DNA of 64,000 nt from Glutamicibacter creatinolyticus (GTDB taxonomy: Bacteria > Actinomycetota > Actinomycetes > Actinomycetales > Micrococcaceae), in contig NZ_CP034412.1 of the NCBI RefSeq assembly GCF_006094275.1, forward strand, positions 1,674,001 to 1,738,000. Reading direction: 5' to 3'. The notes beneath the pieces were generated by a model. It was not told the origin of the DNA. It ran no database searches and was given only the letters and a program-made list of their open reading frames with translations. How positions within the stretch are numbered: the first letter of the stretch is position 1; each line of letters starts with the position of its first letter. Shown in pieces: positions 1 through 64,000 of the stretch. A program made the position numbers and the translations under genes.

Positions 1-1245
<1,245 letters not shown>

Positions 1246-1296
1246 TTAGCTCGTCTCACAAACATGCTCTGAATTGTTGGTCTCTCCCAGACACGC

Positions 1297-1323
1297 AAAG
1301 ACCCCCGCAGCTGGCGTCGGGGG
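1297..1323 (-). terminator. Putative attenuator terminator in the leuS leader
   Basis: On the minus strand CCCCCG (1323-1318) and CGGGGG (1307-1302) form a GC-only stem around a 10-nt loop, followed by TCTTTG. It starts 7 nt after the stop codon of the short leader ORF and ends about 50 nt before leuS. The U-run is short, so intrinsic termination may be incomplete. A later alternative hairpin, GGTCT with AGACC (1303-1299 with 1283-1279), overlaps its tail. Confidence 0.5.
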
Positions 1324-1330
1324 CGGCACC

Positions 1331-1357
1331 TTAGAGTAGGTGAAACTGGGAATACAT
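1331..1357 (-). CDS. Leader peptide MYSQFHLL upstream of leuS (putative leucine attenuator)
   Basis: Eight-codon ORF: ATG at 1357, then Tyr-Ser-Gln-Phe-His-Leu-Leu and TAA at 1331. The last two sense codons are CTA and CTC; CTA is hardly used in the genes of this window, which favour CTG. A weak hairpin (CACCT with AGGTG, 1342-1338 with 1331-1327) covers exactly these Leu codons and the stop, and the GC-rich hairpin follows. This is the layout of ribosome-mediated attenuation: slow decoding of the Leu codons would change folding and allow read-through into leuS. The ATG lies 7 nt after a good -10 box, so the leader mRNA may be leaderless. I did not find a clear antiterminator pairing, so the mechanism is inferred. 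Confidence 0.5.
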   Translation of the reverse strand: MYSQFHLL

Positions 1358-1363
1358 ATCACG

Positions 1364-1369
1364 ATTCTA
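1364..1369 (-). promoter_or_regulatory. Putative -10 box of the leuS leader promoter
   Basis: TAGAAT on the minus strand, 6 nt before the leader-peptide ATG. No good -35 hexamer is visible 16-18 nt upstream (the bases there are GC-rich). The position predicts a transcript starting at or next to the ATG. Confidence 0.4.
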
Positions 1370-1464
1370 CCGTACCGGCACCGGGTGGTGCCGCATCGGT
1401 GACGGGGTCCGATCCGCGGCCGGAACAGGCGCGCCACGGCACGCGCTTTGGGGCCGGTTAAACT

Positions 1465-1500
1465 GCCGCGCACCCCAGGCGTGGGCCTGGGGTGCGCGGC
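1465..1500 (-). terminator. Terminator hairpin after glpK
   Basis: Perfect 16-bp inverted repeat (1465-1480 with 1485-1500) with a GTGG loop, 47 bp after the glpK stop. The tail on the minus strand is AGTTTAACC, so the U-run is weak, but stem length and position suit the 3' end of the glp operon. Confidence 0.75.
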
Positions 1501-1546
1501 GCGCGGTGCCCGCGCCGCGGTGTGGCGGTGCGGGCGCCTGACCGGC

Positions 1547-3070
1547 TTAGACGTGCCGGGTGTCCTCGTCGACCCAGTCGAAGGTGCGGGTGACCGCCTT
1601 CTTCCACAGGCGCAGCTTGCGTTCGCGCTCCTCGGGGTCCAGGTTCGGCTCCCAGCGCTTGTCCTCGGACCAGTTCGACTCCAGCTCGCCCAGGTCCTTC
1701 CAGTAGCCCACGGCCAGCCCGGCCGCGTAGGCGGCACCCAGGGCGGTGGTTTCGGTGACCTTCGGACGCACCACCGGCACCCCGAGGATGTCGGCCTGGA
1801 ACTGCATCAGGTTCTCGTTGGCGACCATCCCGCCATCGACCTTCAGCTCGGTCAGCGGGTCCGCGGCGTCGGCGTTCACCGCGTCCAGCACCTCACGGGT
1901 CTGGAAGGCGGTGGACTCCAGGGCTGCGCGGGCCAGGTGGTGCTTGTTCGCGTAGCGGGTCAGGCCCACGATCGCCCCACGGGCCTCGGAGCGCCAGTAG
2001 GGGGCGAACAGCCCGGAGAACGCCGGGACAATGTAGACCCCGCCGTTGTCCTCGACCTGGGCGGCCAGATCCTCGATCTCGGCGCTGGTGGCGATCATCC
2101 CGATGTTGTCGCGCAGCCACTGCACCAGCGAGCCGGCCACCGCGATGGAGCCTTCCAGCGCGTACACCGGCTCGGCGTCGCCCAGCTGGTAAGCCATGGT
2201 GGTCAGCAGCCCGTTGGAGGACTTGACGATCTCATTGCCGGTGTTGAAGATCAGGAAGCAGCCGGTGCCGTAGGTGTTCTTCGCCGAGCCGGGGGTGAAG
2301 GCGGCCTGCCCGAAGGTGGCAGCCTGCTGGTCGCCCAGGATGCCGGCCACCGGGGTTTCGCGCAGCAGCTGGTTGGTGTGCACGGTGCCGTAGACCTCGG
2401 AGGAGGAGCGGATCTCGGGCAGCATCGAGGCCGGGACCCCGAAGTCGGCAAGGATCTGCTCATCCCAGGCGCGGGTGCGCAGGTCCATGAACAGGGTGCG
2501 TGAGGCGTTGGTGACGTCGGTGACGTGCACGCCGCCGTCGGTGCCGCCGGTCAGGTTCCACAGCACCCAGGTGTCGGTGGTGCCAAAGAGCAGGTCCCCA
2601 GCCTCGGCGCGCTGGCGGGCGTTGTCCACGTTGTCCAGGATCCACTTGATCTTGGTGCCGGCGAAGTAGGTGGCCAGGGGCAGGCCGACCTTGTCCTTGT
2701 AGCGCTCCACTCCCCCGTCGGCGGCCAGGTCGTCGACGATCTGCTGGGTGCGGGTGTCCTGCCAGACGATCGCGTTGTACACCGGCTCACCGGTGTTCTT
2801 GTCCCACACCACGGTGGTTTCACGCTGGTTGGTGATGCCCACCGCCTCGATGTCGTGGCGGGTCAGGTTCGCCTTGGACAGGGCCTGGCCGATCACTTCG
2901 CGCACGTTGTTCCAGATTTCGGTGGCGTCGTGCTCCACCCATCCGGCCTGCGGGAAGATCTGCTCGTGTTCCAGCTGGCCCACGGAGATGACCTCACCGG
3001 CGTGGTTGAACACGATCGCCCGGGAACTGGTGGTTCCCTGGTCAATGGCGATGACGTACTTCGAGCTCAT
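1547..3070 (-). CDS. glpK: Glycerol kinase
   Basis: FGGY-family kinase that phosphorylates glycerol to glycerol 3-phosphate with ATP in the cytoplasm. The 507 residues match the usual length of about 500. The N-terminus carries the phosphate-binding motif DQGTTSSRA at residues 10-18, and the C-terminal half has the FGGY ATP-site segment [18 protein letters not shown] near residue 410. Start ATG 3070 is preceded by AAGAGAG. It is the last gene of glpD-glpF-glpK, separated from glpF by about 150 bp holding a GC-rich hairpin, and followed by a 16-bp terminator stem. The context gives a full glycerol uptake and oxidation route. Confidence 0.97.
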
Positions 3071-3117
3071 GGTTCACTCTCTTTTCGCTAAAAAAACTAC
3101 GTTGTTCTTTCCTCGAT

Positions 3118-3147
3118 GCCCGGCCCCCTCGGGTGAGGGGGCCGGGC
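3118..3147 (-). terminator. GC-rich hairpin between glpF and glpK
   Basis: Perfect 12-bp inverted repeat (3118-3129 with 3136-3147), loop CGGGTG. On the minus strand about 20 nt later there is a run of seven T (3091-3097), just before the glpK ribosome binding site. It could be a partial terminator or an mRNA-processing or stability element that sets different levels of glpK relative to glpD and glpF. The distance between stem and T-run is longer than in a classical terminator. Confidence 0.45.
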
Positions 3148-3224
3148 AGTGGGGTCACGGCCGCGGCCGGTGCGGGCACCTGCCTGAGACCAGCTTGTGC
3201 GATCCCCGCTAATAGCTCAAGGTT

Positions 3225-3956
3225 CTAGAACAGCGCGGCGGCACCAAGACCGCCCAGGACACCGCCGATGAGCGGTCCGGCAACCGGGACCCAGGAGTAG
3301 GCCCAGTCCGATGATCCCTTGCCCGGGATCGGCAGCAGGGCGTGCGCCAGGCGCGGACCGAGGTCACGCGCCGGGTTGATCGCGTACCCGGTGGGTCCGC
3401 CCAGCGAGGCGCCGATGGCGACCACGATCAGCGCGACGGCCAGCGGGCCCAACCCGTGGGGGGTCTTGCCGAAGCCGTTGATCACGAACACCAGCACGAA
3501 GGTGGCGATGATCTCGGTGACCATGTTCCAGGGGTAGGAGCGGATGGCCCCTCCGGTGGCGAAGACGCCCAGCTTGCTGCCGCCGTCGATGGGTTCATCG
3601 AAGTGCTTCTTGTAGGCCAGCCAGGTGCCCACGGCGCCGAGCACGGCACCGATCATCTGGGCGGCGAAGTACAGCAGCATGTTCGCCACGGTCTTGTCCA
3701 CGCCCGGTGCCAGCTCGGTGGCATCGGCGTTGACCATCAAACCGACGGTGACCGCCGGGTTCAGGTGGGCGCCGGAAGCGGCGGCCACCCAGACACCGGC
3801 GAAGACCGCCATTCCCCAACCGAAACAGATCGTCAGCCAGCCCGCGGCGTGGCCCAACGTCCCCTTCAGATTCACATTGGCCACCACGCCGGTGCCCAAT
3901 AGCAGCAGAATGAATGTGCCGGTGAGTTCGGCAAGAAATATATTCGGAGTCAACAC
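3225..3956 (-). CDS. glpF: Glycerol uptake facilitator (aquaglyceroporin)
   Basis: MIP-family channel with six membrane helices that lets glycerol diffuse across the cytoplasmic membrane. Both NPA boxes are present (NPA at about residues 66-68 and 194-196), and the second is followed by Arg-Asp (INPARDLGPR), the Asp being typical of glycerol facilitators rather than pure aquaporins. I place the start at GTG 3956 (243 aa), with a TTG at 3953 as alternative; AGGAAGG at 3966-3960 is the ribosome binding site and suits the TTG slightly better (6-nt spacing). The longer frame from 4001 has no such site and adds non-conserved residues. It follows glpD by 48 bp. Confidence 0.93.
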   Translation of the reverse strand: MLTPNIFLAELTGTFILLLLGTGVVANVNLKGTLGHAAGWLTICFGWGMAVFAGVWVAAASGAHLNPAVTVGLMVNADATELAPGVDKTVANMLLYFAAQMIGAVLGAVGTWLAYKKHFDEPIDGGSKLGVFATGGAIRSYPWNMVTEIIATFVLVFVINGFGKTPHGLGPLAVALIVVAIGASLGGPTGYAINPARDLGPRLAHALLPIPGKGSSDWAYSWVPVAGPLIGGVLGGLGAAALF

Positions 3957-4004
3957 TGACCTTCCTGGGGTGGATGCCGGCGGCCCACTGCCGCCGGCCA
4001 CTGA

Positions 4005-5684
4005 TTAGGTGAGAATCACCTCGTGGTGGGTTCGCAGCACCGAGAGCGCATGATTGATCTCGGCGTCGGTTTGGGCCCCATCCCAGCCCATGGGCACGGC
4101 GAGGCTGCTTGCCACCTCGTGCACCAATTCATTGGTCACCAGGCCGCGGAAGGCCAGGTTGGTGCGGCGGATGAACACGTCGATCAGGCGACCGACCTGC
4201 TCCTGCTCGGCCAGGTAGGCCAGCTCCTCGTGGGAGAGCTGGTCGCTGTGCTCCAGCAGGTGCTCATCCTCGCCCACGATGTCCAGCACCGCGTCGGCGC
4301 GGGTGCCGTAGCGTTCGAGCAGCACGCGCAGCCGTTCGCGTCCGGCCCGGTGCTCGCGGGCGGCGTACCAGGCATCCAGTTCGCCCTCGTTCATCGGGAA
4401 GTTCCGTCCGCCGCCGATCGGCACCCCGACGGTGCTCTGGCGCTGCTCGGCGCGCAGGAAGTTCAGCACCTTGCCGCCCAGGTTCTCACCCAGCGCGCGG
4501 AAGGTGGTCCACTTCCCGCCGATCAGCGAGAGCATCATGGTCTTGTCGGTCAGGCGGGTTTCCTTCACCTGGTAGTCGCGCGAGACGAACCCGGGGGCGG
4601 TGTCATCGTGGTTCGGCAGCGGGCGCACCCCGGAGAAGCGGTAGACGATGTCCTGGCGGTCGACCTTGATGTTCGGGAAGACGTGGTGGATCAGTTCGAA
4701 GAAGTAGTCCACTTCCTCCTCGGTGCACACCGCCGGTTCACGCATGTCATGCTCCAGGTCGGTGGTGCCCACCAGCACGCGGCCAAGCATCGGGTAGATC
4801 AGCACGATGCGCCCGTCTTCGTGTTCGAAGAAGATTTCCCGGCCCCCGGTGGCGGCCAGCAGCTCGGGGTGGTCCAGCACGATGTGCGAGCCCTTGGTGC
4901 CGCCGGTCCACTTGGTCTCCCGGCCCAGGTCCTCGTTGGTCAGGTCCACCCAGGCGCCGGTGGCGTTCACGAGCACGTCGGCCTCGAACTCGAACTGCTC
5001 CCCGCTCAGCTCGTCGCGCAGCTGCGCCTTGCCGTCCTTGAAGCCGGTCAGCGAGGTGTAGTTGGTGGCGCGGGCCTGCGGATTGGCGGCCAGCCCGTCG
5101 CGCAGCACGTCCAGGGTCAGGCGCTCGGGGTTGTGCACCGAGGCGTCAAAGTAGGTAGCGGTGTACTTCACGTCCTGGCGCAGCGCCGGCAGGTCCTTGC
5201 GCGCGTTGCGTCCGGCCTTGAAGCTGTGCCACGGGGTGTTGCGTCCGCCGATGCCGGCGAACACGTCGTACATGATCAGCCCGGCCTTGATCAGCGCCGC
5301 ACCGCGTTCGGTGGGCTTGCCCGACTTGTGGGTCAGGAAGCGCATCGGGGCGGAGAGGATGCCGGAGAAGGTGGAGAAGATCGGGATGGTGGTCTGCAGC
5401 GGCTTGACGTAGTGGGGGGCGATCTGCAGCAGCGAGTTGCGTTCCTGCACGGACTCGTGCACCAGGCGGAACTCACCGTTTTCCAGGTAGCGGATGCCGC
5501 CGTGGATCATGTGCGAGCTGGCGCCGGAGGCGCCCTGGCTGTAGTCCCCGCGCTCGATCAGCGCAACGTCGATTCCCTGCATGGCAAGGTAGCGGAACGT
5601 CGCCACCCCGTTGATGCCTCCGCCGACCACCAGTACCTGCGCATTCGGCCGTTGGCGCAGTAGTTTCAGCTGGTCCCGTTGCAC
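4005..5684 (-). CDS. glpD: Aerobic glycerol-3-phosphate dehydrogenase
   Basis: FAD-dependent, membrane-associated enzyme that oxidises glycerol 3-phosphate to dihydroxyacetone phosphate and passes electrons to quinone. The dinucleotide-binding motif VVGGGINGVATFRYL lies at residues 19-33, followed by ERGDYSQGASGASS typical of the GlpD/DAO family. The total of 559 residues fits the family (500-580). I chose GTG 5684 because AAGGGGG (5699-5693) is spaced 8 nt from it; upstream starts at TTG 5708 and GTG 5690 are possible but badly spaced. It is the first gene of the glp operon and is divergent from a SorC-like regulator, with palindromic operator candidates between them. Confidence 0.93.
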   Translation of the reverse strand: MQRDQLKLLRQRPNAQVLVVGGGINGVATFRYLAMQGIDVALIERGDYSQGASGASSHMIHGGIRYLENGEFRLVHESVQERNSLLQIAPHYVKPLQTTIPIFSTFSGILSAPMRFLTHKSGKPTERGAALIKAGLIMYDVFAGIGGRNTPWHSFKAGRNARKDLPALRQDVKYTATYFDASVHNPERLTLDVLRDGLAANPQARATNYTSLTGFKDGKAQLRDELSGEQFEFEADVLVNATGAWVDLTNEDLGRETKWTGGTKGSHIVLDHPELLAATGGREIFFEHEDGRIVLIYPMLGRVLVGTTDLEHDMREPAVCTEEEVDYFFELIHHVFPNIKVDRQDIVYRFSGVRPLPNHDDTAPGFVSRDYQVKETRLTDKTMMLSLIGGKWTTFRALGENLGGKVLNFLRAEQRQSTVGVPIGGGRNFPMNEGELDAWYAAREHRAGRERLRVLLERYGTRADAVLDIVGEDEHLLEHSDQLSHEELAYLAEQEQVGRLIDVFIRRTNLAFRGLVTNELVHEVASSLAVPMGWDGAQTDAEINHALSVLRTHHEVILT

Positions 5685-5755
5685 GGTCACCGCCCCCTTG
5701 TATCTCAACCTTTGGTCTTTATACGGTTAGTCTTGTCACGCAGGAACAAACAGGT

Positions 5756-5781
5756 CAAATGATTTGCACAAGTGTGCGAAA
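5756..5781. promoter_or_regulatory. Palindromic operator candidates between glpD and the SorC-like regulator
   Basis: Two adjoining inverted repeats: CAAAT-G-ATTTG at 5756-5766 and TTTGCACAAGTGTGCGAAA at 5763-5781, the second matching in 7 of 8 positions per arm. Regulators of the SorC/CggR group bind such palindromes, so this is the likely target of the gene that begins at 5794, controlling itself and glpD-glpF-glpK. Binding is inferred from position and symmetry only. Confidence 0.5.
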
Positions 5782-5793
5782 AAGGTGGTTTCG

Positions 5794-6801
5794 ATGCAGG
5801 AATCGGTGCGCGGCACGGCACGGGCCCGGCCCAAATCTGACACATCCGTGCAAGTGGACCCAAAGTCCCGCGATGCCCTGCGGGCCGCGCACCTGTATTA
5901 CGTGCAGGACATGAAGATGGAGAGCATCGCCCGGGAGCTGGGCACCTCGCGCTCCACCGTCTCCCGCCTGCTCTCCTTCGCCAAGCGCACCGGCATGGTC
6001 TCGGTGGAGATCAACCCGGCGGCAAACATGTCGGTGATGGCCGCCGCCCAGCTCTCGGACATGTACGGGATCTCGGTGCAGGTGGTGCCCACCGACGGGT
6101 CCCTGGATGACACCCAGGTGCTGCAGCGGGTCTCCGCGCACGCCGCCTACGTGCTGGGCAACATGGTCTCCTCCTCCATGACCGTGGGGGTGGCGTGGGG
6201 TTCGACGATGCAGGCGCTCTCCGCGGCGCTGGGCAGCCACCCCACCCATGACACGGTGATCGTGCAGCTGAACGGGGCGGCGAACCCGAACACCAGCGGG
6301 GTCGGCTACGCCAGCGAGATCCTCACCCGCTTCGGCCAGGCGTTCACCGCCCGGGTCGAGCAGTTCCCGGTCCCGGCGTTCTTTGACCGCGCCGCCACCC
6401 GGGAGGCGATGTGGCAGGAGACCTCGGTGCGCCGGGTGCTGAAGGTGCAAAGCGAAATGAACCTGGCGGTCTTCTCCCTGGGCGCGGCCAACGCCGCGGT
6501 CGCCTCCCAGGTATACCGCGGCGGCTACCTCAGCGAGGCGGAGAACGCCCAGCTGCGCGAGATCGGGGTGGTCGGGGACGTGGCCACCGTGTTCTTCGAC
6601 GCCGCCGGGCGCAGCCAGGACATTGAGATCAACAACCGCTCCACCGGCCCCAGCCTCGCCGCGCTGCGCGCGGTGCCGCGCCGGTTGTGCGTGGTGGCCG
6701 GACGCAGCAAGATTCCGGCGGTGCGCGGGGCTTTGGCCGGTGGCTTAATCACCGACCTGATCATCGATGAGGGAGCGGCCCTGGCCCTGCTCGGTGGGTA
6801 G
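5794..6801 (+). CDS. SorC/DeoR-family sugar-binding transcriptional regulator, probable regulator of the glp operon
   Basis: Transcription regulator of 335 residues. The N-terminus has a helix-turn-helix at about residues 41-61 (MKMESIARELGTSRSTVSRL), and residues 75-335 form the SorC-type sugar-phosphate-binding domain ending in GGLITDLIIDEGAALALL, as in SorC/DeoR sensors. Start ATG 5794 has AAGGTGG 5 nt upstream; an upstream TTG at 5764 overlaps the operator and is less likely. It is divergent from glpD, so glycerol 3-phosphate or a related triose phosphate may be its effector (inference). It is not a GlpR of the classical DeoR type with its own HTH signature. A hydrolase gene follows after 9 bp. 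Confidence 0.85.
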   Translation: MQESVRGTARARPKSDTSVQVDPKSRDALRAAHLYYVQDMKMESIARELGTSRSTVSRLLSFAKRTGMVSVEINPAANMSVMAAAQLSDMYGISVQVVPTDGSLDDTQVLQRVSAHAAYVLGNMVSSSMTVGVAWGSTMQALSAALGSHPTHDTVIVQLNGAANPNTSGVGYASEILTRFGQAFTARVEQFPVPAFFDRAATREAMWQETSVRRVLKVQSEMNLAVFSLGAANAAVASQVYRGGYLSEAENAQLREIGVVGDVATVFFDAAGRSQDIEINNRSTGPSLAALRAVPRRLCVVAGRSKIPAVRGALAGGLITDLIIDEGAALALLGG

Positions 6802-6810
6802 CATTAACGC

Positions 6811-7677
6811 ATGCGCCTTCGTGATGAACTGATCTCCACCCACCACCATCGGCACTCCACCATGAAGGTCTTCACCTACCCGTCCAGCACCGACACCCCG
6901 GCCGGGGTGATCCTGGCGGTGCACGGCTTCCGCGGGGACCACCACGGCCTGGCCCGGATCACCGAGCTGCTGCCCGAGTACACGTTCATCGTCCCGGACC
7001 TGCCCGGGTTCGGGGCCTCCAGCCCCATGGACACCGAACACGACGTGGAAGGCTACGCCCGGGTGCTCGATGGCTTGGCCAGCGAGCTGCAGCTGGGCGG
7101 GCACGTGATCCTGCTGGGGCATTCCTTCGGCTCCCTGGTGGCCGCGAAGCTGGCCACGCTGCGGGACTTTTCCTCGCTGATCCTGCTCAACCCGATCTCC
7201 GAGCCGCCCCTGGAGTCCTCCCAGCGGCTGATCGCCGCCGGCGCCGGGCTCTTCTACGAGGCCTGCGCGAAGCTGCCGGCCGGGGTGGGTGAGCGGATCC
7301 TGCGCTCTGGGCTGATCACCGATGCGATGAGCTGGTTCATGACCAAGAGCCGGGATCCGCAGCTGCGCCGCTATGTACGGAACCAGCACCGCGCCTACTT
7401 CTCCGGCTTCCACAACCGCCAAACCCTCTCCCAGGCCTACCGGGCCTCGATCAGCCACACGGTGCAGCAGTGGGCGCCGCGGATCGCCGAACCGGTGCTG
7501 ATGGTCGGCGGGGAGGACGATGAGATGGGCAGCCCCGACACCCAGGAGCAGCTGCGCGCCAGCTTCCCGCAGGCGGTGCTGGTGATGCTGGAGAACGTGG
7601 GACACCTGATCCACTACGAAAAGCCGGAGGAGACCGCCTGGGCGATCCGCGAATTCCTCGCCGGTCGGCTGCGCTAA
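6811..7677 (+). CDS. Alpha/beta-fold hydrolase (serine type)
   Basis: Hydrolase of 288 residues with the alpha/beta fold. The nucleophile elbow is GHSFG with Ser105, the oxyanion motif HGF is at residues 38-40, an acidic residue sits in VGGEDDEM and the catalytic His in ENVGHLIHYEKPEE near the C-terminus. The conserved DLPGFGASSP segment follows strand 4. No signal peptide, so cytoplasmic. The substrate cannot be told from sequence. It starts 9 bp after the SorC-like regulator and probably shares its transcript, which may link it to glycerol or ester use (weak inference). No clear ribosome binding site before ATG 6811; ATG at residue 18 is an alternative start. Confidence 0.85.
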   Translation: MRLRDELISTHHHRHSTMKVFTYPSSTDTPAGVILAVHGFRGDHHGLARITELLPEYTFIVPDLPGFGASSPMDTEHDVEGYARVLDGLASELQLGGHVILLGHSFGSLVAAKLATLRDFSSLILLNPISEPPLESSQRLIAAGAGLFYEACAKLPAGVGERILRSGLITDAMSWFMTKSRDPQLRRYVRNQHRAYFSGFHNRQTLSQAYRASISHTVQQWAPRIAEPVLMVGGEDDEMGSPDTQEQLRASFPQAVLVMLENVGHLIHYEKPEETAWAIREFLAGRLR

Positions 7678-7704
7678 CCGCGCACCGGCGCACAGGCTGC
7701 GCGG
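7678..7704. terminator. Short hairpin between convergent hydrolase and priA genes
   Basis: CCGCGCA (7678-7684) pairs with TGCGCGG (7698-7704), filling almost the whole 30-bp gap between the two convergent stop codons; GGTTTA follows on the plus strand. A modest bidirectional terminator candidate. Confidence 0.4.
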
Positions 7705-7707
7705 GGT

Positions 7708-9672
7708 TTAGAGCACCTCATCCGGGTCCACCCGGACGGTGACCAGCGGGTCCTTCGCCGCGGACATGCTCGCGCGCAGACCCCGCAGCGCGGCGGTCAC
7801 CGCCGGGCCCTGGGCGTAGGAGAAGAACAGCACGTAGCGGTGTTCGCGGGTCTGCTCATCAATGCTTGGCCCGTGCACGGTCACCGGCAGCTGCAGCTGC
7901 CCGATGAAGCGTTCGGCGCCCGGACCGGTGACGATCGCCGAGCGCACCGCCGGGGGCAGGCCGATCTCATGGCGTTCGGCCAGCTCGCGTTCGGCAAAGC
8001 CGGCCGGGTCCCACCGCACCAGCGCGTTGCCGGCCGGGCTCGGGTTGCCGGTGAGCACCACCACCCCGTCGGGCCGGGCCAGCGCGGCGGCGGTGAACCA
8101 GCGGCTGATCACCTCCTCGGCGTTGCGCAGGGAATCGTGGGCCAGCATCTTATCCGCATCCAGCAGCAGCACCGCCCCGTAGCCTGCGGCGGCGACCGGC
8201 TCCACCCCGGGGGTGGCGACCACCAGGGCCGGCTTGTCCGGGACCTGGCGCACCGGCTTGGCGCCGGTGGAGGAGATCACCGGCACCTTCGCGAACGCCT
8301 GGCCCAGCTCCTCGGCGGTGCGTTCGGCCCCGATCGATACCGCCCGCAGCCGAGGCGAGCCGCAGTTCGCGCAGCGGTGGTCGCGGTAGTAGGTGCCGCA
8401 CCAGCGGCAGTTGACCGCGCCACCGGCCCCGCCCAGCTGCAGCGGGCCCTGGCAGTGCGGGCAGCGGGCGAAGCTGCGGCACTCCTGGCAGGCCAGCGCC
8501 GGCATGAACCCGGTGCGGGCCACCTGCACCAGCACCGGCGCGCTTTCCAGGGCCCGGCTGGCCTCCCGCCAGGCCAGCGACGGGATGCGGGCGCGGGCCA
8601 GCACCGGGTCCCGCTCGAGCTCAAAGTCGGTGGTGGTCGCCGCGACCCGGGCCACTTGGCGGCGCAGCAGGTCGCGCGGCAGCTTCAGCTCCTGCGCCCA
8701 GCCGGTGTCCACCAGGCGCTGGGCCTCCACGGAGCGCGACGGGGAGGCGATCAGCAGCGAACACCCGGTGTGCTGGCTGCGCAGCAGCGCCACCTCCCGG
8801 CTGTGCTGGTAGGGGGCGCGCAGTTCGCGGTGGGACTGGTCCCCGTCCTGCCACAGGATCACCAGCTCCAGGTCCGGGATGTGGCACAGCGCCGCGGAGC
8901 GGGTGCCGATCACCACCGGCACGTGCCCGCAAATGGCGCGCAGGAAGTTGCGGTAGCGCGGGGTGGGCCCGTCCTCGGCCTGCAGCCGGGCATAGAACTC
9001 GGGCCCGATCGTCTCGTCCAGGTAGGTGCCCAGTCGCTCCAGGTCGGCCGCGTCCGGCACGATCACCAGCACCCGCTTGCCGCGCCCCAGCACCGGGCGG
9101 GCGGCATCGAGCACGAAGCCGGGCCAGGAGCCGGGGAAGTTCGGCACCCAGGTGGCTACCGCCCGGTGCAGGCTGCCCTCGCCCCAGTCGCTGAGCGCCT
9201 GCGCTCCCCCGGTGTAGTGGGAGAGCTGGTTCACCGGCACCTCGGGCAGGGTGAGCTGTCCGGCGGCCAGGGCGTCGGCGGCCAGATCCTCCTTCTCCAC
9301 CCGCGCCGCGCGCGGGGGCACGGCCTGGCGCACCACGTCCCACAGCGTGCCGGCGTAGCGTTCGGCCACCAGTTCGGCGGTGGCCAGCACCTCGGGATAG
9401 AGCACCCGGGTTTCGGAGATGAGCTTGCCCAGTTCCCGCACCTTGAACCCCGGGTCCGCGTCCGGGATCAGCTCGGTGATGAACCCGTCCAGCTGGCGCC
9501 CGCCAAAGGGCACCTTGACCCGCATCCCGGGCTGCACCCTGTCGCGCAGCGAGACCGGCACGCTGTAGTCAAAGGGCCGGTCCAGGTGCGGGACGGGGGA
9601 ATCAATCAGCACCCGGGCCAGCAGCGGTATGCGCTGCGGCTCGGGTGCTGATATCAGGGCTTCTTGTTCCAC
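7708..9672 (-). CDS. priA: PriA-like primosomal protein N', helicase motifs degenerate
   Basis: Replication-restart protein of 654 residues. The N-terminal DNA-binding domain (LARVLIDSPVPHLDRPFDYSVP, residues 18-40) and the cysteine-rich zinc-binding block (CQECRSFARCPHCQGPL, then CRWCGTYYRDHRCANCGS, around residues 395-450) are clear. The Walker A GxTGSGKT of active PriA helicases is not present; in its place is an unrelated segment near residue 175. Loss of ATPase motifs is known for actinobacterial PriA proteins, so this is family-typical and the protein probably acts as a DNA-binding loader, not as a helicase. GTG start 12 bp after metK, so the two are likely co-transcribed. Confidence 0.9.
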   Translation of the reverse strand: MEQEALISAPEPQRIPLLARVLIDSPVPHLDRPFDYSVPVSLRDRVQPGMRVKVPFGGRQLDGFITELIPDADPGFKVRELGKLISETRVLYPEVLATAELVAERYAGTLWDVVRQAVPPRAARVEKEDLAADALAAGQLTLPEVPVNQLSHYTGGAQALSDWGEGSLHRAVATWVPNFPGSWPGFVLDAARPVLGRGKRVLVIVPDAADLERLGTYLDETIGPEFYARLQAEDGPTPRYRNFLRAICGHVPVVIGTRSAALCHIPDLELVILWQDGDQSHRELRAPYQHSREVALLRSQHTGCSLLIASPSRSVEAQRLVDTGWAQELKLPRDLLRRQVARVAATTTDFELERDPVLARARIPSLAWREASRALESAPVLVQVARTGFMPALACQECRSFARCPHCQGPLQLGGAGGAVNCRWCGTYYRDHRCANCGSPRLRAVSIGAERTAEELGQAFAKVPVISSTGAKPVRQVPDKPALVVATPGVEPVAAAGYGAVLLLDADKMLAHDSLRNAEEVISRWFTAAALARPDGVVVLTGNPSPAGNALVRWDPAGFAERELAERHEIGLPPAVRSAIVTGPGAERFIGQLQLPVTVHGPSIDEQTREHRYVLFFSYAQGPAVTAALRGLRASMSAAKDPLVTVRVDPDEVL

Positions 9673-9684
9673 GGGGCCTGCGGG

Positions 9685-10890
9685 CTACGCGTTGAACCAG
9701 GAGCGCAGCGCATCCACCTTGTCGGTGCGCTCCCAGGTGAAGTCCATGTCGTCGCGGCCGAAATGGCCGTGCGCGGCGGTCTTCTGGTAGATCGGGCGCT
9801 TCAGGTCCAGGTCCTCGATGATGCCCAGCGGGCGCAGGTCGAAGATCTCGCGGATGGCCCGGGTGATTTCGGCCGGGTCCACGGTCTCGGTGCCGAAGGT
9901 TTCCACGTACAGGCCCACCGGGGTGGCCACGCCGATGGCGTAGGCGACCTGGACCTCGGCGCGCCGGGCCAGGCCCGCGGCGACGATGTTCTTGGCCACC
10001 CAGCGCATCGCGTACGCGGCCGAGCGGTCCACCTTGGACGGGTCCTTGCCGGAGAACGCGCCGCCGCCGTGGCGGGCGAAGCCGCCGTAGGTGTCCACGA
10101 TGATCTTGCGTCCGGTCAGCCCGGCGTCCCCGACCGGCCCGCCGATGATGAACGGCCCGGAGGGGTTCAGGATGATCTCGGTGTTGGAGGTGTCCAGCCC
10201 GGACTTGGAGATCACCGGGGTGACCACCTCCTCCAGCAGGTCGGCCTTCAGGGTTTCCAGCTCGTATTCGGCCGCGTGCTGGCTGGAGACGACCACGGTG
10301 TCGATCGACACCGGCTTGTCCCCGTCGTAGCCGATGGTCACCTGGGTCTTGCCGTCGGGGCGCAGCAGCGGCAGCCGGGCGTTCTTGCGCACCTGGGTGA
10401 GCCGCTCGGAGAGGCGGTGGGCCAGGAAGATTGGGGTGGGCATCAGCGACTCGGTTTCATCCGAGGCGTAGCCGAACATCAGCCCCTGGTCCCCGGCGCC
10501 CTGCATGTCGCGCGGGTCCTTGGCGGTGCCTTGGCGGGACTCCAGGGAGTTGAACACCCCGTCGTGGATTTCCTGGGACTGCTGGCCGATGGAGACCGAC
10601 ACCCCGCAGCGGGCCCCGTCAAAGCCGTTGGCCGAGGAGTCGTAGCCGATGTCCAGGATGGTGCGGCGCACGATCTCCGGGATTTCCACGTACCCGTTGG
10701 TGGTCACCTCGCCGGCCACGTGGACCAGCCCGGTGGTGGTCAGGGTTTCCACCGCCACCTTCGAGTTCGGGTCCTGGGCGAGCATGGCGTCCAGGATGGC
10801 GTCGGAGATCTGGTCGCAGATCTTGTCCGGGTGTCCCTCGGTCACTGATTCCGAGGTAAACAGGCGTAGTTCAGGGGTTGTTGAAGTCAC
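9685..10890 (-). CDS. metK: S-adenosylmethionine synthetase
   Basis: Makes S-adenosylmethionine from methionine and ATP, releasing phosphate and diphosphate; a cytoplasmic tetramer. Signatures: [20 protein letters not shown] at residues 12-31 and the methionine-loop hexapeptide GAGDQG near residue 130. The length of 401 matches the family. GTG start at 10890 lacks a Shine-Dalgarno, but TAGAGT lies 6 nt upstream as a -10 box, so the mRNA may be leaderless. It precedes priA by 12 bp, and follows coaBC after about 100 bp. Confidence 0.97.
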
Positions 10891-10991
10891 CTTGTTACTC
10901 TATCTGGTCGTGTCGACCCTTTGTCCTTCGTTGCGTCCTTGGGTGAATGGCTGTGACATGGTCCTGGTCACCATGTGACGGGCCGATGACG

Positions 10992-12194
10992 CTATATTGC
11001 GCCGGCCAGCTGTTCGATGACGCGCCGCGCCACCTCCAGCTTGCTTCCGGCGGCGGAAACCGCCTCGCGCCCGTCGGCGAACAGGATTGTGGCCTCGTTC
11101 GTCTCCGCGCCAAACGTCTTGCTCTGCCCGACCTCGTTGACCACCAGCATCTCGCAGCCCTTCTTGGCCAGTTTGGCCCGGCCGTAGTCCAGCACGCTGC
11201 CCTGCTCGTCCCCGGTTTCGGCGGCGAAGCCGACCACGGTGCGCGGCAGCGTTTGGTCCTGGGCGCGGGCGGCGACCAGTTCGGCCAGGATGTCCGGGTT
11301 GCGCACCAGTTCGATCACCGGCGCCGAATGCTCGTCGCGCTTCTTGATCTTGGCAGCCTCCACGCTGGCCGGGCGGAAGTCGGCGACCGCCGCGTTCATG
11401 ATCAGCGCGTCCTTGCCCGGGGCGTGGGCGAACACCGCCTCGCGCAGCTCCAGCGCGCTGGAGGCGTGCACCACCTGCACCCCGTGCGGTGCGGGGACCT
11501 CCAGGTGGGTGGCGATCAGGGTGACGTTTGCCCCGGCGTCGCGGGCCGCGGCCGCCAGCGCCACGCCCTGGCGGCCCGAGGAGCGGTTGCCCAGGAAGCG
11601 GACCGGGTCCAGCGGTTCGCGGGTGCCCCCGGCGGTGATCAGCACGCTGCTCCCGGCCAGCAGCGGCTCGCCCAGGTGCACCTGCAGCGCCTGGAAGATC
11701 TCCTCCGGCTCGGGCAGGCGGCCCGGGCCACTGTCCTTGCCGGTCAGCCGCCCCACGGCCGGGTCGATCACGTGCACCCCGCGCTGGCGCAGCGTGGCGA
11801 CGTTGGCCACGGTCGCCGGGTGCTGCCACATTTCCGTGTGCATGGCCGGGGCCATCACCACCGGGGCGCGGGTGGCCAGAAGGGTGCCGGTGAGCAGGTC
11901 GTTGGCGATCCCGGCGGCCGCCTTGGCCAGCAGGTCGGCGGTGGCCGGAACGACGACCACCAGGTCGGCCTCCTGGCCCAGGCGCACGTGGTTCACGGTG
12001 TCCACCGCGTCGAACACGTTCGAGGTAACCGGGTTGCCGCTGAGGGCCTCAAAGGTGGCGTTGCCCACGAACTGGGCGACGTTGCCGGTGGGAATGACAT
12101 CGACGTGGTGCCCGGCCTCGCGCAGCAGGCGCAGCAGCAGGACGGACTTGTAGGCGGCGATCCCGGCGGAGACCCCGAGCACGATTCTCTTCAA
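10992..12194 (-). CDS. coaBC: Bifunctional phosphopantothenoylcysteine decarboxylase / phosphopantothenate-cysteine ligase
   Basis: Catalyses two steps of coenzyme A synthesis in the cytoplasm: ligation of 4'-phosphopantothenate with cysteine (CTP-dependent in bacteria) and FMN-dependent decarboxylation. The N-terminal CoaC half (residues 1-185) starts GVSAGIAAYKSVLLLRLL and carries VVMAPAMHTEMW, the flavoprotein substrate motif. The CoaB half begins about residue 190 with ITAGGTREPLDPVRFLGN. 400 residues is the normal length. Start TTG 12194 with AGG upstream (GTGAGGTAGAAG). It follows rpoZ after 99 bp containing a hairpin, so it may be transcribed at a different level. Confidence 0.96.
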   Translation of the reverse strand: MKRIVLGVSAGIAAYKSVLLLRLLREAGHHVDVIPTGNVAQFVGNATFEALSGNPVTSNVFDAVDTVNHVRLGQEADLVVVVPATADLLAKAAAGIANDLLTGTLLATRAPVVMAPAMHTEMWQHPATVANVATLRQRGVHVIDPAVGRLTGKDSGPGRLPEPEEIFQALQVHLGEPLLAGSSVLITAGGTREPLDPVRFLGNRSSGRQGVALAAAARDAGANVTLIATHLEVPAPHGVQVVHASSALELREAVFAHAPGKDALIMNAAVADFRPASVEAAKIKKRDEHSAPVIELVRNPDILAELVAARAQDQTLPRTVVGFAAETGDEQGSVLDYGRAKLAKKGCEMLVVNEVGQSKTFGAETNEATILFADGREAVSAAGSKLEVARRVIEQLAGAI

Positions 12195-12246
12195 CTTCTA
12201 CCTCACAATGTGGGACTGGGTGGCGGCCTGCGGGCTTAAACAGCGA

Positions 12247-12277
12247 ATGGCGCCACCGGTGCTAACTGGGGCGCCAT
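12247..12277 (-). terminator. Hairpin between rpoZ and coaBC
   Basis: ATGGCGCC (12247-12254) pairs with GGCGCCAT (12270-12277), loop 15 nt, in the 99-bp gap. No marked T-run follows on the minus strand, so it may attenuate rather than stop transcription. Confidence 0.5.
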
Positions 12278-12293
12278 CCGTTGAAGTGTTGAC

Positions 12294-12551
12294 TTACTCG
12301 GCGTCGGCCGGGGTGACCTTCAGCAGGCCCTCGTTCAGTTCACGCAGGGCGATGGTCAGCGGCTTCTCGTTGAGCTTGGTTTCCACCAGCGGGCCAACGT
12401 ACTCGAACAGGCCTTCGTTCAGCTGCGCGTAGTAGGCGTTGATCTGGCGGGCGCGCTTGGCCGAATTCAGCACCAGCGCGTACTTGGACTCATCGGTCTT
12501 CAGCAACGAGTCGATTGAAGGGTTGATGATTCCTTCAAGGTTTTCGGTCAC
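12294..12551 (-). CDS. rpoZ: RNA polymerase omega subunit
   Basis: Small subunit (85 aa) that helps fold and stabilise the beta' subunit of RNA polymerase. The conserved core [20 protein letters not shown] at residues 9-28 and [10 protein letters not shown] near residue 32 identify the family, and actinobacterial omega proteins of 85-110 residues end like this one. GTG start 10 bp after gmk. The order mihF-gmk-rpoZ-coaBC-metK-priA is standard for Actinobacteria. Confidence 0.96.
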
Positions 12552-12561
12552 AGGACTCCCC

Positions 12562-13125
12562 TTATTTTTCGTCTAGCCCCATGAGGGACACAAGCTCTTC
12601 GGCGGCCCGCGACACACTGTCGTTGACAATGGTCACGTCGAATTCCGGTTCGGCCGCAAGTTCCAGTTTAGCGGTTTCCAGCCGGCGCTGCTGTTCCTCG
12701 CTCGATTCGGTGCCGCGGCCCACAAGCCGGCGCACCAGTTCATCCCAGGAGGGCGGGGCCAGGAACACGAATTGTGCCTCCGGCATCGACTCCTTGACCT
12801 GGCGTGCGCCCTGCAGGTCGATTTCCAGCAGCACCTTCTTGCCCTCGGCCACGGCCTGTTCCACGGTGGAGCGGATGGTGCCGTAGCTGTTCTGCCCGTG
12901 CACGACCGCCCATTCAAGCATTTGGCCGGATTCGACCAGCTCCCCAAAGCGCTTGGGCCCAACGAAGTAGTAGTGGACCCCTTCCACCTCCCCCGGGCGC
13001 GGATCGCGGGTGGTGGCCGAAACCGACAACCAGACCTGCGGATAGTTCTCACGGATGTAGGTGGAGACGGTGCCCTTGCCTACGGCCGTGGGGCCGGCCA
13101 GAACCGTTACCGACGCTGGGGTCAT
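12562..13125 (-). CDS. gmk: Guanylate kinase
   Basis: Phosphorylates GMP to GDP with ATP, in guanine nucleotide synthesis and salvage. P-loop GPTAVGKG at residues 11-18, then the GMP-binding signature [21 protein letters not shown] at about residues 34-54. The length of 187 is typical. It starts with ATG 3 bp after mihF and ends 10 bp before rpoZ, so the three genes form one unit driven from the promoter upstream of mihF. Confidence 0.97.
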
Positions 13126-13128
13126 TTA

Positions 13129-13464
13129 CTACGCTTTCGTCTTGGGCGGAGATTGCTTGAAGTGTTCAGTGATCGCCACCCGCTGCTTGCGTCCCAGGCC
13201 GCGCAGGCGGCGTGACGGGGAGATCCCCAGGCGTTCGAGCAGGTTCGCGGCGCGGACCTCACCGACGCCGGGCACTGATTCGAGCAGGTCCATCACACGC
13301 ATGCGACCGACTGCCTCATCTTCGTACACCAAGTCTAGTACCTCAGTGATGGAGATTTTTCCGCTACTGAACTGGGACTTGATCTCAGCCCGACGGGTGC
13401 GGGCGGCCAGGGCCTTGGCACGGGCGCGGATCCGGTCTTCGTCTGAAAGTTCTCGCAGTACCAT
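13129..13464 (-). CDS. mihF: Actinobacterial integration host factor
   Basis: Nucleoid-associated DNA-binding protein of 111 residues, unrelated to the HU/IHF fold. The N-terminal basic helix (DEDRIRARAKALAARTRRAE) and the helix-turn-like helix-hairpin-helix LLESVPGVGEVRAANLLERL at about residues 60-79 are the family marks; the C-terminus is basic. It binds DNA without strong specificity and is essential in mycobacteria. It is first in the mihF-gmk-rpoZ unit, with a good promoter 45 bp upstream and a strong terminator beyond that, so it is separated from the pyr operon. Confidence 0.93.
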   Translation of the reverse strand: MVLRELSDEDRIRARAKALAARTRRAEIKSQFSSGKISITEVLDLVYEDEAVGRMRVMDLLESVPGVGEVRAANLLERLGISPSRRLRGLGRKQRVAITEHFKQSPPKTKA

Positions 13465-13508
13465 CGTTCAGCCATCCTTCATCAGTTGTGGACTAAGGCC
13501 ATGTTGTG

Positions 13509-13537
13509 AACATAACCACCAAACGCGGCATTTGCAA
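13509..13537 (-). promoter_or_regulatory. Promoter of mihF-gmk-rpoZ
   Basis: Minus strand TTGCAA (13537-13532), 17-bp spacer, TATGTT (13514-13509). It lies between the pyrF terminator and mihF, giving a 5' leader of about 40 nt. This is one of the best sigma-70-type promoters in the window. Confidence 0.6.
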
Positions 13538-13542
13538 GAGTA

Positions 13543-13585
13543 ATCGCGCTGTGGCTACTAGAAACCTTAGTAGCCACAGCGCGAT
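13543..13585 (-). terminator. Strong terminator at the end of the pyr operon
   Basis: Perfect 18-bp inverted repeat (13543-13560 with 13568-13585) with the 7-nt loop GAAACCT, 12 bp after the pyrF stop. The tail on the minus strand is TACTCTTGC. It contains the rare tetranucleotide CTAG. A 15-base part of it (13551-13565) recurs at 62370-62384. Confidence 0.8.
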
Positions 13586-13597
13586 CCGACTACTTTA

Positions 13598-14468
13598 CTA
13601 ACCGGCGGCGAGCAGTTCGTCGCGTACCATGCGGGCCTTGTCCCGCAGCGCCTGGACCCCGGGTCCGGCGCGCAGGATGTCCCGGCTGCTGCTGGCCAGC
13701 ACCTGGCGGTGGCTGCTGGCGAAGCTGTTGGCAAGATCACCCGCGGTGGCGCCCTGCGCCCCGAGCCCGGGGGTCAAAAGCGCCGCCTTCGTCGCGGACA
13801 GGTCGATGCCCAGCCGCTGCGGGGCATTCCCGACGGTGGCGCCGATGACCAGGCCCACATGGCCCAGGTCCGCGGCGTGCGCGTTGTCCTGCGCGACCGC
13901 GTCGATGATCCGCTTGGCCACCGAGGCCGCTCCCCCCACGTGCTGCACGCTTTGGCCCTCCGGGTTGGAGGTCAGCCCGAGCACGAACACCCCGCGCCCG
14001 GTCTGCCCGGCCAGGTCGATGGCCGGGCGCAGCGACTCGTAGCCCAGGTAGGGGCTGAGGGTCACCGCGTCGGCGGCCAGCGGCGAACCGTCGGCCAGCC
14101 AGGCGTTGGCGTAGGCGACCATCGTGGAGCCGATGTCCCCGCGCTTGGCGTCGGCCAGGGTCAGCACCCCGGCATCGCGCGCCGCGGCCAGGGTTTCCTC
14201 CAGGGCCGCGAAGCCGGCCGAGCCGAAGCGCTCGTACAGCGCCACCTGCGGCTTGAGGATCGCCGCGGTGCCGGCGACCGCCTCGATGACGCCCAGCGAG
14301 AAGCGGCGCACCGCGTCGGCGCTGTCTTCCAGCCCCCAGGAGGCCAGCAGGCTGGGGTGCGGGTCGATGCCCACGCACAACGGCCCGTTCGCCTCCATCG
14401 CCACCCGCAGCCGGTTGCCGAAATGATCCATTTCGGTGTTCCCGGCCGCGGCGTGTCCCGCCCCGGCG

Positions 14469-14476
<8 letters not shown>
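13598..14476 (-). CDS. pyrF: Orotidine 5'-phosphate decarboxylase (type 2)
   Basis: Last step of UMP synthesis: decarboxylates OMP. The catalytic cluster [13 protein letters not shown] contains Asp109, Lys111 and Asp114; GIDPHPSLL near residue 37 is the type-2 (mycobacterial-like) signature, and 292 residues suits that long class. The GTG start at 14476 overlaps the carB stop codon by 8 bp (GTGGCTAG), suggesting translational coupling; the first 15 residues are not conserved, and ATG at residue 16 is an alternative start. It ends the operon, just before an 18-bp hairpin. Confidence 0.95.
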
Positions 14477-17746
<3,270 letters not shown>

Positions 17747-17747
<1 letters not shown>

Positions 17748-18916
17748 TACTTGTTGTCCTTATCTGCGGTGCTGTCCAGCACGTCGGCGAAACGGTCGAA
17801 GAGGTTGGCGGCGTCGTGCGGCCCGGAGGCGGCCTCCGGGTGGTACTGCACGGAGAAGGCCGGGATGTCCAGGCAGCGCAGCCCCTCCACCACCTGGTCG
17901 TTCAGCGAGAAGTGGGAGACCTCCACCTGGCCGAAGCGCTCCACCGGGGCGGTGAAGCTGCCCTGCAGCGGGGCCTGGACGGCGAAGCCGTGGTTCTGGC
18001 TGGTGATTTCCACCTTGCCGGTGTCCTTGACCATCACCGGCTGGTTGATGCCGCGGTGCCCGAAGCGCAGCTTGTAGGTATCCAGCCCCAGCGCCCGGCC
18101 CAGGATCTGGTTGCCGAAGCAGATCCCGAAGTACGGGATGCCGGCGTCCAGCACCTGGCGCACCAGTTCGATCTGCTCGGTGGCGGTGGCCGGGTCGCCC
18201 GGGCCGTTGGAGAAGAACACGCCCGAGGCGCCCGAGGCCTTGATGTCTTCAAGGGTCGCGTCGTGGGGCAGCACGTGCACGCGCATGCCGCGTTCGGCCA
18301 GGCGCACCGGGGTCATCGCCTTGATGCCCAGGTCGATCGCGGCCACGGTGTGGCGCACTTCCCCGCTCCAGCCGTGGTCGGCCGGTTCGACGAAGTAGGG
18401 TTCGTCCACCGAGACCTCGGCAGAGATCTTGCGTCCGGCCATCGCCGGCTGGTCCTTGACCTGGTCCACCAGCTCCCGGACCGGGCGGGCGGCGGCCGCA
18501 CCGGAGAAGATCCCGGCCTTCATGGCCCCGGCCTCACGCAGGTGGCGGGTCAGTGCGCGGGTGTCGATGCGTTCGATGCCCACCACGTCGTGGGCGATCA
18601 GGTCCTCTTCCAGGGTGCGCACGCTGCGCCAGTTGCTGGGGCGGCGGGAGCCTTCGCGCACCACGTAGCCGGCGGCCCAGATGCGGGTGGATTCGGGGTC
18701 CTCGTCGTTCACGCCGGTGTTGCCGATGTGCGGGAAGGTCTGCACCACGATCTGGTGGGCGTAGGACGGGTCGGTCAGGGTTTCCTGGTAGCCGGTCATG
18801 CCGGTGGTGAATACCGCTTCACCCAGGGTGGTGCCGACCTTGCCGTAGGCGCGGCCGGGGAAGACGGTGCCGTCCTCCAGGACCAGCACTGCGTCGGGGG
18901 TGCTTTGAGTGTTCAC
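17747..18916 (-). CDS. carA: Carbamoyl-phosphate synthase, small (glutaminase) subunit
   Basis: Releases ammonia from glutamine and passes it to CarB. The N-terminal CarA domain begins [15 protein letters not shown]; the C-terminal class I amidotransferase has the nucleophile Cys in [17 protein letters not shown] and the His-Glu pair in [16 protein letters not shown] chose GTG 18916 (389 aa, the family length): AGGAG lies 8 nt upstream, and the GTG shares one base with the stop of the PH-like gene (TAGTG). A longer frame to 19039 adds residues read through the upstream gene. It is coupled at both ends to its neighbours. Confidence 0.96.
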
Positions 18917-19428
18917 TAGTTTGTCTCCTGATCTGCCGCATCGTCCAAGTGCGATGCCAGCATCTGATAAATCTTTGCGTTGTCCGCGTGGTAGCGGGGG
19001 CGGAAGCCGGTGTCGAAGTCGAAGTCGTCCTTGACCCACCCGGTGATCACCAGGCCGTTGTCCTCCACGAACTTCCCGGCCATCCCCGAGGCCCGGTTCA
19101 CCCGGGTCAGCGCCGCGAAGGGCACGTGCACCGCGCGGGCCCCGGCCCGCATGAAGTGCACCCCGCGCTCACCGATCACCAGGTCCGCGTTGGTGCGCAC
19201 GCCCAGCTGGTGCACGGCGATCCGGTCCAGCCAGTCCTCCCCGCGGGTGGTGGCCACGTACATGCCCTCGAAGCGGGCGACCTCGGTGTCGGCAAAGTCC
19301 TGGAACGGGGCCGGCACGCCGGACTGTCGTCGCTTGCGGTTGCGCCAGCCCACCGCGATGAGCAGCAGCAGCACCAGGATGATGCCCAGCGTCCAGGCGA
19401 TCGGGACGAAGTACGGGCTGTGGATCAC
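18916..19428 (-). CDS. PH-like membrane protein of the pyr operon (Rv1382-type)
   Basis: 170-residue protein of unknown function with one N-terminal membrane helix (residues 8-28, [20 protein letters not shown]) and a cytoplasmic basic stretch RNRKRRQSG. Residues 40-165 form a soluble domain resembling bacterial PH-like folds. Position is the key evidence: in mycobacteria and many other Actinobacteria a membrane gene (Rv1382 in M. tuberculosis) sits between pyrC and carA. Here its GTG start overlaps the pyrC stop by 4 bp and its stop overlaps the carA start by one base, so it is translated as part of the operon. Its role is not known. Confidence 0.8.
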
Positions 19429-20726
19429 TGGGCCACCCGGGCGCTGGCCAGGGCGCCGTCCAGGACCGTGGGGTGGCCGTGGAAGAAGGTGGCGCGCACC
19501 GCGCCGGGCAGCTGCATGCCGGCGAACGGGGAGTTGCGGCCCTTGGTCTCCATGGCGTAGGGGTCCACCGTCCAGCGGGCCTCGGGGTCCACCAGCACCA
19601 GGTTGGCGGGCTCGCCCTCGGCGACCGGGCGGCCCTGGTCCTCCAGCCGGCCCAGGCGGGCCGCGGCGCCGGAGGTGATCCGCGCGACATCCGGCCAGCC
19701 GATCAGCCCGGTGTCCACCAGGGTGTGCTGCACGATGGACAGGGCGGTTTCCAGCCCGGTCATGCCCATCGCGGCGGCCCCCCATTCGCAGTCCTTGGAT
19801 TCGGCCGGGTGCGGGGCGTGGTCGGTGCCGATCATGTCGATGGTGCCATCGGCCACCCCGGCGCGCAGCGCCATGACGTCCGCTTCGCGGCGCAGCGGCG
19901 GGTTGACCTTGTAGACCGGGTCGAAGCTGCGCACCTTCTCATCGGTGAGCAGCAGGTGGTGCGGGGTGACCTCCGCGGTGACCTGGATGCCGCGGGCCTT
20001 GGCCCAGCGGATGATTTCCACGCTGCCGGCGGTGGAGACGTGGCACACGTGCAGGCGGGCTCCGACGTGTTCGGCCAGCAGCACGTCGCGGGCGATGATC
20101 GACTCCTCCGCCACGGCCGGCCAGCCGGCCAGGCCGAGCACGGCCGAGACTTCGCCCTCGTTCATCTGGGCGCCCTCGGTCAGCCGCGGTTCCTGGGCGT
20201 GCTGGGCGATCACCCCGTCGAAGGCCTTGACGTATTCCAGGGCCCGGCGCATCAGCAGCGGGTCAAACACGCAGATCCCGTCATCGGAGAACATGCGCAC
20301 CTTCGCCCGGGAGTCGGCCATCGCGCCGATCTCGCTCAGCTGCTTGCCGGCCAGCCCGACGGTGACTGCCCCGACCGGGCGCACGTCCACCCAGCCGGCC
20401 TTGCGGCCCAGCTCATAGACCTGCTCCACCACGCCGGCCGTATCGGCGACCGGGGTGGAGTTGGCCATGGCGTGCACCGCGGTGAACCCGCCCTTGGCGG
20501 CGGCGCGGGTGCCGGTTTCCACGGTCTCGGCGTCCTCCCGGCCCGGCTCACGCAGATGGGTGTGCGGGTCGACCAGGCCCGGCAGCAGGATCTGGCCGGA
20601 GGCGTCGATGACGGTGGCGTCCCCGGCCTGCAGGCCCTGGCCGATCTGTGCGATCGTCCCGTCGGAGACCAGCACGTCGGCGGTGTCCCCGCCCAGAATG
20701 CTGGCGTTGTGAATCAGATACTTCAT
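19425..20726 (-). CDS. pyrC: Dihydroorotase
   Basis: Zinc amidohydrolase that cyclises carbamoyl aspartate to dihydroorotate. The metal-binding motif DPHTHLREPG places His55 and His57; further ligands are in QHAQEP (about residue 180), HVCHVST (about 233) and the catalytic Asp in MIGTDHAPH (about 308). 433 residues is typical of the class I enzyme. ATG 20726 lies 4 bp after the pyrB stop, and its stop overlaps the PH-like gene. Confidence 0.96.
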   Translation of the reverse strand: MKYLIHNASILGGDTADVLVSDGTIAQIGQGLQAGDATVIDASGQILLPGLVDPHTHLREPGREDAETVETGTRAAAKGGFTAVHAMANSTPVADTAGVVEQVYELGRKAGWVDVRPVGAVTVGLAGKQLSEIGAMADSRAKVRMFSDDGICVFDPLLMRRALEYVKAFDGVIAQHAQEPRLTEGAQMNEGEVSAVLGLAGWPAVAEESIIARDVLLAEHVGARLHVCHVSTAGSVEIIRWAKARGIQVTAEVTPHHLLLTDEKVRSFDPVYKVNPPLRREADVMALRAGVADGTIDMIGTDHAPHPAESKDCEWGAAAMGMTGLETALSIVQHTLVDTGLIGWPDVARITSGAAARLGRLEDQGRPVAEGEPANLVLVDPEARWTVDPYAMETKGRNSPFAGMQLPGAVRATFFHGHPTVLDGALASARVAQ

Positions 20727-20730
20727 GGAC

Positions 20731-21702
20731 CTAGCTTTCCTTGATCAAGTCGCCGGAGAGGAGCATGTAGAGGCTGGCCATGCGCACGGCCACGCCGTTG
20801 GTCACCTGGTCCAGCACGGTGGAGCGTGGGGAGTCGGCGGCGGCCGAGGAGATTTCCAGGCCGCGGTTCATCGGGCCCGGGTGCATGATCAGCGTTTCCT
20901 CGCCGGAGGCGTCCAGCGCCTTCAGCCGGGCGTCGTCCAGGCCCCAGTAGCGGGAGTATTCACGCGGGTTCGGGAAGTAGGCGGCATGCATCCGCTCCCC
21001 CTGCACGCGCAGCATCATCAGCGCGTCCACCCCGGAGGCGATGACCTCGTCCAGGTCATAGCTGATGGTGCACGGCCAGGCGTCGGCCCCCACCGGCAGC
21101 AGGGTGGGCGGGGCGACCATGGTCACCTCGGCGCCCAGGGAGTTCAGCAGCCACAGGTTCGAGCGGGCCACCCGGGAGTGCAGGATGTCCCCGACGATGG
21201 CGACCTTCAGCCCGTCCAGGCCCTTGCCGTGCGGGGCGGTGCCCTCGCGCAGGCTGACCTGGCGGCGCAGCGTGAACGCGTCCAGCAGCGCCTGGGTGGG
21301 GTGTTCGTGCATGCCGTCCCCGGCGTTGACGATCGGCAGCCCGATCCAGTCGGTGGCCGCCAGGCGAGCCGGTGCACCCGAGTCGGGGTGCCGGATCACC
21401 ACGGCGTCGGCGCCGATGGCCAGCAGGGTTTGGGCGGTGTCCTTCAGCGATTCACCCTTGGACACGGAGGAGCCCTTGGCGGAGAAGTTGATCACGTCCG
21501 CGCTCAGGCGCTTGGCGGCTGCCTCGAAGGAGATGCGGGTGCGGGTGGAGTCCTCGAAGAAGAGGTTCACCACGGTGCGTCCGCGCAGCGCCGGCAGCTT
21601 CTTGACTTCCCGGGTGCCGAACTCGCGCATTTCCTCGGCGATGTCCAGGATCCGGATGGCTTCTTCGCGGGTGACGTCCGCGGTGGAGATCAGGTGTTTC
21701 AT
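20731..21702 (-). CDS. pyrB: Aspartate carbamoyltransferase, catalytic subunit
   Basis: Joins carbamoyl phosphate and aspartate, the first committed step of pyrimidine synthesis. Carbamoyl-phosphate loop STRTR at residues 52-56 ([13 protein letters not shown]), and [15 protein letters not shown] near residue 137. 323 residues; no pyrI regulatory subunit is in the operon, as is usual in Gram-positives. The ATG overlaps the pyrR stop by 4 bp (ATGA), and pyrC follows after 4 bp. Confidence 0.97.
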
Positions 21703-22280
21703 GCGCCGGCCTCGATGATCACTTCGTTGTCCTGGTCGGTTTCCGCCAGGTGCACGCGCACCTTTTCGCTTTTGGCGGTGGGCAGGTTCTTGCCCACGTG
21801 GTCGGCGCGGATCGGCAGTTCGCGGTGCCCGCGGTCCACCAGCACGGCCAGGCGCACGATGCGCGGGCGGCCCCAGTCGGACAGGGCGTCCAGGGCGGCG
21901 CGGATGGTGCGTCCGGAGTAGAGCACGTCATCGACCAGCACCACGACCTTGTCGTCGATCCCGCCAGCGGGCAGCCGCGTGGGTGCCGGGGTGCGGGTGG
22001 TGGAGGTGCGCAGGTCATCGCGGTACATGGTGATGTCCAGCTGCCCGACCAGCGATTCGGGGTTGACGGCGCCGGAGGTGGTGGCGGCGATGCGTTCGGC
22101 CAGGCGCTGGGCCAGCGGATAGCCGCGGCGCGGGATGCCCAGCAGCACCAGGTCCTCGGTGCCCTTGTTGGCCTCAATGATTTCAAAGGCGATGCGCGTC
22201 AGCACGCGTTCGATGTCGTCCGAGGACAGCACCGTGCGGGCGCCAGGCGTTGCCGGCGATTTCTCGCTCATGCGTTGCAT
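21699..22280 (-). CDS. pyrR: PyrR bifunctional regulator / uracil phosphoribosyltransferase
   Basis: RNA-binding regulator of the pyr operon with the fold and weak activity of a uracil phosphoribosyltransferase. The PRPP loop [20 protein letters not shown] (about residues 105-124) is diagnostic. Its own mRNA carries a canonical PyrR-binding loop overlapping the ribosome binding site, so it probably represses its own and pyrB translation when UMP is high. Two starts compete: ATG 22280, 9 nt from GGAG (22293-22290), and ATG 22271, 11 nt from GGGAG (22287-22283). The first is annotated here. Stop overlaps pyrB by 4 bp. Confidence 0.95.
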
Positions 22281-22285
22281 CTCTC

Positions 22286-22348
22286 CCTTCTCCGCCTCAC
22301 GGGACGGTTCTTAAAGGAATATTGCTCCTATGAAATTATCACGTCCCG
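22286..22348 (-). promoter_or_regulatory. PyrR-binding RNA element with competing stem, overlapping the pyrR ribosome binding site
   Basis: The minus-strand RNA from 22317 to 22286 folds as CCUU...AAGG enclosing CCG...CGG, with the terminal loop UCCCGUGAGG. This matches the PyrR recognition loop UCCNGNGAGG known from Bacillus and mycobacterial pyr leaders. The 3' arm runs into the GAGAAGGGAGAG Shine-Dalgarno of pyrR, and no terminator follows, so control is probably translational. Upstream, CGGGACG (22348-22342) can pair with CGUCCCG (22306-22300), which includes part of the loop; this would break the PyrR hairpin and may act as the anti-repressor form. Confidence 0.75.
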
Positions 22349-22593
22349 GCACCACTTCCCCACCGAAAAGCTATACATGACCATGAATGATGCGTTAGTT
22401 CGCTCACAAGCGGCGTCGTTGACGCTGCCTCCGCGCGCGCCGCAGCGTCACTTCCTGCCCGCGACGCGGTTGCAGGCAGCCACAATGTTCACTTGGCCAC
22501 ACTGCGCGCCACCGCCGAAACATTGCGCCGCATAGTACGGCGAGGGGCCGGCACCGCGGCCACCGGGACGTGGCCGAAAGGGAGGTTAAACGC
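22349..22593. other. Intergenic region between nusB and pyrR with one inverted repeat
   Basis: No convincing gene on either strand. TGACGCTG (22420-22427) pairs with CAGCGTCA (22443-22450) around a very GC-rich 15-nt loop. The promoter of the pyr operon should be here, but I could not find a good -35/-10 pair; TATAGC on the minus strand near 22371-22376 and TAATTT near 22334 are weak candidates. Confidence 0.4.
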
Positions 22594-22629
22594 CGCAAGC
22601 CGGAACCACGAATCGGGTTCCGGCTTGCG
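22594..22629 (-). terminator. Terminator after nusB
   Basis: Perfect 14-bp inverted repeat (22594-22607 with 22616-22629), loop ACGAATCG, 22 bp after the nusB stop, followed on the minus strand by GTTTAACC. It separates the aro-efp-nusB unit from the pyr leader. Confidence 0.75.
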
Positions 22630-22650
22630 CGGGGACAGGCAGGGTGAGGA

Positions 22651-23061
22651 TCAGTCGACCAGGGTGTCCTTGATTTGCTGGATGCGGCCGAGCACGCCGT
22701 TGACGAATTCCGGGGAATCGTCGGTGGACAGCTCACGCACGTTGGCCACGGCCTCGGCGACGGCGACGGCGTCGGGCACGTCGTCGTTGTACAGCAGTTC
22801 CCACACGCCGATGCGCAGGGCGATGCGGTCCACCGACGGCATGCGTTCCAGGGTCCAGCCGCGCACGTAGCTTTCCAGGATCTCATCGATGCGCTGCTGC
22901 TGGGCGGTGACGCCCTCGATGATCTGGATGGAGTACTCGTTGATCACGATCTCGGAGTTCTCCCGGCGTCCGACGGCCACGGCCAGCGGCTCGGCGCCGC
23001 GTTGTTCGGCTTCGAAGAGGAATTCCAGGGCCCGGCGCCGGGCCTTGGCACGGGCACTCAC
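22651..23061 (-). CDS. nusB: Transcription antitermination factor NusB
   Basis: All-helical RNA-binding protein that, with NusE (S10), binds boxA RNA and supports antitermination of rRNA operons. The 136 residues begin MSARAKARRRALEFLFEAEQ, with the NusB core motif YVRGWTLERMPSVDRIALRIG at about residues 65-85. ATG 23061 coincides with the last base of the efp stop, so the two are coupled. It is the last gene before a 14-bp terminator stem. Confidence 0.95.
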   Translation of the reverse strand: MSARAKARRRALEFLFEAEQRGAEPLAVAVGRRENSEIVINEYSIQIIEGVTAQQQRIDEILESYVRGWTLERMPSVDRIALRIGVWELLYNDDVPDAVAVAEAVANVRELSTDDSPEFVNGVLGRIQQIKDTLVD

Positions 23062-23621
23062 TAGGAGACACGTCCCAGGTAGTCACCGTTGCGGGTATCG
23101 ACCTTGACCTTGGTGTTCTGCTCGACGAACAGCGGCACCTGGATGATCTTGCCGGTTTCCAGGGTGGCCGGCTTGGTGCCTGCCGAGGAGCGGTCGCCCT
23201 GCAGGCCCGGCTCGGTGTAGGTGATTTCCAGGATGACCGACGGCGGCATTTCCACGTACAGCGGGTTGCCGTCGTACATGGCGATGGTCAGTTCCTGGTT
23301 TTCCAGCATGTAGTCGGCGGCGTCGCCCACGGTGGCGCCGGAGACGGTGACCTGGTCGTAGTCGTCCAGGTTCATGAAGACGTAGTCTTCCCCGTCCTGG
23401 TAGAGGTACTGGTAGTCGCGGCGGTCAACGTTGGCGGTTTCGATCTTCGCCCCGGCGTTGTAGGTCTTGTCCTGGACGCGTCCGGTGACGACGTTGCGCA
23501 TCTTGGTGCGCACGAACGCCCCACCCTTGCCCGGCTTCACGTGCTGGAAGTCAATGATGGTCCACAGCTGGCCGTCAATCTTGATGACCTGACCGTTTTT
23601 GATGTCAGTCGTATCTGCCAC
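23061..23621 (-). CDS. efp: Elongation factor P
   Basis: Ribosome-binding factor of 186 residues that relieves stalling at consecutive prolines. Three beta-barrel domains are expected from the length. The tip of domain I reads VKPGKGGAF with Lys33 at the catalytic tip. Many actinobacterial EF-Ps have PGKGP and work without Lys modification; here the last residue of the loop is Gly instead of Pro. No EpmA, EarP or other modification gene lies nearby. The C-terminus contains the EF-P signature [20 protein letters not shown]. Start GTG/ATG 23621; it is upstream of nusB with a 1-base overlap. Confidence 0.96.
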
Positions 23622-23712
23622 GAGTCCTCAATCCTCATATTCAGCCGGCTCACGCCGGCCCTTTGTCAAAAAACCATGTCCTAGTCTAGCGCATCGATCC
23701 GCCGGCGCCGTG

Positions 23713-24255
23713 TTAGGCGCTGGCCTGCAGGCGCTGTTCGGCCATTTGCAGGCAGATGCGCGAGGCGTCCACCAGGTGCCTGGGCGCGTTGATCGCCTGA
23801 CGCTGCTCCAGGGCCAGGGTGAAGCGGGTCACCGCCGCACGGTAGTCCCGGGTTTCGTAGAACGCCATGCCCAAATGGTGCTGCATCAGCGGCTCGTACT
23901 CGGTGTCGGCGAACTCCTCGGCCAGCTTGCGCAGCCGGTTGATGGCCCGCTGGGTGTCCCCCTGCATGCGGGTCAGCTCGGTGTCCAGCACCCGCAGGTG
24001 CGCGTTCATCGGGTCCAGCAGGCGCTGCTCGGTGATCATCTCCCCCGCCTGGGCCAGTTCGCCGCGGGCCAGGTGGATGACCACCTGGTCGGTGGGCGAA
24101 CCGACCTGCATGGAGCGTTCCGCGGCGGCCTCATCGGCCACGTAGGCGCGCATCGTTTCGGGGTTGATCAGGATTCCGTCAATGGAGGTGTCCACACCTT
24201 CACGGTTGACGGAGGCGACTTCGAAGGACACCGCGTTGTGTCGTGCCTCAGTCAT
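23713..24255 (-). CDS. TPR-like helical repeat protein of unknown function
   Basis: 180 residues, no signal peptide or membrane segment. Residues 55-170 are strongly helical, with alternating Ala/Leu and two segments resembling tetratricopeptide units (QVVIHLARGELAQAGEMI near residue 57 and PLMQHHLGMAFYETRDYRAAV near residue 121, the latter ending in the YxxA pattern). Such repeats mediate protein contacts. It sits between aroB and efp, 3 bp after aroB, in the same direction; I know of no assigned function for this position. The first 40 residues look like a short beta-rich unit. Confidence 0.7.
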   Translation of the reverse strand: MTEARHNAVSFEVASVNREGVDTSIDGILINPETMRAYVADEAAAERSMQVGSPTDQVVIHLARGELAQAGEMITEQRLLDPMNAHLRVLDTELTRMQGDTQRAINRLRKLAEEFADTEYEPLMQHHLGMAFYETRDYRAAVTRFTLALEQRQAINAPRHLVDASRICLQMAEQRLQASA

Positions 24256-24258
24256 TGC

Positions 24259-25350
24259 TTACTCACCAATCTCCTGGTAGGCCGCGAACAACAACGAGTT
24301 ATCCGGAACTTCATAGATCCGCGGCTTGCCAATATCTTCCAGGACCACGAAGCGCAGCTGGTCGCCTCGGGCCTTCTTGTCCCGCTTCATCCCGTCCAGC
24401 AGCGACGCCCAGCGGTCGTTGCGGTAGGTGGTGGGCAGTCCCAGCGAGGATAGGATCGCGGCGTGGCGTTCGGCCACCGCATCCGGGGTGTAGCCCACCG
24501 AGCGTCCCAGTTCCGCGGCGAAGCACAGGCCAATGGACACCGCCGCGCCGTGGCGCATCTGGTAGCGTTCGGCCAGCTCGATGGCATGGCCCAGGGTGTG
24601 CCCGTAGTTCAGGTATTCGCGCTCCCCGGATTCCTTCAGGTCCCGGGAGACCACATCGACCTTCACCGCGATGGTGCGTTCGATGATTTCACGCAGCCGC
24701 TCGCTGGTGGGATCCATGGCCTCTTCGGGGTTTTCCTCGATGAGCTCCAGGATCCGCTCGTCCTTGATGAAACCGCACTTGACCGCTTCGGCCAGCCCGG
24801 TCACCAGTTCGTGCTTCGGCAAGGTGGCCAGGGCGTCCAGGTCCACCAGCACGCCGGCCGGCGGGTGGAAGGAGCCGACCAGGTTCTTGCCCTCGGCGGT
24901 GTTGATGCCGGTCTTGCCGCCCACGGCGGCGTCCACCATGCCCAGCACGGAGGTGGGCACGTGCACGACCTTCACCCCGCGCAGCCAGGTGGCGGCCACG
25001 AAGCCGGCCACGTCCGAGACGGCGCCGCCGCCCACGGAGATTACCGCATCCGAGCGGGTGAAGTCGTTCTTGCCCAGGACCTCCCAGCAGAAGGCGGCGA
25101 CCTGGATGTGCTTGCCTTCCTCGGCGTCCGGGATTTCGGCGGTGATCGCCGAGTAGCCCTTGGTATCGAGTTCATCCTTGACCAGGTCCCCGGTGGTGCG
25201 CAGGGCCCGCGGGTGGATGATCAAAATCTTCTTGACACTTGGTCCAAGCAGTTCGGGAAGCTGTCCCAGCAAACCATTACCGACCAGAACCGGATAGTTC
25301 TGCTCCGGTGATGCTCCGGTGACCTGAAGTGTGGTGGGTGCTAAAGGCAT
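24259..25350 (-). CDS. aroB: 3-dehydroquinate synthase
   Basis: NAD- and zinc-dependent cyclase that converts DAHP to 3-dehydroquinate, second step of the shikimate pathway. Metal ligands lie in HELVTGLAEAVKCGFI (Glu), NYGHTLGHAIE (His) and the following RHGAAVSIGL (His). The nucleotide-binding SVGGGAVSDVAGFVAATWLRG is at about residues 88-108. I chose ATG 25350 (363 aa, family length) because AGGAGG lies 10 nt upstream; the frame continues to 25425 without conservation. It follows aroK after 61 bp and is followed by the TPR-like gene after 3 bp. Confidence 0.95.
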   Translation of the reverse strand: MPLAPTTLQVTGASPEQNYPVLVGNGLLGQLPELLGPSVKKILIIHPRALRTTGDLVKDELDTKGYSAITAEIPDAEEGKHIQVAAFCWEVLGKNDFTRSDAVISVGGGAVSDVAGFVAATWLRGVKVVHVPTSVLGMVDAAVGGKTGINTAEGKNLVGSFHPPAGVLVDLDALATLPKHELVTGLAEAVKCGFIKDERILELIEENPEEAMDPTSERLREIIERTIAVKVDVVSRDLKESGEREYLNYGHTLGHAIELAERYQMRHGAAVSIGLCFAAELGRSVGYTPDAVAERHAAILSSLGLPTTYRNDRWASLLDGMKRDKKARGDQLRFVVLEDIGKPRIYEVPDNSLLFAAYQEIGE

Positions 25351-25411
25351 CCGTAGAGATCCTCCTGTGGTGCTGATCTTTCCAGAGTACGCGCGGGATT
25401 CGCGAATAGCC

Positions 25412-25909
25412 CTATCTCGTGGCACTAATCACATGGCCCTGGATCAGCGCGACCAGCTCGTTCACGCTCTTGCCCTCGACCATGACGGTCAGGTCCGCCA
25501 GGTCCTCGTAGATGTCCCGGCGCGCGGCAAACAGCTGCCGCCAGCGCTGCAGCACCCCGTCCTCGCCGGCCAGCAGCGGACGGTCCTGGCTGCGGGCCAG
25601 GCGCCGGGCGGCGGTGTCCTCATCCATCTGCAGGTAGACCACGGTGCCGCGGCGCAGCACCTCCCGGTTTTCCGGGCGCAGCACCGCTCCCCCGCCGGTG
25701 GCCAGCACCCCGGCCTGGGTGGCGCGCAGGGTCGCCACCTCCAGGTCGCGGAAGTGCTCTTCGCCGTGCTCGGCGAAGATCTGCGGGATCGAGCCGTGGC
25801 TCATCACGATCACTTCGTCGGTGTCCAGGAACGTGGTGTCCAGGGCCTTGGCCAGCGCCTTGCCCACGGTGGACTTGCCGCTGGCCATCGGCCCGATCAG
25901 GTAGATCAT
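25412..25909 (-). CDS. aroK: Shikimate kinase
   Basis: Phosphorylates shikimate at the 3-OH with ATP. Walker A GPMASGKST at residues 6-14, shikimate-binding FLDTDEVI near residue 32, GGGAVLRPENRE near residue 72 and the lid Arg in RPLLAGEDG near residue 110. 165 residues is normal. Its ATG abuts the aroC stop (TAGATG), so the two are probably coupled. Confidence 0.95.
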   Translation of the reverse strand: MIYLIGPMASGKSTVGKALAKALDTTFLDTDEVIVMSHGSIPQIFAEHGEEHFRDLEVATLRATQAGVLATGGGAVLRPENREVLRRGTVVYLQMDEDTAARRLARSQDRPLLAGEDGVLQRWRQLFAARRDIYEDLADLTVMVEGKSVNELVALIQGHVISATR

Positions 25910-27109
25910 CTAGACCCCGGTGGATTCCAGGTTCTCGGGGATCGCGGCCAGGTAGCTGGCGATGTTCCGCTTGGTCTCGGCCACCGAGTCCCCGCCGAAC
26001 TTCTCCAGCACCGCCTGGGCCAGCACCAGGGCGACCATCGCCTCGGCGACGACCCCGGCCGCCGGCACCGCGCACACGTCCGAACGCTGGTGGTGGGCCT
26101 TGGTGTCCTCACCGGTGGCCGTGTCCACGGTGCGCAGCGCGCGCGGGACGGTGGCGATCGGCTTCATGGCCGCGCGCACGCGCAGCACCTCGCCGATGGA
26201 CATGCCCCCCTCGATCCCGCCGGCCCGGTTGGTGGCCCGCTCGATGCGCCCGTCGGCGGCATGCTGGATCTCGTCGTGGGCGGCCGAGCCGCGCCGGGCG
26301 GCGGTGGCGAAGCCGTCGCCGACCTCCACCCCCTTGATCGCCTGGATGCCCATCAGCGCCCCGGCCAGCCGGGCGTCCAGCCGGCGGTCCCAGTGCACGT
26401 AGGAGCCCAGGCCCGGGGGCAGGTTGTAGGCCAGCACCTCCACGACCCCGCCCAGGGTTTCCCCGGCCTTGTGGGCGTCGTCGACCTCGGCGACCATGGC
26501 GGCGGAGGTTTCGGCGTCAAAGCAGCGCAGCGGATCCGCGTCCAGCGCCTGGACGTCGGCCCGGGTGGGCAGCGCGGCGTCGTCGGGGACTGCGGCGGTG
26601 CCCACGGCGGTGGTGTGCGCGACCAGTTCGATGCCCAGCTCGGCCAGGAACGCGTCGGCCACCGAGCCCAGGGCGACGCGGGCCGCGGTTTCCCGGGCGC
26701 TGGCGCGCTCGAGCACCGGGCGGGCGTCGTCGAACCCGTACTTCTGCATGCCGGTGAAGTCGGCGTGGCCCGGGCGCGGGCGGGTCAGCGGCGCATTGCG
26801 GGCCAGGGACTCCAGTTCGCCGGGATCCACCGGGTCAGCGTTCATCACGCGTTCCCACTTGGGCCATTCGGTGTTGCCGATTTCAATGGCGACCGGTCCG
26901 CCCTGGGTGGCGCCGTGGCGCACCCCGCCCAGAAAGCTGACCTGGTCCTTTTCAAACTTCATGCGGGCCCCGCGGCCATAGCCAAGCCGCCGGCGCGCCA
27001 GCGCCGAACGGACGAGCTCACTGTCCACCGGGACCCCGGCGGGTAGACCTTCAAGAATTCCAACGAGTGCCGGGCCGTGCGATTCGCCCGCGGTTAACCA
27101 ACGCAACAT
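25910..27109 (-). CDS. aroC: Chorismate synthase
   Basis: Needs reduced FMN to convert EPSP to chorismate, the last common step to aromatic amino acids and folate. Signatures: [20 protein letters not shown] at residues 8-27, [19 protein letters not shown] at about 115-133 and the NTEWPKWE segment. 399 residues matches. TTG/GTG/ATG start at 27109 sits 29 bp after aroE. No EPSP synthase (aroA) is in the window; in this group it lies elsewhere. Confidence 0.96.
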
Positions 27110-27138
27110 GCACTACATTTTGCCATGTGCCGGCGCTT

Positions 27139-27951
27139 TTACCGACCTCGATGAAGCGCCACGGCCGCAAACATGGTGTTTGTGACATTTTCGCGCTCCT
27201 CCTGCGCCAGGTCCAGCCCGGTGAACAGGCGCACCTGCTCCACCGCCTGGTGCACCAGCATCGCCAGCCCGTTGATGACCGGCCCCCGCCAGGCGGCGGC
27301 CAGGGCGGAGGGCCACGGGTCGTAGGCCACATCCAGCAGGGTTCCGGTGCCCGCGCCCAGGGCGGGCACCCAGCCGTCGGCGGCGGAGGGGGGCAGGGTG
27401 GAAACCACCACCGGGTCCCCGGTGATCTCCCGCACCGGGCTGACCTCGGCGGCCATGCCCAGCGCGGCGGCCAGGGCGGTGACCCGCCCGGCGCGGGCCG
27501 GATCGCGCACCACGAAGCGCACCCGTTCGGCGCCCATCTGGTGCAGCGCCTGCACGGCGGCCAGCGCCGTGTTCCCGGCCCCCAGGATGGTGCCGGTGCC
27601 GGTGTGCCCGATCCCGGCGTCGGCGAAGGCCCGCACGATCCCGTACACGTCGGTGTTCTGCCCGTGCAGGGTCCCGTCCGGGTGCACCACGATGGTGTTC
27701 AGCGCCCCGGTGGTGGTGACCAGGTCGGTGACGCTGTCCATGTGGCCGATGAACACGTCCTTCAGCGGCATGGTGACCGAGCAGCCGGCCCAGCCGCCGG
27801 CGCGCAGCCCGGCGGCGAAGTCCGGCGCGTCGGCCGGGTCCAGTTCCAGGCGCTGGTAGTCCAGGTCCACGCCGAGCAGCCGGTAGGCGGCGCGGTGCAG
27901 CTGCGGGGACTTGGAGTGGCTGATGGGCTTGCCCAGGACTGCGGCCTTCAC
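27139..27951 (-). CDS. aroE: Shikimate dehydrogenase
   Basis: NADPH-dependent reduction of 3-dehydroshikimate to shikimate. Substrate site SHSKSP at residues 11-16, catalytic Lys in VTMPLKDVF, Asn and Asp in ALNTIV and QNTDVYG, and the nucleotide site ILGAGNTALAAVQAL (the more usual GAGG is GAGN here). 270 residues. GTG start with GAGG 5 nt upstream. It follows mltG after 51 bp and leads into aroC-aroK-aroB, the fixed order of this locus in Actinobacteria. Confidence 0.93.
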   Translation of the reverse strand: MKAAVLGKPISHSKSPQLHRAAYRLLGVDLDYQRLELDPADAPDFAAGLRAGGWAGCSVTMPLKDVFIGHMDSVTDLVTTTGALNTIVVHPDGTLHGQNTDVYGIVRAFADAGIGHTGTGTILGAGNTALAAVQALHQMGAERVRFVVRDPARAGRVTALAAALGMAAEVSPVREITGDPVVVSTLPPSAADGWVPALGAGTGTLLDVAYDPWPSALAAAWRGPVINGLAMLVHQAVEQVRLFTGLDLAQEERENVTNTMFAAVALHRGR

Positions 27952-28002
27952 GGTTACCTCACTGTCGGTGGCTTGCGCGTTGTTCTTCGGTGGCGATGGA
28001 GC

Positions 28003-29427
28003 CTAGCACTGCCCCGGGTTGGCCTGGCACCAGTCGCGGAACTCCTGCTGGTAGCGCTGGTGCTCCTGGTAGGTGCGGGCGAACTTGGTTTCCCCGGTGG
28101 CGATGTTCACCGTCACCCAGTAGTAGAAGTCGTTCTCCTGCGGGTTCACGGCCGCGGCGATCGCCGAGTCGGCCGGGGAGCCGATCGGGGTGGGCGGCAG
28201 CCCGCGGTGCACGTAGGTGTTGTACGGGTTGGACTTATCGGCCTTCTCCTGCTTGGAGAACTGCAGGGTGTAGCGGTCCAGCCCGTAGATCACCGCGGAG
28301 TCCACCTGCAGCAGTCCGTGGGTCTGGTCGTTCTGCTCGGACAGCCGGTTGTTCAGTGCGCCGGCGACCACCGCGTAGTCCTTCGGCTGGGCTTCGGCCT
28401 GCAGGATCGAGGCGATCTTCAGCACCCGGTAGCCCTGGGCCGGGTCGTTCACCCCGTGCTCGGCCAGGGTGGCGGTGGTGGAGTCCACCAGCTGGCGCAG
28501 CACCTCTTCGGCGCTGGTGTCCAGGGCGAAGCGGTATTCGCCCGGGTGCAGGTAGCCCTCCAGGTTCTTCGCCTCCCCGGGCAGCCCGAAGCGTTCGGGG
28601 TCGTTGGCCAGCTCGGTCAGTTCCTTCAGCTCCAGCCCCGAGCCCTTGGCGATTTCCTCCAGGGCCGCGTTCAGGCGCATGTTCTGCTTCAGGCCCACGT
28701 AGAAGACCTTGTCCGGGCGGTTGTCCACCATCAGGTCCACGGCCTCGGCGGCCGGCAGCTGCTTTTGCAGCACATAGGTGCCCGGGTGGATGACCTTGTT
28801 CCCGGCCGCGGAGGCGTCCATGGCCTTGACGAACAGCTTGTCGTCGGAGACGACGTCCAGCTCCTCGAGCTTGCGGGAGATGATCCCCACGCCCCAGCCG
28901 TCCTCCACGACGAATTCGACCTGCGCCCCGCCGGGGCCGGGATAGTCATCGGGGTTGAACGCCTTGTAGATGCCGCGCACGGTGAACCCGGCGCCGGCCA
29001 CGACCAGCGCGAAGATCAGCACGGTGGCGGCCATCACCAGGTTGCGCCGGCGCTTGCTGCGCTGGCGCCGGGCCCTCACCTGGGATTCGGGTTCCTCCTG
29101 GTACAGGTGCGCGGCCGCGACCGGCGCGCTGATCCCGGCGGCCGGCTCCCCGGCCGGCTGCGCCTCGTCCCGGCGCACGTGGTGCCCGTGGTGGGGGGTC
29201 TGCCACGACGCCGGCTCGGCGGCGTCGAACTGGGTGGTGTTCGCCGCGGCCAGGGCCAGCTCGTCGGCGGAGGTGTGTTCCTCGCTCAGGGCGGGTGCGG
29301 GCAGGGAGGCGCCGATGATTTCCGGCTGCCCCGGGGTCGGCAGCCCGCCGCGGGCGCCGTCCAGGAACCGCTGGTGCAGTTCCTGGCGTGCCTGGCGTTG
29401 TGCTTCCCGTCGAGATTCGTCTCGCAT
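28003..29427 (-). CDS. mltG: Endolytic peptidoglycan transglycosylase MltG (YceG family)
   Basis: Membrane-bound enzyme that cuts nascent glycan strands and so sets their length. The 474 residues have a long, Ala/Pro-rich cytoplasmic N-terminus (1-125), a basic patch RARRQRSKRR, one membrane helix (about 130-150, LVMAATVLIFALVVAGAGF), a LysM-like part and the YceG catalytic region with the acidic ASILQAEAQPKDYAVVAGAL segment at about residue 330 and HGLLQVDSAVIYGL after it. ATG 29427 has AGGAGAG 7 nt upstream. Located between ruvX and aroE, as in relatives. Confidence 0.93.
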   Translation of the reverse strand: MRDESRREAQRQARQELHQRFLDGARGGLPTPGQPEIIGASLPAPALSEEHTSADELALAAANTTQFDAAEPASWQTPHHGHHVRRDEAQPAGEPAAGISAPVAAAHLYQEEPESQVRARRQRSKRRRNLVMAATVLIFALVVAGAGFTVRGIYKAFNPDDYPGPGGAQVEFVVEDGWGVGIISRKLEELDVVSDDKLFVKAMDASAAGNKVIHPGTYVLQKQLPAAEAVDLMVDNRPDKVFYVGLKQNMRLNAALEEIAKGSGLELKELTELANDPERFGLPGEAKNLEGYLHPGEYRFALDTSAEEVLRQLVDSTTATLAEHGVNDPAQGYRVLKIASILQAEAQPKDYAVVAGALNNRLSEQNDQTHGLLQVDSAVIYGLDRYTLQFSKQEKADKSNPYNTYVHRGLPPTPIGSPADSAIAAAVNPQENDFYYWVTVNIATGETKFARTYQEHQRYQQEFRDWCQANPGQC

Positions 29428-29462
29428 TGGGCTCTCTCCTGCGTCGGATGGGGGCTGGGGTA

Positions 29463-30006
29463 TCAGCGGATGACGACCCGGCTGGCCTGGATGGGCACCT
29501 GGTTGTGCTTGCGGTCCAGGACCTGTTGCAGTATTTCCACGGCGGCCGCCTGGTCCACCACCTCGCGGTGGCTGCGGGACTTGCGTCCGGCCTCATGCAG
29601 CGCCCGGTGCGCGCTGACCGTGCTCAGCCGTTCGTCGATCAGCCACACGCCGAGCTCGATCCCCGCCTCATGGGCCTCCTCGGCCAGCGAGATGGCGTAG
29701 TCACGGGCCATTTTCGTGGATTCGGTGGCGTTGCCGGACAGCGACTTCGGCTCCCCAATGTACACGTCGGTAACTTGGCGATCAAGCACCATTTTCAGCA
29801 GGATCCGCCGATCCGAGTTCTTCTTCGCATCCCGGCGCAGCGTGGACACCGGCAGCGCCAGCCCGGAATCGGCCTGGGCGACGGCCACCCCCACCCGGGC
29901 CGCGCCCACGTCCACGCCCAGCAGCGCGCCGGGGCAGGCCCCCGCCGGTTTCCCGGCGGGGGCCTGCTGGCCGGCGGCGTGCCCCGGCTCGGGCACCTGG
30001 TGCGGA

Positions 30007-30014
<8 letters not shown>
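29463..30014 (-). CDS. ruvX: RuvX/YqgF Holliday-junction resolvase-like protein
   Basis: RNase H-fold nuclease of the YqgF family (183 aa), linked to 16S rRNA maturation or to junction resolution. The first acidic motif is LLGVDVGAARVGVAVA (about residues 31-46), then IGEPKSLSGNATEST, and the last is WLIDERLSTVSAHRAL. I chose ATG 30014: it overlaps the alaS stop by 8 bp, and the frame upstream of it is translated from alaS sequence. The first 30 residues are Pro/Ala-rich and not conserved, so a later start is possible. mltG follows after 35 bp. Confidence 0.9.
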
Positions 30015-32693
<2,679 letters not shown>

Positions 32694-32697
<4 letters not shown>

Positions 32698-32927
32698 CGT
32701 GCTGAGGACGATCCCTTCATAGTGTTCTCTTCCACGCCCAACGCGGAGCGCAGTTCCTGTTCGCGGCTGTGCATTCCCTCACGGAAGGCGGCGGCCACAT
32801 CCGCGATGTTGTCGGCGTACTTGCCCACCTGCCGGTTCAGCGCGCTGCCGGAGGAGATATCGGTGTACTTCCGGGTGGCCAGGATGCCCACGCCGACACC
32901 AATGGCGACCCACATCAGCTTCTTCAT
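32694..32927 (-). CDS. Small membrane-anchored protein upstream of alaS
   Basis: 77 residues. MKKLMWVAIGVGVGILATRKY gives one short N-terminal membrane helix, and residues 25-77 are a charged amphipathic tail (YADNIADVAAAFREGMHSREQELRSALG). No known catalytic motif. It lies 9 bp after the DUF948 gene and overlaps alaS by 4 bp, so all three are translated together. Such a pair before alaS is common in Arthrobacter-type genomes, but no function is assigned that I know of. Confidence 0.8.
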
Positions 32928-32936
32928 GCCTGACTC

Positions 32937-33308
32937 CTAACGGCTGCGGCGGCCGGTGCCGCGCGGCTTGGTGTTCATCGCGGCCTTCACCCCGGAGGTG
33001 AAGGCGGCGACCTTGATCAGCGGCTTGCCCAGGGTGGCGGCCGCCAGCGAGGACAGCGCCGAGGCGTTCGCGGTGGCGTCCGAAACGTTGGAGGTGATCG
33101 CGTCGACCTTCTTCAGCTGGTCGTTCGTGGTGGCCACGGTGTTGGCCACTTCCCCGATCAGCGGGGTGGTGCCGTCGGACAGGTCCTTGATCGAGTCGCG
33201 CAGCTCATCGAAAACCTTTCCCAACTTGATGATGGGGACCGCCAGCAACGCCACCAGGATGGCGAAGACGCCGGCGGCGATGAGACCTGCAATATCCGAA
33301 CCCGACAT
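32937..33308 (-). CDS. DUF948-family membrane protein
   Basis: 123 residues: an N-terminal membrane helix (GLIAAGVFAILVALLAVPIIKLG, residues 8-30), then a helical segment (GKVFDELRDSIKDLSDGTTPLIGEVANTV) of the kind found in DUF948 proteins, and a basic C-terminus KPRGTGRRSR. The periodic hydrophobic pattern suggests a coiled coil or membrane-surface helix. Function unknown. It is the first gene of a unit with the small membrane protein, alaS, ruvX, mltG and the aro genes. Confidence 0.8.
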   Translation of the reverse strand: MSGSDIAGLIAAGVFAILVALLAVPIIKLGKVFDELRDSIKDLSDGTTPLIGEVANTVATTNDQLKKVDAITSNVSDATANASALSSLAAATLGKPLIKVAAFTSGVKAAMNTKPRGTGRRSR

Positions 33309-33384
33309 GAGCTTCCTCTTCTGCTGTTGTTCTTCGGTGCCAGTCCACCTTATCGAACCGATTGGCCGAACAGGTAGTTAAGGA

Positions 33385-33422
33385 CCGATGGCCCGCAACC
33401 GTGGACGGTTGCGGGCCATCGG
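33385..33422 (-). terminator. Terminator after rpsD
   Basis: Perfect 17-bp inverted repeat (33385-33401 with 33406-33422), loop TGGA, 20 bp after the rpsD stop; TCCTTAACTACC follows on the minus strand. Confidence 0.8.
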
Positions 33423-33441
33423 CGCACACGTGGCGGGTGGC

Positions 33442-34065
33442 CTAGCGTGCGTAGTACTCGACCACGAGGTTCTCTTCGCAGGTCACCGGGATCTCCGAGC
33501 GCTCGGGCAGGCGCACGTAGGTGGCCTGCAGCGATTCCAGCTTCACGTCCAGGTAGCCCGGAACGGCCGGCAGCACCTGTGCGTGCTCGCCAGCGGCGGC
33601 CATCTGGAACGGAACCATCTTCTCGCTCTTCTCGTGAACGTGGATCACCTGACCCGGCTTCACCTTGAACGAGGGGCGGTCCACACGCTGGCCGTTGACC
33701 ATGATGTGGCGGTGCACGACCAGCTGGCGGGCCTGCTGGATGGTGCGGGCGAAGCCGGCACGCAGCACCAGGGCGTCCAGGCGGGACTCGAGCAGGGCCA
33801 GCAGGTTGCCGCCGGTCTCCCCGCCAAGGCGCTTGGCTTCCTTGAAGGCGTTGAGCATCTGGACTTCGCGGATGCCGTACTGGGCGCGCAGACGCTGCTT
33901 CTCGCGCAGACGCACTGCGTAGTCGCTGTCCTGCTTCTTGCGGGCACGACCATGCTGACCGGGGCCGTACGGACGGCGCTCCATGTACTTCTCAGCCTTC
34001 GGGGTCAGTGCAATGCCAAGTGCGCGCGACAGGCGCACGGTACGGCGGGCACGGGCGTTAGCCAT
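33442..34065 (-). CDS. rpsD: 30S ribosomal protein S4
   Basis: Primary 16S rRNA-binding protein of the small subunit; also nucleates 30S assembly. 207 residues with the S4 N-terminal part (ALTPKAEKYMERRPYGPGQHGRARKK) and the S4 RNA-binding domain (RLDALVLRAGFARTIQQARQLV at about residues 94-115). There is no four-Cys zinc site, so it is the zinc-free paralogue type. It stands alone, away from the alpha operon, as is usual in Micrococcaceae. It has a terminator of its own and a leader of about 120 nt that may hold the S4 autoregulatory site. Confidence 0.97.
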   Translation of the reverse strand: MANARARRTVRLSRALGIALTPKAEKYMERRPYGPGQHGRARKKQDSDYAVRLREKQRLRAQYGIREVQMLNAFKEAKRLGGETGGNLLALLESRLDALVLRAGFARTIQQARQLVVHRHIMVNGQRVDRPSFKVKPGQVIHVHEKSEKMVPFQMAAAGEHAQVLPAVPGYLDVKLESLQATYVRLPERSEIPVTCEENLVVEYYAR

Positions 34066-34189
34066 AAATGTGTCCTCTTCTGTTTAGCGACGGATGGTAA
34101 CTGGCCTCCAGGGTGGAGAGTGGTGGGGCGTCGCATCCCGGTGAGCACTGCAACCACGCCCGAGGGCGCGGCTTGCCAGCCAAGGATCA

Positions 34190-34195
34190 AGTTTA
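34190..34195 (-). promoter_or_regulatory. Putative -10 box of the rpsD promoter
   Basis: TAAACT on the minus strand preceded by GTG (GTGTAAACT), about 125 bp before the rpsD start. The -35 region is GC-rich with no clear hexamer. The long leader contains a GCGCCC...GGGCG stem-loop near 34158-34170. Confidence 0.4.
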
Positions 34196-34202
34196 CACCC
34201 TT

Positions 34203-34246
34203 CACCCCGGCCCGTGGGCCTCGCGGCGGATCGGGCCGGCGGGGTG
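34203..34246 (-). terminator. Imperfect hairpin after rarA
   Basis: CACCCCGGCCCG (34203-34214) pairs with CGGGCCGGCGGGGTG (34232-34246) with a GGC bulge. It lies between the rarA stop and the rpsD promoter. The flanking TTTACACC and GGTGTAA extend the symmetry. Confidence 0.5.
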
Positions 34247-34322
34247 TAAGCAAGCTCGCATCCGAGCGCGGTCGGGACGCGGGTGGACTGCGGACCCGGG
34301 GGTCGGCGGGCTCCGGGCCGGT

Positions 34323-35687
34323 TCAGCGCTTGCCGCGGATGATCGCCCGCAGCCGGGCCAGCCGGTCGGCGATCGGCTTCTCCGCGCCGTTGGCGGTGGG
34401 TGTGTAGTAGTTCACCCCGGCCAAGTCATCGGGGGCGTACTGCTGGGTGGCGATCGAATGCGGGGCGTCGTGGGAGTAGATGTAACCCACGCCGTGCCCC
34501 AGCGCCTTGGCCCCCGGGTAGTGGGCGTCGCGCAGGTGGTCGGGCACCTTCGCGCCCTTGCCGGCCTGCACGTCGGCCAGCGCCTGGTTGATGGCCAGGT
34601 AGGAGGCGTTGGACTTCGGTGCGGTGGCCAGGTGCACGGTCGCCTGCCCGAGCATGATCCGCGCCTCGGGCATCCCGGTCAGCTGCACCGACTGGGCGGC
34701 GGCCACCGCCAGCGGCAGCGCGGTGGGATCGGCCATCCCGATGTCCTCGCTGGCGCTGATCATCAGCCGCCGGGCGATGAAGCGCGGGTCCTCCCCCGCA
34801 TGCAGCATCCGGGCCAGGTAGTGCAGCGCCGCGTCCACGTCCGAGCCGCGGATCGACTTGATGAACGCGCTGATGATGTCGTAGTGCTGGTCCCCGTCCC
34901 GGTCGTAGCGGGCCACCGCCTGGTCCATGGCCAGGTGCACGTGCCCCTCCTCGATCACCACCGGCGGCCGCGGGTTTGGCCCGGCCGCGTTCCAGGCCAC
35001 CGCGGCGGCCGCCTCCAGCACGGTCAGCGCGCGGCGGGCATCGCCCTGGGCCAGGCGCACGATCGTCTCCCGCTGCTCATCGGGCAGCGCCACCTCATCG
35101 TTGAACCCGCGTTCATCGGCCACCGCGCGGGTGAGCAGGGCGGTGATGTCCCCTTCCTCCAGCGGACGCAGGGTCAGCAGCAGCGAGCGCGAAAGCAGCG
35201 GGGAAATGACCGAGAACGACGGGTTTTCGGTGGTCGCGGCCACCAGCACCACCTGGCGGTTCTCCACCCCGGGCAGCAGCGCATCCTGCTGGGCCTTGTT
35301 GAAGCGGTGGATCTCATCGAGGAACAGGACCGTGGTCATCCCGCGCAGGTCCCGGTCGTCCTTGGCCTGCTCCATCACCCGGCGCACATCCTTCACCCCG
35401 GCGGTGATCGCCGAAAGCTCCACGAACTTGCGGTCCGTGGCCCGGGCGATCACGTGCGCGATGGTGGTCTTGCCGATCCCCGGCGGGCCGTAGAGGATCA
35501 CGCTGGCCGGACCGGAGGGCCCGGTGGACGGGGACTCGGCCAGCTGGCGCAGCGGGGAGCCGGGACCGAGCAGGTGCTGCTGGCCGACCAGCTCATCAAG
35601 GGTGCGCGGGCGCATCCGCACCGCCAGTGGGGGCCGCGGGCGTTTGACCGGTTCATCGTTCAGCCCATCGAGCAAATCGTTCACCAC
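34323..35687 (-). CDS. rarA: RarA/MgsA-type AAA+ ATPase (replication-associated recombination protein A)
   Basis: AAA+ ATPase related to clamp loader subunits that acts at stalled replication forks with SSB. Walker [16 protein letters not shown] near residue 62, Walker [21 protein letters not shown] near residue 120, sensor 1 ATTENPSF and an arginine finger after SRSL. The C-terminal MgsA domain (about 260-440) includes [27 protein letters not shown]. 454 residues. GTG start (35687 or 35684), divergent from dtd. Confidence 0.93.
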
Positions 35688-35834
35688 TCCACCCTACCGA
35701 TACTCTGGTAGGGGCAGCCACCGGGGCCCACCCGCCCCGGCCGCCGCGGATCACCCGCGCGGCCTGCCCGCAGCTCAGCCGCGGAATCAGCGGTGGAACC
35801 AGCCGCCAGAAGCAATACCAAGCGAAGGGACAGT

Positions 35835-36272
35835 ATGCGCGCCGTTGTGCAAGTAGCCAGCCAGGCCAAGGTCGAGGTGGAGGGGACGGTGGTCGGTGAA
35901 CTGGGCGCCCCGGGACTGGTGGTGCTGCTGGGCATCACCCACGAGGACGACCAGGTCACCGCGCGCAAGGTCGCCGAGAAAATTTACCGGCTGCGCATCC
36001 TGGAGGGGGAAACCAGCGCCGAATCCCAGAACGCGCCGCTGCTGGTGATCAGCCAGTTCACGCTCTACGGCTCGGTGCGCAAGGGCCGGCGCCCATCCTG
36101 GACGCAGGCCGCCGGCGGGGCGCACAGCGAACCGCTGTACAACTACTTCGTCTCCTACCTGCGCGAGCTGGGCGCAGAGGTCGCCACCGGGCGCTTCGGG
36201 GCGATGATGGAGGTTTCGCTGACCAACTCCGGTCCGGTGACCCTGCTGGTGGATTCGGCCGACCTGCCCTAA
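35835..36272 (+). CDS. dtd: D-aminoacyl-tRNA deacylase
   Basis: Removes D-amino acids wrongly attached to tRNA, and also acts on glycyl-tRNA-Ala. The two family motifs SQFTLYGSV (about residues 76-84) and TNSGPVTLL (about 130-138, the cross-subunit Gly-Pro motif) are intact. I chose ATG 35835 (145 aa, family length) with GAAGGGA upstream; a frame extending to 35793 adds non-conserved residues. It is alone on the plus strand, divergent from rarA. Confidence 0.95.
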   Translation: MRAVVQVASQAKVEVEGTVVGELGAPGLVVLLGITHEDDQVTARKVAEKIYRLRILEGETSAESQNAPLLVISQFTLYGSVRKGRRPSWTQAAGGAHSEPLYNYFVSYLRELGAEVATGRFGAMMEVSLTNSGPVTLLVDSADLP

Positions 36273-36312
36273 CCTCCGGCTCCCGGCACTGCCCGGGCCA
36301 TGTCCAGGCCTT

Positions 36313-36334
36313 GTCCGTGCAGCGCTGCACGGAC
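36313..36334. terminator. Palindrome after dtd
   Basis: Perfect 22-bp palindrome centred at 36323/36324 (arms GTCCGTGCAGC and its complement), 40 bp after the dtd stop. It can form a hairpin with a GCGC loop and is the likely dtd terminator, although no T-run follows. The rest of 36273-36450 has no gene that I can see. Confidence 0.45.
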
Positions 36335-36453
36335 CGTGCGGGGCCAGGCCTGCTCGACCGACTCCAGAGGTCGGGCTCGTGTGGGCGGGTACCCAGGAAC
36401 GGACTCATGGGACGGGCACTCGTGGGTGGGTAGGCGGGGGACCCCACAAATAG

Positions 36454-36462
36454 TTATCCACA
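36454..36462 (+). promoter_or_regulatory. Perfect DnaA-box-like sequence TTATCCACA before the DUF222/HNH gene
   Basis: The nine bases match the E. coli DnaA-box consensus exactly (high-GC Actinobacteria more often use TTGTCCACA). It stands alone, 52 bp before the HNH gene in a local AT-rich stretch, so it is not an origin; it may be a chance match or a conserved feature of this gene family's upstream region. Confidence 0.4.
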
Positions 36463-36482
36463 ATTTTCAGGCCACCACCCCG

Positions 36483-36507
36483 CAGCGTGCCCGCAGCGGG
36501 CACGCTG
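36483..36507 (+). repeat. Inverted repeat just before the HNH gene start
   Basis: CAGCGTGCCCGC (36483-36494) is complementary to 36496-36507. As RNA it would form a 10-bp stem with a 5-nt loop that ends 1 nt before the GGGAGG ribosome binding site, so it could affect translation or mark the 5' end of the element. Confidence 0.5.
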
Positions 36508-36513
36508 GGAGGC

Positions 36514-38328
36514 ATGAACACGCAATCACTGGCCACGGCGCTGGCCACACTGCGCCGCGCCTCCACCGAGCTGGGCAGCCGGCTCTCGGCGGGCATGATC
36601 CTGGAACTGGGTCGCCTGTGCCTTGCGCTGTTCACCGCCCTGGGCCGTCTGGTGCACTGCCACCACGATCCGCGCCTGGTGCTGGCCCACGCCAAGCTCG
36701 TTGAACAGTTCGCCTGGCTGATCCACGGCGAGCAGCTGGAAGTGGCGCTGGACGCCGAACTGGCCGGCGCGCACTCGCTGACTTTGCAGGAGTACGATGC
36801 CCTGGCAGCGGGCACCACCAACTTCCAGTGCCCGGCCCAACGGGTGCGCGGGCGCACCTGCTACAAGGACACCGCGAACCTGCTGGCCGCGTGGCTGAAC
36901 ATCGACTATCACGAGGCGGCCGGACGCATCGCCGACGCCCACCGGCTGGTGGGGCGGCGGACCATGGAGGGCACCCGCTGCAATCCGCGCTTCGAACGGC
37001 TGGCCGGGGTGTACCGCGACCCGTCGATCGACCGGCGGCAGGTGGCGCAGGCAGCCCGCGCCCTGGACAGGCTTGAGGCCCCCGATGAAATCTTCAACGG
37101 GGTGGATACCGCACTGACCGCCACCGCCCAGGACGGGCTGCTGCTCGAGGAGCACGCGGCCGCGATCCTGCGCGCTGAGGAGCAGCGCACCGCGAAGAAG
37201 AAGCTCGGCGCCCTGGTCACCGAGTACCGGGAAGCCAACGGGGAGAACATCCCGCCGGAGCTGGGCCTGTTTGTGCGGCCCACCCGCCACGGGGTGCAGG
37301 AGTTTGTGATCCGCGCCGTGGGAGCGGACGCCGAACGCATTCGCTCGCTGATCGCGCAGGCCGATAACTGGCGCACCCAGGCCGGAACCGCTGCCCGTAT
37401 CGCCGCCGACGGCGCCGCCGCGCAGGCCAGCGGCACCGGTTCGGCCAAGGACCGGGGCACGACGGGGAAGGAACTGGATTCCGGCAACCAGCCGGCACCA
37501 TCGGCCCCCGGTGGCCCCAGCGAGGCGAAAGGCAGGGCAGCATCCTCGGCGGCCACACCAGCCAATGGGTCAACCGGAGCGGGCGGGGCACCGGATCCTG
37601 CTCCCCTGGTCCCGGATCCGGACTGGCTGCGCACCGACCAGCCACCGCCGCAGTGGGCCGTTGACCCCGACGCCGGTCCCCCAGCTGCAAGCGATCCGGC
37701 TCAAGCTCCCCCGGCACCGGCAGCAGCCCAAACACCGGAACCGGACTTCACGGCGCCGGAGGTCAGCGCCGCACGCCGCCGACTGAACGCCCTGGTGGCC
37801 CTGCTGTCGCAAAACATGGACGGAACCGGCAAGACCAAGACCGTCACCCCCGAAGTGGTGGTGCATCTGGACTATGACAGCCTGCTGAATCTGGCTCAAG
37901 CCAAGGGCGTCACCGCCCACGGCCAGCGGATCGGGGCCACGGAACTGCGCCTCCTGTTGTGCCAGGCACGCCTGATCCCGATGATGTTCAACTCCCTGGG
38001 GCAGGTGCTGGACGTTGGCAGATCCCAAAGGCTGTACAACACGGTGCAGCGCAAGATCATCATCGCCAGGGACGGGGGCTGCATTGTGCCCGGATGCACG
38101 GTGCCCCCGGAACTGGTGGAGGCCCACCACTACGAAGACGGGGGCTGGGCCGGAGGCTGTCCGACCAGTGTGGACAAGGGCGCCGGCGCCTGCAAGGGAC
38201 ACCACGCCGATGTGCATGCCGGATTGTTCAAGATCATCCGGTACAAGGGACTGCCCCATGTGCTGTATCCCAAGCACATCGACCCATTGCAGATTCCGCG
38301 GCGCAACACCTATTGGAAGGCTGCCTAA
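36514..38328 (+). CDS. DUF222 / HNH endonuclease-domain protein
   Basis: Actinobacterial family (13E12-repeat-like) of unknown role, often in several copies per genome. The N-terminal DUF222 region (residues 1-300) includes the basic CPAQRVRGRTC and DRRQVAQAARALDRL. Residues 305-430 are a Pro/Ala-rich, low-complexity linker. The C-terminal HNH part (about 525-585) has CIVPGC, then EAHHYEDGG and KGHHADVH: the Cys pair and HH survive, but the spacing around the second Cys (GACKGHH) differs from the usual LLCRRHH, so nuclease activity is uncertain. I chose ATG 36514 with GGGAGG immediately upstream; GTG 36487 is the alternative. It is flanked by repeats and lies in an accessory patch. Confidence 0.85.
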   Translation: MNTQSLATALATLRRASTELGSRLSAGMILELGRLCLALFTALGRLVHCHHDPRLVLAHAKLVEQFAWLIHGEQLEVALDAELAGAHSLTLQEYDALAAGTTNFQCPAQRVRGRTCYKDTANLLAAWLNIDYHEAAGRIADAHRLVGRRTMEGTRCNPRFERLAGVYRDPSIDRRQVAQAARALDRLEAPDEIFNGVDTALTATAQDGLLLEEHAAAILRAEEQRTAKKKLGALVTEYREANGENIPPELGLFVRPTRHGVQEFVIRAVGADAERIRSLIAQADNWRTQAGTAARIAADGAAAQASGTGSAKDRGTTGKELDSGNQPAPSAPGGPSEAKGRAASSAATPANGSTGAGGAPDPAPLVPDPDWLRTDQPPPQWAVDPDAGPPAASDPAQAPPAPAAAQTPEPDFTAPEVSAARRRLNALVALLSQNMDGTGKTKTVTPEVVVHLDYDSLLNLAQAKGVTAHGQRIGATELRLLLCQARLIPMMFNSLGQVLDVGRSQRLYNTVQRKIIIARDGGCIVPGCTVPPELVEAHHYEDGGWAGGCPTSVDKGAGACKGHHADVHAGLFKIIRYKGLPHVLYPKHIDPLQIPRRNTYWKAA

Positions 38329-38400
38329 GCCGGCGTTCACCGTCCCCCCGGGCCGGTCACCAAGCCCCGCGCATCAGGCATCTATGGACCGGCCAGCCGC

Positions 38401-38769
38401 TCAGCCCGGCTGCCCCTGTTCCTGCGCACGGTGTGCCTCTGGTACCTGCACCGCGACGATGCGGGTCAGGCGGTCGAAGGCCAGCAGGTAGTGCGCCAGC
38501 GCTTCGCGTCCCCGGGAGGTCAGCTCGTAGACCTTGCGGCCGGGCCCACCGCTGCCTTCCTCCCAGGAAGCCGCAACCTCCCCGCGCTCCTCGAGCTTGG
38601 CCAACGCCGGATACAGGGTGGCCCCCTTGACCGGATCCAGGCCACGCTGCTGCAGCGCCTTGCCCAGCGCGTAGCCGTGGCGTCGGCCCTGCTGCAGCTC
38701 GCTCAGCAGCAGCAGGGGCAGGACAGCGCGTTGCCAGGAGCCCGGCAGCTCGGGGCGCGCCTCAGTCAT
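38401..38769 (-). CDS. PadR-family transcriptional regulator
   Basis: 122-residue winged-helix repressor. Core: LPLLLLSELQQGRRHGYALGKALQQRGL (residues 18-45) with the recognition region VKGATLYPALAKLEERG and the wing WEEGSGGPGRKVYELTSRG. ATG 38769 overlaps the stop of the membrane-protein gene by 8 bp, so the two are coupled. PadR proteins often control a neighbouring membrane or exporter gene; here the natural target is the adjacent gene (inference). The longer frame to 38835 is read within that gene and is not used. Confidence 0.88.
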   Translation of the reverse strand: MTEARPELPGSWQRAVLPLLLLSELQQGRRHGYALGKALQQRGLDPVKGATLYPALAKLEERGEVAASWEEGSGGPGRKVYELTSRGREALAHYLLAFDRLTRIVAVQVPEAHRAQEQGQPG

Positions 38770-39922
38770 CGTGCCCGCCCAGTGCTCGTTCCCGGGCGGC
38801 AGCGTCCTGGCGTCGCCGCCTCGCCATGCTGGCAATGGCCTGCTGGCGGCGGTGCGGCATCAGGTCGCGCAGCATCAGGATCAACAGCATCAGCCAGGCG
38901 GCGCTCATGACCCAGGCGCCAAAGCCGGGCCCCTCATCGAACCACGTGGTGAGGATGATCCAGCCGTAGAACACCAGCGTCACGGTCAGCGCCAGGCTGC
39001 GCAGCCGCAGCTGCCGCACGATCGAGGACCGGCAGGTGGCTGCCAGGATCGTAGCGTAGCCGGCGACCGGCCCAAATTCCCGTCGCGCACCGCCCTCGGC
39101 ACGCCTGCTCAGTGGCGGCTCGCCCTTACCCTCGGCATCCTGCTGCTTCAGGTGGGCGCGCAGCTGCGCCACTTCGGCGCGTGCCTGGGCGCGGGTGAAG
39201 AGGTAGCGTCCGCGCAGGATTCGCTCCAGGGCGGTGAACCACTGCTCGTCGCCGAGCACCGGATCGTCCTGCGCCGCCGGTTCGCGCCGCGGCAGCACGG
39301 CGGTGAGCACGATCATCCCGGCCGCCCCGAGGCCCACCACCAGGTTCGCCACGGGAAGGACCCACTCGGTGTCCAACACCGAGACCAGCCAGCCAAAGGC
39401 CACCAGGGCGATCGCCGCACCGGTCCAGAAGGCGGCGGCGGTGCGCAGCCTGCCCATCCGGAAACTGATCCACCCCCACAAGCCAAGCGCCGCACACCAC
39501 GGGACAACCAGGAAGCACAAGCCCTGCCACAGCTGCCAACTGTGGTTCAGCCATCCGTCGCGGAACCCCAGGAACACCGCGGCCAGCACGAACAGCCCGA
39601 AGCACAGGTAGGAGATGATCCGCAGCAGCTGGCTCCCCCGGAAGACCGGCAGGTCGCGTTCCAGGCGCTGGGCCTGATCCAGCAGGCTCGCAGCCCGCTG
39701 CTGCCCGAACCGGTTCGGTTCCCCCAGCAGCCCCGCGGGGTCCTCACCGCTGTCGCGTACGGCCTGCAGCTGGCGCTCCAGCTCCGCGGCGGCCTGCGCG
39801 TCATCCAACCCGCCCCACACCAGCCGGAAGTGGAACTGGCTGACCCAGTCGCGGTAGGCCGCGGGCCATTGCTCCAGCACCGTATCGCTGGCGGTGCGTC
39901 GAATCTTGCGGGCCACCGGCAT
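38762..39922 (-). CDS. Polytopic membrane protein paired with PadR regulator
   Basis: 386 residues with a cytoplasmic N-terminus (1-95, containing WVSQFHFRLVWGGLDDAQAAAELERQL, similar to the HAAS domain found next to PadR regulators), then about six hydrophobic segments: 101-120, 130-150, 160-180, 190-210, and two near the C-terminus (320-345, 350-370). The segment 215-310 is soluble. No transporter or enzyme motif is recognised. Overlaps the PadR gene by 8 bp. The usual order PadR-then-membrane is reversed here. Confidence 0.75.
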   Translation of the reverse strand: MPVARKIRRTASDTVLEQWPAAYRDWVSQFHFRLVWGGLDDAQAAAELERQLQAVRDSGEDPAGLLGEPNRFGQQRAASLLDQAQRLERDLPVFRGSQLLRIISYLCFGLFVLAAVFLGFRDGWLNHSWQLWQGLCFLVVPWCAALGLWGWISFRMGRLRTAAAFWTGAAIALVAFGWLVSVLDTEWVLPVANLVVGLGAAGMIVLTAVLPRREPAAQDDPVLGDEQWFTALERILRGRYLFTRAQARAEVAQLRAHLKQQDAEGKGEPPLSRRAEGGARREFGPVAGYATILAATCRSSIVRQLRLRSLALTVTLVFYGWIILTTWFDEGPGFGAWVMSAAWLMLLILMLRDLMPHRRQQAIASMARRRRQDAAARERALGGHDD

Positions 39923-40017
39923 CCTCCCTCAGTAGGTCAATTTCCAACCTAGTTGATAATTCGCAGTATGGCCAGCCCTCCACCCGGGAGCCGGTGGGCA
40001 GGTGCGGGGACAGGAAA

Positions 40018-40066
40018 ACCCGGGGCAGGTGCCGGTTTCCTGCTGGAACCGGCACCAGCCCCGGGT
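40018..40066 (-). terminator. Strong hairpin after aspS
   Basis: Perfect 20-bp inverted repeat (40018-40037 with 40047-40066), loop TCCTGCTGG, starting 19 bp after the aspS stop; the minus-strand tail is GTTTTCCTGTC. It is also followed by TCTTTG on the plus strand, so it may work both ways. Confidence 0.8.
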
Positions 40067-40085
40067 CTTTGCCTGGCGCGCGGTG

Positions 40086-41888
40086 CTACTTCGCGGCGCC
40101 GGGCTCCTCGGACTTCTTCTTCTCCGGCTTGGCCTCCGGCTTGAAGTCAATACCGGCTTCCTTGCGCTGCTGCGCGGTGATCGGGGCCGGGGCGGCGGTC
40201 AGCGGGTCGAAGCCGCCACCGGTCTTCGGGAAGGCGATGACGTCGCGGATCGACTCCGAACCGGTCAGCAGCTGCAGCACGCGGTCCCAGCCGAAGGCGA
40301 TGCCGCCGTGCGGAGGGGCGCCGTACTTGAAGCCCTCCAGCAGGAAGCCGAACTGGGTCTGCGCCTGCTCCTGGGAAACGCCCATGACCTTGAAGACGCG
40401 TTCCTGCACCTCGCGGTCGTGGATACGGATCGAACCGCCGCCGATCTCGTTGCCGTTGCAGACGATGTCGTAGGCGTAGGACAGGGCCGAACCCGGGTCG
40501 GTGTCGAAGGTGTCCATGAACTCGGGCTTCGGGCTGGTGAAGGCGTGGTGCACCGCAGTCCAGGCACCGGCGCCCACGGCCACGTCCCCGGAGGCCACGG
40601 CGGCGGAGGCCGGCTCGAACATCGGTGCGTCCACGACCCACACGAACGCCCAGTCCCCGTCCTTGATCAGGCCGGTGCGGTGACCGATTTCCACGCGCAC
40701 CGCGCCGAGCAGGGCGCGCGCATCGGCCTTGTCCCCGGCGGAGAAGAAGATGCAGTCCCCGGCCTTCGCGCCGGTGGCCTCGGCCAGGCCCGCCTTCTCC
40801 TCATCGGACAGGTTCTTGGCCACCGGGCCGGCCAGCTCCCCGTCTTCCTTGATCAGCACGTAGGCCAGGCCCTTAGCGCCGCGCTGCTTGGCGAATTCCT
40901 GCCAGGCATCCAGGGTGCGGCGCGGCTGGGAGGCCCCGCCGGGCATGACCACGGCGCCGACGTAGTCCGCCTGGAACACCTTGAAGCTGGTGTTGGCGAA
41001 GTACTCGGTCATCTCGCTCAGCTCCAGGCCGAAACGCAGGTCCGGCTTGTCGCTGCCGTACTTGGCCATCGCCTCGGCGTAGGACATGCGGCGGATCGGG
41101 GTCGGGATCTGCACGTCGATCAGCGCCCACAGTTCCTTGACCAGCGCCTCACCCAGCGCGATGATGTCGTCTTCCTCGACGAACGAGGCCTCGATGTCCA
41201 GCTGGGTGAACTCCGGCTGGCGGTCCGCGCGGAAGTCCTCATCGCGGTAGCAGCGGGCGATCTGGTAGTACTTCTCAAAGCCGCCGACCTGCAGCAGCTG
41301 CTTGAACAGCTGCGGGGACTGCGGCAGGGCGTACCAGCTGCCCGGGGACAGGCGGGCCGGGACCACGAAGTCGCGGGCGCCTTCCGGGGTGGAGCGGGTC
41401 AGCGTCGGGGTTTCGATCTCCACATAGCCCTGGTCGTGCAGCAGGTTGCGGGCGATCCGGTTCGCTTCCGAACGCAGGCGCAGCGCCTTGGCCGGGCCCG
41501 GGCGGCGCAGGTCAAGGTAGCGGTGGCGCAGACGCGCCTCCTCGCCGACCTCGACGTGCTCATCGATCTGGAACGGCAGCGGCGCGGAGGTGTTCAGCAC
41601 CTCAACCTCATCGGCCAGGACTTCGATCTCACCGGTCGGGATGGCCGGGTTCTCATTGCCCTCGGGGCGGCGTTCGACCTTACCGGTCACCTTCAGCACG
41701 AACTCATTGCGCAGCGGGTGGAAGTCCTCCTCGTCGCGCACCACGACCTGGGCGATGCCCGAGGCGTCGCGCAGATCCAGGAACGCGACACCGCCGTGAT
41801 CGCGACGACGTGCGACCCAGCCGGTGAGGGTGACCTGCTGTCCAATGTGCTCGGCGCTTAGTTCGCCCAGCTGATGAGTGCGTAGCAC
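40086..41888 (-). CDS. aspS: Aspartyl-tRNA synthetase
   Basis: Class IIb synthetase charging tRNA-Asp. N-terminal anticodon-binding OB domain ([23 protein letters not shown], residues 18-40); class II motif 2 region [19 protein letters not shown] (about 211-229); motif 3 [11 protein letters not shown] (about 545-555); insertion domain between. 600 residues with a Lys/Glu/Pro-rich C-terminal tail. I chose GTG 41888: AAAGGA lies 5 nt upstream, and upstream extension to 42119 reads through the leader. Whether it is discriminating or not cannot be decided here. Confidence 0.95.
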
Positions 41889-41929
41889 TACGGTCCTTTC
41901 AGTCGAAAAAGGGGAAATCCTGTGAAGCA

Positions 41930-41963
41930 GGGTGGCAGGCGGGGATAGTGCCGCCAGCCACCC
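41930..41963 (-). terminator. Hairpin between hisS and aspS
   Basis: GGGTGGC-GGCGG arms (41930-41942) pair with CCGCC-GCCACCC (41951-41963) around a single mismatch and an 8-nt loop. It lies 35 bp after the hisS stop and 42 bp before aspS; depending on the start of transcription it ends hisS or forms the aspS leader. Confidence 0.5.
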
Positions 41964-41982
41964 GTGGGGTTTTCTACGTGTG

Positions 41983-42009
41983 AGTTTAGTGCACGGCGCT
42001 AGCTGACAA
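41983..42009 (-). promoter_or_regulatory. Candidate aspS promoter at the end of hisS
   Basis: Minus strand TTGTCA (42009-42004), 15-bp spacer, TAAACT (41988-41983). The spacer is short, and -35 overlaps the hisS stop. It would put the GC-rich hairpin in the aspS leader. Confidence 0.35.
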
Positions 42010-43327
42010 CATTTGTCAGGTCCTCGGCCGGCGGGGTCCAGCTGGCCGGGTCGGCGCTGAGCTGCTCGCCGGAGCGGATGTCCTTCACCTCGTGGGTGCC
42101 ATCGGCGTGGGTGAACCACACGAAGGGAATCCCGCGGCGATCAGCGTACTTGATCTGCTTGCCGAACTTTTCGGCGCTGGCCGCCACCTCGCAGGCGATC
42201 CCGCGCTCACGCAGCGCCGCGGCCACGTCCTGGGCCTCGTGCCACGCCTCGTCGTTGGCCAAGGTCACATAAACCACCGACGGCACCGAGCGGGCCGCGG
42301 TGACCAGCTCCTCGGCCAGGATGCGCGAAACCAGGCGGGTCACCCCGATGGACAGGCCCACCCCCGGGTAGGTCTTCTTGCCCTTGGAGGCCAGCGACTC
42401 GTAGCGTCCGCCGGAGCAGATCGAGCCCAGGGACTCGTGGCCCACCAGCACGGTCTCGTACACGGTGCCGGTGTAGTAATCCAGGCCGCGGGCGATGGAC
42501 AGGTCGGCGACGACGTTGCCCGGGGCGCGCTTGGAGGCGGCGGCAATCACCTGGGAGAGCTCGTCCAGCCCGGTTTCCAGCAGCTCGTGCTCCACACCCA
42601 GGGCGCGCACCTGCTCAACGAAGGAGGTGTCCGAGGTGCAGATCCCGGCCAGGTCCAGGGCGGCCTGCGCCTGGGCCGCGGTGGCGCCCACCTCGGTGGT
42701 CAGGATTTCCGCGACCTTCTCGGCCCCGATCTTCTCCAGCTTGTCGATTGCCCGCAGCACCGCGTCCGGATCCTCCAGGCCCAGGCCGCGGTAGAAGCCC
42801 TCGGCCAGCTTGCGGTTGTTCACCCGCAGCCGGAAGTCCCCGATCGGCAACGCGGAGAGGGCATCGGCGATCGTCAGCGCCAGCTCCACGTCGTAGCTGA
42901 ACGGCAGCGACCCGTCGCCGACCACGTCGATGTCCGCCTGGGTGAACTCGCGGAAGCGTCCGTCCTGCGGGCGTTCCCCGCGCCAGACCTTCTGCATCTG
43001 GTAGCGGCGGAACGGGAAGGCCAGGTGCCCGGCGTTCTCCACCACGTAGCGGGCGAAGGGCACGGTCAAGTCGAAGTGCAGGGCCAGCGCGTTGGGGTCG
43101 TTCTTCTCCTCGTCCGGGTCCGCGGCCAGGCGGGAGAGGCCGTAGACCTCCTTGTCGATCTCGCCCTTGCGCAGCAGCTGCGCCCGGGTTTCGACCGCAC
43201 GGGTCTCGATGTTCGCAAAACCGTGCAGTTCGAAGACCCGGCGCAGGGTGTCCAGCACATGCTGTTCAACCACGCGTTCGGCGGGAAGCCATTCGGGAAA
43301 ACCGGACAATGAGGCCTTGCGTGCCAT
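41999..43327 (-). CDS. hisS: Histidyl-tRNA synthetase
   Basis: Class II synthetase for tRNA-His, 442 residues. Motif 2 [29 protein letters not shown] (about residues 108-136), histidine-specific [13 protein letters not shown] (about 278-290), motif 3 [11 protein letters not shown] near residue 318, then the anticodon-binding domain (about 340-430). I chose ATG 43327 with AGGAG 6 nt upstream; the frame continues to 43354 with no conserved residues. Divergent from the DUF349 gene; aspS follows on the same strand. Confidence 0.96.
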
Positions 43328-43344
43328 GAAACTCCTTAGTTCGT

Positions 43345-43373
43345 TTGCGGCCAAGTCCTATTTTAGGCCGCAA
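43345..43373 (-). repeat. Inverted repeat in the hisS leader
   Basis: TTGCGGCC (43345-43352) is complementary to GGCCGCAA (43366-43373); loop 13 nt. It lies just upstream of the hisS ribosome binding site. A stem of 8 bp so close to the start could affect hisS translation. Confidence 0.4.
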
Positions 43374-43399
43374 TAGAACAGAATACTGCGCGTATCCGC

Positions 43400-43429
43400 T
43401 TACAAAGAAAGCGGGGCCACGGGTAGAGT
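43400..43429 (+). promoter_or_regulatory. Candidate promoter of the DUF349 gene
   Basis: TTACAA (43400-43405), 18-bp spacer, TAGAGT (43424-43429); start codon GTG at 43470. The -35 sits inside a CCGCTT...AAGCGG inverted repeat (43396-43416), which could be an operator. Confidence 0.45.
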
Positions 43430-43469
43430 TACTAGAAGCAAGTGCTCAGTTAGTGAAAGAGTTTCAGCG

Positions 43470-44864
43470 GTGACCACCAGTCAGAAATCCGACGACAACC
43501 AGATAACCCCGACCCCGCAGGCCGTGGCACCCGCCGCGAAGCCTGTCGGTGCGCCCGCGGCCAAGCCCGCCGTAGCCCCGGCGGCCCCGGCCCCGGCCGA
43601 CCACTCCACTCCCCTGGATGAGGCGCGCAAGTTTGCCCGCGTCACCGAGGACGGCCACGTGTTCGTCATCATCGACGGCACCGAACACCCGGTGGGCCAG
43701 TACCCGGATGCCACCGAGGATGAGGCGCTGGCCTACTTCGTGCGCAAGTACGACGACGTGGTCTCGCAGATGATGCTGCTCGAGCAGCGGGTCGCGGCCA
43801 AGGCGCCCAGCGGCGACATGGCCAAGACCATCGACTCCATCGCCGCCCTGGTCTCCGAACGCGCCATGGTCGGCGACATCGCCGCCCTGGAGACCCGCCT
43901 GGAAACCCTGCGCACCGCCGTGGAGGCCCTGGGCAAGGAGCAGCGCCGCGCCACCGAGCAGGCCCGGGCCGAGCAGCAGAAGATCCGTGAGGGCATCGTC
44001 GTGCAGGCCGAGGAGCTGGCGGGGAAGAACCCGGAGCAGATCCAGTGGAAGACCGCCTCGCAGACCATGAACGGCCTGTTCGACGCGTGGAAGGAAGCCC
44101 AGCGCTCCTCCGTGCGCCTGCCGCGCTCCACCGAGGACGCGCTGTGGAAGCGCTTCCGTGCCGCCCGCACCACCTTTGACCGCCACCGCCGCGCCTACTT
44201 CTCGCAGCTTGATGCGCAGAACGCCGAGGCGAAGAAAGTCAAGGAGGCGCTGATCGAGCGCGCCGAGGCGCTGCAGAATTCCACCGACTGGGCCGGCACC
44301 GCCGCCGAGTACCGCAAGCTGATGGACGAGTGGAAGAAGTCGCGCCGCGCCTCGCGCAAGGACGACGACGCACTGTGGGGCCGCTTCCGCGCCGCGCAGG
44401 ACGTGTTCTTCCAGGCCCGTGCCGAGCAGAACGCGAAGGTTGACGCCAGTTTCCGGGAGAACCTGGTGGTCAAGGAGGCGCTGCTGGAGGAAGCCCGCGC
44501 ACTGCTGCCGATCAAGGACCTGAACGCCGCGAAGAAGTCCCTGGAATCCATCCGCGACCGCTGGGAAGCCGCCGGCAAGGTGCCGCGCGGGGACCTGCAG
44601 CGGGTGGAGGCGGCGCTGCGCCACGTGGAGGACGCGGTGCGCAACGCCGAGGACGAGCAGTGGCGCCGTTCCAACCCGGAAACCAAGGCCCGTTCCAACT
44701 CGATGCTCTCCCAGCTGCAGGACACCATTGCCCAGCTGGAGGAGGACCTGGAGCAGGCCAAGAAGAAGGGCAACGAGAAGAAGATCGCCGCGGCCCAGGA
44801 GGCGCTGGACGCCCGCCGCATGTGGCTGAACACCCTGGAGAAGTCGGCCGCCGACTTCCAGTAG
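43470..44864 (+). CDS. DUF349-family coiled-coil protein
   Basis: 464 residues. After a Pro/Ala-rich N-terminus (1-45) comes a small domain (about 50-95) with HVFVIIDGTEHPVGQYPDA, then long charged helices: 100-180 coiled coil, and three repeated units of the DUF349 type with the pattern WK.AQR..RL.RS.ED.LWKRFR at about 198-225, 285-315 and 345-375. Strongly Ala/Arg/Glu-rich with no enzyme motif. DUF349 proteins occur in Actinobacteria and Proteobacteria with no settled role. GTG start; strong terminator 15 bp after the stop; divergent from hisS. Confidence 0.85.
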   Translation: MTTSQKSDDNQITPTPQAVAPAAKPVGAPAAKPAVAPAAPAPADHSTPLDEARKFARVTEDGHVFVIIDGTEHPVGQYPDATEDEALAYFVRKYDDVVSQMMLLEQRVAAKAPSGDMAKTIDSIAALVSERAMVGDIAALETRLETLRTAVEALGKEQRRATEQARAEQQKIREGIVVQAEELAGKNPEQIQWKTASQTMNGLFDAWKEAQRSSVRLPRSTEDALWKRFRAARTTFDRHRRAYFSQLDAQNAEAKKVKEALIERAEALQNSTDWAGTAAEYRKLMDEWKKSRRASRKDDDALWGRFRAAQDVFFQARAEQNAKVDASFRENLVVKEALLEEARALLPIKDLNAAKKSLESIRDRWEAAGKVPRGDLQRVEAALRHVEDAVRNAEDEQWRRSNPETKARSNSMLSQLQDTIAQLEEDLEQAKKKGNEKKIAAAQEALDARRMWLNTLEKSAADFQ

Positions 44865-44879
44865 GCTGCCAGCAGCCTT

Positions 44880-44918
44880 GAACCGCCCACCGCAGGCAGC
44901 ACCTGCGGTGGGCGGTTC
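44880..44918 (+). terminator. Terminator after the DUF349 gene
   Basis: Perfect 17-bp inverted repeat (44880-44896 with 44902-44918), loop CAGCA, followed by GCGTTTACT on the plus strand. Confidence 0.85.
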
Positions 44919-45026
44919 GCGTTTACTCCCCTTGTTCTTTCCGCCGCGCTGCGCTGGCCTGTCCCGGTAATCCACAGCCGGGCACTTCACCTGCCACAGC
45001 GGCGGGCAATCTGTTTCAGTAGCAGC

Positions 45027-45632
45027 ATGGAAAAAACTACTAGGCAGCGCCCCACGGCGCTGCGCATCCCCGAAGACCTGTTCGTTATCGGCCAGCCCTT
45101 TACCCGCAACGAGCTGGGGGCGATGGTCTCACGCGGTTACCTGCGCGAAACCCTGCCCGGGCACTACCTGGATGTCAGCCACCGCTACGACGCGAGCGTT
45201 CGGGCGCAGATCGCCCACTTTGTCGCGGGGCGGCGGCTGCGGCCCGGGGAGGTGTTCTGCCGCTCCGCGGCCGGGTGGATCCATGGCCTGGTTCCCTCCC
45301 CGACCAGCATGGGCATCAGCAGCCCGGTCTACCGCCGGCCGGTGCCCTCCAGTTTCGGGTTGCCCTATGAGTTCATGCAGCTGCAGCTGGAGCCCGATGA
45401 GGTGCTGGTGCGCGGCCCGGTCCCGGTGACCAGCCTGCTGCGCACCGTGTGCGACATGGCCTGCCACGACCCGCTGCCGATCGTGGTCGAGGCGCTGGAT
45501 CGCATCCAGCGCCTGCAGGACCCGTACCTGCACCTTCAGGCGGTGCTGCAGCGCCTGAACCGGATGCCGGGCAGTTCCCCGGTGCAGCGTGGGCTGCGCC
45601 TGGTGGAGTCGATGCAGCCCCAGGCCGCCTGA
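45027..45632 (+). CDS. AbiEi-type antitoxin-domain protein without a visible toxin partner
   Basis: 201 residues. The N-terminal winged-helix-like segment (PEDLFVIGQPFTRNELGAMVSRGYLRETLPGHYL, about 15-50) followed by a DNA-binding-like domain fits the family of type IV antitoxins of the AbiEi class (also seen as DUF559-adjacent genes), where the antitoxin is also a repressor. The AbiEii nucleotidyltransferase toxin that usually follows is not here: relA comes next on the opposite strand. In Actinobacteria, orphan proteins of this family are common and the toxin link is uncertain. The ATG has no clear ribosome binding site. Confidence 0.7.
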   Translation: MEKTTRQRPTALRIPEDLFVIGQPFTRNELGAMVSRGYLRETLPGHYLDVSHRYDASVRAQIAHFVAGRRLRPGEVFCRSAAGWIHGLVPSPTSMGISSPVYRRPVPSSFGLPYEFMQLQLEPDEVLVRGPVPVTSLLRTVCDMACHDPLPIVVEALDRIQRLQDPYLHLQAVLQRLNRMPGSSPVQRGLRLVESMQPQAA

Positions 45633-45672
45633 GGGCTGGGGTGTGGGCTGCGGCGGCCCGTGGCGCGGCCCT

Positions 45673-47937
45673 TTAGCGCCGGGAGCTGGCGGTGGTGCGG
45701 TACACGTCGTACACCCCGTCGATGCGCCGCACCTGGTTCAGCACGTGGGTGAGGAACTTCGGGTCGCCCATTTCGAAGGAGAAGCGGGAGATCGCCACCC
45801 GCTCCCGCGTGGTCTGCACGCTGGCCGAGAGGATGCTCAGGTGGTTTTCGGCCAGGATCCGGGTGACGTCGGAAAGCAGCGACTTGCGGTCCAGCGCCTC
45901 CACGATGATCTCCACCCGGAACACCCCCGAATGCTTGTCCGCCCAGGACACCGCCACGATCCGGTCGGTCTGCTCCTTCAGCTGCGCCAGGTTCAGGCAG
46001 TCGGAGCGGTGCACGGAGATTCCCGAGCCGCGGGTGACGAACCCGGTGATCTCATCCGGTGGGACCGGTGAGCAGCAGCGGGCCAGCTTGACCAGCACAT
46101 CGCCCAGCCCCTCGACCACCACGCCGGCGTCGTTGCCGGTGGTGGGTTTGGAGACCACGGGGGCGACCGGGGCCTCCTCCTCCACCTGCTCGGACTCCGG
46201 CGGGCCGATCAGCGCGGTGAGGTGCTCGATGACGTTCTGGGCGCTGGTGTGCCCGTCGCCCACCGACTGGTAGAGCGCCGAGATGTCCTGGTGGTGCAGC
46301 CCGGTGGCCACCGCGGTAAGCAGCTCGTGGGTCATCATCTTCTGCAGCGGCAGCTGGTTGCGCCGCAGCTCCTTGGTCAGCAGCTCCTTGCCCTTTTCGA
46401 TGGCCTCCTCACGCCGTTCCTTGGAGAAGAACTGGCGGATCTTGGCCTTGGCGCGGGCGGACTGCACGAAGTTCTGCCAGTCCTGGGAGGGTCCGGCCCC
46501 CTCGGCCTTGGAGGTAAACACCTCCACCACGTCACCCTGCTTCAGCTCGGTGTGCAGCGGCACGAGTTTGCCGTTGACCCGGGAGCCGATGGTGCGGTGC
46601 CCGACGTCGGTGTGCACCGAGTAGGCGAAGTCCACCGGGGTGGAGCCGGCCGGCAGCGACATGATGTCGCCCTTGGGGGTGAAGACGTAGACCTCGTTGG
46701 AGGAGATCGAATAGCGCAGCCCGTCCAGGAACTCCTCGGAGTCCTCGGTGTCGGCCTGCCACTCCATGAGCGAACGCAGCCAGTCCATGTTCTGCTCGGG
46801 TGAGAGCGCGGAGTTGTCGGCGTTGCCGTGCTTGTACTGGAAGTGAGCGGCCACACCGTATTCGGCGCGCACGTGCATCTGGTGGGTGCGGATCTGGATC
46901 TCCACCGGCTTGCCGTCCGGGCCCATCACCGTGGTGTGCAGCGACTGGTAGAGGTTCAGCTTGGGCATCGCGATGTAGTCCTTGAAGCGGCCCGGCAGTG
47001 GGTTCCACTCGGTGTGCACCACGCCCAGCGCCCCATAGCAGTCCTTGACCGAGTCCACCAGGATGCGCACGCCCATCAGGTCGTGGATGTCATCGAAGTC
47101 CTTGCCGCGCACGATCATCTTCTGGTAGATCGAGTAGTAGTGCTTCGGACGGCCCGAGACCTCGGCCTGGATGCCCTGGGTGGTCAGCTCGTTGGCCAGC
47201 ATGGCGCGCACGTTGCCCAGGTACTTCTCCCGCTCCGGGGTGCGGTCCCCCACCATCCGCACGATCTCCTGGTACACCTTGGGGTGCAGCGCGGCGAAGG
47301 AGAGGTCCTCCAGCTCCCACTTCACGGTGTTCATGCCCAGCCGGTGGGCCAGCGGGGCGAAGATCTCCAGCGTTTCCTTCGCCTTGCGCGAGCTGGACTC
47401 CGGGGAGACGTAGCGCCAGGTGCGCGCGTTGTGCAGCCGGTCGGCCAGCTTGATCAGCAGCACCCGGATGTCGCGGGACATGGCGATGACCATCTTGCGC
47501 ACCGTCTCGGCCGGGGCGGCCTCCCCATAGGTGACCTTGTCCAGCTTGGTGACCCCGTCAACCAGCATCGCGATTTCCTCGGAGAAGTCCTTGGTGACCT
47601 GCTCCAGGGAGTAGTCGGTGTCCTCCACCGTGTCGTGCAGCAGCGCCGCGGCCAGGATCGCCCCGGTCATGCCCATTTCGGCCAGGATGGTGGCCACCGC
47701 CACCGGGTGGGTGATGTACGGGTCCCCGCTCTTGCGCTTCTGGCCCTCGTGGTATTTCTCGGCGACCTGGTAGGCGCGCACCAGCAGGTCCAGGTCCGCC
47801 TTGGGATGCTTGGACTTGACCGTGCGCAGCAGCGGTTCCAGGGTCGGTGAGGTGTTCGCGGTGGTGCCCCGGCCCGGGAAGCGCACCAGACGTGAGATGG
47901 AACGTCGCCTTGAATTGTTGAGGTTAGCTGATGCCAT
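45673..47937 (-). CDS. relA: Bifunctional (p)ppGpp synthetase/hydrolase
   Basis: Rel enzyme of the stringent response: makes (p)ppGpp from GTP or GDP plus ATP and degrades it. Order of domains over 754 residues: HD hydrolase (about 50-200, HDTVEDT at 101-107), synthetase (about 250-370, with RVNGK-like and [24 protein letters not shown]), TGS (about 430-495, [21 protein letters not shown]), helical and zinc-finger-like part with CCSP, and C-terminal ACT (about 680-750). I chose ATG 47937 with GGAG 6 nt upstream; the frame upstream to 48030 is not conserved. Situated next to secF-secD-yajC. Confidence 0.95.
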
Positions 47938-48059
47938 GCCCAACTCCTTCCCGTCCGGTAGCGGCCCTGCCCGGGAAGCGTCCGGCCGGCAGGTGGTTAA
48001 CCGCGAGTGCGCCAGTGCGGGGTCTTGCACCGGCGTGACACGTTGTGCTTAATCCATTG

Positions 48060-48085
48060 TTTATAGCACGTTCGCGCGGTGACAA
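48060..48085 (-). promoter_or_regulatory. Candidate relA promoter
   Basis: Minus strand TTGTCA (48085-48080), 14-bp spacer, TATAAA (48065-48060). The spacer is shorter than optimal, but the -10 is the best AT hexamer in the gap. The leader would be about 120 nt with an imperfect GCCGGTGC...GCACTGGC hairpin. Confidence 0.35.
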
Positions 48086-48114
48086 CTAATTATGCTCCCC
48101 TTGCCTGGAAACGC

Positions 48115-48150
48115 GAAACGCCGCCGATTCACGCGAATCGGCGGCGTTTC
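48115..48150. terminator. Bidirectional terminator at the end of secF
   Basis: Perfect 16-bp inverted repeat (48115-48130 with 48135-48150), loop ACGC, with A-run and T-run on either side (GAAACG...CGTTTC), 14 bp after the secF stop codon. Lies in the gap before relA's promoter, so it stops the sec operon. Confidence 0.8.
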
Positions 48151-48164
48151 TTACGGGTGCGGGG

Positions 48165-49136
48165 TTAGCGGGAGGCCAGCACCCGTTCGCGCTGGGCGAT
48201 GACGTCGGGCTCGTTGCGCCGCAGCCAGGAGTACATCGGGGCCTGGACGAATAGCGTGGACAGCGCCGAGACGATCAGGCCGATGAACAGCGCCAGCGAC
48301 AGGTCCTTGAGCGTACCGGCACCCAGCAGGTAGGAGCCGATGAATAGGATCGCCGCGACCGGCAGCACCGCCACCACCGAGGTGTTGATCGAACGCACCA
48401 GGGTCTGGTTCACCGCCAGGTTCACCAGCTCGTTGAACGTGCGCTGGTCCTCCTTGGCGAAGTTCAGCGTGTTTTCCCGGACCTTGTCGAAGACCACCAC
48501 CGTGTCATAGAGGCAGTAGCTCATGATGGTCAGGAAGCCGATGATCGCGCTCGGGGTGATCTCAAAGCCGGAGAGCCCGTAGATCCCGGCGGTCACCACG
48601 ATCACGGTCATCAGCCCGATCACCGCGGCGATCGACATCTTCCAGGTGCGGAAGTACGCGGCCATCAAAAGCGTCACCAGCACCACGAACGCGACCAGCC
48701 CGAACAGGGCCTGGCGTGAGACGTCCTGGCCCCAGGTGGGGCCGATGAACGTGCTAGTCACGTGGTCCGCGTTCACCCCGTAGGCCTCGGCCAGCTGCCC
48801 GCCGATGGCCAGGGTCTGGTCATCGCTGAGCCGGTCGGTCTGCACCCGGATGGTGCCCGGGGCGATGTTGGTGACCGTCGCCTCCTGGCCCGGGACGGCG
48901 GCGGAGACCGCGTCCTCCCCGAGCTTCACGTCGGTGTTCTGCACCGCCGAGACGGTGAACTCCGAACCACCGCGGAAGTCGATGCCCAGGTTGAACCCGC
49001 CCTTGACCACGGGCACCAGGATGGAGAGCACCATCAGCACGGCGGCGATAGAGAACCACAGCTTGCGCTTGGCCACGAACGGGTAGGAGCGCTTGCCGGT
49101 GTAGAGTTCGTTGCCCCATTGAGCGAGCTTATTCAT
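48165..49136 (-). CDS. secF: Protein translocase subunit SecF
   Basis: Six-helix membrane protein that, with SecD, uses the proton gradient to help Sec-dependent export. Hydrophobic segments near residues 27-45, 138-160, 165-185, 190-210, 245-265 and 275-295. Family motif FNLGIDFRGGSEFTV at about residues 48-62 in the first periplasmic loop. 323 residues. The ATG overlaps the secD stop by 8 bp. Last gene of yajC-secD-secF. Confidence 0.95.
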   Translation of the reverse strand: MNKLAQWGNELYTGKRSYPFVAKRKLWFSIAAVLMVLSILVPVVKGGFNLGIDFRGGSEFTVSAVQNTDVKLGEDAVSAAVPGQEATVTNIAPGTIRVQTDRLSDDQTLAIGGQLAEAYGVNADHVTSTFIGPTWGQDVSRQALFGLVAFVVLVTLLMAAYFRTWKMSIAAVIGLMTVIVVTAGIYGLSGFEITPSAIIGFLTIMSYCLYDTVVVFDKVRENTLNFAKEDQRTFNELVNLAVNQTLVRSINTSVVAVLPVAAILFIGSYLLGAGTLKDLSLALFIGLIVSALSTLFVQAPMYSWLRRNEPDVIAQRERVLASR

Positions 49137-50826
49137 TGTTCTCCTCCCGGTTCGCTTCGGCGGCCCGGCGTTCGGCGATCGTCATCCTGCGGGTGGCCTC
49201 GGCGGCGGCCTTGGTGTTCCTCTTGCCGCGCGCCGTGGTGACGTTCTCGTTGAACCGGCGGACCTGCCCGGCCCCGCGGTACAGCGGCACCGCGCCCAGC
49301 AGCGACGGGTCCAGCCCGGACCAGCGGTGGCCCTCGGCGAAGAACTTGGTGCGCGAGAGCACCACCAGCAGCGGGTGGGTCAGCCCGTAGACGATGATCA
49401 GGTCGATCACCGCGGTCAGGCCCAGGGTGAACGCGAAGCCGCGCACGTTGCCCACCGCCACGATGTACAGCACCACCGCGGCCAGCAGGTTCACGGCCTT
49501 GGAGACCAGGATGGTGCGCCGGGCCCGTCCCCAGCCCACGTCGATGGCCCCCGCCAGCGGACGGCCCTCGCGCAGCTCATCGCGCACGCGTTCGAAGTAG
49601 ACGATGAACGAGTCGGCGATCAAGCCGATCGCCACGATCAGGCCGGCCACGCCGGCCAGCGAGAGCCGGTAGTTCATCGTCCAGCCCAGCAGCAGCAGCG
49701 CCAGGTAGGTCAGCACACCGGAGGCCAGCAGCGACAGGATGGTGACCAGGCCCAGGGCGCGGTACTGGAAGAGCGAGTAGATGAACACCAGCACCAGGCC
49801 GATGACGCCGGCGATCAACCCGCCGCGCAGCTGATCAGCGCCCAGGGTGGCGGAGATCTGCTGTTCGGACTGGATCTCGAAGCTGATCGGCAGTGCGCCG
49901 TACTTCAGCTGCTCGGCCAGCGCCTGGGCGGACTCCTCGGTGAAGCCGCCGGTGATCTGCGGGCGCCCGTCGCTGATGACGGCGTTGGTGGTCGGCGCGG
50001 AGATCACGGTGCCATCCAGCACGATCGCGAACTGGTTGCGCGAACCCTGCAGCGAGACCAGACGCTGGGTGGTGTCCGAGAAGGTCTTGGTGCCTTCGCT
50101 GTTGAACTCGATGACCACGGCCCAGTCGCCGGTCACCGCGCCCTGTGCGCCGCGGGTCATCTGCGCGTAGGCGTCGGAGATGTCCTGGCCGGGGATTTCC
50201 ACCGGGCCCAGGATGTACTTCGCGCCCATCCGGGGATCGCACGAAATCATCGGCTCATCCGGGTCGTGGGTGGTCGATTCGCGCTTGTCCAGCTCGCTGG
50301 GGCAGTCGTAGGCCTCGAAGTCCTTGTAGAGCTGCGGGCTGATCCAGTTGGTGTCCGAGGCGTTCTCCGGCTTGCCCTCAGGCTTGGGGATCTCCGCCTC
50401 CGGGGTGCGTTCTTCCTTCGGGGTGGCCTCGAAGGCGCCGGTGATCAGCACCGGGCGGAACTCCATGTTGGCCGAGGCCTGGATCAGTTCGCGGGTCTTG
50501 GTGTCCGGCACGCCGGGCATCGAGACGACCACGTTGCTGCCGGACTGGGTGGTGATCTCCGCCTCGGAGACGCCGCTACCGTCCACGCGCTGGCGGATGA
50601 TCTCCACCGCCTGGTCCAGCTGGTCCTGGTCGATGCTTTCATCGCCCTGGACCCGCGGGGCCAGGATCATCTGGGTGCCGCCTTCCAGGTCCAGTGCGAG
50701 TTTGGGGGCGAAGCTGGTCTTGCCGGTGGCGACGCCGGCGACAAGGATGCCGGTGGCGATGATCGTCAACGCCAGCAGCCAGATCAACGCCCGGTGCGCC
50801 TGTTTTACAGGTCCAATTGATGACAT
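49129..50826 (-). CDS. secD: Protein translocase subunit SecD
   Basis: Six-helix partner of SecF with a large extracytoplasmic loop (about 45-370) that contacts emerging protein. Typical starts LALDLEGGTQMILAP (about residues 44-58) and VVSMPGVPD, and the C-terminal half carries the membrane helices (from about 370) with DSFIVYFERVRDELREGR near residue 450. 565 residues. ATG 50826 follows yajC by 58 bp; overlaps secF by 8 bp. Confidence 0.95.
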   Translation of the reverse strand: MSSIGPVKQAHRALIWLLALTIIATGILVAGVATGKTSFAPKLALDLEGGTQMILAPRVQGDESIDQDQLDQAVEIIRQRVDGSGVSEAEITTQSGSNVVVSMPGVPDTKTRELIQASANMEFRPVLITGAFEATPKEERTPEAEIPKPEGKPENASDTNWISPQLYKDFEAYDCPSELDKRESTTHDPDEPMISCDPRMGAKYILGPVEIPGQDISDAYAQMTRGAQGAVTGDWAVVIEFNSEGTKTFSDTTQRLVSLQGSRNQFAIVLDGTVISAPTTNAVISDGRPQITGGFTEESAQALAEQLKYGALPISFEIQSEQQISATLGADQLRGGLIAGVIGLVLVFIYSLFQYRALGLVTILSLLASGVLTYLALLLLGWTMNYRLSLAGVAGLIVAIGLIADSFIVYFERVRDELREGRPLAGAIDVGWGRARRTILVSKAVNLLAAVVLYIVAVGNVRGFAFTLGLTAVIDLIIVYGLTHPLLVVLSRTKFFAEGHRWSGLDPSLLGAVPLYRGAGQVRRFNENVTTARGKRNTKAAAEATRRMTIAERRAAEANREENNE

Positions 50827-50884
50827 CTAGAGTGCTTTCTCATCGAGGAGACTTCGGTGAGCCCACAAAACGGGGCCAAGGGGA

Positions 50885-51265
50885 TTAGGCGTTGCGCTCG
50901 TCCTTGCCCTCGTCGTCCAGGCGACGCAGGGTCTCTTCCGCGGTCTCGGTGCCGGCGGCCGGGGCCTCGGTCTGCACCTCGGGCTCGATGAACTGGGCGA
51001 TGGCCTGGCGGTGCACGGTCAGCACGGTGCCCGGGGCGACCTCAAGCTCAACCCGGTCCTGCTCGTCGATGCGCACCACGGTGCCGAAGATCCCGGAGTT
51101 GGTCATCACCTTGGCGCCGGGAACGGTCTTCTCCTTCAGCGTCTCCTGCTGCTTGCTGACCTTTTTGCGTCCACGGATCATCATGATGATCAGCACGGCG
51201 AACAGGCCGACCATCAGGATCATCGAAGGGTTGAAACCGCCCGCGGCGGCCTGTGCAAACGTCAC
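50885..51265 (-). CDS. yajC: Preprotein translocase subunit YajC
   Basis: Small accessory protein of the SecDF complex. 126 residues from GTG 51265: one membrane helix (PSMILMVGLFAVLIIMMI, about residues 12-29), then the conserved basic RGRKKVSKQQETLK, a DVF-like beta region (GTVVRIDEQDRVELEVAPG) and an acidic C-terminus. I prefer GTG 51265 over the longer frame (to 51352): the family begins just before the helix, and a TATATT -10 box lies 10 bp upstream. It is first in the sec unit. Confidence 0.9.
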   Translation of the reverse strand: MTFAQAAAGGFNPSMILMVGLFAVLIIMMIRGRKKVSKQQETLKEKTVPGAKVMTNSGIFGTVVRIDEQDRVELEVAPGTVLTVHRQAIAQFIEPEVQTEAPAAGTETAEETLRRLDDEGKDERNA

Positions 51266-51275
51266 GGAGTACACG

Positions 51276-51281
51276 AATATA
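51276..51281 (-). promoter_or_regulatory. Putative -10 box of the yajC-secD-secF operon
   Basis: TATATT on the minus strand, 10 bp before the chosen GTG start, so the leader would be very short. Possible -35 TTTTTG lies 16 bp upstream (51303-51298). The long reading frame upstream is therefore probably non-coding. Confidence 0.4.
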
Positions 51282-51404
51282 CCTGCTAACAAATCGACAA
51301 AAAGAGCGTGTGGCCCGGCATCCCGCGGTTTCGCGGTCATGGCACGGGCCACTTCAGTCTAGTCGCTGAAGCCAGCGGGGTAACACATTTACGCCTGCAG
51401 AGGA

Positions 51405-52454
51405 CTAATCCTCATCGGATTCATAGTTTTGCGCCCCGGCGAACAGGGCGTCCTTCGGCACGGCCAGGCCCAGGTGCTCCCACGCCTCGGGCATTGCGAT
51501 GCGTCCGCGCGGGGTGCGTCCCATCAGGCCCTCACGCACCAGGTAGGGTTCTGCCACGGTTTCCACCGTTTCGGTTTCCTCCCCCACCGCGATCGCCAGG
51601 GTGGACAGGCCCACCGGTCCCCCGCCGAACTTCTGGCACAGGGCCTGCAGCACGGAGCGGTCCAGCCGGTCCAGGCCCTTGACGTCGACCTCGTACATGT
51701 CCAGTGCCGCAGCCGCGGCCCGCTGGTCGATCTGCTCCAGGCGGTTGACCAGCGCCCAGTCCCGCACCCGGCGCAGCAGCCGGTTGGCGATGCGCGGGGT
51801 GCCGCGCGAGCGGGAGGCGATTTCGGTGAACGCGGTGGAGGTGACGGCCAAATCCAGCATCATCGCAGAACGGCGCAGCACCAGTTCCAGTTCGTCGACC
51901 GCGTAGAACTCCAGGTGCCCGGTGAACCCGAACCGGTCGCGCAGCGGCCCGGGCAGCAGCCCGGCGCGGGTGGTGGCCCCGACCAGGGTGAACGGCGGCA
52001 GCTCCAGCGGAATGGAGGTGGCCCCGGCCCCCTTGCCCACGATGATGTCCACGCGGAAGTCCTCCATGGCCATGTACAGCATTTCCTCGGCCGGGCGGGA
52101 CATGCGGTGGATCTCGTCCAGGAACAGCACCTCCCCCTCGGTCAGCGAGGAGAGGATCGCGGCCAGATCCCCGGCGTGCTGGATGGCCGGGCCGGAGGAG
52201 ATGCGCAGCGGGGCGTTCATTTCCGAGGCGATGATCATCGACAAGGTGGTCTTGCCCAACCCCGGGGGGCCGGAGAGCAGCACGTGGTCTGCGGTGCGTT
52301 CGCGGATGCGGGCGGCCTCCAGCACCATGGACAGCTGCTGGCGCACCCGCGACTGCCCGACGAAGTCGTCGAAGTTGCGCGGGCGCAGTGCCGCCTCCAG
52401 GGTGCGTTCCTCGGCACCGCTGGAGGCGTCGGTGAGTTTGGTGGAATCGTTCAC
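51405..52454 (-). CDS. ruvB: Holliday junction branch-migration ATPase RuvB
   Basis: AAA+ ring helicase that drives branch migration with RuvA. Walker [13 protein letters not shown] near residue 63, Walker [14 protein letters not shown] near residue 109, sensor 1 [10 protein letters not shown], and a C-terminal winged-helix domain (about 260-340). 349 residues. Starts 21 bp after the ruvA stop. Second gene after ruvA; the order ruvC-ruvA-ruvB is standard. Confidence 0.97.
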
Positions 52455-52475
52455 GCCATGTTCCTAGCTGTATTC

Positions 52476-53096
52476 CTATCGGGCGCGGGCGCCGGTGGAC
52501 ATGCTGCGCAGGGCCGCGCGCAGGATTTCGGGCACGTTGCCGGTTTCCACGATTTCCGGGGAGGCCTTGGCCAGCTTGCCCAGGGTGTTCTTGGCGTCCT
52601 TCTCGGTCCAGCCCAGGCCGGTGAGCGCCTCGATGACCTGCGGTTCCCACACCCCGGCGGTGCCCGGTGCGGCGCCGTTGGCCGCGGCCGCGCCGGTGGG
52701 CACCAGTTTCCCGTTCAGCTCCAGCACGATCCGGCTGGCACCCTTGGGGCCGATGCCCGAGACCTTGGTGAACGCGGCGGTGTCCTTCGTGTTGGCCGCC
52801 ACGCGCACCTGCTCGGGGCTGTGCACGGCCAGGATCGCCAATCCGGTGCGCGGGCCGATCCCGGACACGGAGGTGAGCACCTCGAAGACCTCGCGCTCCT
52901 CGGCCGAGGCGAAGCCGTAGAGGGTCATGGAGTCCTCACGGACCACCAGGGAGGTGTAGACGGTGGCCTGGCTGCCGACCTGCAGGCCCGAGAGCGTTTG
53001 GGGGGTGGCGTTGATGAGCATCCCGAACCCGTTGACGTTGATGACCGCGTTGTTCAGGGCCACGGCCTCAACCCGGCCGGACAGTGAGCTGATCAT
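52476..53096 (-). CDS. ruvA: Holliday junction DNA-binding subunit RuvA
   Basis: Tetrameric junction-binding protein. 206 residues: OB-fold domain (1-65), two helix-hairpin-helix motifs in the middle domain (SVSGIGPRTGLAILAV at about 76-91 and VSGIGPKGASRIVLEL at about 110-125) and the RuvB-binding C-terminal domain (from about 150, EALTGLGWTEKDAKNTL). I chose ATG 53096 with AGGAG 4 nt upstream over the frame to 53111. Follows ruvC after 61 bp that hold an AT-rich repeat. Confidence 0.95.
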   Translation of the reverse strand: MISSLSGRVEAVALNNAVINVNGFGMLINATPQTLSGLQVGSQATVYTSLVVREDSMTLYGFASAEEREVFEVLTSVSGIGPRTGLAILAVHSPEQVRVAANTKDTAAFTKVSGIGPKGASRIVLELNGKLVPTGAAAANGAAPGTAGVWEPQVIEALTGLGWTEKDAKNTLGKLAKASPEIVETGNVPEILRAALRSMSTGARAR

Positions 53097-53131
53097 GCCA
53101 CTCCTTTGCATACCTTTTCGACATCCCCAGC

Positions 53132-53157
53132 ATATCGAAGATATGTACGAATATCGA
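53132..53157. repeat. AT-rich direct repeat between ruvC and ruvA
   Basis: ATATCGA occurs at 53132-53138 and 53151-53157, starts 19 bp apart, in the only AT-rich stretch of the ruv cluster. On the minus strand TCGATA (53156-53151) and TATGCT (53134-53129) are 17-spaced, so a separate ruvA-ruvB promoter is possible. It does not match the LexA box TCGAAC-N4-GTTCGA. Confidence 0.35.
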
Positions 53158-53754
53158 TTAGCGTCCGGTGCCGCGGCGCTTGGCCGAGGCCTCCGCGGCG
53201 ATCCAGGCCTGCTGGGCGGTGGTCAGCTGGGTGGAGCCGACCCGCCCGGCGGAGGCCGAGGCGTTGGAGCCGACCGCCGCGCCGCGCCAGGCGTGGGCGA
53301 TGGCCAGGGCCACCGCGTCCGCCGCGTCGGCGGGCTTGGGCGGGGAATCCAGCCGGCAGATCTTCGCGACCATCTTGCCCACCGAGTTCTTGTTCGCCTG
53401 CCCGCTGCCGGTGACCGCGGCCTTGACCTCGGTCGGGGTGTGCATCGCCACCGGAATCCCGCGCCGGGCGGCAGCGGTGATCACCACCCCGGAGGCCTGG
53501 GCGGTGCCGATCACGGTGGTCACGCTGACCGCGGAGAACACGCGCTCGATGGCCAGCACGTCCGGGCGGTGCCGTTCCAGCCAGGCGTCGATCGCCTCAG
53601 CGATCGTCAGCAGCCGGCGGTCCAGCGGGGTGCCCGGCGGGGTGCCGGCGACCGACACGTCCACCAGGGTGACCTTGCGGTTGGGTTCGACGTCGACCAC
53701 GGCCAGCCCGCAACGGGTCAGGCCGGGGTCGATGCCGACTACGCGGAGCGTCAA
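53158..53754 (-). CDS. ruvC: Crossover junction endodeoxyribonuclease RuvC
   Basis: Resolves Holliday junctions by symmetrical cuts. RNase H fold with the acidic residues Asp9 ([12 protein letters not shown]), Glu about 70 (LAIERVFS), and Asp pair in [15 protein letters not shown] near 142. 198 residues with a Ser/Ala-rich C-terminus. Start TTG 53754, without a clear Shine-Dalgarno; no better start is seen. It follows yebC after 14 bp. Confidence 0.93.
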
Positions 53755-53768
53755 GTGACTGCCGGCCC

Positions 53769-54527
<759 letters not shown>

Positions 54528-54531
54528 GGTG

Positions 54532-55143
54532 TTAAGCGTCTCCTTGCGTCATGTGGATGAAAAACTCGTGGATGGCATTGCTGCCGGTGACCTCGGGATG
54601 AAATGAGGTCGCCAATAAATTTTCCTGTCGTACCGCAACAATTCTATCGTGAACTGCCCGATTCTGGCCGGGGACGGTGGACAGGACCTGCACGGCGGGG
54701 CCGACCTGCACCGCTTCGGGGGCGCGGATGAACACCGCCTCGAAGCTGTGTCCGGCAAATTCCAGCACCGACTCGAAGGAGTCCACCTGGCGGCCAAACG
54801 CGTTGCGCCGCACCGTCATGTCGATCCCGCCAAAGCTGCGCTGCGCCTGCCCGGTGGCCGAGATGGCCGGGTTCTCGATCTGGTCGGCCAGCATGATCAT
54901 CCCGGCGCAGGAGCCGTACACGGGCAGGCCGGAGGAAATCAGCGTCCGGATCGGCTCGGCCAGGCCGTAGTTGCGCGAGAGCCGGTCGATGACCGAGGAC
55001 TCTCCGCCGGGGATGACCAGCCCGTCCAGGTGCTCCAGGTCCTGCGGAGTGCGCACCGGCAGCGCCGCGGCTCCCAGCCGGATCAGCGCCTGCAGGTGTT
55101 CGCGGAAATCGCCTTGCAGCGCCAGTACCCCAATGCGGGTCAT
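54532..55143 (-). CDS. pdxT: Pyridoxal 5'-phosphate synthase, glutaminase subunit
   Basis: Class I amidotransferase that supplies ammonia to PdxS. Nucleophile Cys79 in YGSCAGMI, triad His and Glu in the C-terminal SFHPEVTG, glutamine site GGESSVID near residue 47. 203 residues from ATG 55143; AAGG upstream. PdxS, its partner, is not adjacent but 7.7 kb away (62822-63730, same strand), with accessory genes between; in relatives they are normally neighbours. Confidence 0.95.
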
Positions 55144-55382
55144 CTGCCTGCCTTCCTGCGGTGGTGTGGTGCGCGCACCGGTGGGTGCGCGCACATCAGG
55201 TTAAGCCCGCGCCGGGGCGGCCGGCGTTTTTTCCTCGGCGTGTCGCACCGGGTTTCCGCCGCATTTGCCCTGCATTTCGGGGCGCTTGGGCGCCGGCTGG
55301 TTGCTGATTGGCGCGGCCCGGCAATCTTGGTAGGTTCGCAGGGACAGCTACGCCCAGGTGAGAAGAGCGGGGAGTTTTGACC

Positions 55383-56225
55383 ATGACCGATGCCACGAAC
55401 CATTCCACAACCCATTTCCAGCTGCCCGGCGACGTGATGATGCCGGCGATCGCCCTGGGCACCTACCCGATGCAGGGCGCGGAGGCCGCCCACGCGGTGG
55501 AGGGGGCGCTGCGGCTGGGCTACCGGCACGTGGACACCGCGGAGAACTACCACAACGAGGAGGGGGTCGGCGAGGGGATCCGGCGCTCCGGGCTGCCGCG
55601 CGAGGAGGTGTTCATCACCACCAAGTTCAACAGGCAATGGCACAGCATCGATGGGGTGCGCCAGGCATTCGAGAACTCGGTGCAGCGTCTGGGGGTGGAC
55701 TACCTGGACCTGTTCCTGATCCATTGGCCCAACCCGGAGCAGGGCACGTTCGTGGAGGCGTTCGAGGGCCTGGCCCGGCTGCAGACCGAGGGGAAGGTGC
55801 GGGCGATCGGCGTGTCGAACTTCAAGCCCAAGCACCTGCAGCAGCTGTTCGACGCCGGCCTGGCCCCGGCGGTGAACCAGATCCAGCTGGACCCGGAATA
55901 CCGCAACCCGCAGGCCCAGCAGTTCCACCGGGAGCACGGGATCCGCACCGAGGCGTACACGCCGCTGGGACGCGGCGGCGCGTTTTTGCACAACCCGGCC
56001 CTGACCGAGCCGGCGCAGAAGTACGGCAAGACCGCGGCCCAGGTGACGCTGCGCTGGCACGTACAGCAGGGCATCGCCGCCGCCCCGAAGTCCGCGCATC
56101 CCCAACGGCAGCAGCAGAACCTGGACATCTTCGACTTCGAGCTGACTGACGCGGAGATCGCGCGGATCAATTCGCTGGACACCGGCAAGCACGCCCGCCA
56201 GGATTCGGAGAGCTTCGGGCACTAG
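55383..56225 (+). CDS. Aldo/keto reductase
   Basis: NADPH-dependent oxidoreductase with the (beta/alpha)8 fold, 280 residues. The catalytic tetrad is complete: Asp51, Tyr56 (HVDTAENYHNE), Lys81 (ITTKFNRQ) and His114 (FLIHWP). Cofactor segment VNQIQLDPEYR and PKSAHPQRQQQN. The length and form fit the 2,5-diketo-D-gluconate-reductase-like group. The substrate is not predictable. ATG 55383 has GGGGAG 8 nt upstream. First gene of the accessory block after pdxT, on the opposite strand. Confidence 0.9.
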   Translation: MTDATNHSTTHFQLPGDVMMPAIALGTYPMQGAEAAHAVEGALRLGYRHVDTAENYHNEEGVGEGIRRSGLPREEVFITTKFNRQWHSIDGVRQAFENSVQRLGVDYLDLFLIHWPNPEQGTFVEAFEGLARLQTEGKVRAIGVSNFKPKHLQQLFDAGLAPAVNQIQLDPEYRNPQAQQFHREHGIRTEAYTPLGRGGAFLHNPALTEPAQKYGKTAAQVTLRWHVQQGIAAAPKSAHPQRQQQNLDIFDFELTDAEIARINSLDTGKHARQDSESFGH

Positions 56226-56228
56226 GGT

Positions 56229-56268
56229 CCACCAGGGCCCACCAGAGCCCATCAGGGCCATGCGGGCC
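56229..56268. repeat. Short tandem repeat after the aldo/keto reductase
   Basis: Three decamers CCACCAGGGC, CCACCAGAGC, CCATCAGGGC in a row (56229-56258), then a degenerate fourth, CATGCGGGCC. They lie in the 131-bp gap between convergent genes. No strong terminator stem is seen. Confidence 0.6.
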
Positions 56269-56356
56269 GACGAGGTCAACGCCGCGGATCGGATAGTCCC
56301 CCGCACGGTGAGTGCGGCCGACGGGATGGGGCGCAGTTCCCTGGCGCCGCCGGGTG

Positions 56357-57526
56357 CTACCTGGTGCCGGCCGGTTCCCAGGGCACCAGTCCGTCCTTGA
56401 ACGCCCCGTAGGCGTCCACGGTCTTGGTGCTGCGTTCCCGGCTGGCTTCGGCCTGCCCGTCCTCCACGCACCGGCTGGCCTCGGCGACCTGGCACCAGCG
56501 CACCGGGTCCTCGGTCAAGAAGTGCGGCACCCAGGCCGGTTCGCTCACCGACCAGTCATCGTCCTGCTGCCGGGTGAACGTGGCCTTGACGCTGATTCCC
56601 TCCCGGTTCAGCACGGTCGGGGTGGCGTGCTTGGCCACCGAGTTGCCCAGCCCATACACGATCCAGGTGCCCTTGTGCTTTTCGATGGGCAGCACCGAGT
56701 GGGTGTGGTGCATGTAGATGAAGTCGAACTCACCGGAGGCGGCCAACGCCCGGCCGAGCTTGCGCTGCTCGGCGGTGGGACGGTTGGTGTACTCCGCGCC
56801 GTCGTGCACGGCGGCCACCACGACCTGCGCCCCCGCCTCGCGGGCATCCTTGGCCCGCTGGATCAGGGAGGCCGCGGAGATGTCGGTGTCCACCCGCCAG
56901 TCGGTGTCCGCGCTCATCCCGTTCAGCGAATAGGTGCCGGCGATGACCCCGAGCTTGACCCCGTCGACCTCCATGATCGGCGGTGCCTCGGCCTCCGCGG
57001 CGGTGCGGTAGGAGCCGGTGGAGAACATCCCGGCCTGCTCCAGGGTGTCGATGGTGCGCTTGACCCCGGCGGTGCCGGCGTCCACCGTGTGGTTGGTGGC
57101 GGTGGTGCACCCGTCATAGCCGACCTGCTTCAGGTCGGTGACGATCTGCGCCGGGACGGTGAACATCGGGTAGCCGCTGTAGGGCGGAACCCCGATCGGG
57201 GTTTCCAGGTTGCACAGCGCCGCATCCGCGTCCTGGATGTACGGCTCCAGCCCGCCCAGCAGCGGGGAGAAATCGTACTTTTGCCCTCCGGTGTTCGCCT
57301 CGCGCAGCAGCCGCGGGTGCAGCAGCACGTCGCCGGTCAATGCCAGGGAGAAGGACTGCGGTTCGGCGCTGGGCTCCGGCTCGGTTTCCTGCGGCGTCCC
57401 GGTTGCGGTGGTGGGGGTAGGCGCCGTGCCGGCACCGGAGGGGGCGGGGGTGCCGGGATCGGGAACGGTGGCGCAACCGGCCAGCAGGGCCGCGCCGGCC
57501 AGCAGGCTCAGGGCTCGAAGCTTCAT
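56357..57526 (-). CDS. CapA-like lipoprotein (metallophosphatase fold)
   Basis: 389 residues. Signal peptide with lipobox LAGC (residues 15-18, Cys18 lipidated), then a Thr/Pro-rich linker (20-65) as for a surface-anchored protein. From about 70 the CapA (poly-gamma-glutamate or capsule synthesis) domain: LALTGDVLLHPRLL, CNLETPIG and TATNHTVDAG, AVHDGAEYTNRPT, and MHHTHSVLPIEKHKG. The phosphoesterase-type motifs are present. Family members act in polyglutamate synthesis or have unknown roles. ATG 57526 was chosen because the signal peptide starts there. Convergent with the aldo/keto reductase. Confidence 0.85.
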   Translation of the reverse strand: MKLRALSLLAGAALLAGCATVPDPGTPAPSGAGTAPTPTTATGTPQETEPEPSAEPQSFSLALTGDVLLHPRLLREANTGGQKYDFSPLLGGLEPYIQDADAALCNLETPIGVPPYSGYPMFTVPAQIVTDLKQVGYDGCTTATNHTVDAGTAGVKRTIDTLEQAGMFSTGSYRTAAEAEAPPIMEVDGVKLGVIAGTYSLNGMSADTDWRVDTDISAASLIQRAKDAREAGAQVVVAAVHDGAEYTNRPTAEQRKLGRALAASGEFDFIYMHHTHSVLPIEKHKGTWIVYGLGNSVAKHATPTVLNREGISVKATFTRQQDDDWSVSEPAWVPHFLTEDPVRWCQVAEASRCVEDGQAEASRERSTKTVDAYGAFKDGLVPWEPAGTR

Positions 57527-57615
57527 GCCTCTTAGCGTACGCAATCAGCCAGGACGCCTTGGACCGCTTCGCGTAAATGCCCGCGAATGGGCGGGGAATA
57601 TGACAACCTTTGATT

Positions 57616-59628
57616 ATGGTGAACCCCCTCTTGCAACGCAGCGAACTGCCCTACCAGTGGCCTGACTTTTCCGCACTGGGCGCCGACGACTACCTGGAGG
57701 CGGCCAGGATCGGCGCGACCGTCCAGATCGAGGAGATCGAGGTGATCCTGTCCAACGCGGACCCGGCGACCTTCGAGAACACCTTCCTGGCCCTGGAGCG
57801 CAGCGGGCAGATCCTGCGCCGGGCCCTGATGACCTACTTCAGCGTGCTCTCGGCCCACGGCACCGAAGAGATCCGTGCCGTCCAGCAGGAAATCACCGGG
57901 CTCTACACCCGCCAAGAGGACGAGATCCAGCTCAACGGCCCCCTCTACGAGCGGCTGAACCAGCTGGATGTGCAACAGCTGGAGGGTGAGGACCGGCGTC
58001 TGGCCACCGAAACCCTGACCCGCTTCCGGCTGGCCGGGGCCACCCTGTCCGGGACGGACAAGGAACGGCTCAAGCAGCTGAACGCCCAGATCTCCGATCT
58101 GTCCACCCGGTTCTCCGCCGCCGCACTGGAGGCGCAGAACGCCCACGCCGTGCTGTTCGAGGACGCCGCCGAGCTGGCCGGGCTGGATGAGGCCGCGACC
58201 GCCGCCGCCCGGCAGGCGGCCACCGCGGCCGGACACGAGCAGGGGTACCTGATCCCGCTGCTCTCCCCCACCCAGCAGCCGGTGATGGCGCAGCTACAAC
58301 TCGCCGCCTCCCGGCGCAAGGTCTTTGAAGCCTCGCTCACCCGCGGGCTGGACACCCCCTACACCCTGGAACTGGCCCGGGACATGGCGCTGCTGCGTGC
58401 CGAGCGGGCCCAACTGCTGGGCTTTGCCACGCACGCCGACGCGGTGCTGGCCGACGCGACCGCACCGAGCACCGCCGCGGTCAGCGAACGGCTGGCCGAC
58501 CTGAGCGCGGCGGCCACCGCCAACGCCCGCCGCGAGGCCCAGGCCCTGGCCGAGATCGCCGGGGTGGATCGCATCGACGCGTGGGACTGGAGCTACTACT
58601 CGCAGGCCGTGCTGCGCGAACGCTACGCGCTGGATTCGGCCGCGCTGCGCCCCTACTTTGAGCTGGAGCGGGTGCTGCGCGACGGCGTGTTCGCCACCGC
58701 CACGAAGCTGTACGGCATCACGTTCGCCGAACGCACCGATTTGCCGGCCTACCACCCGGACCTGCGGGTGTGGGAGGTTTCCAACGCCGACGGCAGCGCG
58801 CTGGGACTGTTCACCGGGGACTTCTTCGCCCGGGAGACGAAGAAGGGCGGGGCGTGGATGACCTCGCTGCGCGATGCGGCCAGCGACCTAGACGAGCTAC
58901 CGGTGGTGACCAACACGCTGAACATCACCAAGCCGGCCGCCGGGCAACCGGCCCTGCTGACCCTGGATGAGACCCGCACCCTCTTCCACGAGTTCGGCCA
59001 CGCGTTGCACGGGCTGTTCTCCAACGGCAAGTACGCTTCGCTGGCTGGCACCTCGGTGCCCCGCGACTTCGTCGAATTCCCCTCCCAGGTCAACGAAATG
59101 TGGGTGCTGCACCCGGAGGTGATCAGCGGCTACGCTCGGCACCACGAAACCGGGCAGCCTCTGCCGGCGGAGCTGATCGAGAAGATCCGCGCCGCCGAGC
59201 TGTGGGGCGAGGGCTTTGCCACCACCGAGTACCTGGCCGCCAGTGTCCTGGACTGGGCCTGGCACACCCTGCCGGCCGGCCAGCAGGTGGGCGACCCGCA
59301 GGAATTCGAGCGCCAGGCGCTCACCAACGCCGGGTTCGACCCGGATTTGATCCCGCCGCGCTACCGCACCGGGTACTTCCAGCACATTTTCGCCAACGGC
59401 TACTCCGCCGGGTACTACTCCTACATCTGGAGCGAGGTGCTCGATGCCGACACCGTGGAGTGGTTCACCGAAAATGGCGGGCTCATGCGCGAAAATGGAG
59501 AGAGGTTCCGCGCCGAGCTGCTCAGCCGGGGAAACACGCGCGAACCGCTTGAATCCTACGAAAACTTCCGTGGCCGCGCCGCGCGGGTTGAGCCGCTGCT
59601 GCGCCGTCGAGGCTTGGTGAACGCATAA
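57616..59628 (+). CDS. M3-family metallopeptidase (oligopeptidase / dipeptidyl carboxypeptidase type)
   Basis: Cytoplasmic zinc peptidase of 670 residues that cleaves oligopeptides. The zinc site is FHEFGHALHGLF near residue 458 with the distal Glu further on, as in the M3 family (Dcp/OpdA/thimet-like). Residues 1-400 form the usual helical wall. No signal peptide. The start is ATG 57616, with the TTG at 57610 less likely. The GNAT gene follows after 2 bp, so the two form an operon. Confidence 0.93.
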   Translation: MVNPLLQRSELPYQWPDFSALGADDYLEAARIGATVQIEEIEVILSNADPATFENTFLALERSGQILRRALMTYFSVLSAHGTEEIRAVQQEITGLYTRQEDEIQLNGPLYERLNQLDVQQLEGEDRRLATETLTRFRLAGATLSGTDKERLKQLNAQISDLSTRFSAAALEAQNAHAVLFEDAAELAGLDEAATAAARQAATAAGHEQGYLIPLLSPTQQPVMAQLQLAASRRKVFEASLTRGLDTPYTLELARDMALLRAERAQLLGFATHADAVLADATAPSTAAVSERLADLSAAATANARREAQALAEIAGVDRIDAWDWSYYSQAVLRERYALDSAALRPYFELERVLRDGVFATATKLYGITFAERTDLPAYHPDLRVWEVSNADGSALGLFTGDFFARETKKGGAWMTSLRDAASDLDELPVVTNTLNITKPAAGQPALLTLDETRTLFHEFGHALHGLFSNGKYASLAGTSVPRDFVEFPSQVNEMWVLHPEVISGYARHHETGQPLPAELIEKIRAAELWGEGFATTEYLAASVLDWAWHTLPAGQQVGDPQEFERQALTNAGFDPDLIPPRYRTGYFQHIFANGYSAGYYSYIWSEVLDADTVEWFTENGGLMRENGERFRAELLSRGNTREPLESYENFRGRAARVEPLLRRRGLVNA

Positions 59629-59630
59629 AT

Positions 59631-60392
59631 ATGACGACAATTGCTTCCGCCCAGGACGCTCTGACCCACTGGCACCAGGCGTTGGCCGTTGCCACCGGGG
59701 GAAAGATCTTTACCACCCATGGCTGTTCATGGGTGTGGCAGCCGGTGCGCAAGCGCCTGCTGCTGCTCTTCCCCGAACACCCTGAACCGGCGGGCCTGCG
59801 TCCGGGCTTGGCCGAGGGGCGCCGGCTTGGTGCCCGCCGCGTGGAGGCCTGGCTGAATTCCGGGGCCCCGTCCGAGAACCTGCTCGACGCCGGGTTCACC
59901 GACAACGCGCAGGTCTCCTGGCACGCCGGCTACCTGGCAATCCCCCACGAACAGTGGAAGGGCAAGATCCGCCTGGGTCCGAACGTACCCGAGGCCAGTG
60001 GCGCCGACGCCAAGGAACTGGAGGTAACCAGCCTGTGGCGGAACCTGGAAACCGGGCTGAGCTCCGGGCACCCGGCGTTGCGCCGCATCGAACACGCGGT
60101 TGCGCGCACCGAGGAGAATGAGATCGTTGGCCGCGGTTTCGTCCAGCAGGGCCTGGAGGGCCAGCTGATGGTGCATTCGCTGGCGGTGGCGCCCAGCCAC
60201 CAGCGCCAGGGGGTGGGCACCGCGCTGCTGCACGGGCTCTCCCGGTCGATGATCAACCCGCTGAACCCGATGGACGACACCGAACCGGTGGAGCTGCTGG
60301 CCGCCGCGACCCCGCGCAGCGCCGAGTTCTTCACCCACAACGGCTTGCGGTTGCTGGGCCGCGGTCGCCACCTGATCATGCGCAGCTGGTAA
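59631..60392 (+). CDS. GNAT-family N-acetyltransferase
   Basis: 253 residues. The acetyl-CoA-binding core (about 160-205) has GFVQQGLEGQLMVHSLAVA and HQRQGVGTALL, the Q/R-x-x-G-x-A signature of GNAT enzymes. The N-terminal 130 residues resemble a second, degenerate GNAT-like or binding domain. Substrate unknown. Starts 2 bp after the M3 peptidase stop, suggesting joint expression (peptide processing plus acetylation is a guess). Confidence 0.85.
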   Translation: MTTIASAQDALTHWHQALAVATGGKIFTTHGCSWVWQPVRKRLLLLFPEHPEPAGLRPGLAEGRRLGARRVEAWLNSGAPSENLLDAGFTDNAQVSWHAGYLAIPHEQWKGKIRLGPNVPEASGADAKELEVTSLWRNLETGLSSGHPALRRIEHAVARTEENEIVGRGFVQQGLEGQLMVHSLAVAPSHQRQGVGTALLHGLSRSMINPLNPMDDTEPVELLAAATPRSAEFFTHNGLRLLGRGRHLIMRSW

Positions 60393-60446
60393 CCAGCCTG
60401 GATGGCCTGCCGCGGTGCCTGGTGCCCCGCGGCAGGCCGAGACCCG

Positions 60447-61004
60447 CTAAGCGGAACGGACCTCGTAGACGAGCCGCGCGAATGGGCCGGCCGGTTTCGC
60501 CTCCATGAGGCGCAACCGGTCGGCCTTGATGTTTCTGGGCAGCACCGGGGCGCCTGCGGCCAGCGCTGCCGGGGCAATGGTCAACGCGATCCGGTCCAGG
60601 ACGCCGGCATCGAAAAATTGCCCGGCCAGCTCCCCGCCGCCAAGCACCCAGATGTCCCCGCCGTTCGCGGCGGCCCGGATTTGCTCCAGGTGCTCCTGCA
60701 CCGGGCCATTGACCAGCCGCACATCGGCGCCCTCGGGAATTGGCAGCTGACGGCTGGTGAAGACAAAGGTCGGCTTCTGCCCGTAGAGCTGTTGCCAGCG
60801 TTCGGGGTTCTCCAGCAATTCCTCCTGCTCCAGCATCCACAGGTAGGTGCTTGATCCCTCGACGTGGACTGCCGCATCCGAGGGGAACAGTGAGGGGTCC
60901 GGCTCCTGGGCGCCAGGCACCTCAAAAAGCCACTGCAGGGAATGATGACGGTCGGCGATATACCCGTTCAGGCTCATGGCCAGGTCGTAAATGATCGATG
61001 ACAT
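60447..61004 (-). CDS. RibD C-terminal / dihydrofolate reductase-like protein
   Basis: 185 residues with the RibD-C (DHFR-like) fold: IIYDLAMSLNGYIAD at residues 4-18, FTSRQLPIPEGADVRLVNG, and the NADP motif IWVLGGGELAGQFFDAG with following ALTIAPAAL and PVLPR. Such stand-alone proteins (YwjB/YyaP-like) reduce unknown substrates. ATG 61004 was chosen as MSSIIYDLA aligns with the family start. Divergent from the hydrolase at 61175. Confidence 0.85.
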   Translation of the reverse strand: MSSIIYDLAMSLNGYIADRHHSLQWLFEVPGAQEPDPSLFPSDAAVHVEGSSTYLWMLEQEELLENPERWQQLYGQKPTFVFTSRQLPIPEGADVRLVNGPVQEHLEQIRAAANGGDIWVLGGGELAGQFFDAGVLDRIALTIAPAALAAGAPVLPRNIKADRLRLMEAKPAGPFARLVYEVRSA

Positions 61005-61105
61005 GTTCTCAGCGTAGACAGGCAGAGCGTTGACGGCCAACGGGACCGAAGTAGCCAGCCGCGCGCGCCTGGAGGCATTAAATTGGGAGATCTTGAGCGG
61101 ATTCT

Positions 61106-61119
61106 ACTACTTCCGTAGT
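61106..61119. promoter_or_regulatory. ACTAC-TTCC-GTAGT inverted repeat upstream of hydrolase
   Basis: Perfect 5-bp arms around TTCC, 56 bp before the hydrolase start in the 170-bp divergent region. TTGAGC (61093-61098) with TAGTGG (61116-61121, 17-bp spacer) or TACTTC with TACACT (61131-61136) are candidate promoter pairs overlapping it. It could be an operator, but no regulator gene is adjacent. Confidence 0.35.
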
Positions 61120-61174
61120 GGCTCGCGGCGTACACTTGGCCTACTACATCGCTTGCCGCCAAGGGAGGCGCGTC

Positions 61175-62083
61175 ATGGCCCTGACAATGACATCCAGACC
61201 GGCCCTGCCGGAAGTTTCCGGGGTGGAGCACCAGTACGTGGACCTGCCTGACGGCCGGATGCATATCGCAAGCGCCGGCCACGGACAGCCGGTACTGCTG
61301 CTCTCCGGGTTCGGACAGTCCTGGTGGGAATGGCGCGAGGTGATGCCGGCGCTGGCCGCGAACGGCTACCAGGCGATTGCCCCGGATCTGCGGGGAGAAG
61401 GCTGGAGTGAGCTGCCCACCAAGTCAATGAACCGCACACGGCGCGCCGAGGACATCCTGTTCCTGCTGGAACGGCTGGGACTGGACCAAGTCAGGCTGAT
61501 CAGCCACGATCTGGGGGCCATCAGCGCGTATCATCTGACGCTGGATCACCCTGAACGCTTCCGCGCCCAGATTCTCTTCTCCGTTCCGCCGCCGCAAATG
61601 CGGTTCACCGCCGACCTGCTGCCAGGCATGCGGCATCTGTGGCACCAGGAAGTCCTGGCGATACCGGGCCTGGGGCCAGCCCTGCTGCGTGGAAACTACT
61701 TGCCGCGATGGCTGTTCTCGCATTTCGTGGCCCAACCCCTGGCACCGGAAGTCGTTGAATTCTATGTCTCGCTGCTGCGTGATTCAGAATTCTCGCGGGG
61801 CAGCACTCCCCTCTGCCAGAGAATCGTGTTGCCCGAGCTGGCGCGGATTACCCGCGGGGCATACCGCCAGCAGCGCTTTGCCATGCCAACGCTCTTCGTG
61901 TTCGGCACCAAAGATGTGGGCTTCCCGCCGCACGTCGTCGACAAGCTCTTCGCGGATCCAAGCACGCTTGGTCGGGACGTACGTGTGGCGGCTGTTCCAA
62001 ACGCCGGTCACTACGTGGTGGACGAGGCGCCCAACGCGGCCATCAAACTCATCATGGACTTCTTCGGGGAACAGACACCGTGA
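61175..62083 (+). CDS. Alpha/beta hydrolase with aspartate nucleophile (epoxide hydrolase / dehalogenase-like)
   Basis: 302 residues. The nucleophile elbow reads ISHDLGAIS, so Asp112 takes the place of Ser; this is the signature of epoxide hydrolases and haloalkane dehalogenases. The DLRGEGWSELP segment (71-81) and a His in PNAGHYVVDEAPN near residue 282 complete the expected triad with an acid in FGTKDVGFP. The HGFP oxyanion motif is LSGFGQSWWEW here. No second active-site Tyr pair can be assigned with confidence, so the precise reaction is open. ATG 61175 with GGGAGG 6 nt upstream. Confidence 0.85.
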   Translation: MALTMTSRPALPEVSGVEHQYVDLPDGRMHIASAGHGQPVLLLSGFGQSWWEWREVMPALAANGYQAIAPDLRGEGWSELPTKSMNRTRRAEDILFLLERLGLDQVRLISHDLGAISAYHLTLDHPERFRAQILFSVPPPQMRFTADLLPGMRHLWHQEVLAIPGLGPALLRGNYLPRWLFSHFVAQPLAPEVVEFYVSLLRDSEFSRGSTPLCQRIVLPELARITRGAYRQQRFAMPTLFVFGTKDVGFPPHVVDKLFADPSTLGRDVRVAAVPNAGHYVVDEAPNAAIKLIMDFFGEQTP

Positions 62084-62126
62084 ACCGTTGCCATGTAGGG
62101 GGTGTCGAGGCGTGATGGGTAAGAGG

Positions 62127-62324
62127 TTAGCTGTCCTTGTTGCGCTTTCGCCCCGTTACCGAAAATTGCCAGCTCGAAAAAACAATGGCGATCATCAGTC
62201 CGAGCATTGACAATAAGACCATATATAGACCCCACGGATCAGGTATACGCTCGTTCCACGCAAGGACCATGGAAAGTACGAGCGCGATACCCATTACTAC
62301 TGTCCAGGTTTGATTCTTCTTCAT
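62127..62324 (-). CDS. Small two-helix membrane protein, unrecognised
   Basis: 65 residues from ATG 62324 (76 from GTG 62357). Two membrane helices: TWTVVMGIALVLSMVLAW and LYMVLLSMLGLMIAIVFSSW, ending in a basic tail GRKRNKDS. Lower GC and more A/T third positions than its neighbours, suggesting foreign origin. No strong ribosome binding site. Function unknown; may be a real small membrane protein of the accessory block. Confidence 0.5.
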   Translation of the reverse strand: MKKNQTWTVVMGIALVLSMVLAWNERIPDPWGLYMVLLSMLGLMIAIVFSSWQFSVTGRKRNKDS

Positions 62325-62600
62325 CCCGAACCACGCTACCCCATCACTTCCGCTCACGAGGATTATCAGGTGGCTACTAGAAACGAACTGCCCTTCAGTT
62401 CAATGACTCCGAAGGCCAGACGCGAAGGACATGGCCCATAGCCGTCTCAGCTCCTACCCTGCCGTAACGATAGCGACGCGCCGCTTGCATTTTGCCACTA
62501 CCGGCGACCGACAAAACATGCTCATAGAAGGCTAAAGATCGCAGCAATTCCAACAACTTATACGAAATGGACCATAGTGCCCTGCACCGTCTTCTCCCCG

Positions 62601-62711
62601 CTAAAGATGTCGTACAGGCGATTCCGGATCTCCCGTCAAAAGGAAAGACTTCCGGTCGTTTTCATTCCAGACGCGTCGAATGGTGCCACCGAGGTGAGGA
62701 GCGATGAGCAC
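62601..62711 (-). CDS. Possible short ORF or gene remnant in a GC-poor stretch
   Basis: 36-codon frame, GTG 62711 to TAG 62601, with GAGG 4 nt upstream; it encodes a mixed hydrophobic/charged peptide starting VLIAPHLGGTIRR and ending SPVRHL. The codon use is unlike the window's genes. It may be the remnant of a larger gene. A competing 46-codon frame on the plus strand (62567-62707) overlaps it and has no support. Confidence 0.2.
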   Translation of the reverse strand: MLIAPHLGGTIRRVWNENDRKSFLLTGDPESPVRHL

Positions 62712-62757
62712 ATTACCTCAGCCCTTTTAATTATCAAATAAGTACCTGGGTCAAAAT

Positions 62758-62808
62758 ACGCCACGGAGCCCATGCTTTCCGGTTTCGGCAGCGTGGGCTC
62801 CGTGGCGT
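62758..62808. terminator. Bidirectional terminator after pdxS
   Basis: Perfect 15-bp inverted repeat (62758-62772 with 62794-62808) around a 21-nt loop; the minus-strand tail is ATTTTGACC and the plus strand reads CGTTTTTC. It ends the pdxS transcript 14 bp after the stop codon. Confidence 0.85.
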
Positions 62809-62821
62809 CGTTTTTCAGTGC

Positions 62822-63730
62822 TTACCAGCCGCGCTCGGAGAGGCGGTGCGGTACCGGCACGTCGGCGACGTTGATGCCGACCATGGCCTCACCCAGGCCG
62901 CGGGAGATCTTGGCCAGTTCATCCGGGTTGTCGTAGAAGGTGGTGGCCTTCACGATGGCCTCGGCACGCTGGGCCGGGTTGCCGGACTTGAAGATGCCCG
63001 AGCCGACGAACACGCCGTCCGCGCCCAGCTGCATCATCATCGCGGCGTCGGCCGGGGTGGCGATGCCACCGGCGGTGAACAGCACGACCGGCAGCTTGCC
63101 GGTGGTGGCCACCTCCTTGACCAGGTCGTACGGGGCCTGCAGCTCCTTGGCGGCCACGTACAGCTCGTCCTCCGGCAGCGCGCGCAGCTTGGCGATCTCG
63201 GTGCGGATCTTGCGCATGTGCCCGGTGGCGTTGGAGACATCGCCGGTGCCGGCCTCACCCTTAGAGCGGATCATGGCAGCGCCCTCGTTGATCCGGCGCA
63301 GCGCCTCCCCCAGGTTGGTGGCGCCGCAGACGAACGGCACGGTGAAGGGCCACTTGTCGATGTGGTTCTCGTAGTCGGCCGGGGACAGCACCTCGGACTC
63401 GTCGATGTAGTCAACGCCCAGGGACTGCAGGATCTGCGCCTCTACGAAGTGGCCGATGCGGGCCTTGGCCATCACCGGGATCGAAACGGTTTCGATGATC
63501 CCGTCGATCATGTCCGGGTCGCTCATGCGCGAGACCCCGCCCTCGGCGCGGATGTCGGCCGGAACGCGTTCCAGTGCCATGACGGCCACGGCGCCTGCGT
63601 CCTCGGCAATGCGGGCCTGCTCGGGGGTGACCACATCCATGATGACCCCGCCCTTGAGCATTTCGGCCATGCCGCGCTTCACGCGGTCCGAACCGGTCTG
63701 GGCCGACGGGGTCTGATCTGGGTTAGACAT
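62822..63730 (-). CDS. pdxS: Pyridoxal 5'-phosphate synthase, PLP-forming subunit
   Basis: Makes PLP from ribose 5-phosphate, glyceraldehyde 3-phosphate and ammonia from PdxT, in a dodecameric ring. Catalytic Lys89 lies in [15 protein letters not shown]; the second active-site Lys is in [12 protein letters not shown] near residue 157; phosphate sites [10 protein letters not shown] and [10 protein letters not shown] follow. 302 residues. ATG 63730 has AAAGGA upstream, with an mRNA inverted repeat CTGGCGT...ACGCCAG around it. Normally next to pdxT; here separated by about 7.7 kb. Confidence 0.97.
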
Positions 63731-63789
63731 TCTGGCGTTTTCCTTTCCAACACTGAACGCACTTCTGAGCTACGCCAGTAATCGTAGGA

Positions 63790-63872
63790 TGACGCGTAAC
63801 ATTTCCCTCCGGTGTTGCGTCATATTCGCCAACCCGTAGATTTATCTCCCGATTCCCCTGCGTGACGTAACA
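63790..63872. promoter_or_regulatory. Repeated TGACG-type operator sites upstream of pdxS
   Basis: Three related sites: TGACGCGTAACA (63790-63801, plus), TGTTGCGTCA (63813-63822, which is TGACGCAACA on the minus strand) and TGACGTAACA (63863-63872, plus). The first two form an inverted repeat around 63807. Because they lie 60-140 bp upstream of pdxS, a divergently encoded PdxR (MocR-type) regulator is the likely binder. The link to PdxR is inference; the repeats are seen directly. Confidence 0.55.
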
Positions 63873-64000
63873 ATTCACTCGCGGAAAAAACGCAGGTCAG
63901 ATTCGCTTTGCCGCCTGGCGCGGGAAAGGGCGCAGAATCAAGTCGGGATCCCCTTCGCAGGTTCCGCTGGGCGTCGATCGTGCACCGGGAACACCGCGGG
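63873..64000. other. Right-edge region with no confident gene
   Basis: A plus-strand frame through 63937-63999 reads a peptide containing VPLGVDRAPGTP, which resembles the start of MocR/PdxR regulators, but no ATG, GTG or TTG begins it after the in-frame TAA at 63868. A minus-strand frame ending at 63897 is open to the edge but has low GC at third positions. Neither is called as a gene. Confidence 0.3.

Follow-up and report, generated by a model that had tools for sequence, protein, structure and literature searches.

Three described systems lie closest to the locus studied here. For leuS of S. avermitilis and S. coelicolor, Seliverstov et al. (2005) predicted attenuators of the classical type (PMC1262725), and the 2021 RNA-seq reannotation of S. 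lividans (PMC8079986) reported leuL2 at leuS as leaderless, with a hairpin and then a U stretch behind it. At ilvBNC of C. glutamicum, a GCC is common to the terminator and antiterminator hairpins, for which fast switching has been proposed (PMC11857589). With a prediction from 2005 and a report from 2021, a leader-peptide attenuator at an actinobacterial leuS is already in print, and the suggestion of the first, sequence-only reading that no such case was known to it does not make the locus a new one. A search of the open-licence literature found no paper on the leuS leader in Arthrobacter, Glutamicibacter or their relatives.

The window analysed here is a 64-kb stretch of DNA, and all coordinates are window positions. 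The element lies on the minus strand, downstream of glpK, which is on the same strand as leuS. Its features are given below together with the match of R1, a covariance model constructed from the leaders of 29 relatives, none of them Glutamicibacter.

1364..1369, minus strand: -10 promoter box TAGAAT (read from the sequence), with the leader ATG 6 nt downstream; box and spacing identical in 18 of 18 genus members
1331..1357, minus strand: leader ORF MYSQFHLL (ATG-TAT-TCC-CAG-TTT-CAC-CTA-CTC-TAA), eight codons plus TAA
1357-1355, minus strand: leader ATG
1337..1339, minus strand: rare Leu codon CTA, conserved, the proposed control codon; CTA in 17 of 18 genus members and 1.6% of window Leu codons
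1334..1336, minus strand: second Leu codon CTC, window-specific; Val, Ala or Gly there in the 16 other members whose ORF is complete
1327..1342, minus strand: small hairpin CACCU/AGGUG of the MFE structure, whose loop holds the Leu codons; not conserved
1302..1323, minus strand: predicted terminator stem-loop CCCCCG...CGGGGG, from the sequence and the R1 match; the equivalent helix is 99.3% paired over 96 distinct relatives
1294..1301, minus strand: short U-rich tail of the predicted terminator, TCTTTGCG; CTTTTG in 16 of 18 genus members
1289..1357, minus strand: whole element according to R1, 22.9 bits, E 7.7e-4; sole window match up to E 10
1..1245, minus strand: leuS, N-terminal 415 codons, continuing past the window edge; TIGR00396, E 6.9e-161

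The coordinates and description that the sequence-only reading gave for the -10 box, the MYSQFHLL ORF, the GC hairpin with TCTTT and leuS proved correct. The gene starts with GTG at 1245-1243 on the minus strand, only 112 nt from the leader ATG, and its partial protein scores 537.2 bits against TIGR00396 (leuS_bact), just below the cut-off of 548.4 that applies to the whole protein. In the predicted terminator, CCCCCG at 1323-1318 pairs with CGGGGG at 1307-1302 around the loop ACGCCAGCTG, forming a 6-bp GC stem that is followed by TCTTT to position 1297.

We scanned both strands of the 64 kb for TAnnnT, 5-7 nt, ATG or GTG and an ORF of 6-12 codons, counting the stop, in which two or more of the last three sense codons encode Leu. 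The leuS leader was the only matching site in the whole window on either strand. Its CTA codon had been called rare, and rightly so: CTA makes up 31 of the 1933 Leu codons (1.6%) in the 38 mechanical long ORFs of the window. R1, built without Glutamicibacter, also gave one window match up to E 10, at 1357-1289. In the whole genome of the window the leuS leader was again the top R1 match, yet a weak one (E 0.04); three other matches at 15.1-16.3 bits, read by eye together with the long ORFs, showed no such leader. Fold stability of the window leader was not above that of shuffled sequences (z 0.11), and generic promoter and terminator scans reported neither the -10 box nor the terminator of the leader.

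T-boxes are common at synthetase genes elsewhere, and control of leuS by a T-box or another riboswitch was considered. Over positions 1-3500 there was no Rfam match up to E 5 save a sub-threshold miRNA match at 2120-2185, and the 112 nt from leader ATG to leuS is a short span for such an element. With no Rfam match at the site, we rejected a T-box or other Rfam family at the leuS leader and regard this form of control as extremely improbable.

Within the genus, we aligned the regions upstream of leuS from 18 Glutamicibacter genomes, including that of the window. TAGAAT, the 6-nt gap and the ATG are kept in all 18, a layout that would suit leaderless transcription, which is reported for the S. 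lividans homologue (PMC8079986). In 17 of the 18, window included, the ORF reads M, five variable residues, Leu encoded by CTA, one variable residue and stop, and none of these 17 has swapped CTA for a synonymous codon. The genus alignment upholds both the short ORF and its CTA. It does not uphold the idea that two Leu codons form the sensor, as only CTA is conserved in the genus; the next codon encodes Val, Ala or Gly in 16 members and Leu in the window alone. In the remaining member, Glutamicibacter sp. PS (G004; loci L007 and L102), the fifth codon is a TGA and the in-frame Leu codons come after it; a hairpin and the terminator are still there.

Downstream of the stop codon, 16 of the 18 members have the hairpin ACGGCC/GGCCGU or a close variant, followed by CCCCC...GGGGG-CTTTT; the count for this post-stop hairpin is 17 if that of G004 is included. 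The window is without it. Its leader stop is separated from the terminator stem by the seven bases GGTGCCG, against 18 bases in locus L003, a difference of 11. The competing hairpin that had been proposed around the Leu codons does form in the window MFE structure, but it is found in the window only: none of the 17 other members forms CACCU/AGGUG, and 16 of them have the post-stop hairpin instead.

These differences raise the possibility that the window copy is a decaying relic of a leuS attenuator, which has lost the switch hairpin and now consists of a promoter and a partial terminator only, the ORF of G004 having lost its Leu codons. The absent hairpin with its 11 missing bases, the TGA that cuts the G004 ORF and the tree, which places the window and G004 alike outside a 16-genome clade with every part intact (support 98/94), are consistent with decay. 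Against it stand the parts that the window retains, namely the -10 box, the start codon, the rare CTA codon, the stop codon and the terminator, together with a second Leu codon. We put this reading somewhat below an even chance.

We then determined how widespread the element is outside the genus. In 56 of 80 relatives, five of the 56 being Glutamicibacter, a regular expression picked up a qualifying short Leu ORF immediately behind a -10-like box; it also found such a leader in 14 of 40 loci from the same class. Leaders outside Glutamicibacter typically carry two or three Leu codons, one further codon and then TAG, as in MRAILLLS and MHTFLLLS. At E 0.01, R1 matched 102 of 194 Micrococcaceae genomes, some of which had supplied rows of the model, with one match each and in 18 of 32 genera. 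The other 92 family genomes gave no match at this threshold, among them all 12 Glutamicibacter genomes in the set. All 101 family matches with a known leuS position precede leuS and share its strand; their distances to the start of the leuS match range over 57-261 nt, with a median of 109. The 102nd (L261) likewise stands in front of leuS. R1 further matched 78 of 197 genomes of the class at E 0.01 and 13 of 149 genomes of the phylum at E 0.001.

In Glutamicibacter, R1 scored 22.9 bits for the window, 15.3-21.1 bits for five loci and 7.4 bits for Glutamicibacter sp. PS. With scores this low, the case for homology in the genus draws on position and layout no less than on score. In the loci examined from Kocuria, Rothia, Nesterenkonia, Yaniella, Auritidibacter and Acaricomes the element did not turn up, even when R1 was run without filters; that set held 32 loci, including L150 with only 75 nt of upstream sequence, and its best full-length match was the one of 7.4 bits in Glutamicibacter sp. 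PS.

Several genomes of the same class (families f6, f21, f31 and others) matched the window LeuS weakly, at roughly 41-46% identity over part of the N-terminus, and the genes concerned are open frames of about 970-1210 codons. Three f21 loci with this weakly matching LeuS type (L207-L209) carry the same leader, which seems to be common to two LeuS types. Their leader peptide, MRAVRLLLSEPR followed by a stop, is identical to the S. lividans leuL2 given in PMC8079986, and R1 scores for these three loci are 51.5-55 bits.

Two helices, the post-stop hairpin and the terminator, covary in the relatives. In an unfitted MAFFT alignment of 29 sequences, 88.0% of their cells were paired (81.3 +/- 0.8 in shuffled alignments), with 34 double-change cells (11.8 +/- 3.0 shuffled); when pairs showing any double change were counted instead, the 6 obtained did not exceed the shuffled alignments (4.8 +/- 0.9; 111 of 500). 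Fitting 96 distinct rows to R1 gave 93.5% paired cells (82.3 +/- 0.5 shuffled) and 175 double-change cells (48.0 +/- 6.8 shuffled), and sliding the partner by 1-3 columns lowered pairing to 36-55%. By corrected mutual information, the top five column pairs belong to the post-stop hairpin, and a terminator pair comes after them, amid scattered column pairs that either do not pair or do not stack; over all column pairs this measure revealed no further stacked helix with covariation beyond these two. RNAalifold on its own lent no support from covariation (covariation term 0.04), because MAFFT shifts the 3' arm in some rows. Covariation in both hairpins had been proposed as a check by the sequence-only reading; it is seen in relatives for the terminator and for the post-stop hairpin, while the small hairpin at the Leu codons is not conserved. 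The leucine-codon leader ORF before leuS is a real, conserved element on the minus strand, and its conservation across the genus, the family matches of the model and the covariation together make it a leader-peptide element at leuS. As a side observation, the sequence after the U tract in the relatives' loci, UUUUGUGUGUC and then often CGG or UGG, shows far more conservation than a terminator requires.

On sequence criteria we assign the site to the actinobacterial leuS leader-peptide (leuL2-type) family, an assignment with which its homology under R1 agrees. Leu codons stand near the ORF stop upstream of leuS on the same strand, and a predicted terminator, hairpin and U-rich tail, separates the leader from leuS. 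A post-stop hairpin 5' of the terminator is absent from the window; since the available text of PMC8079986 names one hairpin and a U stretch, we treat the second hairpin as common in the family and not as defining it.

We modelled the stalled ribosome as covering the RNA to about 15 nt past the first base of the P-site codon. With this footprint imposed on the folding of 95 relatives, the 5' arm of the post-stop hairpin was paired with a mean probability of 0.96 when no ribosome was present, 0.84 with the ribosome at the first Leu codon of the run, 0.13 with it at the last Leu codon and 0.00 with it at the stop. Terminator probability averaged 0.98-0.99 in every ribosome position. In these models, ribosome position would set the post-stop hairpin of the relatives, and in the direction expected if the hairpin stood for 'leucine short, keep transcribing'. 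No mutually exclusive antiterminator was found at equilibrium, in the relatives or in the window, by MFE, ribosome-constrained partition functions or column-pair covariation, and the locus accordingly differs at equilibrium from a classical trp-type attenuator, in which antiterminator and terminator exclude each other. The claim of a leucine-codon attenuator at leuS is partly supported: Glutamicibacter and most of the Arthrobacter-like relatives that we looked at keep the leader, and its supposed antiterminator was not recovered. As the ribosome toggles the post-stop hairpin and leaves the terminator as it is, antitermination is an inference, and with a terminator stable in all ribosome states and no third helix, equilibrium folding does not explain that step. 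Some MFE structures paired the freed 3' arm of the post-stop hairpin with UUUUGUGUGUC; we rejected this pairing, which consists mostly of G-U pairs and is not kept where the tail is UUUUUCAUG (L171, L174 and L175).

We consider it likely that the site belongs to a leuL2-type family with a leaderless leader, a terminator before leuS, a ribosome-sensitive post-stop hairpin and, by analogy, leucine-dependent readthrough. Transcription would start at or adjoining the leader ATG, and the eight codons would be translated as a leaderless message. A terminator, predicted from sequence and covariation, would stand ahead of leuS. In the family, the 5' arm of the second hairpin starts directly after the stop codon or inside the last codons, so placed that in constrained folding a ribosome at the first Leu codon of the run leaves the arm free and one at the stop covers it. 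Scarce charged tRNA-Leu may then favour the post-stop hairpin and readthrough into leuS, and ample leucine may lead to termination before leuS, both by analogy with studied actinobacterial attenuators. The window copy behaves differently in the models, where the terminator stays free while a ribosome sits at CTA and is weakened when one stands at the stop codon. This is the reverse of what attenuation needs, which puts the copy off-scheme and possibly under poor regulation. Since it is also missing the post-stop hairpin, it may be weakly regulated or decaying, and its response to leucine is uncertain.

One way in which the family might work is attenuation with no classical antiterminator at all, the ribosome acting kinetically on the terminator through the adjacent hairpin, through pausing of RNA polymerase or through a small overlap of the kind put forward for C. 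glutamicum ilvBNC. Only two helices covary, and in alignment A1 they lie a few nt apart, which suits such a mechanism, as do the terminator's stability in all ribosome states and the ilvBNC precedent itself (PMC11857589). That paper also provides the counterpoint: the ilvBNC hairpins share a GCC, which was not seen in the leuS leaders. We see this as a real possibility, to which we would give a little less than half the weight.

To investigate other genes preceded by the element, we fetched 40 loci of R1 matches, mostly from the class and phylum, that were second matches in a genome or lay at genes not yet identified. The 18 that were scanned all belong to leucine or branched-chain genes: six leuS, five ilvB (acetolactate synthase), five citramalate synthase and two leuA. 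By eye, the leader codons fit the target, as in ILVVSEHVV at ilvB (L226). Citramalate synthase (TIGR00977) follows leaders of the same layout, read in the coding orientation within about the first 160 nt, in L224, L229, L236, L254 and L265; those read carry Ile/Val codons, with MQHRHIVIP in L229 (IVIP) and VQSALIIT in L224 (IIT). The leuA leaders that the leuS-trained model matched are MSQNLLLT in L249 (LLLT) and VNVSRTLLLLT in L251 (LLLLT). In the open-licence literature searched, we found no report of leader-peptide or attenuator control at citramalate synthase (cimA).

This fit between codons and targets bears on whether leucine is sensed at all. The short ORF could instead be a conserved uORF that fixes the basal level of expression, or belong to a control site that is Rho-dependent or translational. 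The codons ahead of the Leu codons vary, and PMC1262725 cites early mutational work on S. coelicolor ilvB and leuA that does not suit classical attenuation. Against this, what is conserved in the ORF is precisely the Leu codons adjoining the stop, and the model also finds leaders at ilvB, leuA and citramalate synthase whose codons are for the amino acids that fit each gene. We judge a leader that does not sense leucine improbable. A broader proposal is that a single compact two-hairpin leader at leuS, leuA, ilvB and citramalate synthase across Actinobacteria attenuates with no classical antiterminator, the ribosome opening or closing the terminator-adjacent hairpin with a kinetic effect on RNA polymerase. 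We offer it as speculative and rather unlikely; if true, citramalate synthase would be a target for which we found no report of such control.

The leucine-codon leader at leuS extends a form of control described in Streptomyces to 18 of the 32 genera sampled in the family, besides the window's own genus, and R1 provides a means of finding the element, as well as related leaders in front of further branched-chain amino acid genes. Its conserved anatomy, a hairpin predicted to be ribosome-sensitive and a terminator with no visible antiterminator, makes the switching step directly testable. Glutamicibacter, with one conserved rare CUA codon as the putative sensor and two species beyond the main clade whose switches are altered, would be a natural series for studying switch decay.

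Compared with the known systems, the locus shares with S. lividans leuL2 (PMC8079986) a short ORF, leaderless there and presumably here, with a Leu run (MRAVRLLLSEPR and a stop in leuL2) before leuS, a hairpin and a U stretch. The window leader differs in its eight codons, with CTA-CTC directly before the stop, in being without a post-stop hairpin and in its weak U tract. The leuS candidates of S. coelicolor and S. avermitilis (PMC1262725) likewise have a leader ORF with Leu codons and a terminator upstream of leuS; they are marked with an antiterminator as well as a terminator, whereas the relatives examined here yielded no mutually exclusive antiterminator. The leuS leader is thus not new in kind; it broadens the known range, and the copy in the window's genome is partly altered. 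C. glutamicum ilvBNC (PMC11857589) resembles the leuS leader in a near-leaderless leader peptide, as predicted here too, and a hairpin directly before a GCCC/GGGC terminator, and differs from it as a BCAA operon with three hairpins, whose terminator and antiterminator share GCC. Among the systems compared, it is the nearest studied precedent.
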